A stretch of DNA of 40,871 nucleotides from Firmicutes bacterium HGW-Firmicutes-11. Lineage in GTDB: Bacteria > Bacillota > Clostridia > Peptostreptococcales > Anaerovoracaceae. The position numbers and the translations under genes are program-made. The stretch covers positions 1-40,871 of the forward strand of contig PHAE01000017.1 in the NCBI GenBank assembly GCA_002840285.1, in the 5' to 3' direction. Shown here in pieces: positions 1 to 40,871 of this stretch (position 1 is the stretch's first letter; each line of letters opens with the position of its first letter). Below the pieces are notes generated by a model. The model was not told the DNA's origin. It was given only the letters and a program-made list of their open reading frames with translations, and did not search any database.

Positions 1-35
1 ACGCTCGTGCATTTTCATGTTCGAATCTTTAAAAA

Positions 36-96
36 CGGGAGCGCCAATAAAATAGCGATAGACACATGGCCTATCGCTATTTTATTGGCACTCCCG
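36..96. terminator. Long inverted repeat, original terminator of the tRNA-Arg gene
   Basis: Two 26-nt arms (36-61 and 71-96) are reverse complements with one mismatch and enclose a 9-nt loop. Read on the minus strand, the structure directly follows the displaced tRNA 3' end at 86-130 and has an A/T-rich stem, so it fits the terminator the tRNA used before the element inserted. The outer part of each arm contains acceptor-stem-plus-CCA sequence, which is unusual for a terminator. Confidence 0.6.
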
Positions 97-130
97 AGAT
101 GATTCGAACATCCGACGCACGGTTTAGGAA
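86..130. repeat. attL, 45-bp direct repeat of the integrated element
   Basis: This 45-bp sequence is identical to 9049-9093. It corresponds to the tRNA-Arg segment from the anticodon loop through the T arm to the encoded CCA. The flanking bases differ on both sides, so the repeat ends are defined. It is the original 3' end of the tRNA gene, displaced by the element. Confidence 0.9.
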
Positions 131-247
131 TGCGTTTCTATAGATTTTACCCGTGTAAATACAAAAAGATAAATGTTAATATTCCAACGTTTGATGAATA
201 TTACTCTTGCTTTACAATATTATAAAAAGACAGTTATCAAAGATCAA

Positions 248-272
248 AAAGACCAAATAATGTCCAAATATT
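248..272 (+). other. Probable integrase arm-type sites, left end
   Basis: Two tandem 11-nt repeats start at 251 and 262 (GACCAAATAAT, then GTCCAAATATT). The 13-nt string AAAGACCAAATAA at 248-260 recurs at 8974-8986 near the right end in the same orientation, again followed by a second copy 11 nt later. Paired tandem sites inside both ends are typical of arm-type binding sites of lambda-family integrases. This assignment is inferred from position and repetition. Confidence 0.5.
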
Positions 273-308
273 GCGAGACATCATAAGTGATAACTAAAAG
301 TAGATTAG

Positions 309-334
309 GTTACATAGTATAAATAATATGTAAC
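309..334. repeat. Inverted repeat in the left leader region
   Basis: GTTACATA (309-316) and TATGTAAC (327-334) form an 8-bp inverted repeat around a 10-nt AT-rich spacer. It lies between the arm-type sites and the toxin promoter. It could be an operator for the downstream cassette or a host-factor site. Apart from this, the arm sites and the promoter, I see nothing else in 131-489. Confidence 0.35.
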
Positions 335-417
335 GCTATTGTATTTGTCACTCTAAAATATCTTTATGAACAACAAGTTGTAGTTAAAAAAATGGAAATC
401 ATACAGTATATAGCGAC

Positions 418-446
418 TTCACGGGCTTAGCAATACATGTTATACT
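418..446 (+). promoter_or_regulatory. Possible promoter of the toxin-antitoxin-chaperone cassette
   Basis: TTCACG (418-423) and TATACT (441-446) are separated by 17 nt and lie 44 nt before the first gene. The -10 matches well and the -35 only partly. Confidence 0.35.
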
Positions 447-489
447 GAAACAGCGTGTAGTTCTTTAGAATTTTAGATTAGAATAGAAG

Positions 490-1026
490 ATGATGGGAAA
501 CAATATAAAAGGGTATCATATACATAATTATGAAAAATGTGTTTGTTTTATGGAGTCTAACGAACTAACTGTTTCTAAAGACAAAGAATATCTAGGGTGC
601 GGAATGTACTTCTGGGATAATCATTCTAATGCAATGTTTTGGTTAGGGGAAAGAAGGCAACAAGAAGGAAATAGACACAGAAGACTTTGTTTGATTACAT
701 GTAACATAAACATAGATTATATGCTCGACTTGACCGATAATGAAATAGTAAAAGGTATCATTGAGGCTTGGCATGAATATGTTATTCGAACAGGGAGTGT
801 AGAGAAGGCTCCCCTTGGATACATATTAGATACGTTAGATACATTATGCTCGGTTAAGCCTTTTTCTGTCAGAAAAGGCTCGTTGCACTACAATGGTGCC
901 CAAAATCCTTTTGCTGATATAAAATGGGGTGCTAAAGGACATTACTTCACAGTATATAGTAGAATTATATATGCTGTAAAAGACTCAGAAGTGATACGAA
1001 ATAAAAGAATGGAGGAGGTATCATGA
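490..1026 (+). CDS. Putative ADP-ribosyltransferase-like toxin (CmdT-like)
   Basis: This 178-residue protein has no signal peptide or membrane segment, so it should act in the cytoplasm. Near the N-terminus it has GYH (residues 8-10), and at 35-42 LGCGMYFW followed by an alanine/tryptophan-containing helix. This pattern resembles predicted PARP/ART-fold proteins that begin with GYHGT and carry LGxGxYFW. The toxin role is inferred from gene order: it overlaps the next small gene by 4 nt (ATGA), and a SecB-like chaperone gene follows, which is the toxin-antitoxin-chaperone layout of CmdTAC, whose toxin is an mRNA ADP-ribosyltransferase. ATG codons at 490 and 493 are both possible starts, and no strong Shine-Dalgarno sequence is seen. 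Base composition is very AT-rich. Enzyme class is uncertain because the match is by motif memory only. Confidence 0.55.
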   Translation: MMGNNIKGYHIHNYEKCVCFMESNELTVSKDKEYLGCGMYFWDNHSNAMFWLGERRQQEGNRHRRLCLITCNINIDYMLDLTDNEIVKGIIEAWHEYVIRTGSVEKAPLGYILDTLDTLCSVKPFSVRKGSLHYNGAQNPFADIKWGAKGHYFTVYSRIIYAVKDSEVIRNKRMEEVS

Positions 1027-1322
1027 CTACTAATAAAGAATATGCTCTCGGAATTATTGCCGAGTATAAGGAACAAATTGCGAAATTGAGTTGCGAGCAT
1101 CTACTTGAAAAACAGAAGGCTCAGGGGATTGTTTTAGAGGACTATTGCGATATGGGTATACATAACGCTTTTTTGAATTTATATTCAGATTTTTTGGTAT
1201 TAGAACAAGACATATCGTCTATGAATTATTATGCTGGTAACGTAGAAAGTAGTTTGTTTAATTATGTTGATAGAGAGGCCAGCCTTCCATCAAAGGTTTA
1301 CTCCTTTGTAAATGCTGCTTAG
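1023..1322 (+). CDS. Small cytoplasmic protein, presumed antitoxin (CmdA-like)
   Basis: This 99-residue, mostly helical protein resembles no family I recognise. It overlaps the preceding toxin-like gene by ATGA, preceded by a good ribosome binding site (GGAGG at 1012-1016). It ends 9 nt before the GTG start of the SecB-like gene, in the same frame with only a TAG between them. In tripartite toxin-antitoxin-chaperone systems the middle gene is the antitoxin and its C-terminal tail often binds the chaperone. The tail here (about residues 80-99, with exposed hydrophobics such as VYSFV) would be the candidate chaperone-dependence segment. The antitoxin role rests on gene order and size only. Confidence 0.5.
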   Translation: MTTNKEYALGIIAEYKEQIAKLSCEHLLEKQKAQGIVLEDYCDMGIHNAFLNLYSDFLVLEQDISSMNYYAGNVESSLFNYVDREASLPSKVYSFVNAA

Positions 1323-1331
1323 GTAATTATT

Positions 1332-1736
1332 GTGAAAAACAGTTGTTTTAATGTAGAAAAAGTAAGAGTTTCAGAACTTTGTTTTAAGGTTAATGATGAA
1401 TTTGGACCAAATGAAGTTAAACTTGACATTAACCAGAAAACGGGATATGCCATAATTGAAAATGAAAATCGAGCAAAACTCAAAATGGAAATAGAGTTGT
1501 TCAAGACCGATAGAGGCATTGCTCCATTTGATTTAAAGGTAGTTATGGAAGGATTCTTTAATTGGGAAGAAGACATAGATAAAGATAAATTAGAACACTT
1601 TCTGTTAATAAATGGAGCTGCAGTCTTACTTTCATATGCCAGGCCAATAATAACCCAAATAACAACTTTCGCAGGATTTCCACCATTAATTTTACCACTA
1701 ATGAATTTTGTAGATAGCGAAGAAGACTGTGAATAA
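1332..1736 (+). CDS. SecB-like chaperone of a toxin-antitoxin-chaperone cassette (CmdC-like)
   Basis: This 134-residue protein resembles SecB, the export chaperone. An N-terminal strand region carries EVKLDI, a middle part carries VVMEGFF, and the C-terminal part carries LLSYARPIITQIT followed by GFPPLILPLMNF, the most conserved SecB segment (FPYAR...FP.L.L.P.NF in E. coli). Typical SecB is about 150 residues, so length fits. Most Clostridia lack a housekeeping SecB, and SecB-like genes in Gram-positives are usually tied to toxin-antitoxin loci, as the two upstream genes suggest here. The start is GTG with only a weak AGG upstream, so translation is probably coupled to the preceding gene. Confidence 0.7.
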   Translation: MKNSCFNVEKVRVSELCFKVNDEFGPNEVKLDINQKTGYAIIENENRAKLKMEIELFKTDRGIAPFDLKVVMEGFFNWEEDIDKDKLEHFLLINGAAVLLSYARPIITQITTFAGFPPLILPLMNFVDSEEDCE

Positions 1737-1778
1737 GTCATTTGTACGTCCAATAAAGTAAATAAATATATATATATA

Positions 1779-1806
1779 CCGCTCATTTATTGAGCGGCTT
1801 TTTTAA
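1779..1806 (+). terminator. Rho-independent terminator after the chaperone gene
   Basis: CCGCTC, a 7-nt loop and GAGCGG are followed by CTTTTTT. The hairpin overlaps the last codons of the convergent integrase gene, so it separates the two transcripts. Confidence 0.8.
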
Positions 1807-3186
1807 GTTTACCTTCTTGCTATAAGGATTCAATATATCTTCCAACACCTCTGCGGCCGCTGCATCAGCTGACTTAATAGCATGAGCATAGATATTGCCT
1901 GTAGTGGAGGCCTGAGCATGTCCAAGGCGATTGGAAACAGTCTTTAAGGGAATACCGGCTGCAATCTGCAGGGTGGCGTTTGTATGTCTCAGAGAATGGA
2001 GTGATATATCCGGAAGGCCCTTTCTGATCACGAAATGATAGAACCAAGCAGATATAGTATCCGGATGAATAGGTTCACCGTTCCACTTTGTGAACAAACG
2101 CTTTGATTGGATCCATTGATCCCCCAACTCTAAACGCCTCTCATTTTGCCAAGCTCTATATGATCTCAGCATTTCCATTGTAGCAGAGGGGACTTTGATA
2201 GATCTGTTAGAGCTGGAGTTTTTTGTTTCGTCCTCAAAAACGCCTCTATCGGGAAGGTATAGAGAAGTTCTCCTAATATGCAGCAAGTTATTATCAAAAT
2301 CGATATCGGGCCATTCCAGGCCGCACAATTCTCCCCGCCTCATACCAGTATTAAGAAGCAGCGGCACAATCACTCTGTATTGTACCGGTTCATCAATAAG
2401 CGCGGACAAGAGCAAAGCTGCTCCATGTTCATCCAGGTACCGTGCTTCCTTTCGTTCTACCCTGGGTGGTTTCACTCTTTCGCATGGATTGGAGAATATC
2501 ACTTGCCATTGAACAGCGGTTGAAAGTATTGAAGATATTAATCTGTGATAGTGAAGAATAGTTTGAGCTGAAAGCTGTTTTGTTGCAGCTGATACCTCAA
2601 ACAGCGTTTTAATATCCTTTTCTAGAGCATTGGCCAGCCGTTGGGCGCTAGAAAATGAGATGTTTTTTCCTTCATAGATAGAATTAATTACAGACTTAGA
2701 AACAATGGCCATCTCGGCGATTTTGTCTTTAGTAAGCCCCTTTTCTTTTAACAGAACTTTTAGGTCAACTATGCACCTGTATTTAACGTCGTCGCGAATT
2801 CCATTTTCAGATAAGTTGTCATAAAAGGATATTAGGTGATGCGGCTGCAAATGGTCAAGGCGTATATGACCAATAGCCGGAAGGATCCTTTTCATTAAGC
2901 CCTGGTACCTTGAAATGGTTTTGGCCCGCAGCTGTTTGTCGGCATAATCTTTAAACCACTTATCAGAGAAATCTGCAAACCGAACAGATCCATCTAAGAA
3001 TAATCCGGCCCGGCACTTTTCCTCAAACAGCACTGTTTGTCTTTGGAGTTCCTTCTTGATCTGTTTTTCAGTCATGCAAGGATCTGGCTTCCAGGTAGTG
3101 GAGCGCATGAGTTGCTTGCCGGTCATGTCATAGCCACATGAAACACGGATCCGGTATGAAGTTCCACGCTTTGTTACTGTAGCCAT
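1783..3186 (-). CDS. int: Tyrosine site-specific integrase with inserted HTH domain
   Basis: The enzyme would insert and excise the element at tRNA-Arg. It has 467 residues, longer than the usual 380-400. Order of parts: an N-terminal arm-binding region (1-65), a core-binding SAM-like segment (70-135), an inserted XRE-type helix-turn-helix (about 145-197), the rest of the core-binding helix, and the catalytic domain (245-455). Catalytic residues visible are R283 in GMRRGE, H397 and R400 in HSLRH, H423 in LGHA, and nucleophile Y433 in NIYAH. AGGAG lies 11 nt before the ATG. The closely related integrases I know from Clostridia carry the same inserted HTH, so it is a family trait and no local fusion. 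The gene is convergent with the toxin cassette and faces attL. Confidence 0.93.
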   Translation of the reverse strand: MATVTKRGTSYRIRVSCGYDMTGKQLMRSTTWKPDPCMTEKQIKKELQRQTVLFEEKCRAGLFLDGSVRFADFSDKWFKDYADKQLRAKTISRYQGLMKRILPAIGHIRLDHLQPHHLISFYDNLSENGIRDDVKYRCIVDLKVLLKEKGLTKDKIAEMAIVSKSVINSIYEGKNISFSSAQRLANALEKDIKTLFEVSAATKQLSAQTILHYHRLISSILSTAVQWQVIFSNPCERVKPPRVERKEARYLDEHGAALLLSALIDEPVQYRVIVPLLLNTGMRRGELCGLEWPDIDFDNNLLHIRRTSLYLPDRGVFEDETKNSSSNRSIKVPSATMEMLRSYRAWQNERRLELGDQWIQSKRLFTKWNGEPIHPDTISAWFYHFVIRKGLPDISLHSLRHTNATLQIAAGIPLKTVSNRLGHAQASTTGNIYAHAIKSADAAAAEVLEDILNPYSKKVNLKKPLNK

Positions 3187-3241
3187 TGTTGTATAGACTC
3201 CTTTCTAAAAATCAAAGTCTATTAAGTGACATATTTAAGAC

Positions 3242-3790
3242 TTATAAGAAATCCATTGAAAACTCTATATTACAGTCATCCATTATTCTCTCGCTGTCTT
3301 CAATTTTTTCAAATATGTCCTCAATTATTTGCGTTTCGATATCAAAAAGAAACAAAGGAGGCAGCATCTTGAGCACCCTTTTTATATCTGCATTCTTCTG
3401 TATTTCTTCTTTTTCCGTTGCATCATAAAGGCCAATGTCAACTTGAATATCGTCTACATGCCCTAAATTACTTCTTGTGTAAACATTGCCAAAAAGATTT
3501 AATTTACGGTCTTTACCTTTTTCACGGACGGTTAACTCTATTTCAACTGTATTATCTCTTAAGTTGGCCTGAGTTTTAACTCTAATATCGATCGGGATAT
3601 AAACAAAAAACTGATCAGGGGTAATATTAAAATACATACATAAAGTATTGAGAGTATCTAATTGTATCCCTTGACTGTAGTTGTTAGACAGTGAAGTAAG
3701 AGTTGTTCTAGAAATTCCTGTGTCATTAGCAACCTTTGTTATTTTCAAATTGCGCTCTGCCAAAAGAACCGATAAATTACACTTAATCAT
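3242..3790 (-). CDS. XRE-family repressor (cI-like) of the element
   Basis: An N-terminal helix-turn-helix (residues 1-60, with ISRTTLTSLSN) is followed by a roughly 120-residue acidic domain that I do not recognise. It is expected to repress the divergent early operon and keep the element integrated. I chose the ATG at 3790 (182 residues) because AAGGAGGG lies just upstream; an in-frame ATG at 3820 would add ten residues and overlap an operator-like TTGTACAA. It faces the Cro-like gene across a 158-bp region with several TGTACA sites. No LexA-like protease dyad is obvious, so induction may depend on a helper-phage protein instead of RecA. Confidence 0.8.
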   Translation of the reverse strand: MIKCNLSVLLAERNLKITKVANDTGISRTTLTSLSNNYSQGIQLDTLNTLCMYFNITPDQFFVYIPIDIRVKTQANLRDNTVEIELTVREKGKDRKLNLFGNVYTRSNLGHVDDIQVDIGLYDATEKEEIQKNADIKRVLKMLPPLFLFDIETQIIEDIFEKIEDSERIMDDCNIEFSMDFL

Positions 3791-3812
3791 TTTGTATCCC
3801 TCCTTGTTCAAA

Positions 3813-3917
3813 TTGTACAATAAGAATAAAAAAAGTACAATACACTGTACATAATATTATTGACAATAGCGAATTGTAATGTATAATAAAAATATAAAAC
3901 GTTCAACATGCTGTACA
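3813..3917. promoter_or_regulatory. Operator cluster with TGTACA-type sites
   Basis: Several GTAC-centred sites lie between the divergent regulators: the palindrome TTGTACAA (3813-3820), two GTAC half-sites 8 nt apart (3835-3850), and TGTACA (3912-3917). They bracket the Cro-side promoter and cover the repressor-side start region, as expected for a lysogeny switch read by the two XRE proteins. Confidence 0.65.
3860..3887 (+). promoter_or_regulatory. Strong promoter of the element's early operon
   Basis: A perfect TTGACA (3860-3865) and a perfect TATAAT (3882-3887) are 16 nt apart. The promoter points at the Cro-like gene and lies within the operator cluster. Confidence 0.85.
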
Positions 3918-3948
3918 TATATTAAGTAAAGGGAAGGAAGTGTAGCGC

Positions 3949-4158
3949 ATGATAGTCAATAAGTTTTCTTCTTTGTTAGGAGACAGATTGATAAGAGTTA
4001 GCGAAGTATCTAAAGAAACTGGGATATCAAGGACAACAATAACAAACCTCTACTATCGCAAAAATGATTCTATATCTCTAAAAAACCTTGACAAATTATG
4101 TTCTTATCTCAGCTGCTCAGTTGGTGATTTATTAGAATATAGAAAAGAGGAGCAATAA
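3949..4158 (+). CDS. Small XRE-family DNA-binding protein (Cro-like)
   Basis: This 69-residue protein is a single helix-turn-helix domain, with the recognition region GISRTTITNLYYRK and the common C-terminal motif LDKLCSYLSCSVGDLLEY. It is the first gene of the rightward early operon, preceded by GGAAGGAAG and a consensus promoter. By position it is the Cro counterpart of the divergent repressor and probably binds the same TGTACA sites. Its HTH resembles that of the repressor (GISRTT in both). It ends one base before the next gene, so the two are co-translated. Confidence 0.8.
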   Translation: MIVNKFSSLLGDRLIRVSEVSKETGISRTTITNLYYRKNDSISLKNLDKLCSYLSCSVGDLLEYRKEEQ

Positions 4159-4159
4159 T

Positions 4160-4465
4160 ATGGATGAGCAAAGAAAGTTATCCCTGACTGCAGCGGAGAG
4201 AGAGACAATAGTTTTGTTTAATGACAGCTCAAATGAATGCATTGTCTACACATGTTCGAGACCTGTGATGACTAAACTGGACAAGCTTTGTAAATCAAAT
4301 CCTAAAACGTGGAGGCTTAAAGAAAAGGATAAGGAAAGTAAGACTTATCTTACTGAGAAGAACCTTATAAGTTTCAGGGCCGACAAAGTAAAAATGGAGT
4401 TGACTGATGAGCAGAGAAAGAAAATGTCCGATAGAGCAAAAAAGACCATAGCAATGCAAACATAG
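4160..4465 (+). CDS. Small conserved phage-type protein of unknown function
   Basis: This protein has 101 residues, no signal and no membrane segment. The segment LTAAERETIVLFNDSSNE, a central KLDKLC and a basic C-terminus resemble a family of short hypothetical proteins common in clostridial prophages and conjugative elements, always near early genes. I know of no assigned function. It follows the Cro-like gene by one base and has GAGGAG upstream, so it belongs to the early operon. Confidence 0.7.
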   Translation: MDEQRKLSLTAAERETIVLFNDSSNECIVYTCSRPVMTKLDKLCKSNPKTWRLKEKDKESKTYLTEKNLISFRADKVKMELTDEQRKKMSDRAKKTIAMQT

Positions 4466-4570
4466 GATTCTCTAAATCATTTGATTTACAAGAATAAAGT
4501 CGTAAATCACAAGATAACTATACTTTTAGGTATAAAGTATCCACCTCGAAAAAACAGGAGTAAAAAAACA

Positions 4571-4834
4571 ATGCTAAGAATGAGAAAGATCCAAGATGCT
4601 TATGAAGAGATAAAGGCGGTGGACCCGAACACCGCTATCACAAGAAACTATATCAGGAGACTAATAATCAGCGGCACTGTGCCGTCGATAATGGCCGGAC
4701 GAAAACATTTAGTTAACATGGATGCTCTTGAAGCGTATTTGTCTAACCCAAAACCAATCAACAATCCGATAGAATTTGGAAGGATTAGACCGGTAAAAGA
4801 ACATGGGGTAAACCAATGGCGCAAAGAAGAATGA
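4571..4834 (+). CDS. Excisionase-like helix-turn-helix protein
   Basis: This is an 87-residue MerR/excisionase-type DNA-binding protein. Near the middle it has TRNYIRRLIISGTVPSIMAG followed by KHLVNMDALEAYL, the usual layout of excisionase HTH domains in which the wing is followed by a helix ending in YL. I start it at the ATG at 4571, which has AGGAG upstream; the frame is open further back to 4481 but that part looks non-coding. It probably directs the integrase toward excision and may also act as a regulator. Its end overlaps the replication gene by 19 nt. Confidence 0.65.
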   Translation: MLRMRKIQDAYEEIKAVDPNTAITRNYIRRLIISGTVPSIMAGRKHLVNMDALEAYLSNPKPINNPIEFGRIRPVKEHGVNQWRKEE

Positions 4835-5694
4835 TTTCAGTAAAGGTCATAGATACGGATGACTTCATAGAAATGCCAGCGACTACAAGGCTCTTATACT
4901 ATGAACTCAATATAAGAGCTGATGATGACGGTTTTGTTGGATCGCCGAAAAAAATTCAAAACATGGTTGGCTGCTCAGAAGAAGATTACAAGATACTGCT
5001 CAGCAAAAAGTACGTAATTCCTTTCGAAAGCGGTATTTGTGCCATTCGTCATTGGAAGATTCACAATTATATTCGTACGGATAGATATAACGAAACGATC
5101 TACCAGCTTGAAAAATCAACACTTACTGAACAATTGGGAATCTATGACATACCACATGACATACCAACGGTGTCCGATAAGGTAGGCAAGTGGGATACTC
5201 AGGTTAGGTTAGGTAAGGATAGTATAGGTAAGAGTAAGGATAGTATAGAGAAAGGGAAGGAGAGGGAAGGAAAGAGAGGCGCCTACGGCGCCCTTAAGGG
5301 AAAAAGCGAAAATAAAGAACTAACTGCAAACAGGATACGCGACAACTATAATCAGGTCATTATGTTACATGACAAGAGCTATCCTTTTCAGATGAATGAA
5401 GTTGAAAGAATCTTTAATGAATTTTTCATAGCTTACAAAAAATACAGAGGCAATGATCACCCAACTATTAGCAACCTGCAGTGTATTGATTTCATTAGGA
5501 AATTTCCTGAGTGTCCAGATAAAAATGGAGACAAAGTGAAACTGATTGTCTCGATTTATAAACCAATAATTGAACTATATTTCCAAGCAAAATTCTCGGA
5601 GGATTGCGATTATAACATGAGCCATTTCATGAGCGGAAGTGTTAGAACTCTGCGCTATAGAGAAGCGTTAAGGCTAAAAGGAGAAAATGAATGA
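4816..5694 (+). CDS. Phage-type replication initiator / replisome organiser
   Basis: This 292-residue protein begins with a winged-helix-like domain (residues 1-95, MISVKVIDTDDF ... TRLLYYELNIRADDDGFV ... IRHWKIHNYI) typical of phage and island replisome organisers. A low-complexity Lys/Ser/Gly linker follows (about 130-165), then a helical C-terminal domain (175-290) with an uncertain match to helicase-loader-binding domains. It should bind the element's origin and recruit the host helicase after excision. The linker is encoded by a purine-rich repetitive stretch that may be the origin itself. It starts inside the end of the excisionase-like gene and overlaps the next gene by ATGA. Such a gene suits both satellites and small prophages. 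Confidence 0.75.
   Translation: MAQRRMISVKVIDTDDFIEMPATTRLLYYELNIRADDDGFVGSPKKIQNMVGCSEEDYKILLSKKYVIPFESGICAIRHWKIHNYIRTDRYNETIYQLEKSTLTEQLGIYDIPHDIPTVSDKVGKWDTQVRLGKDSIGKSKDSIEKGKEREGKRGAYGALKGKSENKELTANRIRDNYNQVIMLHDKSYPFQMNEVERIFNEFFIAYKKYRGNDHPTISNLQCIDFIRKFPECPDKNGDKVKLIVSIYKPIIELYFQAKFSEDCDYNMSHFMSGSVRTLRYREALRLKGENE
5196..5280 (+). repeat. Purine-rich direct repeats inside the replication gene, possible origin
   Basis: The 14-nt string TAAGGATAGTATAG occurs at 5214-5227 and again at 5235-5248, 21 nt apart, within a run of AGGTTAGGT and GGAAGG-like repeats. Origins of phages and islands often lie inside the initiator gene in such iterated stretches. The repeats also encode the flexible linker, so drift in a low-complexity region is an alternative. 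Confidence 0.4.
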
Positions 5695-5927
5695 TAAATA
5701 TAACAACATTCAAGGGTTACATTAGTGATGGAGAACCGAAATTGCGGCAAAGCTTAGATTTTAAAGTCAATCATTTTTTGGCGAAGAATGATATTAAGCC
5801 AATAGATATAAAATTTTGCTCCTTAAGAGATTCAAATCATTGTTTTAAGCAAACGATCTGGGAAGACACTATTGCAGTTGCAATGATTGTCTATGAAGTA
5901 CAAGACAATAGAGAATCGGAGGGTTAG
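5691..5927 (+). CDS. Small hypothetical protein of the early operon
   Basis: This 78-residue soluble protein is unknown to me. It overlaps the replication gene by ATGA and has AAAGGAG upstream, so it is translated as part of the early operon. No motif, signal peptide or membrane segment is visible. The AT-rich composition matches the surrounding early genes. Confidence 0.6.
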   Translation: MINITTFKGYISDGEPKLRQSLDFKVNHFLAKNDIKPIDIKFCSLRDSNHCFKQTIWEDTIAVAMIVYEVQDNRESEG

Positions 5928-5930
5928 GAT

Positions 5931-6158
5931 ATGGATCAGATTATTACAGATAATCAATTAGAATTCATGATTGCCAAATTTCTTAATGAAAATTCCATAG
6001 GTAGGTTTATTGAGGACAAAGAGAATGTACTCGCTGATGCCCGGGAATCATATGGAGAATGTTTTGTAGAGATTGTTAAGCTGTTTTGGGATACATTGCT
6101 TGATGTTAAATATACGGTGACACTTAAAAAACAATCGCAAGCAAATGGAAGCGCTTGA
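5931..6158 (+). CDS. Small hypothetical protein of the early operon
   Basis: This 75-residue, acidic, helical protein is unknown to me. It starts 3 nt after the preceding gene with GGAGGG (5919-5924) before its ATG. It is the last AT-rich gene before the composition changes toward the capsid block, and ends in a short basic tail. No known motif is visible. Confidence 0.6.
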   Translation: MDQIITDNQLEFMIAKFLNENSIGRFIEDKENVLADARESYGECFVEIVKLFWDTLLDVKYTVTLKKQSQANGSA

Positions 6159-6313
6159 GATAGAAGAGTTAAAAGCCTGACTCTTGGACGGGAGTAAAGG
6201 ACTTGACATAAGAAGTTACGGCGAGGCTGGAAAGCGAAGCCGCGTAGCTGGACAGCTACGATCATACTGGAATCCTCAGGAAGATAACAACACACCTAAG
6301 GAGGTGTTATCAC
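6159..6313 (+). other. Structured junction between the early and capsid modules
   Basis: There is no convincing gene here. It contains an 8-bp perfect stem with a 2-nt loop (CGTAGCTG at 6243-6250, CAGCTACG at 6253-6260), a GC-rich imperfect hairpin just before it, and a hairpin over the capsid ribosome binding site (AACACACCT pairing with AGGTGTT, about 6288-6309). It marks the switch from AT-rich to GC-richer sequence, and could hold a leader RNA or a packaging site. Confidence 0.4.
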
Positions 6314-7600
6314 ATGACAAAAGAAGAGATCCGCGCCAGGATGCGGGAGGTTCGCGAGGAAAAAGCAACGTTTATAAAAAAAGCCGACGCTTCGGACGAT
6401 GTGTCCGAGATCCGCGCGATCAACGCAAAGCTGGACGGGCTAAACGACGAATACGGCAAGCTCGAGGAACAGCTGTATGACTTCCTCGAGGCTGGAATCG
6501 AGCAGAGATCTGGTTCTCCGATTGGACAAATCCAGATTCTCGGGACATATGGCATGGCTACAGCCAAAAATCAAAAAATAAAAAACGAAAGAGCAGGTGA
6601 AAACCACATGAATATGACCCCTGAAGTACGAGCAAAATTTGAGCAGCTTGGCTCAGAACTGAAAGAGCGAAAAGCTGCATCCTTTGAAATCGACGAAATG
6701 GAGCTCCGAGCGGTAACCGTCGCAAGCGGAGATCTGGTCGTTCCTACTCACACAAGCAACACCCTGGCGCCAGCGTTCAACGAGGTATCGGCTTTGATCG
6801 ATGCCGTGAAAGCGGTTCCTCTCCCAGGCGGCGAAGCGTATGAAAAAGGTTTTGTAGTCTCTTATGGTGAAGGCGATTACACCGACGAAACTTCCGATTA
6901 CACCGCAGCCGAGCCCACCTTTGACTATGTCCAGATCGGCAAGGCCAAAATCACAGCCTACGCTGAAATGACAGACGAAGCAGCAAAGCTGCCGAACGTT
7001 CAGTACGCAATCGAAGTTAAGAAGGCCATCATGCAGGCGATCCGCAAAAAGATCTCCCGGCAGATCGTCGCCGGTGCAGGCGGGCCTAACGCACTGACCG
7101 GAATTTTCAACGCCCCAGAAAACGTGATCCCGGCCGCCTCTGATATTGAGATCTCAAAGATCGACGTCGACACCTTGGATAATCTCGTCTTGGCCTACGG
7201 CGGCGATGAGGAGATCGAAGGCGACGCCTTCCTGATCTTGAGCAAGGCAGACCTGGCCGCTTTCGCAGCTATCCGAGACGCCGAGGGAAACAAGATCTAC
7301 AAGATCAAGAAAACCTCCGGCGCAACCGGAATCATAAGCTCTGACGGCACATTCGAAACACCTTATGTTTTGAACTCGGCCTGCCCGGCGCTCACCGCTA
7401 CGGAAACCGATGCGGGTACACTTTGTATGGCCTACGGAAAGCTCGCGGCCTACGAGATGCCTTTGTTCTCGCAGCTGACCGTCGAGGAATCCAGAGACTT
7501 CAAATTCAAGTCTGGCCACATCGCCTTTCGCGGATCCGTATGGACCGGCGGCAACGTCGCCATGTACCGGGGCTTTGTCCGGATCAAGAAAAAGGCGTAA
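6314..7600 (+). CDS. HK97-family major capsid protein
   Basis: This 428-residue protein forms the phage shell. Residues 1-110 are charged and helical, like the scaffolding delta domain removed by the prohead protease. The body starts around residue 130 (AVTVASGDLVVPTHTSN) and has the usual features: FDYVQIGKAKITAYAEMTDEA, an E-loop-like region, AGAGGPNALTGIFNA, and the C-terminal LPLFS-like AYEMPLFSQLTVEESRDFKF and WTGGNVAMYRGFVRI. AGGAGGTG precedes the ATG at 6314. An internal ATG at 6609 also has AGGTGA 8 nt upstream, so a second start without the delta domain is possible. It lies before the protease, the reverse of the common portal-protease-capsid order. Codon use is much more GC-rich than in the early genes. 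Confidence 0.9.
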   Translation: MTKEEIRARMREVREEKATFIKKADASDDVSEIRAINAKLDGLNDEYGKLEEQLYDFLEAGIEQRSGSPIGQIQILGTYGMATAKNQKIKNERAGENHMNMTPEVRAKFEQLGSELKERKAASFEIDEMELRAVTVASGDLVVPTHTSNTLAPAFNEVSALIDAVKAVPLPGGEAYEKGFVVSYGEGDYTDETSDYTAAEPTFDYVQIGKAKITAYAEMTDEAAKLPNVQYAIEVKKAIMQAIRKKISRQIVAGAGGPNALTGIFNAPENVIPAASDIEISKIDVDTLDNLVLAYGGDEEIEGDAFLILSKADLAAFAAIRDAEGNKIYKIKKTSGATGIISSDGTFETPYVLNSACPALTATETDAGTLCMAYGKLAAYEMPLFSQLTVEESRDFKFKSGHIAFRGSVWTGGNVAMYRGFVRIKKKA

Positions 7601-7603
7601 GTC

Positions 7604-8161
7604 ATGACGACCTTGGAGAATAAACGCGAGATCCGCATGGCGGAGCTTCGTGCCGTTCCGGAAGAAGGGAAGATGATCGTCGAGGGGTATGCCGTCGTGT
7701 TCGATACGCCGGCGACCCATTACGGATTCACCGAGATCATCGATCGGGGCGCCTTCATCGGTACCGACATGAAAGATGTGCCGATGCGGTACAACCACAA
7801 TGACAGCTGGCTGATTTTAGCCCGGAGCCGGAACGGAAGCCTGCAGATGATTGTGGACGAAAAAGGTCTCTTCATCCGGGCAGAGCTGATCGACACGCAG
7901 ACTAACCGGGACGTCTACAAGAGCATCCAAGCGGGGCTACTCGACAAAATGAGCTTCGCGTTCACAGTATCTAAAGCCGAGTGGAACTACGATACAGACA
8001 CCCGACGGGTGCTTCAGATCGAAAAATTATTTGACGTAAGCGTGGTGGATACCCCGTTCTACGATACAACCTCAATCTTTGCGCGGGCCGCCCTGGACGA
8101 GCTGGAGAGCGGCAAAAGGGCGCTGGAAATTGAGAAGTTGAAAGTTAAAGCCAAATCCTGA
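7604..8161 (+). CDS. HK97-family prohead protease
   Basis: This 185-residue serine protease cleaves the capsid delta domain during shell maturation. The family pattern is visible: EGYAVVFDTPA near the N-terminus, VPMRYNHND with the catalytic histidine, LDKMSFAFTV with the catalytic serine, and FDVSVVDTPFYDTTSIFAR near the C-terminus. It starts 3 nt after the capsid stop, so the two are co-translated. Phages usually place this gene before the capsid. No portal or terminase gene lies on either side, which suggests that the element supplies its own shell but depends on another phage for packaging and tails. Confidence 0.88.
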   Translation: MTTLENKREIRMAELRAVPEEGKMIVEGYAVVFDTPATHYGFTEIIDRGAFIGTDMKDVPMRYNHNDSWLILARSRNGSLQMIVDEKGLFIRAELIDTQTNRDVYKSIQAGLLDKMSFAFTVSKAEWNYDTDTRRVLQIEKLFDVSVVDTPFYDTTSIFARAALDELESGKRALEIEKLKVKAKS

Positions 8162-8632
8162 CGCAGCTGGCAGCAGCAAGCAAGACCACTACTTAAAGGT
8201 ATCACGGCAGCCTACTCAACTGCCTGATATAAACCGACGCCCGGATGGGCTGACAGTTTCTTTGTTCACCGCTTCCAGCCGGCGGCAACAGGCTGGCTCC
8301 TTCCGCCGTTCCGGTGGGCGGCAATATACCGGACCTTGAGCAGGCCAAGGATAAACCTGCACCCTCTCCTGAGGAATGGCGAAGTCTTGCGGGGGCGCTG
8401 GATAGCTCTCCCGCAGGGACCAGCCGATCAGGACACATCCGCTATCACTTTGAACGTTGTAGGTGCTTAGGTATCCGTGGTGACCGGCGTTTTGTTCGCC
8501 ACAGGCGCCGATTACAGCGGATTGACCCCCCTCCCCTTTTTAGCCAGCGCGGGAAGAGGGAAACCGGAGAAGAGGTTAGCGGAGAGGCACGAACCAAAAA
8601 ATTCGAAATCCGGCGTACAGTTTGGAGGATTT
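8162..8632 (+). other. GC-rich stretch without a convincing gene
   Basis: No reading frame here looks like a protein I can recognise. Open frames (for example 8314-8640 and 8477-8671) have arginine-rich or proline-rich translations typical of non-coding GC-rich DNA. Several hairpins are visible: TGCGGG with CCCGCA at about 8388-8417, GGCG with CGCC around 8487-8501, and CCGCC with GGGCGG near 8303-8321. It may be a decayed structural gene, a packaging site or a structured RNA. Confidence 0.4.
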
Positions 8633-8738
8633 ATGGATAATAACGAATTTCAGAAAGAACGGACGCTTTAATGAACTTTATGACCTCTATAAAAAAGAAA
8701 AGATTATCCCTTGTGATAGATCTTCGACAAGGTTATAG
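8633..8738 (+). pseudogene. Frameshifted small ORF (possible +1 recoding)
   Basis: GGAGG (8624-8628) precedes ATG at 8633, giving 12 codons that end at CTT TAA (8666-8671). A +1 shift at CTT continues the frame for another 22 codons (NELYDLYKKEKII...) to TAG at 8736-8738, giving a 34-residue hydrophilic product. The slip site CTT-TAA-T resembles the CTT-TGA-C site of prfB, but no upstream AGGGGG stimulator is present. A simple frameshift mutation in a small gene is the plain alternative. Confidence 0.35.
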
Positions 8739-8762
8739 TAAAAGTGAAATGGAGGTGTAATA

Positions 8763-8972
8763 ATGCGTCAAACATTGTATGAGATTGATACCGAAGAATG
8801 CACGATTACAACTTTTGAAGGACATGCTTACCTGATTGATCCAAGCTATGTCTCTGCGATTTGCACATGGATACCGACAACTGAACTAGAGGTTGAAAAA
8901 CGAAACGAGGCAATAATAATCACTCAAACAAGTACGGGAACGGAAGTGAATGCACTACTGGAATTGTATTAA
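8763..8972 (+). CDS. Small hypothetical protein at the right end of the element
   Basis: This 69-residue acidic, strand-rich protein is unknown to me, with no signal or membrane segment. GGAGGTG lies 5 nt before the ATG, a strong ribosome binding site. It is the last gene before the right-hand arm sites and attR. Its AT-rich composition matches the early module and differs from the capsid block. Confidence 0.6.
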   Translation: MRQTLYEIDTEECTITTFEGHAYLIDPSYVSAICTWIPTTELEVEKRNEAIIITQTSTGTEVNALLELY

Positions 8973-8973
8973 T

Positions 8974-8998
8974 AAAGACCAAATAAAGACCAATTCTA
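8974..8998 (+). other. Probable integrase arm-type sites, right end
   Basis: AAAGACCAAATAA (8974-8986) matches the left-end copy at 248-260, and a second GACCAA begins 11 nt after the first GACC (8977 and 8988). Same orientation and spacing as at the left end support an integrase-binding role. Confidence 0.5.
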
Positions 8999-9010
8999 TA
9001 AACTGATTAA

Positions 9011-9041
9011 AAATGCCTGCAAAGAATACCTTGCAGGCATT
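9011..9041 (-). terminator. Element-supplied terminator for tRNA-Arg
   Basis: On the minus strand, directly after the tRNA CCA, an 11-bp stem (9041-9031 with 9022-9012) is followed by TTT. The element thus restores both the tRNA 3' end and a transcription stop. Confidence 0.75.
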
Positions 9042-9048
9042 GATTCAA

Positions 9049-9093
9049 TGGCACTCCCGAGATGATTCGAACATCCGACGCACGGTTTAGGAA
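9049..9093. repeat. attR, 45-bp direct repeat of the integrated element
   Basis: Identical to 86-130. This copy is now the functional 3' part of the tRNA-Arg gene. Confidence 0.9.
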
Positions 9094-9124
9094 ACCGACG
9101 CTCTATCCCCTGAGCTACGGGAGC
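9049..9124 (-). tRNA. tRNA-Arg(CCT)
   Basis: On the minus strand a full cloverleaf can be drawn: acceptor GCTCCCG with CGGGAGT (one G-T pair), D stem GCTC/GAGC, anticodon loop TTCCTAA with anticodon CCT (arginine, AGG codons), T loop TTCGAAT, discriminator G and an encoded CCA. The outermost anticodon-stem pair is T-T. It serves as the attachment site of the element on its 3' side. Confidence 0.92.
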
Positions 9125-9138
9125 CTGTTACGTTTGCT

Positions 9139-9167
9139 ATACTACCACAGACGGGAGGGATTATCAA
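9139..9167 (-). promoter_or_regulatory. Probable promoter of tRNA-Arg
   Basis: On the minus strand TTGATA (9167-9162) and TAGTAT (9144-9139) are 17 nt apart, ending 14 nt before the tRNA. The -35 is good and the -10 weak. Confidence 0.45.
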
Positions 9168-9204
9168 GATGAGGTTTGATGCGGCGTCGATCATGGAGAG
9201 CGGC

Positions 9205-9233
9205 TTGCGGAAGAAGCCGGATTCTGATAGAAT
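9205..9233 (+). promoter_or_regulatory. Probable promoter of the small membrane protein gene
   Basis: TTGCGG (9205-9210) and TAGAAT (9228-9233) are 17 nt apart. Confidence 0.5.
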
Positions 9234-9244
9234 AGAGCAAATTC

Positions 9245-9264
9245 TGAGAGGCGGCCGCCTCTCA
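9245..9264. promoter_or_regulatory. Perfect 20-nt palindrome in the leader of the next gene
   Basis: TGAGAGGCGG is followed directly by its reverse complement CCGCCTCTCA, just downstream of the predicted promoter. It could be an operator or an RNA hairpin. No T-run follows, so a terminator is unlikely. Confidence 0.45.
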
Positions 9265-9290
9265 AGTCTACAGTAGCAGGAGGAACGCAA

Positions 9291-9725
9291 TTGGAATCAT
9301 ATACCTCGCAAGAACTGTCCAAGCAAAAGCCCTGGCAAAAGTACGCATCTATGATCATCGGCGCCATTTTGGTGGGCTTTGGAATCTATATCGGAGACGG
9401 GATCATGATTGCCATGGGTGCAGTTCTGATCTATATCATGATCTACAAAAAGACGGTGATCGTCGACGAAGAGGGCATGATGATCCATTACAACTTCGTG
9501 TTTTACAGAAAGACATCCCGGTATCCCTATTCGGAATTCACCGAAATTCGGGCGGGTGTCAGCCCCAACAATGAAACCAACGTTGGATTTGTGAAAAGCG
9601 GAATGACCTATCCCGTTCTGCTTACTACAGACGAGGCGGAGCGAGTCATAGAGATGGTGCTGGAACAAATACCTTCTATGCCGGTCAAGTACTACGTGCC
9701 AAAGCCAAAAAAATTCCGCCTTTAA
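9291..9725 (+). CDS. Small membrane protein with PH-like C-terminal domain
   Basis: This 144-residue protein has two hydrophobic segments (about 18-34 and 37-52). A hydrophilic domain (55-125) with a strand-rich pattern follows, resembling the PH-like domains of bacterial membrane proteins of the YcxB/YdbT type. The start is TTG, supported by AGGAGG 6 nt upstream; no ATG fits. Function is unknown. It is a single-gene unit with its own promoter, convergent with cvpA. Confidence 0.65.
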   Translation: MESYTSQELSKQKPWQKYASMIIGAILVGFGIYIGDGIMIAMGAVLIYIMIYKKTVIVDEEGMMIHYNFVFYRKTSRYPYSEFTEIRAGVSPNNETNVGFVKSGMTYPVLLTTDEAERVIEMVLEQIPSMPVKYYVPKPKKFRL

Positions 9726-9735
9726 AAGCGCGGAA
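9705..9735 (-). terminator. Terminator of the cvpA-like gene
   Basis: On the minus strand a GC stem (TTCCGC with GCGGAA) is followed by a run of seven T. It overlaps the 3' end of the convergent membrane protein gene. Confidence 0.7.
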
Positions 9736-9765
9736 AAGTTTGACCGGAGCTGGAAAGCTGGAAAC

Positions 9766-10398
9766 CTATAAGGACCCTTTGATGATCAGCAGGATCAGAT
9801 TGTTATCGTACAACGGTCCTGCTATTTTTGAGGCCGCAAGCGATTCGCTGAGAAAGTCCCCGCCGGACAGGGTGATCACAGGAACCAGAAGCGCCAAAAG
9901 GAAGAAGATCAACAGGATCCCTTTCAGGGCGCCGGCAGCCAGACCGAGGACACCATCGACAAAGCCGATGACACCGTCCTGATTCTTTTTCCCCAACAAG
10001 GAAGCAAGCAGCAGAAAGACCAGACGGATCGCAAAGACGACCAGCAGAAACGAGATCACGTTGAACAGAAAACCGGCAAAGCCATCAGCGAGAGCCGAAG
10101 TCATGGCATTCTCCGCCGATTCGATCACGTTCTGAAGCACCGTCGGAAGACCTTCCGTGATGGGATCGGTAGTCTCCGATGCATTGGCAGTGAGCTTGTC
10201 CAGTATCGTTTGGTGGATGCTTTCATAGTAGTCGGTCTTTTCACGAAGGAAGAGTTCGATTTGGGGAAACCAGACAAACGCCAGCACGATGGACAAGAGC
10301 CAGCCGGCGGCGTGGAAAAAGGAGCGGACAAAACCGGTTCGATACCCGATGGCCGTGGAAAACACAAATATGATTGCGATCACGATGTCCATCCACAC
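9766..10398 (-). CDS. CvpA-family membrane protein
   Basis: The protein has about 210 residues. The first segment MDIVIAIIFVFSTAIGYRTGFVRS and the following hydrophobic helix are the hallmark of the CvpA / colicin V production family. Four transmembrane segments are visible, with an extra periplasmic-like loop of about 60 residues in the middle, longer than in short CvpA proteins. In the family it is linked to envelope homeostasis and biofilm or secretion phenotypes, but the biochemical role is not settled. I prefer the GTG at 10398, 9 nt after AGGAGGT; ATG at 10392 is also possible. It is divergent from tadA. Confidence 0.85.
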   Translation of the reverse strand: MWMDIVIAIIFVFSTAIGYRTGFVRSFFHAAGWLLSIVLAFVWFPQIELFLREKTDYYESIHQTILDKLTANASETTDPITEGLPTVLQNVIESAENAMTSALADGFAGFLFNVISFLLVVFAIRLVFLLLASLLGKKNQDGVIGFVDGVLGLAAGALKGILLIFFLLALLVPVITLSGGDFLSESLAASKIAGPLYDNNLILLIIKGSL

Positions 10399-10477
10399 GA
10401 ATGACCCACCTCCTTTCACACAGTATCATACTACCAAGGAATGGCGGGAAAAACAAGCCGCAGAGCCGAATTTCAGA

Positions 10478-10506
10478 TTGAAAAGCCACATAAAGTATGG
10501 TAATAT
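10478..10506 (+). promoter_or_regulatory. Promoter of the tadA operon
   Basis: TTGAAA (10478-10483) and TAATAT (10501-10506) are 17 nt apart, ending 33 nt before tadA. Confidence 0.6.
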
Positions 10507-10539
10507 AGTAGGGCTGATGCGGAATGGAAGGAAAGCGCC

Positions 10540-11028
10540 ATGGATCCAAGCTTTTTCATGAAGGAAGCCCTGCAGGAAGCCCAAAAGGCCTATGCCTTAG
10601 GCGAAGTCCCGGTGGGAGCGGTGATCGAATCCAACGGAGCGATCATCGGTCGAGGTCACAATCGGACCGAAACCGACAAAGATCCGGTCAGCCATGCAGA
10701 GATCATAGCGATCCGCGAAGCGGCAAAGGTCCTTGGGGGCTGGAGGCTTTCCGGGTGCAGATTGTACGTCACGACCGAACCTTGTTCCATGTGCGCCGGC
10801 GCCATCGTCCTCGCCAGAATCGAAAAGCTGTTCATCGGCACCATGGATCCCAAAGCCGGAGCGTGCGGCTCTCTCGCAAACATCCCACAAGATCAACGGC
10901 TCAACCATTACGTAGAAATAGAGACCGGTATTCTGGAAGAAGAATGCAAACAAATAATGAAAGAATTCTTCCGCGAGCTGCGTCAACGCAATAAGACGAA
11001 GCGGCGGAACGACCAGGAGGATCGTTAA
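10540..11028 (+). CDS. tadA: tRNA-specific adenosine deaminase TadA
   Basis: TadA converts adenosine 34 of tRNA-Arg(ACG) to inosine, needed to read CGN codons. This 162-residue protein has the zinc-binding cytidine/deoxycytidylate deaminase core: HAE (H52, proton-shuttling E54) and PCSMC (C82, C85). PVGAVI near the N-terminus and the C-terminal helix are typical. A lysine/arginine-rich tail of about 15 residues extends past the usual end. AAGGAA precedes the ATG, and the next gene starts 2 nt after its stop, so they are co-transcribed. Confidence 0.93.
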   Translation: MDPSFFMKEALQEAQKAYALGEVPVGAVIESNGAIIGRGHNRTETDKDPVSHAEIIAIREAAKVLGGWRLSGCRLYVTTEPCSMCAGAIVLARIEKLFIGTMDPKAGACGSLANIPQDQRLNHYVEIETGILEEECKQIMKEFFRELRQRNKTKRRNDQEDR

Positions 11029-11030
11029 GT

Positions 11031-11897
11031 ATGAAAAGAATAGGCGCCATAGTCAGCCTTTTAGTGATGCTCATGATTTTATCCACATCGATGAGCTTCG
11101 CGTCCGGACTGACCCTGATCAGCAGCTTCCCGGAAGACGGAGAAAGCGGCCTGATGCCGGCCAACATCGCGATAAAGCTTGTGTTTTCCGAAAACATGAC
11201 CAGCGAGGCGGCGCAGACGGCCAACGAAAACCGCTTTGCGATCACTGACGCGGAAGGGAAAGCGATCAAGTTCGATCCTCTCTATAATGCAGAAAAATAT
11301 CCCAACGAAATATGGATACAGATCACGGAAACACTGACCGACGATACCGAATATAATGTAGAGATCTCTGCAGACCTGGAGAGCAGCGCAGGAAACACCC
11401 TGGATGAGCCGGTCAGCATCAGCTTTTCCACCAGAGACACAGCCGCGGACAGCAACGGCTACATGATTCTAATGGTCCTCATGGTCATAGGCATGGTGGT
11501 ATTCACTGCATGGGACACCAGACGGCAATTAAAGAAACAAGGAGCGGCAAAAGAAGACGATAAGATCAACCCCTATAAAGAAGCGAAAAAGACCGGGAAA
11601 TCGGTGGAAGAAATCATAGCAAAAGCCGAGAAGGAAAAAGAAAAGGCCACTAAAAAAACTAAAAAAGACGACAAAGGTAACGATATTCCTGATACGGACT
11701 CGCAAGATGCCGTTCGTGAAGGAGTGCATAAGGTCAAAGCCAGAAAGGCCATTTCCGCGGTCGGCGTCTCCACACCGCAAACGGTATTGAGACGGATCCA
11801 AAGGCGGGAAGAAGCAAAGAAAGCGGAAGAAGTCAAAAGGGAAGAGATCCGGAGCAGAAGCAAGGGCAGCAAACAACAGCAAAGAAAAAAGAAATAG
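11031..11897 (+). CDS. Exported membrane-anchored protein with Ig-like (Big_5) domain
   Basis: This 288-residue protein has a signal peptide (1-25, cleavage near SFA-SG). An Ig-like domain of the Big_5 type (about 28-135) follows, with PEDGESGLMPANIAIKLVFS and DTEYNVEIS. A transmembrane helix spans about 143-161, and the long C-terminal tail (163-288) is dominated by Lys and Glu. The Ig domain would lie outside and the charged tail in the cytoplasm. The tail is low-complexity with coiled-coil-like runs; its role is unknown. The gene lies 2 nt after tadA and 15 nt before the GntR regulator, so expression is probably shared. Confidence 0.75.
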   Translation: MKRIGAIVSLLVMLMILSTSMSFASGLTLISSFPEDGESGLMPANIAIKLVFSENMTSEAAQTANENRFAITDAEGKAIKFDPLYNAEKYPNEIWIQITETLTDDTEYNVEISADLESSAGNTLDEPVSISFSTRDTAADSNGYMILMVLMVIGMVVFTAWDTRRQLKKQGAAKEDDKINPYKEAKKTGKSVEEIIAKAEKEKEKATKKTKKDDKGNDIPDTDSQDAVREGVHKVKARKAISAVGVSTPQTVLRRIQRREEAKKAEEVKREEIRSRSKGSKQQQRKKK

Positions 11898-11912
11898 TGA
11901 CAGGATAACCAA

Positions 11913-12572
11913 ATGAACAGCGAAACATTTCCCCATTCCATTTCACTTGCGGAGGAGATCGAAACCATCCTTCGGGAGAGGATCCTCCATGGAGAATACG
12001 GGATCGGGGAGAGGATCAAGGAAAGCCAGGTAGCCGAAGAACTGGCGGTCAGCAGAACGCCGATCCGTGAAGCACTGCGGCAGCTGGAACAAAAAGGCCT
12101 TGTCCAGTCGATCCCAAACCGCGGGTCCTTTGCTCTGGGTTTTACCCGGCAGGACATCGGCGACATCTACACGGTGCGGGCGGCAGTGGAAGCCATTGCT
12201 GTCGGCTGGGCAGCCGAGCGGATCAGCGCAAAAGAGCTCACAGAGTTGGAAGACGTCTTCGAGAAGATGGAGTTCTTCACCGAACGACTGGACAGCAAAC
12301 GAGTCTCCGAACTCAACAAGGATTTTCATAAAATCATTTACAACGCCACCGGCAGTCGATTCCTTGCCCAGATCCTGAGATCTTATCAGGATTATGTGGA
12401 ACAGACCAGAAAAGCCACCGTTTATTGCAAAGAAAACCTGATGGCGATCCTTTCGGAGCACGGGGACATTCTCGAGGCATTGCGGAAAAAAGACAAGGAC
12501 CTGGCGGTGGAACGAATCGCCGTACACCTTGAAAATTCAAGAAAACGAGCGGAATTGAGCTTAAAGCTCTAA
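11913..12572 (+). CDS. GntR-family regulator, FadR/FCD subfamily
   Basis: This 219-residue transcription factor has an N-terminal winged helix (residues 10-75, with the signature AVSRTPIREALRQLEQ) and a helical FCD ligand-binding domain (85-215). Its metal/ligand-type histidines are visible in DFHKIIYNA and near the C-terminus (AVHLENS). FCD regulators usually sense organic acids. It lies just upstream of a 2-oxoacid oxidoreductase operon, with a perfect ATTGTATACAAT palindrome between them, so it probably controls that operon in response to its substrate or product. GntR would then be made from the upstream operon while its target starts a new transcript. Confidence 0.88.
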   Translation: MNSETFPHSISLAEEIETILRERILHGEYGIGERIKESQVAEELAVSRTPIREALRQLEQKGLVQSIPNRGSFALGFTRQDIGDIYTVRAAVEAIAVGWAAERISAKELTELEDVFEKMEFFTERLDSKRVSELNKDFHKIIYNATGSRFLAQILRSYQDYVEQTRKATVYCKENLMAILSEHGDILEALRKKDKDLAVERIAVHLENSRKRAELSLKL

Positions 12573-12584
12573 ATTGTATACAAT
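12573..12584. promoter_or_regulatory. Probable GntR/FCD operator
   Basis: ATTGTATACAAT is a perfect 12-bp palindrome right after the regulator's stop codon. The core TTGTATACAA is the common operator form of FCD-type GntR proteins. It lies upstream of the oxidoreductase operon. Confidence 0.7.
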
Positions 12585-12610
12585 AAACATTTAACAATCA
12601 TTTATACATG

Positions 12611-12684
12611 GCTATCCCCTGCACATGCGTTGTCTTCCCAAAAGGAAGATGGTAGCATGAAGGAAGAAATTGCAAGGGGGTAGC
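12611..12684 (+). promoter_or_regulatory. Nested hairpin leader over the ribosome binding site of the oxidoreductase operon
   Basis: Four stems can be nested: 611-619 with 676-684 of this kilobase (GCTATCCCC with GGGGGTAGC, one G-T pair), TGCA 620-623 with 671-674, CATGC 624-628 with GCATG 655-659, and TCTTCC 633-638 with GGAAGA 644-649. A second GGAAGA at 662-667 offers an alternative partner. The outer stem hides the GGGGG ribosome binding site. An 8-codon leader ORF (12657-12683) lies inside. This suggests translational control; no known riboswitch class is recognised. Confidence 0.5.
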
Positions 12685-12692
12685 TATTTATT

Positions 12693-13910
12693 ATGGAACC
12701 ACAACAGCGGGAGCCTCTTCCCAAGAGCGGACGAAAGACCATTCTGCAGGGGAACGAGGCTTGTGCGAGAGCAGCAGTGTATGCGGGATGCCGGTTTTTT
12801 GCCGGATACCCGATCACTCCTTCTACGGAAATCATCGAAGTCATGTCGTCGGAAATGGTCAACGCCGGCGGAACCTTCATACAGATGGAGGACGAAATCG
12901 CATCAGCCTGTGCAATCGTCGGGGCGAGATGGGGCGGCAAGAGATCCATGACAGCCACCTCCGGCCCCGGTTTTACGTTGATGCAGGAAACCATCGGTTT
13001 CGCAGCGGTCACCGAAACGCCGGTCGTGATCGTGAACGTCCAGCGCGGCGGCCCATCCACAGGACAGCCCACCATGTCATCTCAACAGGACATCTATCAA
13101 GTCAGATACGGAAGCCATGGTGACTATGAAATGATCGCTCTGGCGCCTTCCTCGGTTCAGGAAATGTACGATTTCACGATCCGTGCTTTTGAGCTGTCGG
13201 AAAAATTCCGGACGCCGGTTGTCCTTTTGGCAGACGAGATCGTTGGCCATATGAGAGAAAAAGTGATCGTATATGATGGTGAACGACAGATCCGCGGCGG
13301 ACACCGAAACTACGTCGTGTCGCCACAGGACGATTTTTTCACCGGGAGCAACTCCCTGGTCGAGGGACAGTTCCATGACGATATGGGGCGACGCATCGGC
13401 CATCTGGCAGACAAAAGCGGCAGCTTTTTAGCTTCGCTGGAAAGCAAGATCCAAAACCACATCGACGAGATCAGCGACGTTGACACCTTCTTCATGGAAG
13501 ACGCGGACATTGCCATACTCGCTTACGGTTCCGTTGCCCGGCCTGCACTACAGGCCGTTCGTTCCGCAAAGGGGATACGGGAGGAAGCGGGCGCCAAGGG
13601 ACGATTCGTTGGCAATCTCCGAAAGGTTCTGCCTTGGAAAAAACCGGATGTGAATCCTTACAGTCATTTGAACGTGGGCATGATCAAGGTCAATTCGGTC
13701 TGGCCTTTCCCGGACAAAGAAATCCAGCGACTGGCGAAGAACTGCAAGTATGTCTTTGTGCCGGAGATGAATGTGGGAAAATACGTCAGGGAAGTCGATC
13801 GGTGTCTGAAGCACAGCAAGGTCATCTCCCTCCGAAAACTGGGTGGAGACCTGCATACACCGACAGAGATCCTGGCGGCGATCGCGAAGGAGGTGGAACA
13901 GCATGAATAG
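12693..13910 (+). CDS. 2-oxoacid:ferredoxin oxidoreductase, alpha subunit
   Basis: This 405-residue subunit belongs to a TPP enzyme that oxidatively decarboxylates a 2-oxoacid to acyl-CoA and reduces ferredoxin, reversibly. Conserved parts include FFAGYPITPSTEIIE (about 34-48), EDEIASACAIVGA, TSGPGFTLMQE and NVQRGGPSTGQPT, typical of the alpha subunit of 2-oxoglutarate (Kor) and 2-oxoisovalerate (Vor) oxidoreductases. Sequence alone does not separate those two substrates; pyruvate is less likely because the subunits are separate genes. It opens a four-gene operon (alpha, beta, ferredoxin-type, gamma) with 4- to 8-nt overlaps, behind a GntR operator and a structured leader. The start has GGGGG 12 nt upstream. 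Confidence 0.9.
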   Translation: MEPQQREPLPKSGRKTILQGNEACARAAVYAGCRFFAGYPITPSTEIIEVMSSEMVNAGGTFIQMEDEIASACAIVGARWGGKRSMTATSGPGFTLMQETIGFAAVTETPVVIVNVQRGGPSTGQPTMSSQQDIYQVRYGSHGDYEMIALAPSSVQEMYDFTIRAFELSEKFRTPVVLLADEIVGHMREKVIVYDGERQIRGGHRNYVVSPQDDFFTGSNSLVEGQFHDDMGRRIGHLADKSGSFLASLESKIQNHIDEISDVDTFFMEDADIAILAYGSVARPALQAVRSAKGIREEAGAKGRFVGNLRKVLPWKKPDVNPYSHLNVGMIKVNSVWPFPDKEIQRLAKNCKYVFVPEMNVGKYVREVDRCLKHSKVISLRKLGGDLHTPTEILAAIAKEVEQHE

Positions 13911-14748
13911 ACTCATGGAACGATATCTGAGGCTGGATGCTCTTCCTACCCTCTTTTGCCCCGGCTGCGGAAACGGCATCGTACAACAGGCCTTTGTGAC
14001 CGCAGTTGACAAACTGGGGATCCGGGATGACATCGCCTGCGTCAGCGGGATCGGCTGCTCCTCCTGGGTGCCGTGCTATCTTGACCTTGATGTGATGCAC
14101 ACCACCCACGGACGAGCCCTCGCCTTTGCCCAAGGACTAAAACTGGCCCGGCCGGACAAAAAGATTGCGGTCTTCACCGGTGACGGCGATTGCCTCGCGA
14201 TCGGCGGGAACCACTTTCTCCACGCCTGCAAACGAAACATCGATCTGGCGGTGATCATGATCAACAACCATATCTACGGAATGACCGGAGGACAGAAATC
14301 CCCGGCAACGCCCCAGGGGGCGGCGACCAAGACATCGCCGTGGGGCGCATACGACGAGCCGATCGAAGGAGCAGATCTGGCGATCTGCATGGGAGCAACC
14401 TACGTTGCCCGTTGGACCACCGCACATCCGGTCCAGCTGGAAAAAAGCATCGAAGCGGCGATCAAGCACAAGGGGTTTTCCTTCATAGAAGTCATTGCAC
14501 AGTGCCCGACCCAAAGCGGGAAGAGCGTCTACGGCGACAAGGATCCGGCGTTCATCATGAAAAAGCTGAAAGAAAACAGCGTGATCTACAAAGAAGGGGA
14601 CCACGTCCCCGCCGGAAAGATCAAATGCGGTGTACTCCATCACGACAACGACAAAACAGAATACATCGAGCGGATGGAAACCCAACTTCGACTCTACGCA
14701 GAAAGCAAAGCGCCCAAAACGTCGGGAGAAGGAGAGCAGGCGAAATGA
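13903..14748 (+). CDS. 2-oxoacid:ferredoxin oxidoreductase, beta subunit (TPP-binding)
   Basis: This 281-residue subunit holds thiamine diphosphate and an iron-sulfur cluster. CPGCGNG (19-25) provides cluster cysteines. GDGDCLAIGGNH starting at residue 93 and the NN pair at 121-122 form the Mg-TPP motif. The ATG at 13903 overlaps the end of the alpha gene by 8 nt and begins MNRLMERYLR; an in-frame ATG at 13843 lies within the alpha gene and is not needed. The C-terminal QCPTQSGKSVYGDKDPAF region is typical. It overlaps the ferredoxin-type gene by ATGA. Confidence 0.92.
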   Translation: MNRLMERYLRLDALPTLFCPGCGNGIVQQAFVTAVDKLGIRDDIACVSGIGCSSWVPCYLDLDVMHTTHGRALAFAQGLKLARPDKKIAVFTGDGDCLAIGGNHFLHACKRNIDLAVIMINNHIYGMTGGQKSPATPQGAATKTSPWGAYDEPIEGADLAICMGATYVARWTTAHPVQLEKSIEAAIKHKGFSFIEVIAQCPTQSGKSVYGDKDPAFIMKKLKENSVIYKEGDHVPAGKIKCGVLHHDNDKTEYIERMETQLRLYAESKAPKTSGEGEQAK

Positions 14749-14951
14749 AAGTAAACGTCGACATCGCCCATTGCAAGGGCTGCGGGATCTGCATCGCCTT
14801 CTGTCCCAAGCAAGTCTTTACCTATTCGAAAAAGAGAAACACCTATGGAACCGCAACGCCGGAGCCATCAAAAGAAGAAGAGTGCATTGGCTGCCGGCTC
14901 TGTGAAAAGCTCTGTCCCGATGCAGCGATCCAAGTGGAGGAAACAAAATGA
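14745..14951 (+). CDS. 2-oxoacid:ferredoxin oxidoreductase, ferredoxin-type delta subunit
   Basis: This 68-residue protein has two 4Fe-4S motifs, CKGCGICIAFCP and CIGCRLCEKLCP, eight cysteines in the classical CX2CX2CX3C pattern. It passes electrons from the catalytic subunits to ferredoxin. It overlaps the beta gene and the gamma gene by ATGA on each side. In many clostridial operons this gene comes first (delta-alpha-beta-gamma); here it sits third. Confidence 0.93.
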   Translation: MKVNVDIAHCKGCGICIAFCPKQVFTYSKKRNTYGTATPEPSKEEECIGCRLCEKLCPDAAIQVEETK

Positions 14952-15496
14952 GATTGAATGTCAGATTCGCCGGCGCCGGCGGACAGGGAGTGATCCTTTC
15001 CTCCGTGCTGCTCGCCAAAGCCTACGGCCTGGGAGAAGACATGAACATTTCCCAGACCCAGAGTTACGGCCCGGAAGCCAGAGGCGGCGCCTGCAAAGCG
15101 GAAGTCGTCATCTCCGACGAGTACATCGACTATATGAAGGTTGACGACGTGGATGTCTTCATCGCTTACAACCAGACCGGCTACGACAAGTACTGCTCGG
15201 ACCTGGAAACCAAAGACATGGTGTTGATCAACAGCACCCTGGTGACCACCAACAACCCGGATCATTACCATATCCCGGGAACCAAAATCGCCGAGGAAAT
15301 GGGAAAGCCCCAGGTAGTCAACATGGTCATGCTGGGGGCATTGACCAAGCTTCTCCCGAGGCTTCATTACGATAAGGTGATGGATGCGATCTGGGAAGAC
15401 TTCCCGGCGTCCCTTGCGGTTTCCAACATGGAGGCCTTCGACAAAGGGTATCGCTTCATGGAAGAGCAGCTGTTGCAGAAACAGAGCGCCTCCTAG
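14948..15496 (+). CDS. 2-oxoacid:ferredoxin oxidoreductase, gamma subunit
   Basis: This 182-residue subunit of the CoA-binding domain family has the N-terminal RFAGAGGQGVILSSVLLAKA and the following SYGPEARGGACKAEVVIS, both family hallmarks. It completes the alpha-beta-delta-gamma set. It overlaps the preceding gene by ATGA. A 7-bp hairpin after the stop separates it from the convergent radical SAM gene. Confidence 0.92.
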   Translation: MRLNVRFAGAGGQGVILSSVLLAKAYGLGEDMNISQTQSYGPEARGGACKAEVVISDEYIDYMKVDDVDVFIAYNQTGYDKYCSDLETKDMVLINSTLVTTNNPDHYHIPGTKIAEEMGKPQVVNMVMLGALTKLLPRLHYDKVMDAIWEDFPASLAVSNMEAFDKGYRFMEEQLLQKQSAS

Positions 15497-15500
15497 GAGT

Positions 15501-15522
15501 CGCTACGCAAACGCACGTAGCG
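15501..15522. terminator. Short hairpin between convergent genes
   Basis: CGCTACG (15501-15507) and CGTAGCG (15516-15522) enclose an 8-nt loop. It lies between the convergent gamma subunit and SCIFF maturase genes. No T-run follows on either strand, so terminator activity is uncertain. Confidence 0.4.
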
Positions 15523-15523
15523 C

Positions 15524-16846
15524 TTACGCTTGGGTTGCCAGGACCGCCTGGATCCCGATAGCGCATTCCAGACGCTTACGCTCGGTCTCGCAGCCGAGAT
15601 GATAGGGCTTCAGAAGATCGTCGTTGCTGTGATAGGCATTGGCGTGGCAGCCGCCGCTGCAATAGAACTTCGCCCAACAGTCTCTGCACTCGTCCTTGAT
15701 GTAAATATGGGCCCGGTTGAAACGGTCGTAGAGACGGTTTTCAAACACCGGGTCCTTTACGTTGCCCAGGAGAAATTCCGGATTTCCCACGAACTGGTGG
15801 CAAGGGTAAAGATCCCCTTCCGGCGTGACGGCAACATATTCAGTGCCCGCGCCGCAGCCTGAGACCCGCTTGACCACGCAGGGACCCTGGGTCAGGTCGA
15901 TGCGGAAGTGAAAAAAGGAAAAAGGCTCTCCTCGCAAAGCGGCATCCAGATACTGGTCTGCAAGCGCGTCGTATTCCTGAAAGATCCGGGGAAGGTGCTC
16001 CTCCCGCAAGGCGTAGCTTTTGGAGGAATCGGTGACCACCGGCTCGACGGAGATGTTTTGAAATCCCAGAGAAGCGAGATGCCGGACGTCCTCGGCAAAG
16101 TCCAGGTTGTCAGCGGTGAAGGTTCCCCGTACGTAGTAGGTTCCCTTCCGTTTGGCAGCAAATCGCTGAAAGTTGTTTACCACGACATCGTAGGTGCCTT
16201 TCCCGCCGGGAGTGAGCCGCATCTTGTCGTTGACATCTTTTCTGCCGTCAATGCTGAGGATGACGTTGTCCATGGTCTCGTTGATGAACTCGGACTTTTT
16301 GTCGTCCAGGAGAAGGCCGTTTGTGGTGATGGTGAACCGGATGTTCTTTCCGTAGGATTTTTCTGCTTCTCTGCCGTAGGCGACCAAGGCTTTGACTACG
16401 TCGAAGTTGAGCAGTGGTTCTCCCCCGAAGAAGTCGATTTCAAGATTCCGTCGGGTGCCGGAATGAGCGAGAAGAAAGTCGATGGCTTGCTTCCCGGTTT
16501 CCAGAGAAAGCAAAGACCGGGGCCCATCGAAGGCGCCGGTGTCACCAAAGCAATAGCGACAGGCCATATTGCAGTCGTGGGCCACGTGAAGACACATGGC
16601 CTTGATGACCGCCCCGCGATCCTCCAGCATTTCAGTGGTGATCTGCTCATCGTCGGTGAACAGCATGCCGGCCTCCGCCAGGGCCTTGATTTCCTCTGTA
16701 GCTTCCGCCACATCCTCTTTCGGAAAATGAAAAACGGTGGTCGGATCGGAGAGCAATTGATACATGAGATCGCTCACCAGATGGATCGCACCGCTGTTGA
16801 CATCGATCACGATGTTGTGTTCCCGGAATTGATAACAGTGGATCAT
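15524..16846 (-). CDS. SCIFF maturase, radical SAM/SPASM thioether-forming enzyme
   Basis: This 440-residue enzyme is expected to use SAM and 4Fe-4S clusters to link cysteines of the SCIFF peptide to other residues through thioether bonds (ranthipeptide type). The radical SAM motif CNMACRYC gives C92, C96 and C99. Family-typical GDTGAFDGPRS follows, then FFGGEPLLN. The C-terminal SPASM region has GCGAGTEYVAVTPEGDLYPC and CRDCWAKFYCSGGCHANAY, with further cysteines for two auxiliary clusters. I start it at the ATG at 16846, one base after the SCIFF stop and preceded by GGCGGAG; the frame is open upstream only because it overlaps the peptide gene. This pair is highly conserved in Clostridia. 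Confidence 0.93.
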   Translation of the reverse strand: MIHCYQFREHNIVIDVNSGAIHLVSDLMYQLLSDPTTVFHFPKEDVAEATEEIKALAEAGMLFTDDEQITTEMLEDRGAVIKAMCLHVAHDCNMACRYCFGDTGAFDGPRSLLSLETGKQAIDFLLAHSGTRRNLEIDFFGGEPLLNFDVVKALVAYGREAEKSYGKNIRFTITTNGLLLDDKKSEFINETMDNVILSIDGRKDVNDKMRLTPGGKGTYDVVVNNFQRFAAKRKGTYYVRGTFTADNLDFAEDVRHLASLGFQNISVEPVVTDSSKSYALREEHLPRIFQEYDALADQYLDAALRGEPFSFFHFRIDLTQGPCVVKRVSGCGAGTEYVAVTPEGDLYPCHQFVGNPEFLLGNVKDPVFENRLYDRFNRAHIYIKDECRDCWAKFYCSGGCHANAYHSNDDLLKPYHLGCETERKRLECAIGIQAVLATQA

Positions 16847-16847
16847 G

Positions 16848-17003
16848 CTATCTCCGCCGGATGTTTTCGCATTCCTGGTTGGCGACGGTGCAGGAAGTCT
16901 TGCAGGCCGACTGGCAGGATGTCTGGCACTCACCACAGCCCTTTTCAGCGGTGACTTTGAGTGTCGGTTGGGCGATGGTTTTCACTTGTTTCAGTTCTTT
17001 CAT
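16848..17003 (-). CDS. scfA: SCIFF precursor peptide (six cysteines in forty-five residues)
   Basis: This 51-residue peptide has an N-terminal leader (MKELKQVKTIAQPTLKVTAE) and a core with six cysteines at 23, 26, 30, 34, 38 and 45. The leader and the spacing match the SCIFF family closely. It is too short for ordinary ORF cutoffs but has a strong ribosome binding site (AGGAGGG, 3 nt before the ATG by count of the following CCC) and its own promoter. The maturase gene follows by one base. The mature product's function is unsettled; quorum-type signalling or redox roles have been proposed. Confidence 0.93.
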   Translation of the reverse strand: MKELKQVKTIAQPTLKVTAEKGCGECQTSCQSACKTSCTVANQECENIRRR

Positions 17004-17057
17004 GGGACCCTCCTGTGTTGGAATCGTAAGCCAGCCAAAGGGCTTGACCCGTTGGTT

Positions 17058-17086
17058 AGATTACTCCATTTTGCCGAATTTGTCAA
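17058..17086 (-). promoter_or_regulatory. Promoter of the SCIFF operon
   Basis: On the minus strand a perfect TTGACA (17086-17081) and TAATCT (17063-17058) are 17 nt apart. It is divergent from the glnS promoter. Confidence 0.6.
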
Positions 17087-17108
17087 TGAAAAACGCCGCC
17101 CTCTTGAA

Positions 17109-17137
17109 TTGCAAAGCAGGTTTTCCGGTGGTATAAT
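17109..17137 (+). promoter_or_regulatory. Promoter of the glnS operon
   Basis: TTGCAA (17109-17114) and a perfect TATAAT (17132-17137) are 17 nt apart, followed by a 60-nt leader before glnS. Confidence 0.7.
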
Positions 17138-17197
17138 AGAACGAATACCCTGCGGCAGGTTTCTTTTGTGTGCCGCGAAGGATAAGGAGGGCCAAAC

Positions 17198-18838
17198 ATG
17201 GCTGTAGAATCGACGAATTTCATCCACGCAATCATAGATAAAGACCTGGAAAACCGGACCTATCAGGATCGGCCGGTCTACACCCGGTTCCCACCGGAAC
17301 CCAACGGTTACCTGCACATAGGGCACGCGAAGTCAATCTGCCTGAATTTTTCCACTGCGGAAAAGTATGGCGGCAAGTGCAACCTTCGCTTTGACGACAC
17401 CAACCCGATCAAGGAAGACACAGAGTACGTCGATTCCATCGAAAACGACGTGCGCTGGTTGGGATTTGAGTGGGACAAATTGCTCTTTGCTTCTGACTAT
17501 TTTGAAGACATGTATCACTGCGCTGTCCAGCTGATCAAAAAGGGAAAAGCGTACATCTGCGATCTGACTGCTGAAGAGATCCGTCAGCACAGAGGCACCC
17601 TGACCGAGCCGGGGAAGGAGAGCCCTTACCGCGACCGACCGATCGAAGAGAGTCTGGCGATCTTTGAAGACATGCGCAATGGAAAATATAAAGATGGGGA
17701 CAAGGTCCTGCGGGCCAAGATCGACATGTCGTCCCCCAACATCAATATGAGGGATCCTGTCATCTATCGGATCGCCCACGCGACCCACCACAACACCGGT
17801 GACCAGTGGTGCATTTATCCGATGTACGACTATGCTCATCCCATCGAGGACGCCATCGAACAAATAACTCATTCGATCTGCACCTTGGAGTTTGAGGACC
17901 ACAGACCTCTCTACGACTGGGTGTTGCGGGAACTTGAATGGGAGATGCCACCCCAACAGATCGAGTTTGCCAGATTGAACCTGACCAATACCGTCATGAG
18001 CAAGCGCTACTTGAAGGCGCTGGTGGACAATGGGACCGTAGAAGGCTGGGACGATCCCCGCATGCCGACCATCGCCGGTCTTCGTCGCCGCGGTTATACG
18101 CCGGAATCCATCCGGGATTTCTGCGACCGAATCGGGGTCTCCAAAGCCAACAGCACCGTTGACATCTCGCTACTGGAGCATTGCATCCGGGAAGACCTGA
18201 AACCCAAAGTAGACAACCGCATGGTGGTGTTCGATCCCCTGAAAGTGGTCATCACCAACTACCCGGAGGATCAGACCGAAGAAGTAGTCATCGAGAACAA
18301 TAAAGAAGACGAGTCCATGGGCTTCCGGAACGTACCCTTTTCAAAAGAGCTTTACGTCGAACGGGACGATTTCATGGAGATCCCGGAAAAGAAATATTTT
18401 CGCCTTTTCATAGGAAATGAAGTTCGTTTCAAAGGCGCTTATTTCATCACCTGTAACGAAGCGATCAAGGATGAAGCCGGCAACATCACGGAGTTGCGCT
18501 GCACCTATGATCCGGAAACCAAAAGCGGCAGCGGGTTTGAAGGTCGCAAAGTCAAAGGCACCATCCACTGGGTGAATGCCGCCACCGCCCTTCCGGTCAA
18601 AGTCCGGATCTACGACTATCTGATGATCGACAACGAAGCAGGAGAAAGCGTCATCAACACCGATTCCCTTAGAGAAGTATCCGCTATGGGCGAGCCGTCT
18701 CTCGTCGACGCGAAAGCCGGAGAACGTTTCCAATTCCTACGCCACGGCTACTATATCGCAGACTCGGAGCTGAACACTGAGACAGAAAAGGTGTTCAACC
18801 AGATCGTCGACTTGAAGAGCTCCTACAAAGGGAAATAA
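17198..18838 (+). CDS. glnS: Glutaminyl-tRNA synthetase
   Basis: The enzyme charges tRNA-Gln with glutamine. It has 546 residues, the usual bacterial length. Class I motifs are present: [20 protein letters not shown] (HIGH) near residue 32 and VMSKRYL as the KMSKS equivalent near 265. The catalytic domain is followed by the two beta-barrel anticodon-binding domains. Many Bacillota lack GlnRS and use the GatCAB route, so its presence is a useful lineage trait. ATAAGGAGGG precedes the ATG. fumC begins 3 nt after the stop. Confidence 0.95.
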
Positions 18839-18841
18839 GTC

Positions 18842-20227
18842 ATGGAAGAAGTAAAGAATCAAAAGCGATTCCGAATCGAGCGGGATTCCATGGGAGAGAT
18901 CGAGGTAGAAGTCGATCGACTTTGGGGCGCCCAGACGCAACGAAGTCTAGAGAATTTTCGGATCGGCAAGGAAACCATGCCGAAGGAAGTGATCCGCGCG
19001 TTTGCCTTTCTAAAAAAGGCTACAGCAATGGCAAATCTCGAGCTGGGCGCATTGGACGAATACCGGACACCGGCGATCATGGAAGCCTGCGACGAGATCC
19101 TCGAGGGAACGTGGGACGACCAGTTTCCGCTGGTGGTATGGCAGACCGGAAGCGGTACCCAGACCAATATGAACGTCAACGAAGTCGTTGCCCATCGCGG
19201 AAATCAGATCCTTGGGGAATCATCGATCCACCCAAACGACCACGTCAATCGAAGCCAAAGCTCAAACGATACCTTCCCTTCGGCAATGCACATCGCGGTC
19301 GTACTGGAAACCGAGCAGCGCCTGCTACCTGCAGTGGAAGTGCTGGCGGACACGCTGGGAGCACTGTCAAAGGAATACATGGATATCGTAAAGATCGGAC
19401 GCACTCATTTGCAGGATGCGGTGCCGATCACACTGGGGCAGGAGATTTCCGGCTGGGAAGCCATGCTGCGGCAAGATGCCGCCATGATCCGCTCTCTTCT
19501 TGACCAGGTGCGGGAGCTTGCCCTGGGAGGAACGGCAGTCGGTACCGGCCTCAACGCCGATCCGGAGTTTGGCGCCATAGCAGCCAGACATATCACCGAA
19601 CTTACGGGAACGACTTTTATCACTGCTCCCAACAAGTTTCAGGCGTTGACCAGTAAGGCCGGGATGGTCGCTCTTCACGGCACCTTGAAGGCGCTGGCGG
19701 CGGACTTGTACAAGATCGCCAACGACGTCAGACTGCTTGCAAGCGGTCCCCGCTGCGGGATCGGAGAGATATCGATACCGGAAAACGAGCCAGGGAGTTC
19801 CATCATGCCTGGTAAAGTCAATCCCACCCAGAGCGAGGCCTTGACCATGGTGTGCTGCCAGGTGATGGCCAATGACACCGCGGTGGGGTTTGGGGCATCC
19901 CAGGGACATTTTCAACTCAACGTCTATCTCCCTTTGATCGCCTACAATGTTCTCCAATCCATCGGACTGTTGGTGGATGCAATGGATTCCTTCCGGGAGA
20001 ACTGCGTCGTCGGCATCCGTCCAAATCTGGAGAAGATCAACGAGAACCTGAATCGTTCTCTCATGCTGGTAACGGCTTTGAATCCCTACATCGGCTACGA
20101 CAAGGCAGCGAAGATCGCAAAACAAGCATTTCAAAAGGGAACGACACTCAAAGAGGAAGTATTGAACGAAGGACTGATGACCGAAGAGGAATTTGACCGG
20201 ATCGTAGATCCGAAGCTGATGGTGTAA
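18842..20227 (+). CDS. fumC: Fumarate hydratase, class II
   Basis: The enzyme interconverts fumarate and malate without an iron-sulfur cluster. It has 461 residues, the usual class II length. Motifs: [43 protein letters not shown], and the superfamily signature [13 protein letters not shown]. The sequence around the signature ([17 protein letters not shown]) favours fumarase over aspartase, although aspartase is the closest alternative. It sits 3 nt after glnS and 12 nt before the aldehyde dehydrogenase gene, so it is in one transcript with them. Confidence 0.92.
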
Positions 20228-20239
20228 AGGAGTAGTCCC

Positions 20240-21616
20240 ATGGAAAGCAAAACCTACATCGAAGGATATATCGAGCGGGCGCGTAACGCTCAGGCAATCG
20301 TCGAGACTTATAGTCAGAAGGAAGTGGATCGACTGGTTTGGGCCATCGCGAAAGCGATCAGCGACAACGCAGAAGAATTGGCTGTCATGGCGGTGGAAGA
20401 AACCGGGATGGGCGTCGTTGCGGACAAGACGGTGAAAAACAAGGTCAAAGCGGCGATCATCTGGCATAGTCTGCGGGATAAAAAGAGCGTCGGCATCATC
20501 GACAGAAACGAAAAAACGGGTATCGTACAAATCGCCAAACCCATGGGCGTCGTGGCGGCGATCACGCCGACGACCAACCCCATCGTAACGCCGATGAGCA
20601 ATGCGATGTTCGCCGTCAAAGGGCGAAACGCCATCATCGTGACACCCCATCACAAAGCCATCGGTTGCACAACGGAAGCCGTCAACCTCATCAACCAGGC
20701 ATTGGCTAAGCTGGGCGCTCCCGAGCATCTCGTACAGATCCTCGATCAGCAATCGAGAGAAAACACGAAAAACCTCATTGAAGCCGCCGACGTGATCATA
20801 GCCACCGGCGGAGCCGGTATGGTGCGGGCGGCCTACAGCAGCGGCCGGCCGGCCTTGGGCGTCGGAGCGGGAAATGTGCAGTGCATCATAGATAAAGGCG
20901 TCGACCTAAAACTGGCGGTGCCGAAAATTATCAGTGGAAGGATCTTTGACAACGGGATCATCTGCTCAGGAGAGCAGACGGTGATCGCCCCTGCAGAAGA
21001 ATACGAAGCAGTTCTGGAGGAGTTCAGAAGCAATGGCGCTTATGTGGTTCGGGATCCAAAGGAGAAGGAGGCGTTTCGCAACGCCATATTCATCGACGGC
21101 GCTATGAGCCGCCACGCGGTCGGCCAATCGGTGCAGACCATCGCGAGACTCGCCGGGGTAGAAGTGCCGGAAGAAACGAGAGTCATCGTGATCGAAGCAG
21201 ACGGCCAAGGCGGGGAAGACATCCTGGCCAAAGAGAAGATGTGCCCGGTTCTGGCCGCCTATTCTTATGACACCTTCGAAGAAGCAGTCGGCATCGCAAA
21301 GGCAAACCTGGAAGTGGAAGGAATGGGGCACAGCGTTGCGATCCATTCCATCAACAAAGAAAACATCGAATATGCTGGCGAGCACCTGAATGTGAGCCGG
21401 TTCGTGATCAATCAGCCCTGCGCCAGTTCGGCAGGCGGAAGCTTTTTCAACGGTCTGGCACCCACCAACACGCTGGGATGCGGCTCCTGGGGGCACAACA
21501 GCATCTCCGAGAATCTTGATTACAAGCATTTGATCAATATTTCCAGGATCGCCTACTATATGCCGGACAATCCGGTGCCCACCGACGAGGAGCTCTGGCG
21601 CTTCGACGAGTCATGA
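20240..21616 (+). CDS. CoA-acylating aldehyde dehydrogenase (SucD-like)
   Basis: This 458-residue NAD(P)-dependent enzyme interconverts an acyl-CoA and its aldehyde. The catalytic cysteine is C242 in NGIICSGEQT. PMGVVAAITPTTNP and LGVGAGNVQCIIDKG are typical of acylating dehydrogenases. It reads very similar to Clostridium kluyveri succinate-semialdehyde dehydrogenase (SucD), including the C-terminal TLGCGSWGHNSISENL. Acetaldehyde or another short aldehyde remains possible as substrate. There is no alcohol dehydrogenase domain, so it is not a bifunctional AdhE, and I see no microcompartment-targeting N-terminal helix. Co-location with fumarase and a 2-oxoacid oxidoreductase points to four-carbon acid metabolism. 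Confidence 0.88.
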   Translation: MESKTYIEGYIERARNAQAIVETYSQKEVDRLVWAIAKAISDNAEELAVMAVEETGMGVVADKTVKNKVKAAIIWHSLRDKKSVGIIDRNEKTGIVQIAKPMGVVAAITPTTNPIVTPMSNAMFAVKGRNAIIVTPHHKAIGCTTEAVNLINQALAKLGAPEHLVQILDQQSRENTKNLIEAADVIIATGGAGMVRAAYSSGRPALGVGAGNVQCIIDKGVDLKLAVPKIISGRIFDNGIICSGEQTVIAPAEEYEAVLEEFRSNGAYVVRDPKEKEAFRNAIFIDGAMSRHAVGQSVQTIARLAGVEVPEETRVIVIEADGQGGEDILAKEKMCPVLAAYSYDTFEEAVGIAKANLEVEGMGHSVAIHSINKENIEYAGEHLNVSRFVINQPCASSAGGSFFNGLAPTNTLGCGSWGHNSISENLDYKHLINISRIAYYMPDNPVPTDEELWRFDES

Positions 21617-22374
21617 AACACTTGCTGCTGACCATCACCTATGACGGCACCGGTTTCCACGGATGGCAGCGCCAGCCGGGGCAACGGACGGTGCAGGGAG
21701 AACTGGAACGAGTCCTTTCCATCCTTTGCCGTGACGAGATCACCATTGCCGGCGCCAGCCGCACCGATGCCGGGGTTCATGCCTATGGACAGCGCGCCGG
21801 GTTTTCCGGAGAGTTCGGGATCCCTGTGGAAAAAATTGCCTACGCCGCCAACCGGCTGATGGACAAGGACGTCAGGATCCTTGAAGTGGTAGAGGTTTCT
21901 GAAGAGTTTCATCCCCGGTTTGACGCGAAAGGCAAGACCTATCTGTATAAGATCAGAAACTGCCAGGAGCCGGATGTGATGTTGCGGAATTTCCACTACC
22001 ACGTGGAGAAACCCCTCGATATTTCAGCGATGCAGGAGGCCGCCACCTATTTAGTAGGAGAACAGGATTTTCGCTCTTTTCTTGCAGCCGGAGGCAAAGA
22101 ACCGGAGACGACGATCCGCAGGATCACAAGAGCCGAATGCTATCTGGAGGATGCCGACATCGTATTTGAAGTCACGGGTAGCGGTTTTCTCTACAATATG
22201 GTCCGCATCATCACGGGAACGCTGGTGGAGATCGGCCTGGGAAAGAGAGCGCCAGCAGAGATGAAGACGATCATCGAAAGCCGGGATCGGAGACGCGCCG
22301 GACACACCGCCCCACCACAGGGGCTCTATTTAAAAGAAGTCTATTACGAAGGAGAACTCGCTGATGAAAATTAG
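21613..22374 (+). CDS. truA: tRNA pseudouridine synthase A
   Basis: TruA makes pseudouridine at positions 38-40 of the tRNA anticodon arm. This 253-residue protein has the catalytic aspartate D52 in GASRTDAGVHAYGQ, plus YDGTGFHGWQRQ near the N-terminus and VTGSGFLYNMVRIITGTLVEIG in two parts near the C-terminus. It overlaps the aldehyde dehydrogenase stop by ATGA and the metF start by 11 nt. Confidence 0.95.
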   Translation: MKHLLLTITYDGTGFHGWQRQPGQRTVQGELERVLSILCRDEITIAGASRTDAGVHAYGQRAGFSGEFGIPVEKIAYAANRLMDKDVRILEVVEVSEEFHPRFDAKGKTYLYKIRNCQEPDVMLRNFHYHVEKPLDISAMQEAATYLVGEQDFRSFLAAGGKEPETTIRRITRAECYLEDADIVFEVTGSGFLYNMVRIITGTLVEIGLGKRAPAEMKTIIESRDRRRAGHTAPPQGLYLKEVYYEGELADEN

Positions 22375-23245
22375 AGACCTGTATGAGCAAAAGAAAACGG
22401 TAATGTCTCTGGAAATTTTTCCGCCGAAGCTGGATTCTCCAGTCGAGGTCATTTACGATACGCTAGATGCCTTGTCCGACTTGAAGCCGGACTTCATCAG
22501 CGTCACCTATGGCGCCGGGGGAAAGGCCAAGGATCGCACCATCGAGATCGCAGCCAAGATCAAGAACGACTACGGTATCGAAAGCGTGGCCCATTTGACA
22601 TGCATATCTGCGACGAAGGAACAGATCAAAGAAAACTTTCGCACGATGCGGGAGGGAAACGTGGAAAACATCCTGGCGATGCGGGGAGATATCCCGGAAG
22701 ACCCGGACTTTGAGTTTCCCAATCCACTCCAGTACGAACATGCCGCCGACCTGATCGCCGAAGCCCACAACGAGCGGGATTTCTGCATCGGCGGAGCTTG
22801 CTATCCGGAAGGACACATCGACGCAGTCAGCAAGGTCCAGGACATCAAGTACCTTAAAGCAAAAGTGGACAAAGGAACCGATTTTCTCATTTCCCAGCTG
22901 TTCTTTGACAACGAACTCTTTTTCCGCTTTATGGAGGAGATCGATCTGGCAGGAATCAATGTGCCGGTATCCGCCGGGATCATGCCGGTTTTGAACAAGA
23001 AGCAGATCCTTCGGATCACTCAGTTGTCCGGCTGCTCCATTCCTCCCAAACTCCAGCGGATCCTGGATCGTTACGAGGACAACCCGGCAGCGATGAAGGA
23101 AGCCGGCGAGGCCTTCGCCATCGAGCAGATCATCGACCTGATGGCCTGGGGAGTGAGGGGGATCCATCTTTACACGATGAACAAGCCGGAAACCGCCCGA
23201 AGGATCATGGGAAACATCGAAGCGATACGCAGTTTGCAGGGATGA
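22364..23245 (+). CDS. metF: Methylenetetrahydrofolate reductase
   Basis: The enzyme reduces 5,10-methylene-THF to 5-methyl-THF, the methyl donor for MetH just downstream. It has 293 residues, the usual MetF length. FPPKLDSP, SVTYGAGG, HLTCISATKEQIKENF and NILAMRGDIPEDP follow the family pattern, with the catalytic glutamate in SLEIFPPK. In an anaerobe it could also serve one-carbon (Wood-Ljungdahl-type) flow, but no partner MetV gene is adjacent. The ATG lies inside the truA end, with GAAGGAG upstream. Confidence 0.94.
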   Translation: MKIRDLYEQKKTVMSLEIFPPKLDSPVEVIYDTLDALSDLKPDFISVTYGAGGKAKDRTIEIAAKIKNDYGIESVAHLTCISATKEQIKENFRTMREGNVENILAMRGDIPEDPDFEFPNPLQYEHAADLIAEAHNERDFCIGGACYPEGHIDAVSKVQDIKYLKAKVDKGTDFLISQLFFDNELFFRFMEEIDLAGINVPVSAGIMPVLNKKQILRITQLSGCSIPPKLQRILDRYEDNPAAMKEAGEAFAIEQIIDLMAWGVRGIHLYTMNKPETARRIMGNIEAIRSLQG

Positions 23246-23281
23246 AAACGCGCAGCTGCAGATAGAAACCGGAGACGATAA

Positions 23282-25780
23282 ATGGATTTGAGAGAACGGC
23301 TGAAGCACGGCATTTTAGTCGGCGACGGAGCCATGGGCACCATGCTTCAGCGGATGGAGCTGGACGCGGGACACGTTCCCGAGGTATTGAATTTCACAAA
23401 GGCGGAGCAGATCCGCCAGATTCACGTCGACTACTTTTCCAAGGGATGCGATTTTGTTACCACCAACACCTTTGGAGCCAACCGTCTGAAAACCGGCGAA
23501 TCCGGCTACACTGTCGAAGAAATCATGAAGCAGGGGGTCGCGCTTGCGAAAGCAGCAGCGGATCTTGTTTCCGGCGACGGAAAACCTCGCTACGTGGCAC
23601 TTGGACTGGGTCCGATCGGAAAGCTGATGCGACCGACAGGGGACCTTGCGTTTGAGGATGCGGTGCAGCTCTTTAAAGAGCAGATCCTTCCCGGCGTTTC
23701 CGCCGGCGCGGATCTTCTTCTCATCGAAACCATTTCCGACCTATATGAAATGAAAGCGGCGGTGATCGCCGCCAGGGAAGTCTGCGACCTCCCATTGTTC
23801 TGCTCCGTCACCTTCCAGGAGGACGGCCGCATGCTGATGGGCGCCGACCCCTTGACAGTGGTGACGGTGCTCCAGGATCTGGGGATCGACGCCATCGGAG
23901 TGAATTGCTCTCTGGGTCCGGTCCAGATGATTCCCATCGTGAAGGAGATCCTCCAGTATTCTCACATTCCGGTCCTGGTCCAGCCAAATGCCGGCCTGCC
24001 CAGACTCTCCAAAGGGGAGACCGTTTTCGACGTCGACATTCCACAGTTTATCGAAGCAATGGAAGAGATGATGGAAGCCGGCGTCTCTGTGGTCGGGGGT
24101 TGCTGCGGCACGACGCCGGAATACATTAGGTCCTTGGTCGATCGCGCAAAGGCAATAAACGATAAGAGAGCAAAAAGTACCCAAACTGGAACCACGGCGG
24201 CCTTGGCGCGGGACATGGCTGACCTGCCTCGCTATACAGCCGTAGCATCTTCACGCAAAACCGTCTTGCTCGACGACAGGATCCGGGTGATCGGCGAGCG
24301 GATCAACCCAACAGGCAAATCCGCCTTGAAGGAAGCGCTTCGAGAAGGTGACCTTACCTATATCGAAAACGAAGCCATCGCCCAAGTCAAAGCCGGCGCC
24401 GCGATCCTGGATATCAACGTGGGTCTGCCCGGCATCGATGAAAAGGAAATGATGCTGGAAGCCGTCAGACGTGTATCAGCGGTGGTGGACGTCCCGCTTC
24501 AGATCGACAGCGCAGATCCGGAAGTGCTGGAAGCGGCAGTCCGATCCTACAACGGACGGCCGATCATCAACTCGGTCAATGGCAAGCAATCAGTGATGGA
24601 TGCCGTTTTTCCCATCGCTCAAAAATACGGCGCTTGTCTGATCGCATTGACGTTAGATGACGCAGGGCTCCCGGAAACCACGGAACAAAGGGTCGCCATC
24701 GCGGAAAAAATAATAAAAGAAGCGGAATCCTATGGCATCGGCAGAGAACGGATCCTGGTGGACTGCCTTACCCTTACCGTATCAGCCCAACAGCGGGCTG
24801 GCAGAGATACGCTGGCCGCGATCCGCGAAGTCAAGCAGCGGTTCGGCGTCAAGACGACTCTGGGAGCCAGCAATGTCTCCTTCGGACTGCCCAACCGCAA
24901 GCTGTTGAACCGGACCTTCCTTGCTATGGCCCTGGAAGCCGGTTTGGATGCGCCGATCACCGATCCATTGGTCGAAGACTACATGGATGCGATCCGCGCC
25001 TATGAAACCCTCGCAGGAAAGGACGTCGATTCCCGGGATTTCATTGCCTGCTACGGAGGCGGCGCGGAAAGCAGCACGAAAAGCGGCTCGGTCAGCGCCG
25101 ATGCCAAAGGCTTTGCGACCGAACCCGGTATCAAACAGGCCGCAGTGTCACAGGAACAACAACTGACCGACATCATACTCAATGGTTTCCAAGACAGGGC
25201 TGCCGCCGTGACCGCAAATTTACTCACGTCCAAAGAGCCCCTTGCCATCGTGGAAGAGATCATCATCCCCGCGTTGGAAGTCGTGGGGAGCGACTATGAG
25301 TCAGGAGTCCGCTTTCTCCCACAACTGGTCCAGTCTGCCGACACGGTCCGGGAGGCCTTTGAGGTACTCAAAGCCCATATGGCGAAAGCCGGCGACACGA
25401 TATGCTACGGCAGGATCCTGATGGCCACGGTCAAAGGTGACATCCATGACATCGGCAAAAACATCGTCAAGGTCATACTGGAAAACTATGGTTACGAAGT
25501 TCTGGATCTTGGAAGGGACACGGACATCGACCACATCGTCGAGACTGCCAAGGCAGAGAAGATACGCATGATCGGTCTGTCAGCCCTGATGACTACGACG
25601 GTGATGAATATGGAAAAAACGATCAAGGCGATCCGCGCCGCCGACATCGATTGCAAGATCGCAGTGGGCGGGGCAGTGCTGAACGCCGAATACGCCAGAC
25701 AGATCGGTGCTGATTTTTATTGCAAGGACGCAATGGACGGCGTCCGGGCGGCGAACGCCGTTTTCAAGGAGGGCATCTGA
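23282..25780 (+). CDS. metH: Cobalamin-dependent methionine synthase (short form)
   Basis: MetH transfers a methyl group from 5-methyl-THF to homocysteine through cobalamin. Its 832 residues contain an N-terminal homocysteine-binding barrel with zinc ligands in GVNCS and VGGCCGTTP, a pterin-binding barrel (about 330-600, [17 protein letters not shown]), and a C-terminal B12-binding module with [11 protein letters not shown] and GLSALMTTT. The SAM-binding reactivation domain of the 1200-residue E. coli enzyme is absent, as is usual in Clostridia, so reactivation would need a separate protein. It follows metF by 36 nt. I looked for a cobalamin riboswitch upstream and found none. Confidence 0.95.
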
Positions 25781-25782
25781 GC

Positions 25783-26247
25783 ATGGAACGACCAGGTTGG
25801 GACGAATACTTCATGGAAATGGCAGAGGTCGCGGAAAAGCGATCGACCTGCATGAGACGGAGAGTCGGAGCCGTCATCGTCAAAGACAAGCGGATCATGG
25901 CCACTGGCTACAACGGTGTTCCCAGCGGAATCGAACACTGTGAGATCCGGGGATGCCTGAGAGATGAACTGAATGTGCCTTCCGGGCAACGCCACGAGTT
26001 GTGCCGCGGTCTTCATGCGGAACAGAACGCCATCATACAGGCGGCCCATCTGGGGCAGAGCATCGCCGGCGGAACCATTTACTGCACCAATCAACCCTGC
26101 GTGATCTGCGCCAAAATGATCATCAATGCTGGCATCAAGCGGATCGTGGTCCGGTCCGGATATCCGGATGCCCTTGCGGTGGAAATGCTGGGAGAAGCGG
26201 GACTGGAAGTCGAACTTTTGGAACGGGAAAAACGAGGAGACGAATGA
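25783..26247 (+). CDS. dCMP deaminase (ComEB-like)
   Basis: The enzyme deaminates dCMP to dUMP, feeding dTMP synthesis. This 154-residue protein has HAEQNAI (H78, E80) and PCVIC (C106, C109), the zinc centre of the deoxycytidylate deaminase family, plus a further Cys/His-rich insert ([10 protein letters not shown]...HELC) seen in dCMP deaminases. I take the ATG at 25783, 2 nt after metH, with AAGGAGGG upstream; an ATG at 25720 within metH is in frame but unlikely. It overlaps the next gene by ATGA. Confidence 0.9.
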
Positions 26248-27278
26248 TAGCACCCATACTACTGATATTTTTTGTCGCAGCGATCATTTCCTTTGGAGTG
26301 ACGCCGCTGGCCATCAAAGCGGCTCCGAAGATCGGAGCAGTCGATGTTCCGAAAGACGACCGGCGGATGCACAACAAGACCATGCCGCGGTTCGGCGGGA
26401 TCGCCATCTATTTGGGCAGCATGTTGTCGATGGCGTTTTTGCTTCCGGAAGCGACCGACGACCGGTTTATCGGCATCGCCATTGGTGCTACTTTGATCCT
26501 TATAATGGGGATCGTCGACGATATCCGTGGACTTTCGGCAAAGTTCAAATTGGCAGGCCAGATCCTGAGCGCCTGCATCCTCTTTGGTTTTTCCGTCCGT
26601 ATTTCCTTTATCACCAATCCCTTCGGCGGCGCTTACATTGAATTTCCCTGGATCGTCAGCTTGTTGGTAACAGTGATCTGGATCGTCGGCATCACCAATA
26701 CGATCAACCTCATCGATGGATTGGACGGACTTGCCGCAGGCGTTTCCTTTATTGCGACTGTTTCCATTGCCTATATCGCCTACATTCACGGACGTTACGA
26801 GATCAGCATGGCCTTCATGGCGCTTGCCGGATCCTGTCTTGGATTTCTGCCCTGGAATTTTCACCCGGCGAAAATTTTTATGGGGGACGGAGGCGCCCTG
26901 TATCTTGGATTTATGATCGCATCCATATCCGTGATGAGCCCGATGAAGAGCGCAACGGTGATCGCAACGATCCTGCCGATCTTTGTTCTAGCCCTTCCGA
27001 TCCTGGACACGGCACTGGCGATCCTGCGCCGCATCAAAAACAAACGTCCGATCATGGAAGCAGACAAAGGCCATCTTCACCATCGAGTGATGAATGTCGG
27101 CATGGGACAGAGGCGAACGGTCCTCATCTTGTACTGCATCAGCGGCGTCATGGGCGTGGCCTCTGTTCTGATCAGTAGGGATCTTTTTATCGATGCACTG
27201 ATACTGATCGTGATCGCGACGACGTTGATTTATGTGTTCATGAAGGACCAAGGGTTCGGGAAGCCGTTTAAGGATTAG
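26244..27278 (+). CDS. Undecaprenyl-phosphate N-acetylglucosamine-1-phosphate transferase (TagO/WecA type)
   Basis: This integral membrane enzyme transfers GlcNAc-1-P from UDP-GlcNAc to undecaprenyl phosphate, the first step of wall teichoic acid or related polymers. It has 344 residues and about ten membrane helices. Motifs: [15 protein letters not shown] (about 38-52), [44 protein letters not shown] and [14 protein letters not shown], all in the expected order. The sugar donor could differ. The start overlaps the dCMP deaminase stop (ATGA). wecB lies downstream beyond a gene-poor gap and makes UDP-ManNAc for the same pathway. Confidence 0.9.
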
Positions 27279-27708
27279 CATTTCCTCTTCTCTTAATGAT
27301 GCGGCTTACATGTGCACGAAATCGCTCGCGCTGCGAATGTTGATAAAGAAGGCCAGACAGGAGGAGAGTGGAACATTCTTGCGCTCGGACGCTTTCTTAG
27401 CACATATAAGCCACATCAGCACAAAACGGGAAATGCTAACACAGGGCTCCCGAATCCTAGTACCGCGGAAGGGAATGCTCGCATGCAATTTCCCTTGGAA
27501 ACCGCTCGCTTCGCTCGGACGGTTTCTACGGTAAACTACATGCTCACTGCAATCAGGGCAGCTCAAACCAGAAAAAAATCGACCTGAAGCAGATTCCCAA
27601 ACCCTTGTCCCGCGAGTGAAGTCGCTCACGCTGTGAACAGTCTGCGGAAGACATTTTATAGAAATAGAATCGTGCAGGCAGGTTTGAAAACGATTTTATG
27701 GTGGGATT
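27279..27708 (+). other. Gene-poor stretch between tagO-like gene and the repeat element
   Basis: No convincing gene. Short open frames have no ribosome binding site and odd composition. The motif CGCTCGCGCTGCGAA at about 27324-27338 recurs as variants near 27505 (CGCTCGCTTCGCTCGG) and 27622 (CGCTCACGCTGTGAA), a loose palindromic repeat. A hairpin GAAACCG/CGGTTTC spans about 27499-27528. Confidence 0.4.
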
Positions 27709-28009
27709 TATCTTTTCAACACAAATCGTTCACGCAGGGATAAAGATTTAAGCACATCTTGGTATTTGATCGGTGTGCGCCGGCTAGCGCAATCCTTATT
27801 TCGGACAAAACTATCCCAGAAACACATTTCTCGAACGCTGGGATAAATTCATAAACTGCGACCCGAAAAATATTATCCCAGGGATCGATCAATGTGTCAG
27901 AAAGATAAATCGTAGCGAATTAGAGCTTGAAAGTGTGGAAATAAGAGCCAAAAAAGCCAACTGGCCCAGAATGTTTATCCCACAGGACAAAATATGTGTC
28001 GCCAGGATA
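27709..28009 (+). repeat. 301-bp repeat element, copy 1, with four 34-bp sites
   Basis: Four sites of exactly 34 bp lie at 27709-27742, 27812-27845, 27874-27907 and 27976-28009. The first two read TATCTTT/CCC...ACACA...GGGATA on the plus strand and the last two are the same motif on the minus strand. Start-to-start spacing is 103, 62 and 102 bp. A diverged copy with the same sites and spacing is at 40436-40737. The order right-right-left-left suggests transposase- or recombinase-binding ends of a non-autonomous element (MITE-like), but no transposase or clear target duplication is visible. Confidence 0.65.
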
Positions 28010-28056
28010 GGATAGTCGCGACATGCCTCTTGAAGGCATCTAAAGAAATATCATCG

Positions 28057-28090
28057 CCGGTCGAAACCGGTCGAAACCGGTCGAAGCCGG
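28057..28090 (+). repeat. 10-bp tandem repeat before wecB
   Basis: The unit CCGGTCGAAA is repeated three times, the last copy as CCGGTCGAAG, ending in CCGG. It lies 53 nt before wecB. No known role. Confidence 0.7.
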
Positions 28091-28142
28091 ACGCAAAGTA
28101 AAAAATTGGATCGACAAGTATGACACCAACGGGAGAATGAAA

Positions 28143-29285
28143 ATGAAAGTATTGACCGTATTTGGGACACGGCCGGAGGCCATCAAGATGGCGCCGCTGG
28201 TGCAGGCGCTGACAGCGGATCCGGACATTGAATCGGTGCTCTGCGTCACGGCTCAGCATCGCGAGATGCTGGATCAGGTGCTGTGGCTCTTTGAACTGAC
28301 GCCCCATTACGACTTGAATATAATGAAGCCCAACCAGACGGTCGCCCAGATCACGACCAATGTCATGCTGGGCATGGAGAAGGTGCTTCAGGAGGAATCG
28401 CCGGACATCGTGCTGGTGCACGGGGATACGTCGACAACATTTGCCACGGCGCTTGCTGCATTTTATCAGAAAATCCCGGTCGGCCATGTCGAAGCCGGCT
28501 TGCGGACCTTTGACAAGTATTCTCCCTATCCGGAAGAGGTGAACCGAGTACTTACAGGTCACATCGCTGAGCTTCACTTCGCCCCGACGGAGCAGAACCG
28601 ACGGAATCTTCTTGCGGAGGGGATCAGCGACGACAAGATTTTTGTCACCGGGAACACCGTGATCGACGCCCTACTGACCGTCGTCGAGAAACCATACACC
28701 TTCATTGAAGATGTGCTGAGAGATATCGATTTTGAAAACAAGAGAGTCATCACCGTGACCTGCCACCGCCGTGAAAACCTGGGCGAACATATGGCCAGCA
28801 TTTTCAAGGCAATCCGCGCCATCGCCGAGGAATTTTCTGATGTGGAAATCATCTATCCGGTCCACATGAATCCCAAGGTGCAGACTGCGGCAAAAAAATA
28901 CCTGGGAGAAATGGAGCGGATCCATCTGATCGCGCCTTTGCAATATCAGCCCTTCGTCAACCTGATGGCCAGATCCTACCTGGTGATCACCGACTCCGGT
29001 GGAATGCAGGAGGAGGCCCCGGCGCTGGGCAAACCGGTACTCGTTGTTCGTAGAGAAACAGAGCGGCCTGAAGCCATCGGCGCCGGCACCGTTAAACTGG
29101 CAGGCGTTGATCAGGAAACCATATACGAAATGACCAAAACCCTGCTAACAGATCCTGAGGCCTATGGAAAAATGGCCCACGCAGTCAATCCCTACGGAGA
29201 CGGACTTGCCTGCCAGCGGATCATCACTGCACTAAAGACGACGGTGGAGGCGGTGGCGGCCGAGGCTGACCAGAGTAAAGTCTGA
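28143..29285 (+). CDS. wecB: UDP-N-acetylglucosamine 2-epimerase (non-hydrolysing)
   Basis: The enzyme interconverts UDP-GlcNAc and UDP-ManNAc, the ManNAc donor for the teichoic acid linkage unit or other surface polymers. It has about 380 residues. Motifs: VFGTRPEAIKMAPLV at the N-terminus, VHGDTSTT, GHVEAGLRT, SPYPEEVNR, and near the C-terminus TDSGGMQEEAPALGKPVLVVR followed by TERPEA. I choose the ATG at 28143, 7 nt after GGGAG; the ATG at 28137 lies too close to it. It is functionally linked to the TagO/WecA-type gene upstream. Confidence 0.93.
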   Translation: MKVLTVFGTRPEAIKMAPLVQALTADPDIESVLCVTAQHREMLDQVLWLFELTPHYDLNIMKPNQTVAQITTNVMLGMEKVLQEESPDIVLVHGDTSTTFATALAAFYQKIPVGHVEAGLRTFDKYSPYPEEVNRVLTGHIAELHFAPTEQNRRNLLAEGISDDKIFVTGNTVIDALLTVVEKPYTFIEDVLRDIDFENKRVITVTCHRRENLGEHMASIFKAIRAIAEEFSDVEIIYPVHMNPKVQTAAKKYLGEMERIHLIAPLQYQPFVNLMARSYLVITDSGGMQEEAPALGKPVLVVRRETERPEAIGAGTVKLAGVDQETIYEMTKTLLTDPEAYGKMAHAVNPYGDGLACQRIITALKTTVEAVAAEADQSKV

Positions 29286-29596
29286 GCATAAGACTTTACA
29301 CCATACCGAGCTGAGATTTAACCAAAACAGAGATAGAGACATGGGATTTGTATAATAAGCAGGAGGGCACGGTCGCAAACGGACCGATAGGAGGCTCTTA
29401 AATGGAGGGCTTTATCCAAAACCCTCATAAAACAAAGAGATTTTGATAGAAAACGACGAGATCCTTAACCAAATAAGAGGGAAACCCTTTAAATTCTGAT
29501 AATGGACTCACAAATAAGGTCGGCAATAGCTACTTTCGAGGCTATTGCCCTCAACATTTATACAAATCAAGAAAAAAGATGTTTGATTTGTATAAG
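29286..29596 (+). promoter_or_regulatory. Leader region with hairpins and a possible leader peptide
   Basis: TATAAT at 29351-29356 could be a -10 box. AGGAGG precedes a 14-codon ORF (29402-29446) whose start lies in a small hairpin (GAGGG with CCCTC). A 9-bp hairpin GGCAATAGC/GCTATTGCC (29522-29549) and a 12-bp inverted repeat TTATACAAATCA/TGATTTGTATAA (29558-29595) follow. No larger gene is seen. The layout could be an attenuation leader for the downstream MATE gene. Confidence 0.4.
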
Positions 29597-29728
29597 CGAC
29601 CGGCTGCAGTTTGGACAGCCGGAGCTAAGACCGGCCTCGACCGGCTGCAGTCTGGACAGCCGGAGCTAAGACCGGCCTCGACCGGCTGCAGTCTGGACAG
29701 CCGGAGCTGAGACCGGCCTCGACCGGCC
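29597..29728 (+). repeat. 41-bp tandem repeat, three copies
   Basis: Three nearly identical 41-bp units (29597-29637, 29638-29678, 29679-29719) and a partial fourth. Each has CCGGCTG...CAGCCGG, which can form a hairpin (CGGCTG with CAGCCG). They lie 54 nt before the MATE exporter gene. An 80-codon open frame on the minus strand here is only a by-product of the repeats. Confidence 0.85.
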
Positions 29729-29781
29729 AGAGCCGAAACTACTGGCCAAGATCCGCCAAAACCCAACCGGAGCAACTTGGA

Positions 29782-31152
29782 ATGAAAGAACAACCCATCA
29801 CAATTGAAACAAGACCGCTATATAGGACCCTGGCTCGGGTGGCGCTGCCTATTGCGCTCCAGAGCCTGATCGCCTCCTCGCTGAACCTGGTGGATAGCCT
29901 GATGGTGGGGAGCCTGGGCGAAGCGGAACTGGCGGCAGTCGGACTATCGAGCCAGCTGTTTTTTTTGCATTGGGGAGTTATGTTTGGCTTTGCCAGCGGA
30001 TCGGCGGCATTTTTTGCCCAGTTCTGGGGAACGCAGGACATGGCCAATATCAAGCGAGTGCTGGGCTTTGCCGTCGCATTTAGTTTTGGAGTAGGGTTTT
30101 TGTTTTTTGTACCGGCGATGTTTTTCCCCGAGTCGGTGCTTCGGATCTTTACCGACATACCGGAAGCCATTGTTCTGGGAAAGGGCTATGTCAGGATCGC
30201 ATCGATCAGCTTTTTGACCGTGTCGATCACCATACCTTGTACCGCTGCACTGCGGGCGACCCAGCAGACGAAGCTGCCGCTGTTCATCAGCATGTTTGTC
30301 TTTTCCAGCAATACGCTGTTGAACTATCTGTTGATCTTTGGGAAGTTAGGGCTTCCTGCGATGGGTGTCAACGGCGCAGCAACCGCGACGATGATCTCCC
30401 GGGGAATCGAATTGATCTTGATTTTGTATGTGATCTTTGGTCGCAAGAACATCATTGCGGGAAAGCTGAAGGAATATTTTCACTGGAACCGGATGCTGGC
30501 GGCCAGGGTCATGAGAAGCGCATTGCCGGTCACCGTCAACGAGACCATGTGGAGTCTGGGAATGGTCACCTACAACGCCTTTTATGGAAGGATGGGCATC
30601 ACCGAGTTTGCGTCGGTCCAGGCGAGCATGACGATAAATACGCTGTTCATCATGGCCATCTTCAGCTTGGGGGATGCCTTGCTGATCCTGGTGGGGCAGC
30701 GGATCGGTATGGGACAATTCGACTACGCTTTTGAGCTGACAAAACGACTGCTTCGGATCGGTGTGTTCGTCGGGATCGGATCGGGTATTCTTCTGATCCT
30801 TACCGCAAAGCCGATCATTGGATTGTTTAATTTTAGCCCAGACGGGCAGCGTTACGCGATTTACATTCTTGTGATCTATGGGGCCATGATGTGGCTGAAA
30901 CTCTATAATGGCTTAAACATCATAGGAACGTTTCGCTGCGGTGGCGACACTAAATATGCCATGTTTCTGGAAGTGGGGAGCGTTTGGCTGATCGGCGTTC
31001 CGCTGGTTTACATTGGAGTATTCTACTTGGACATCCCTGTTTATTTTGTCGTCCTGATGGCCCAAGCTGAGGAAATCGTCAAGGGATTCTTCTGCCGAAG
31101 CCGATTTCGATCGAAGAAATGGATCAACAGTCTCATTCAAGGAATCGATTGA
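29782..31152 (+). CDS. MATE-family efflux transporter
   Basis: This 456-residue membrane protein with twelve predicted helices in two similar halves exports drugs or metabolites in exchange for Na+ or H+. The N-terminal half has PIALQSLIASSLNLVDSLMVG, LAAVGLSSQLFF and FAQFWGTQD, and the second half has ARVMRSALPVTVNETMWSLG, all typical of the MATE (NorM/DinF-like) family. The substrate cannot be read from sequence. GGAG lies 9 nt before the ATG. It is a single gene behind a leader with tandem hairpin-forming repeats. Confidence 0.9.
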   Translation: MKEQPITIETRPLYRTLARVALPIALQSLIASSLNLVDSLMVGSLGEAELAAVGLSSQLFFLHWGVMFGFASGSAAFFAQFWGTQDMANIKRVLGFAVAFSFGVGFLFFVPAMFFPESVLRIFTDIPEAIVLGKGYVRIASISFLTVSITIPCTAALRATQQTKLPLFISMFVFSSNTLLNYLLIFGKLGLPAMGVNGAATATMISRGIELILILYVIFGRKNIIAGKLKEYFHWNRMLAARVMRSALPVTVNETMWSLGMVTYNAFYGRMGITEFASVQASMTINTLFIMAIFSLGDALLILVGQRIGMGQFDYAFELTKRLLRIGVFVGIGSGILLILTAKPIIGLFNFSPDGQRYAIYILVIYGAMMWLKLYNGLNIIGTFRCGGDTKYAMFLEVGSVWLIGVPLVYIGVFYLDIPVYFVVLMAQAEEIVKGFFCRSRFRSKKWINSLIQGID

Positions 31153-31226
31153 TAAATCAATATCACACTTACCGCAACATCGTACGATTATTCAGACAAA
31201 TTCGTTCATGGATTTCGCCAAAAGTA

Positions 31227-31255
31227 TTTACAATTGCGACAACGGACGGTATAAT
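31227..31255 (+). promoter_or_regulatory. Promoter of the V-type ATPase operon
   Basis: TTTACA (31227-31232) and a perfect TATAAT (31250-31255) are 17 nt apart, 56 nt before the first gene. It is the only strong promoter seen ahead of the ten-gene operon. Confidence 0.75.
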
Positions 31256-31311
31256 CATACTTAATTGTTTTCCAGTGTTCGTGAAATTTTAATCGAAGAG
31301 GGAATACCCAC

Positions 31312-31587
31312 ATGCAACCTGTGATAATCGGCCTCCTACTGGGAGCCGCAGTGGGTTTGGTCAATTTTGGTCTTCTGGTCCGGCTCTCGGAAAAAGTCGC
31401 AGACATGGAGGCGAAGAAAGCTGGAGCGATGGTGATGCTCGGCTATCTTCTACGAATCGTTTTATATGGTGGCGCGGTCATCGCAGCTGTACTGTTGCCG
31501 GGGATCGATCCTTTGGCTACCGGAGGCGGCATCCTCATCGTTGCCTTGGTGTACACGATTCGCTACACCATCAAAGCGAGTAAGTAG
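31312..31587 (+). CDS. AtpI-like small membrane protein heading the V-ATPase operon
   Basis: This 91-residue protein has hydrophobic segments at about 3-25, 40-62 and 67-85. It resembles the ATP synthase I (AtpI) family, which heads F-type operons and helps insert or assemble the rotor ring or supplies Mg2+. Here it precedes a V-type operon, separated by 74 nt from the next gene. GAGGG lies about 10 nt before the ATG. A matching role in K-ring assembly is plausible but inferred. Confidence 0.65.
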   Translation: MQPVIIGLLLGAAVGLVNFGLLVRLSEKVADMEAKKAGAMVMLGYLLRIVLYGGAVIAAVLLPGIDPLATGGGILIVALVYTIRYTIKASK

Positions 31588-31661
31588 TGGACGAAAAACG
31601 ACAGGAAATAAAATAACAGAAGCAAAAATACAAATTTCACAAAATCGAAGGAGGCTGCGTA

Positions 31662-31973
31662 GTGGCGATCGAACAAATCAAAAAAATCAAAGAAATCGAA
31701 GACCAGGCAGATCAAGTCCGGCGAAAAGCCCAAGGCGATGGAAAGCAGATGGTTTTGGATGCGGAAAAGGAAGCGGCACGCCTTGTGGATCAAGCCAGAA
31801 AGGATGCAGCCAACGCTTACAAAGATGCTCTGACAAAGGCGGAGGCAGAGGCCGATGCGGTGTACGCAGAGATCCTGGAAAAGGCCAAATCGGTATGCGA
31901 TGTCATCAGCGAAGCCGCTGAAAAGAACCAGGAGGCCGCTGTAACAAAAATTATAGGAAGGGTTGTGAAATAG
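31662..31973 (+). CDS. V-type ATPase peripheral stalk subunit G/H
   Basis: This 103-residue, highly charged, almost wholly helical protein has alanine/lysine/glutamate heptads, as in the peripheral-stalk subunit (NtpF of Enterococcus hirae, AhaH of archaea) that pairs with subunit E. Position before subunit I supports this. The start is GTG with GGAGG upstream. The next gene begins one base after its stop. Confidence 0.8.
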   Translation: MAIEQIKKIKEIEDQADQVRRKAQGDGKQMVLDAEKEAARLVDQARKDAANAYKDALTKAEAEADAVYAEILEKAKSVCDVISEAAEKNQEAAVTKIIGRVVK

Positions 31974-31974
31974 C

Positions 31975-33939
31975 GTGTCAATCGCCAGAATGAAACAATT
32001 GACCGCCATCGGCCACTCTTCTGTTCGAGCGGAACTGATGGAGCAGCTTATGACCCTTGGGGTCGTAGAGATTTCCGATCAGGAAGCAAAACTGGGGGAA
32101 AGTGAATGGAAAGCGCTGGTCAAAACCGACCGTAACGATGGTTCCGTCGGTCGTTATGACAACTGGATCAACCGCACGACCCAGGCCCTGGAAGCACTTG
32201 AAAAGTACGGCACCGAGAAGAAACCGTTGTTCAAGACCCGGGCGCCGATCACGCTTGCCGCGTTTGAGGACTCCCTGAAGGAACGTCATCAGATCGAGAA
32301 AAACACAGAGATTTTGACGGTTTACAGCAACAAGCTGGCGGAGCTTCAGGCGACACAAAACAAGCTGGAGGCGTCCCGCATGGGACTGATCCCTTGGAAA
32401 GAGTATGACCTTCCTCTTGAACTCAAGGAGACCAAAGAGGTGGACATCATTCTCGGCGGCATTCCCTCTGCGGCAAATCCAGACCTTCTCAAGCAGGAAG
32501 TGCTTGCGGCAACAGAGGAATGTACCTTTGAGCTGGTCAACGGCGATTCGGAGCAGTATTACATCGCCATTCTCTGTACGAAAGCGGTGCGCCAGGAGAT
32601 CGACGAGATACTCAAGGGATACGGTTTCAACCGCGCCCAGTTTGGTGATCTCTCCGGTTCGGCATCGAAAAACATCACAATGATCGATGAAAAGCTCGCC
32701 GTCATCGAAGGAGAGAGAGCCAAAGTCATTGAAGGCATACAGGGAATGGAAGGGGAGCGGCAGAACTTTGAATTGCTCCACGATTATCTTGTGCTCAAGA
32801 GAGACCGGGCAATGATCCGGGAGCGGTTGCTCATCACAAAGCAGACATTCTACTTGGATGGCTGGTTTCCCGCCGCAGCGACAGCGAAAGTGGAAGCGCT
32901 GCTCACAGAAAAGGAATGCTACTATACGATCCGCGAGCCGGAAAAAGGGGAAGAAACGCCGGTATTGCTTCTCAACGGCAGTATGACCGGGCCTTTCGAA
33001 GCCATCACCAGACTCTATTCTCTACCGGATTCCAGAGGGATCGACGCGACTCCTTTCTTTGCTATTTTCTACGCGATCTTCTTTGGCATGATGCTCAGCG
33101 ATGCGGCATATGGCGTGATCCTTACGGTTTCTACGTTTCTGATCCTGAAAAAATTCAAACTGGAAGGTATGGCAGGACGCCTGATGAAGATGTTCTTTTA
33201 CTGCGGCATCTCAACGACGATCTGGGGCATCCTGTTTGGCGGTTATTTCGGCGATCTGATCACCGTGGTTGCAGCCACATTTTTCAATGCCGACGTGGTG
33301 ATCCCGGCGCTTTGGTTTGCGCCGATGGAAGACCCGATGAAGCTTCTGATGTTTTCCTTTATACTAGGAGGGATCCACATCTTCCTGGGCATGGCGCTGG
33401 ATGGCTATCTTTCCATCAAGGATGGACGGCCGATGGATGCGGTGTTCGATATCGGTCTTTGGTACATTCTTCTGATCGGCCTGGTGCTGCTTCTCGCAGG
33501 CGTCAGCCCTGACATCGGCAAATGGATGTCGATCGTCGGTGCGGTTGGGATCCTGGTGACCGGAGGCCGGCACAACAAAGGGATCGGCCGCATCACCGGA
33601 GGCCTCAGCAGCCTCTACGGGATCACCGGCTACTTGTCCGATGTCCTGTCCTACTCGAGGCTTCTGGCCTTGGGCCTTGCGACCGGCGTTATCGCCTCGG
33701 TCGTCAACACCATGGGTTCCCTGGCCGGCGGCGGCATCACCGGAGTCATTCTGATGATCATCGCCTTTTCCATCGGCCATAGCTATAATATCGCGATCAA
33801 CGCCCTGGGCTCCTTCGTCCACTCATGCCGGCTTCAGTACGTGGAATTCTTTGGTAAGTTCTACAAGAGCGGCGGAGAAGCTTTTGAACCGTTTCGTGAA
33901 AAAACAAAATACGTTGAAATTTTAAGGGAGGATCACTAA
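31975..33939 (+). CDS. ntpI: V-type ATPase subunit I (membrane stator, a-subunit)
   Basis: Subunit I forms the ion half-channels and holds the stator. Its 654 residues split into a soluble N-terminal arm with coiled coils (1-330) and a membrane half with about eight helices (350-620). The latter contains FAIFYAIFFGMMLSDAAYG and SYSRLLALGLATGVIA, where the arginine is the essential channel residue. The start is GTG with GGAAGGG upstream, one base after the stalk gene. Confidence 0.93.
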   Translation: MSIARMKQLTAIGHSSVRAELMEQLMTLGVVEISDQEAKLGESEWKALVKTDRNDGSVGRYDNWINRTTQALEALEKYGTEKKPLFKTRAPITLAAFEDSLKERHQIEKNTEILTVYSNKLAELQATQNKLEASRMGLIPWKEYDLPLELKETKEVDIILGGIPSAANPDLLKQEVLAATEECTFELVNGDSEQYYIAILCTKAVRQEIDEILKGYGFNRAQFGDLSGSASKNITMIDEKLAVIEGERAKVIEGIQGMEGERQNFELLHDYLVLKRDRAMIRERLLITKQTFYLDGWFPAAATAKVEALLTEKECYYTIREPEKGEETPVLLLNGSMTGPFEAITRLYSLPDSRGIDATPFFAIFYAIFFGMMLSDAAYGVILTVSTFLILKKFKLEGMAGRLMKMFFYCGISTTIWGILFGGYFGDLITVVAATFFNADVVIPALWFAPMEDPMKLLMFSFILGGIHIFLGMALDGYLSIKDGRPMDAVFDIGLWYILLIGLVLLLAGVSPDIGKWMSIVGAVGILVTGGRHNKGIGRITGGLSSLYGITGYLSDVLSYSRLLALGLATGVIASVVNTMGSLAGGGITGVILMIIAFSIGHSYNIAINALGSFVHSCRLQYVEFFGKFYKSGGEAFEPFREKTKYVEILREDH

Positions 33940-34437
<498 letters not shown>

Positions 34438-34447
34438 GGATGGTACA

Positions 34448-35026
34448 ATGAGCATAGAAACAATCACTGAAAAAATCCAAAAGGCCGCTGGCGAAGAAGC
34501 AGCAGCATTGATCGCCAAAGCCCAGGCCGAGCGGGACGACATCCTTGGCAAAGCGTCAAAGCAAGCCGATGCCATCCGCAAGGAAATGGAAAAAAAGGCA
34601 GCCCAGGACGGGATCCTCTTCAAGGAGAGGAAAGTCTCCGTCGCCGAGCTGGAAGCCCGTAAACTGGAGCTTGCCACCAAGCAGACGGCCATCTCCAGAA
34701 GCTTTGCTTTGGCGTTGGAACAGCTGTCCTCCATGGACCAGAACGCTTACGTCGCGTTGTTGGTCAAAGCAGTCAGCGAAGCCGGCGTGAACGACGGCGA
34801 GCTTTTGTTCAACTCGAAGGACCGGGGATCCATCGGCCAGAAGGTCGTTGACGAAGTCAACGGAAACGATGACAAGGTCAAGGTAACGCTTTCCGAAGAC
34901 ACGATCGATGCAAAGGGCGGCTTCGTTCTACGCAAAGGCTCCATGGAGATCAACGCAACGCTGGAAACCATGGTGAACGCGGTCAAGGAAGCGGTGACAC
35001 CGGAGGTCGTCGAGGCACTATTCTAA
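34448..35026 (+). CDS. ntpE: V-type ATPase subunit E (peripheral stalk)
   Basis: This 192-residue protein has a long N-terminal helix rich in Ala, Lys, Glu and Gln (1-85). A compact C-terminal domain (100-192) contains the family-typical GGFVLRKGSMEINATLE. It pairs with the G/H subunit to form the peripheral stalk that ties the A3B3 head to subunit I. It lies 10 nt after ntpK and 13 nt before ntpC. Confidence 0.88.
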   Translation: MSIETITEKIQKAAGEEAAALIAKAQAERDDILGKASKQADAIRKEMEKKAAQDGILFKERKVSVAELEARKLELATKQTAISRSFALALEQLSSMDQNAYVALLVKAVSEAGVNDGELLFNSKDRGSIGQKVVDEVNGNDDKVKVTLSEDTIDAKGGFVLRKGSMEINATLETMVNAVKEAVTPEVVEALF

Positions 35027-35039
35027 AGGAGGAAAGACG

Positions 35040-36050
35040 TTGGCAAGCAACAGCGGAACCAAAGATCACATATTCGCTTCCTCCAGGGTGCGCAGCGTAG
35101 AAAAGAACCTGTTATCCCGTGAAAAGGCCGAGGCGATGATCGATAGCAAAACACCGGCGGAAGCTCTGAAGATCCTCTACGATCTCGGATATGGCGAAGG
35201 CGCCGATCCGGTCCCGGCGGAAAAGTTTGGAGAGTTGCTGGCGGAGGAGACGAAAAAGACCTATTCTTTCATACGGGGGATCGCTCCGGAAGAATCGGAT
35301 CTTTACGCCTTCCTCTATCCCTACGACTATCACAACCTCAAAGTGTTGATCAAGGCCGAACTTCAGGATTCAGATCCTGAGCCATTTTTGATCGATGTGG
35401 GAACCATCGAAGCGGGACGACTTGCAGCAATGTACCGGGATAGGGATTTTGTTGGGATGACGTCGATGATGAAGGAAGCGGTCCTGGAAGTTCTGGATGT
35501 GTTCGCCAGGACCAAGGATCCCCAGACGATTGATTTCATATTGGACAAGGCCTGTTATCGTGAAATGACCGAGTCGGCAGCAGCCACAGGAAACGCCTAT
35601 ATCATTGGGTACGTCCAGCTTTTGATCGACACGATCAATCTGAAGACCTTCGTGCGGCTTCGGCAGATGAAGAAGTCTTGGGATGTGTTTTCCCAGGTAT
35701 TTCTCCCCGGCGGAAAAATACAGGAAAAGCTGTTTGTGAACAGTTACGATGAGCCCTATGAGCAGTTTGCCGACCGGATGGTGCCTTATGGATTGGACAA
35801 GGCTATGTCGGAAGGCGGAGCTATGATCCGGGAGTCCTGGAGATTCACGGCTCTAGAGCGTCTCTTGGACAACGCGCTCATGGAGTATGCAAAAGGCGCC
35901 AAGTACATTTCCTTCGGGATCGAACCCCTGGCAGCGTATCTGATTGCCAAGGAAGGGGAGATGCGGACGGTTCGCATCGCGATGACCGGCTTGATCCAAG
36001 GGCTATCCAGGGAAATGATGGCAGAAAGGTTGAGGGAAACCTATGTTTAA
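35040..36050 (+). CDS. ntpC: V-type ATPase subunit C (central stalk to ring connector)
   Basis: This 336-residue, mostly helical protein of the V-ATPase C/d family caps the K ring and connects it to the central stalk. SSRVRSVEKNLLS near the N-terminus, YDYHNLKVLIKAEL and the C-terminal PLAAYLIAKEGEMRTVRI are typical. The start is TTG, supported by AGGAGG 7 nt upstream, with no ATG nearby. Its end overlaps the next gene by 8 nt. Confidence 0.9.
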   Translation: MASNSGTKDHIFASSRVRSVEKNLLSREKAEAMIDSKTPAEALKILYDLGYGEGADPVPAEKFGELLAEETKKTYSFIRGIAPEESDLYAFLYPYDYHNLKVLIKAELQDSDPEPFLIDVGTIEAGRLAAMYRDRDFVGMTSMMKEAVLEVLDVFARTKDPQTIDFILDKACYREMTESAAATGNAYIIGYVQLLIDTINLKTFVRLRQMKKSWDVFSQVFLPGGKIQEKLFVNSYDEPYEQFADRMVPYGLDKAMSEGGAMIRESWRFTALERLLDNALMEYAKGAKYISFGIEPLAAYLIAKEGEMRTVRIAMTGLIQGLSREMMAERLRETYV

Positions 36051-36363
36051 GATCGGTGTGATCGGCGACAGGGACAGTGTCCTCGGCTTCAAGGCCGTGG
36101 GACTCGACGTGTTTCCCTGCAAGGATCAGGAAGAGGCAAAAGACGTTTTGGTGCGGATCGCCAAAGAATCCTACGCGATCATCTACATCACAGAGCGTTT
36201 TTATAAAGACATGTTGGAAGAAATCGCCAAATACGAAGATATGCGCATCCCTGCAGTCGTTCCTATTCCGGGAATCGACGGAAGCTACGGCATTGGCATG
36301 GCCAATCTGAAAAAAGCGGTAGAACGGGCAGTCGGCGCAGACATACTCTTCGGCAACGAATAA
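36043..36363 (+). CDS. V-type ATPase subunit F (central stalk)
   Basis: This 106-residue protein has a Rossmann-like fold, beginning [20 protein letters not shown], the hallmark of the family (called NtpG in Enterococcus). It binds subunit D in the central stalk. [14 protein letters not shown] and [17 protein letters not shown] are further typical segments. It overlaps ntpC by 8 nt. Confidence 0.92.
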
Positions 36364-36389
36364 ACAGGAAAAGGCAGGTGACTCAAAAA

Positions 36390-38159
36390 GTGAACCAAGG
36401 TAAGATCGTAAAAGTGTCCGGACCGTTGGTCGTAGCGGAAGGCATGCAGGGAGCAGACATGTTCGACGTGGTACGAGTCGGCGAGCAAGGTCTGATCGGT
36501 GAGATCATCGAAATGCGCGGAGGCGCAGCATCCATCCAGGTCTACGAAGAGACCGCCGGGCTCGGCCCGGGAGCAAAAGTGGTGACCACTGGCGTCCCTC
36601 TTTCCGTTGAGCTTGGACCGGGCATGATCGAGAGCATTTACGACGGTATCCAGCGGCCCCTGACCGAGCTTCTGAAGATCTCCGGCTCCAACATCACCCG
36701 AGGCATCGACGCCAAGCCCCTGAACAGGGAAAAGAAGTGGACCTTTGTCCCAACGGTGGCGGTCGGCGACGAGATCGAAGCCGGCGACATCATCGGAACG
36801 GTGCAGGAAACCATCATCGTCGAGCTGAAGATCATGGTGCCATACCGGATCAAAGGTATCGTCAGAGAGATCAAGAGCGGCGATTTTACCGTGGAAGATA
36901 CGGTCTGTGTCGTGGAAACGCCGGATGGCAAGATGGAAGACATCACCATGATGCAGAAGTGGCCGGTCCGGAAAGGCCGTCCCTATAAAGAAAAACTGGT
37001 TCCGGAGATGCCCCTTCTCACCGGCCAGCGGGTCATCGACACCATGTTCCCCATCGCAAAGGGCGGCGTCGCTGCGGTCCCCGGACCTTTCGGAAGCGGC
37101 AAGACCGTCGTGCAGCACCAGCTGGCCAAGTGGGCGGAAGCCGACGTGGTCGTCTACATCGGCTGCGGCGAACGTGGAAACGAGATGACCGACGTACTGA
37201 TGGAATTCCCGGAACTGAAAGACCCGAAATCCGGCGAGCCCCTGATGAAACGGACCGTTCTCATTGCAAATACTTCCGACATGCCGGTTGCGGCGCGGGA
37301 AGCTTCCATCTATACCGGAATCACCATCGCTGAATACTATAGAGATATGGGATTCTCAGTGGCCCTGATGGCCGACTCCACCTCACGGTGGGCCGAGGCG
37401 CTTCGGGAAATGTCCGGCCGACTGGAAGAAATGCCTGGTGAAGAAGGCTATCCGGCCTACCTCGCCTCCCGGCTCGCCCAGTTCTACGAACGGGCCGGGC
37501 GGGTCATCAGCCTCGGCAAGGACGGCCGCGAGGGCGCCCTGTCGGCCATCGGCGCGGTTTCCCCTCCCGGCGGAGACATCTCCGAGCCGGTATCCCAGGC
37601 GACGCTGCGGATCGTCAAGGTGTTCTGGAGCCTGGATGCATCCCTTGCCTATTCCCGACATTTTCCAGCCATCAACTGGCTCAACAGCTATTCGCTCTAC
37701 GTGGACCGGCTGGCCAAGTGGTTTGCTGACAACGTAGACAAGGATTTCCCGGCGATGCGAAGCGAAACCATGAAGCTTCTCCAGGAAGAAGCGGAGTTGC
37801 AGGAGATCGTTCAGCTGGTCGGCCAGGACGCCTTGTCCTTCAGCGATCAGTTTAAGCTGGAATCCTGCAAGTCGATCCGGGAAGACTATCTGCATCAGAA
37901 CGCGTTCCACGACATCGACACCTACGCGTCGATGAACAAACAGAACCGACTTCTTCGCCTAATCCTCGAGTATTACCGTCAGGGAAGCGACGCCATCGAA
38001 AAGGGCGCCGACTACCATCCGCTAGTCAACCTCCCTATCCGGGAGACCATCGGCCGGTTCAAGTACATCGAAGAAAAAGACGTGGATGCAGAATACGACA
38101 GAGTCCTGGAAGAACTGACAAAGAACATTTCGGACCTGGTCAACGAGGGAGGAGAATAG
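36390..38159 (+). CDS. ntpA: V-type ATPase catalytic subunit A
   Basis: This is the ATP-binding catalytic subunit, about 589 residues. The Walker A motif GPFGSGKT is at 232-239, followed by the long non-homologous insert typical of V-type A subunits, [20 protein letters not shown], and the SPPGGD motif. I prefer GTG at 36390 ([18 protein letters not shown]) because AGGTGA lies 8 nt upstream and it matches the N-terminus of relatives; a GTG at 36378 would add four residues. ntpB follows the stop by one base. Confidence 0.95.
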
Positions 38160-38160
38160 G

Positions 38161-39552
38161 ATGATTAAGGAATATAGAACCATCTCCGAGGTAGCCGGTC
38201 CTCTGATGCTCGTCCGGGATGTGGAAAATGTCACCTACGACGAACTGGGAGAAATCGAGCTCCAAAACGGAGAAACCAGACAGTGTAAAGTGCTGGAGAT
38301 CAATGGCAGCAACGCCCTGGTCCAGCTCTTCGAAAGCGCTGCCGGTATCAACCTCGCCGACAGCAAAGTGCGGTTTCTCGGCCGGGGCATCGAGCTCGCT
38401 GTGTCCATGGACATGTTGGGCCGGGTTTTCGACGGCCTGGGTCGTCCCAAGGACGGCGGAGCCGAAGTCATTGCCGAAAAACGTCTGGACATCAACGGTC
38501 TACCCATGAACCCTGCAGCTCGTGACTATCCTGCGGAATTCATTCAGACCGGCGTTTCCGCCATCGACGGACTGAACACCCTGGTACGTGGCCAGAAGCT
38601 ACCGATCTTTTCCGGATCCGGTCTTCCCCACGCCAACCTGGCAGCGCAGATCGCCAGGCAGGCCAAGGTGCTCGGTACCGGTAGCAACTTCGCCGTTGTG
38701 TTTGCCGCCATCGGCATCACCTTCGAAGAAGCCGACTTCTTCATTTCCGACTTCAAGCGGACCGGCGCCATCGACCGTACCGTTTTATTCACCAACCTGG
38801 CCAACGACCCGGCGGTCGAGCGTATCGCCACCCCCCGGATCGCCCTGACTGCAGCGGAATACTTAGCGTTTGACAAAGGCATGCACGTGCTGGTCATCAT
38901 GACCGACATCACCAACTACGCTGAAGCCCTGCGGGAAGTATCTGCCGCCAGAAAAGAAGTTCCCGGACGGAGAGGCTACCCCGGTTACCTCTATACCGAC
39001 CTTGCCACTCTGTACGAGCGGGCCGGTCGGAAGAAGGGCTACGAAGGATCGATCACACTGATCCCGATCCTGACCATGCCGGAAGACGACAAGACCCACC
39101 CGATCCCCGACCTGACCGGATACATCACAGAAGGCCAGATCATACTCTCCCGGGATCTATACCGGAAGGGCATCGTTCCTCCAGTGGATGTACTCCCTTC
39201 CCTGTCCCGATTGAAGGACAAGGGAATCGGCAAAGGGAAAACCAGAGCCGACCACGCCGACACCATGAACCAACTCTTCGCGGTCTACTCTCGAGGCAAG
39301 CAGGCGAAGGAACTGATGGCGATCCTAGGCGAAGCCGCCCTGACCGACATCGATAAACTATACGCTAAATTTGCCGATGTATTCGAAAACAAATACGTTT
39401 CCCAGGGCTACGAGGCCAACCGGAGCATCGAAGAGACCCTGGATCTCGGCTGGGAACTCCTGAAGCTCATGCCCAGGGGAGAACTCAAGCGTATCAAGGA
39501 CGTTTTCCTGGATCAGCATTTCCCGAAATCGGGAGAAGAACCCAAAGAATAG
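38161..39552 (+). CDS. ntpB: V-type ATPase regulatory subunit B
   Basis: This 463-residue non-catalytic nucleotide-site subunit alternates with A in the head. It begins [20 protein letters not shown] and contains [20 protein letters not shown], where the Walker A is replaced ([13 protein letters not shown]), as in all B subunits. [20 protein letters not shown] is also typical. GGAGGAG precedes the ATG, 1 nt after ntpA. Confidence 0.95.
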
Positions 39553-39566
39553 GGAGGTGATCGGGA

Positions 39567-40268
39567 ATGGCACGAATGAATGTGAACCCGACCAGAATGG
39601 TGCTCACCTCGCTGAAAAAGAAGCTTGCCGTCGCCACCAGAGGACACAAGCTGCTCAAGGACAAGCGGGACGAGCTGATGAAGCAGTTCCTCGAACTGGC
39701 CAGACAAAACAAAGTGCTCCGGGAAGATGTGGAACATCAACTTTCTGATGTCTATAAGAACTTTGCCATCGCCAACGCGGTGATGTCCAAAGAGATGATG
39801 GAAGAAGCGTTGATGTTTCCCAAACAGGGAGTTTCCATAAAAGTAGGGCACAAGAACGTCATGAGCGTCGATGTTCCGGTATTTGATTTCACAACGACCA
39901 CAGAAGATGATACCGACATCTACCCTTACGGCTTTGCCACCACCTCCGGCGAACTGGACAAGGCCATCGACAAGCTGGCCCAGGTCTTCCCCGCCTTGCT
40001 GACTCTGGCTGCCATGGAAAAGGAAGCCAGCCTCCTGGCGGAAGAGATCGAAAAGACGAGACGCCGGGTCAACGCCCTGGAATACGTCATGATCCCCCAG
40101 CTTCAGGAGACCATCAAATACATCAAGATGAAGCTGGACGAAAACGAGCGTGGCAACCAGACCCGGCTCATGAAAGTCAAAGACATGATGATCGCCGCCG
40201 CCATCCGCGAAAAGCAAGCCGCTGACGCCGCCGCCCTCGCCGACTACCGGGCCAAACAAGCCCAGTAG
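39567..40268 (+). CDS. ntpD: V-type ATPase subunit D (central rotor axle)
   Basis: This 233-residue protein has long N- and C-terminal helices forming the coiled-coil axle inside the A3B3 head. It begins [19 protein letters not shown], and the C-terminal half carries [20 protein letters not shown], both strong family signatures. GGGAGGTGA precedes the ATG. It is the last gene of the operon and ends in an alanine-rich tail about 20 residues longer than usual. Confidence 0.93.
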
Positions 40269-40349
40269 CCCAGCCCAGCCTCGGCCAAGCCTAGCCTCGA
40301 CCCTGGCCCATGCCCGCCGACCGGCCAGTGGCCGTATATTCAAAAGTAC

Positions 40350-40379
40350 GATCGCAGCTTCCGCACAGGGGCTGCGATC
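40350..40379 (+). terminator. Hairpin after the V-ATPase operon
   Basis: GATCGCAGC (40350-40358) and GCTGCGATC (40371-40379) enclose a 12-nt loop, followed by a weak TCTTCCTT tract. It probably ends the operon transcript. Confidence 0.65.
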
Positions 40380-40435
40380 TTCCTTATGGCCCCACCACTT
40401 ATCTTGGTCCTCGAATTTATCTTTTTGCGCCTGAC

Positions 40436-40737
40436 TATCTTTTTTGCACAAACCAAGAACGCTAGGATATGAACTAGCTTGAATTTCGGGATTTCATCGG
40501 TGCGCGCCGGCTGGCGCGTTCCTTATTTCAGTCCGAACTATCTTTCTTGCACACTCCTTGTTTGCTGGGATATCCGAATCGATGGTGACCTGGAAAATCC
40601 GTATCCCAGACGTGATGAGTTGTGTCGAAAAGATAAATCAGAACGACTTTGGCCTAAAAAGTGTCGAAATCGGGGCAATGGAGTCAACCTAGTCCGATTT
40701 TTTTATCCCATGAGACAAAATTAGTGTCGAAAAGATA
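40436..40737 (+). repeat. 302-bp repeat element, copy 2, with four 34-bp sites
   Basis: This is a diverged copy of 27709-28009 with four 34-bp sites at 40436-40469, 40539-40572, 40602-40635 and 40704-40737. The first two are on the plus strand and the last two on the minus strand, with start spacings of 103, 63 and 102 bp. The shared site reads TATCTTTTYGACACA at one end and TGGGATA at the other. The sequence between sites 1 and 2 also keeps a GC-rich hairpin (40503-40518). An 81-codon open frame across this element looks spurious. Confidence 0.65.
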
Positions 40738-40770
40738 GTTTGGCCGCGACAAACAGATGAGCGAGCCGCC

Positions 40771-40794
40771 CGCAGCCTCTGCACAGGGGCTGCG
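40771..40794 (+). terminator. Second hairpin, near-copy of 40353-40377
   Basis: CGCAGC (40771-40776) and GCTGCG (40789-40794) enclose a 12-nt loop that matches the hairpin at 40353-40376 apart from two transitions. The flanking sequence after it is also similar (GATTTCC and GATCTTCC). The two copies bracket the repeat element. Confidence 0.55.
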
Positions 40795-40871
40795 ATTTCC
40801 ATTGGGTCAGAAATTCTGCTCGTTAAGGCCTTGTCACTGGCCGTTTGCGCAGATTTCACAATATTCTGTGT

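Follow-up and report, generated by a model that had tools for sequence, protein, structure and literature searches.

Why should a metabolic operon appear to carry its promoter between the arms of a long hairpin, one arm of which holds the ribosome-binding site of its first gene? The question is raised by korABG, a 2-oxoacid:ferredoxin oxidoreductase operon of Firmicutes bacterium HGW-Firmicutes-11, found in a 40,871-nt stretch of DNA, hereafter the window (contig PHAE01000017.1). The operon lies 3′ of tadA, a gene for a Big_5 domain protein and gntR, all on the same strand (Table 1), and the gap between gntR and korA is 120 bases; a gntR transcript would continue into the hairpin. This neighbourhood recurs in relatives: gene-order comparison placed Big_5 homologues at the equivalent position, a gntR homologue precedes korA in L118, L119, L121, L122, L008, L009 and L018, and the tadA-Big_5 pair is also 5′ of korA in L118, L119, L120, L008 and L018.

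Table 1. Genes and control elements around the korA start, in window coordinates
Feature	Position	Strand	Basis and remarks
tadA, tRNA adenosine deaminase	10540..11028	+	NCBIfam NF008113 above cut-off; in upstream co-directional run
Big_5 domain protein	11031..11897	+	Pfam PF13205; ends 15 nt 5′ of gntR
gntR, FCD-type GntR regulator	11913..12572	+	Pfam GntR and FCD
O1, ATTGTATACAAT palindrome, probable GntR operator	12573..12584	.	Perfect inverted repeat
CATTTATACATG, operator-like imperfect palindrome	12599..12610	.	Also a -10-like candidate (P1) upstream of the hairpin; putative function
Long hairpin	12608..12687	+	Nested stems 12608-12620/12675-12687 (outer), 12621-12623/12671-12673, 12624-12628/12655-12659 and 12630-12638/12644-12652; loop 12639-12643
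P2 -35 box, TTGTCT	12630..12635	+	Same pattern in 26 other leaders
P2 extended -10 box, TGG-TAGCAT	12650..12658	+	17-nt spacer
8-codon ORF, MKEEIARG	12657..12683	+	Starts upstream of predicted transcription start
Shine-Dalgarno, AAGGGGG	12674..12680	+	From sequence; 3′ arm of outer stem
T-rich spacer to start codon	12687..12692	+	Counted by eye
korA, 2-oxoacid:acceptor oxidoreductase alpha subunit	12693..13910	+	Pfam POR_N and PFOR_II; NF006412 above cut-off
korB, beta subunit, start uncertain	13843..14748	+	Pfam TPP_enzyme_C; PorB_KorB family below cut-off
korG, gamma subunit	14948..15496	+	Pfam POR

A hairpin over the korA ribosome-binding site

Positions 12605-12692 have a minimum free energy of -39.1 kcal/mol; their shuffles average -20.5, and none of 200 falls so low (z -5.66). 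A wider piece, 12573-12720, gives a z-score of -3.47, a level reached by 1 of 200 shuffles. Among 29 picked ORF starts in the window, that of korA has the most extreme fold (z -5.81; runner-up -2.21). A sliding scan of both strands, in 88-base pieces with a step of 44, returned z-scores of -4 or lower in 10 of 1854 pieces and of -5 or lower in four, three of which fall within the window's first 132 bases; its grid split the korA-leader hairpin, which is absent from the top 15 pieces. The four nested stems and 5-nt loop described in an initial annotation of this DNA were recovered, although the true span is slightly longer than the 12611-12684 given there. Its proposal that the outer stem sequesters the G-run of the ribosome site also held in the predicted fold: in RNA reading through from upstream, the probability of being unpaired is 0 at 12676-12681.

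The initial annotation had further proposed that TCTTCC (12633-12638) could pair with either of two GGAAGA copies (12644-12649 or 12662-12667), giving mutually exclusive folds. The motifs exist, but the folds are far from balanced: that using 12662-12667 reaches -31.3 rather than -39.1 kcal/mol, 7.8 worse, and the pair 12635-12647, central to the alternative with 12644-12649, has a probability of 0.999. Among five aligned rows both copies occur only in the window, the second being absent from the four aligned relatives. With energies this one-sided and the second copy absent in aligned relatives, a switching leader was rejected. The 8-codon ORF proposed as a leader is likewise present and ends in the outer stem, but it is not conserved; at the position of its ATG, L011 has a 4-codon ORF, L010 a 2-codon ORF, L003 ATT, and L008, L018 and L092 ATA, while a nearby ATG in L093 reads open into korA. 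Control by a leader peptide was discarded because the short ORF is not conserved and its ATG overlaps the -10 box.

No known riboswitch had been recognised at this locus, and none emerged: a scan of the window against Rfam 15 at gathering thresholds matched only a tRNA (9052-9124, minus strand), and a scan of 12500-12800 with E up to 1 gave no match, and a riboswitch or other known RNA at the hairpin was rejected on these scans.

A promoter between the arms

The clearest conserved pattern in the aligned leaders (the eight closest distinct ones) is TTG...16-18...TGN-TANNAT, and extends as far as the -10 box. It has the make-up of a sigma-70 promoter, a -35 and an extended -10 box 16-18 nt apart, and is present as TTGNNN-16/18-TGN-TANNAT in 27 of 35 related leaders, where shuffles give an expectation of 0.09. 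The 35 loci comprise 30 KorA matches with stored DNA (of 41) together with L011, L018, L024, L025 and L026; one leader, L094, is represented by only 136 bases. The pattern is absent from L093, L098, L102, L107, L110, L114, L025 and L026, of which L098, L107 and L114 sit closely 3′ of another reading frame (judged by eye) and L110 has the operator without the full promoter pattern. In the window this promoter, P2, agrees with the consensus hexamers at 8 of 12 bases, and so is unlisted in a promoter scan with a threshold of 9, whose sole match on the plus strand, TTGAGC-18-TACAAT at 12555-12584 (9 of 12), is at chance level (0.4 expected). The case for P2 is therefore made by the conservation of its pattern, not by the general promoter scan.

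From the usual distance between the -10 box and +1, transcription is expected to start at about 12664-12666, within the hairpin. As the conserved P2 lies inside the hairpin, a transcript from it would have no 5′ arm; the operon's own mRNA should thus lack that arm, and the hairpin should be able to form only in RNA begun upstream. The initial annotation had taken the structure for the operon's leader RNA; the position of P2 within the hairpin, in a pattern shared by 27 of the 35 leaders, speaks against this reading. In RNA begun at 12665, the predicted unpaired probabilities at 12675-12678 are 1.0, 0.92, 0.70 and 0.49, and those at 12679-12681 only 0.05, 0.13 and 0.17, in a weak fold; of the seven positions examined in the Shine-Dalgarno region, three are thus still mostly paired in the RNA from P2.

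The presence of a GntR-type operator upstream of the hairpin, which had also been claimed, was supported. O1 would probably be bound by the neighbouring GntR protein, and in 23 of the 27 promoter-bearing leaders the core of a GTATAC-type operator begins 55-66 nt 5′ of the first base of the -35 box, at distances of 55 (2), 57 (2), 63 (2), 64 (1), 65 (13) and 66 nt (3), the window having 55. These distances fall into two clusters, 55-57 and 63-66, which differ by approximately one helical turn. A second operator overlaps the spacer ahead of the -10 box in 15 of the 27, and the distance clusters and second operator together suggest looping by the GntR regulator. TTGTATACAA has one further occurrence in the genome, within a TRAP transporter gene, which was set aside as a chance copy of the operator; the reversed pattern is found at three places in the genome, so rarity by itself is uninformative. 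Between O1 and P2, CATTTATACATG is identical in the window, L003, L010, L008 and L018, and differs by one base in L011.

Conservation of the hairpin and of its pairing

Of 349 family genomes, 40 have a KorA match at E 1e-130 or better; among 393 genomes sampled from the order, only 4 have one at E 1e-183, and these were already known. The fold test covered eight close leaders, L009 and L089 being omitted as near copies of L008, and half of them carry a comparable hairpin. In the homologous stretch these four have z-scores of -5.42 (window), -3.85 (L011), -4.49 (L003) and -5.38 (L093), with 0 or 1 of 500 shuffles as low, and their 3′ arms differ. The other four lack such a hairpin (L010, -0.69; L008, +0.32; L018, -0.52; L092, -0.70). 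The notion that the promoter alone is conserved and the fold is not was dropped once these scores had been computed. In the KorA tree no single branch sets the four hairpin leaders apart from the rest; two changes are required, and 8 of the 13 inner branches are weak. L093 has kept the hairpin and lost the -10 box, operator and gntR at its kor locus; with the -10 box lost, its nested promoter is incomplete.

A covariation check in homologous kor leaders had been suggested as one test of the structure. The hairpin was found in half of the close leaders, as above, but covariation did not rise above that of shuffles: 89.6% of outer-stem cells are paired, and 268 of 500 shuffles reach as high a value. 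Sliding the outer-stem partners lowers pairing to 41-67%. RNAalifold found a kept two-sided change in 0 of 16 pairs. When arms were swapped between leaders, the window paired best with its own 3′ half, and L011, L003 and L093 each had some foreign half that did equally well or better. Shuffling the remainder of the 3′ arm, with the 5′ part and the Shine-Dalgarno sequence fixed, gave p-values of 0.009 (window), 0.13 (L011), 0.07 (L003) and 0.05 (L093), compared with 0.58 in the non-folding L010. These are weak tests for selection on pairing, and that such selection has acted is something we infer. The hairpin is best described as a real but unproven element.

These results leave chance pairing as a rival, since covariation is at shuffle level and swapped arms often pair equally well. 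A pyrimidine-rich block 5′ of the -35 box, TGGCTATCCCCTG, may be conserved for reasons of DNA and happen to match the purine-rich Shine-Dalgarno region, the strong inner stem of the window being a private accident and the whole without function. Besides the covariation result and the foreign arms that pair as well as the native one in three of the four hairpin leaders, this would account for L010, L008, L018 and L092, which share the promoter and lack the hairpin (z -0.70 to +0.32). It sits poorly with the finding that each of the four hairpin leaders, although their 3′ arms differ, folds much better than its shuffles, and with the extreme position of the window among the 29 ORF starts. We consider it possible, though doubtful.

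A possible barrier to read-through

At a probability of roughly 0.5, the explanation we favour is that the hairpin is a read-through insulator that works like the leader of T4 gene e, with the korABG promoter nested in the inverted repeat. It draws on computed results: the hairpin prediction, the existence and conservation of the promoter pattern, an operator-like site and the order of the genes. The operon would be driven by the sigma-70-type P2, probably under GntR control. RNA from P2, begun at about 12665, would contain the 3′ arm only, could not form the hairpin and would be translated, whereas RNA reading through from tadA-Big_5-gntR would contain both arms, fold, and bury the Shine-Dalgarno sequence. 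In addition, the hairpin and the U-rich stretch that follows it, strong in three relatives and weak in the window, may terminate transcription just 5′ of the start codon. The hairpin would in this way prevent expression of the operon by read-through from a run of housekeeping genes.

The surroundings of the hairpin were compared with this in mind. All four hairpin leaders lie 3′ of tadA-Big_5, with gntR intervening in the window, L011 (G093) and L003 (G007) and not in L093 (G106). In the L120 stretch of G106 (3242-3383), the gntR gene found between the Big_5 gene and korA in other genomes is missing; the operator and the -10 box are absent too. In L011, L003 and L093, 7 of the 8 bases 3′ of GGTAG are T, a terminator-like U-tract (judged by eye); in the window the tract after GGTAG is weak, with 5 T in 8 bases, and in L010 there are 4 after GGCAG. 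A consensus terminator scan of the window, restricted to short loops, listed none at the hairpin. Ordinary terminators were found in none of the four hairpin leaders, in the 330 bases 5′ of korA that were scanned, as against 11 of 31 other leaders, numbers too small to prove replacement. In L089, a near copy of L008 that has the neighbourhood of L008 and L018 and no such hairpin, the stretch from gntR to P2 contains an ordinary terminator. A terminator also precedes P2 in L097, L104, L099, L106, L103, L109, L112 and L116; its presence in these eight other family leaders means that a shield ahead of the kor promoter recurs. The tadA-Big_5-gntR order is also that of L008 and L018, which lack the hairpin; in L018 no terminator satisfied the criteria of the scan either. 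The pattern of hairpin and U-tract thus fits the stopping or silencing of read-through, with the nested promoter escaping, on evidence that is correlative and from small numbers.

Two further observations concern these leaders. In the distant kor leaders L103, L109, L112 and L116, the T-tract of the terminator ends a few bases 5′ of the -35 box. In L121 (the L010 locus), a long inverted repeat with approximately 20 bp per arm and no clear U-tract lies at about 2890-2995, between gntR and the operator region and promoter of kor.

More tentatively, the stretch could be a composite element, a single piece of DNA acting as promoter, terminator and ribosome site that insulates a chromosomal metabolic operon. 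The promoter would lie between the arms, the Shine-Dalgarno sequence would be the 3′ arm, and the U-tract would be the spacer to the start codon, such that incoming polymerases would end there or yield untranslatable RNA, and those starting internally would be immune.

Against the read-through insulator stands the idea of a true regulated 5′ leader, an attenuator or translational switch, in which RNA starts 5′ of the hairpin, from a -10-like site TTTATACAT (12602-12610), from the scan site at 12555-12584 or from another, and a factor opens the hairpin. The scan site would indeed start RNA 5′ of the hairpin, but it is at chance level and has no -35 counterpart in L011 or L003 (by eye); TTTATACAT has no -35 box on inspection, and a start there would cut into the 5′ arm. 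The identity of CATTTATACATG in the window and four relatives agrees with such a leader, yet three of those relatives, L010, L008 and L018, have no such hairpin. Retention of the hairpin in L093 without the P2 -10 box, and the attenuator-like hairpin and U-tract of L011, L003 and L093, also speak for it. The gap between operator and hairpin is too small for an aptamer, the alternative fold is much the poorer, and there is no Rfam match; overall, a regulated leader seems unlikely. That the inverted repeat is instead the DNA binding site of another regulator around P2, the RNA fold being a by-product, is less credible again; in its favour, much of the conserved sequence is promoter DNA 5′ of the predicted start, and against it, the 3′ arm lies on the Shine-Dalgarno sequence and varies in length and sequence among relatives.

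Parallels in known systems

In the leader of the T4 lysozyme gene e, a hairpin hides the ribosome site in the longer, early transcripts, and the same review also names soc, 49 and I-TevI as genes with inhibitory structures at the start (PMC3014915). The kor leader resembles gene e in having a hairpin that, by fold prediction, masks the ribosome site of long RNA, and a promoter whose transcripts would lack the 5′ arm, the pattern of which is present in three of the four hairpin leaders and not in L093. The two differ in that phage late promoters serve T4, whereas kor has a sigma-70-type chromosomal promoter preceded by a GntR-type operator, and its hairpin may also act as a terminator. The likeness is one of logic, and homology is not suggested.

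In IS10 and IS50, fold-back of an inverted repeat hides the ribosome site of the transposase only in transcripts entering from outside. The proposed masking at kor would be of the same kind, confined to outside transcripts, but there is no transposase at the kor locus and the kor leader is single-copy in its genome. Intrinsic terminators and attenuators offer a third parallel, a strong stem followed by a U-tract being present in L011, L003 and L093; in contrast to these, the 3′ arm at kor doubles as the Shine-Dalgarno sequence and the tract as the spacer, a promoter lies between the arms, and the U-tract of the window is weak.

In the open-licence literature, no chromosomal operon with a promoter inside a terminator or hairpin appeared among the matches listed, and those listed for kor operons and GntR held nothing relevant. 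Two of the papers deal with cases different from a promoter in a hairpin (PMC8708921, PMC8450116). If the read-through insulator is real, it would mean that a device described for phage T4 also serves an operon of a bacterial chromosome, and would show how a regulated promoter can be shielded from read-through without a separate terminator. It would also advise caution, in that a striking leader hairpin may overlie a promoter and form no part of the mRNA made from it.

Distribution of the leader and genomic surroundings

Within its own genome (1.93 Mb, 75 contigs) the kor leader has a single copy, and a repeat or mobile element was dismissed on that ground. A model built from the four hairpin leaders (R1), run with strict filters on 349 family genomes, gave a match at E 0.01 in 5 of them, each directly 5′ of korA; four are the training rows and the fifth, the L010 leader in G170 (E 0.0035), has a fold no more stable than those of its shuffles (z -0.69). 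A dispersed RNA family was accordingly rejected, as R1 found nothing beyond kor leaders in the 349 family genomes. Comparison of the leader DNA with 148 family genomes gave seven matches, of which those in G000, G093 and G007 are kor leaders, and those in G034, G049, G056 and G118 are weak, short and unlike a kor leader. No viral relatives of the leader were found.

Elsewhere in the window, integrase, phage capsid and prohead protease genes occupy 1-93 (minus strand), 1786-3186 (minus strand) and 6314-8161 (plus strand). The GC content is 34-42% across positions 1-6000, and a hairpin with a 28-bp stem (z -11) is located at the window end. Together with the tRNA detected by Rfam, these genes, the GC content and the end hairpin suggest an integrated phage-like element or what remains of one.
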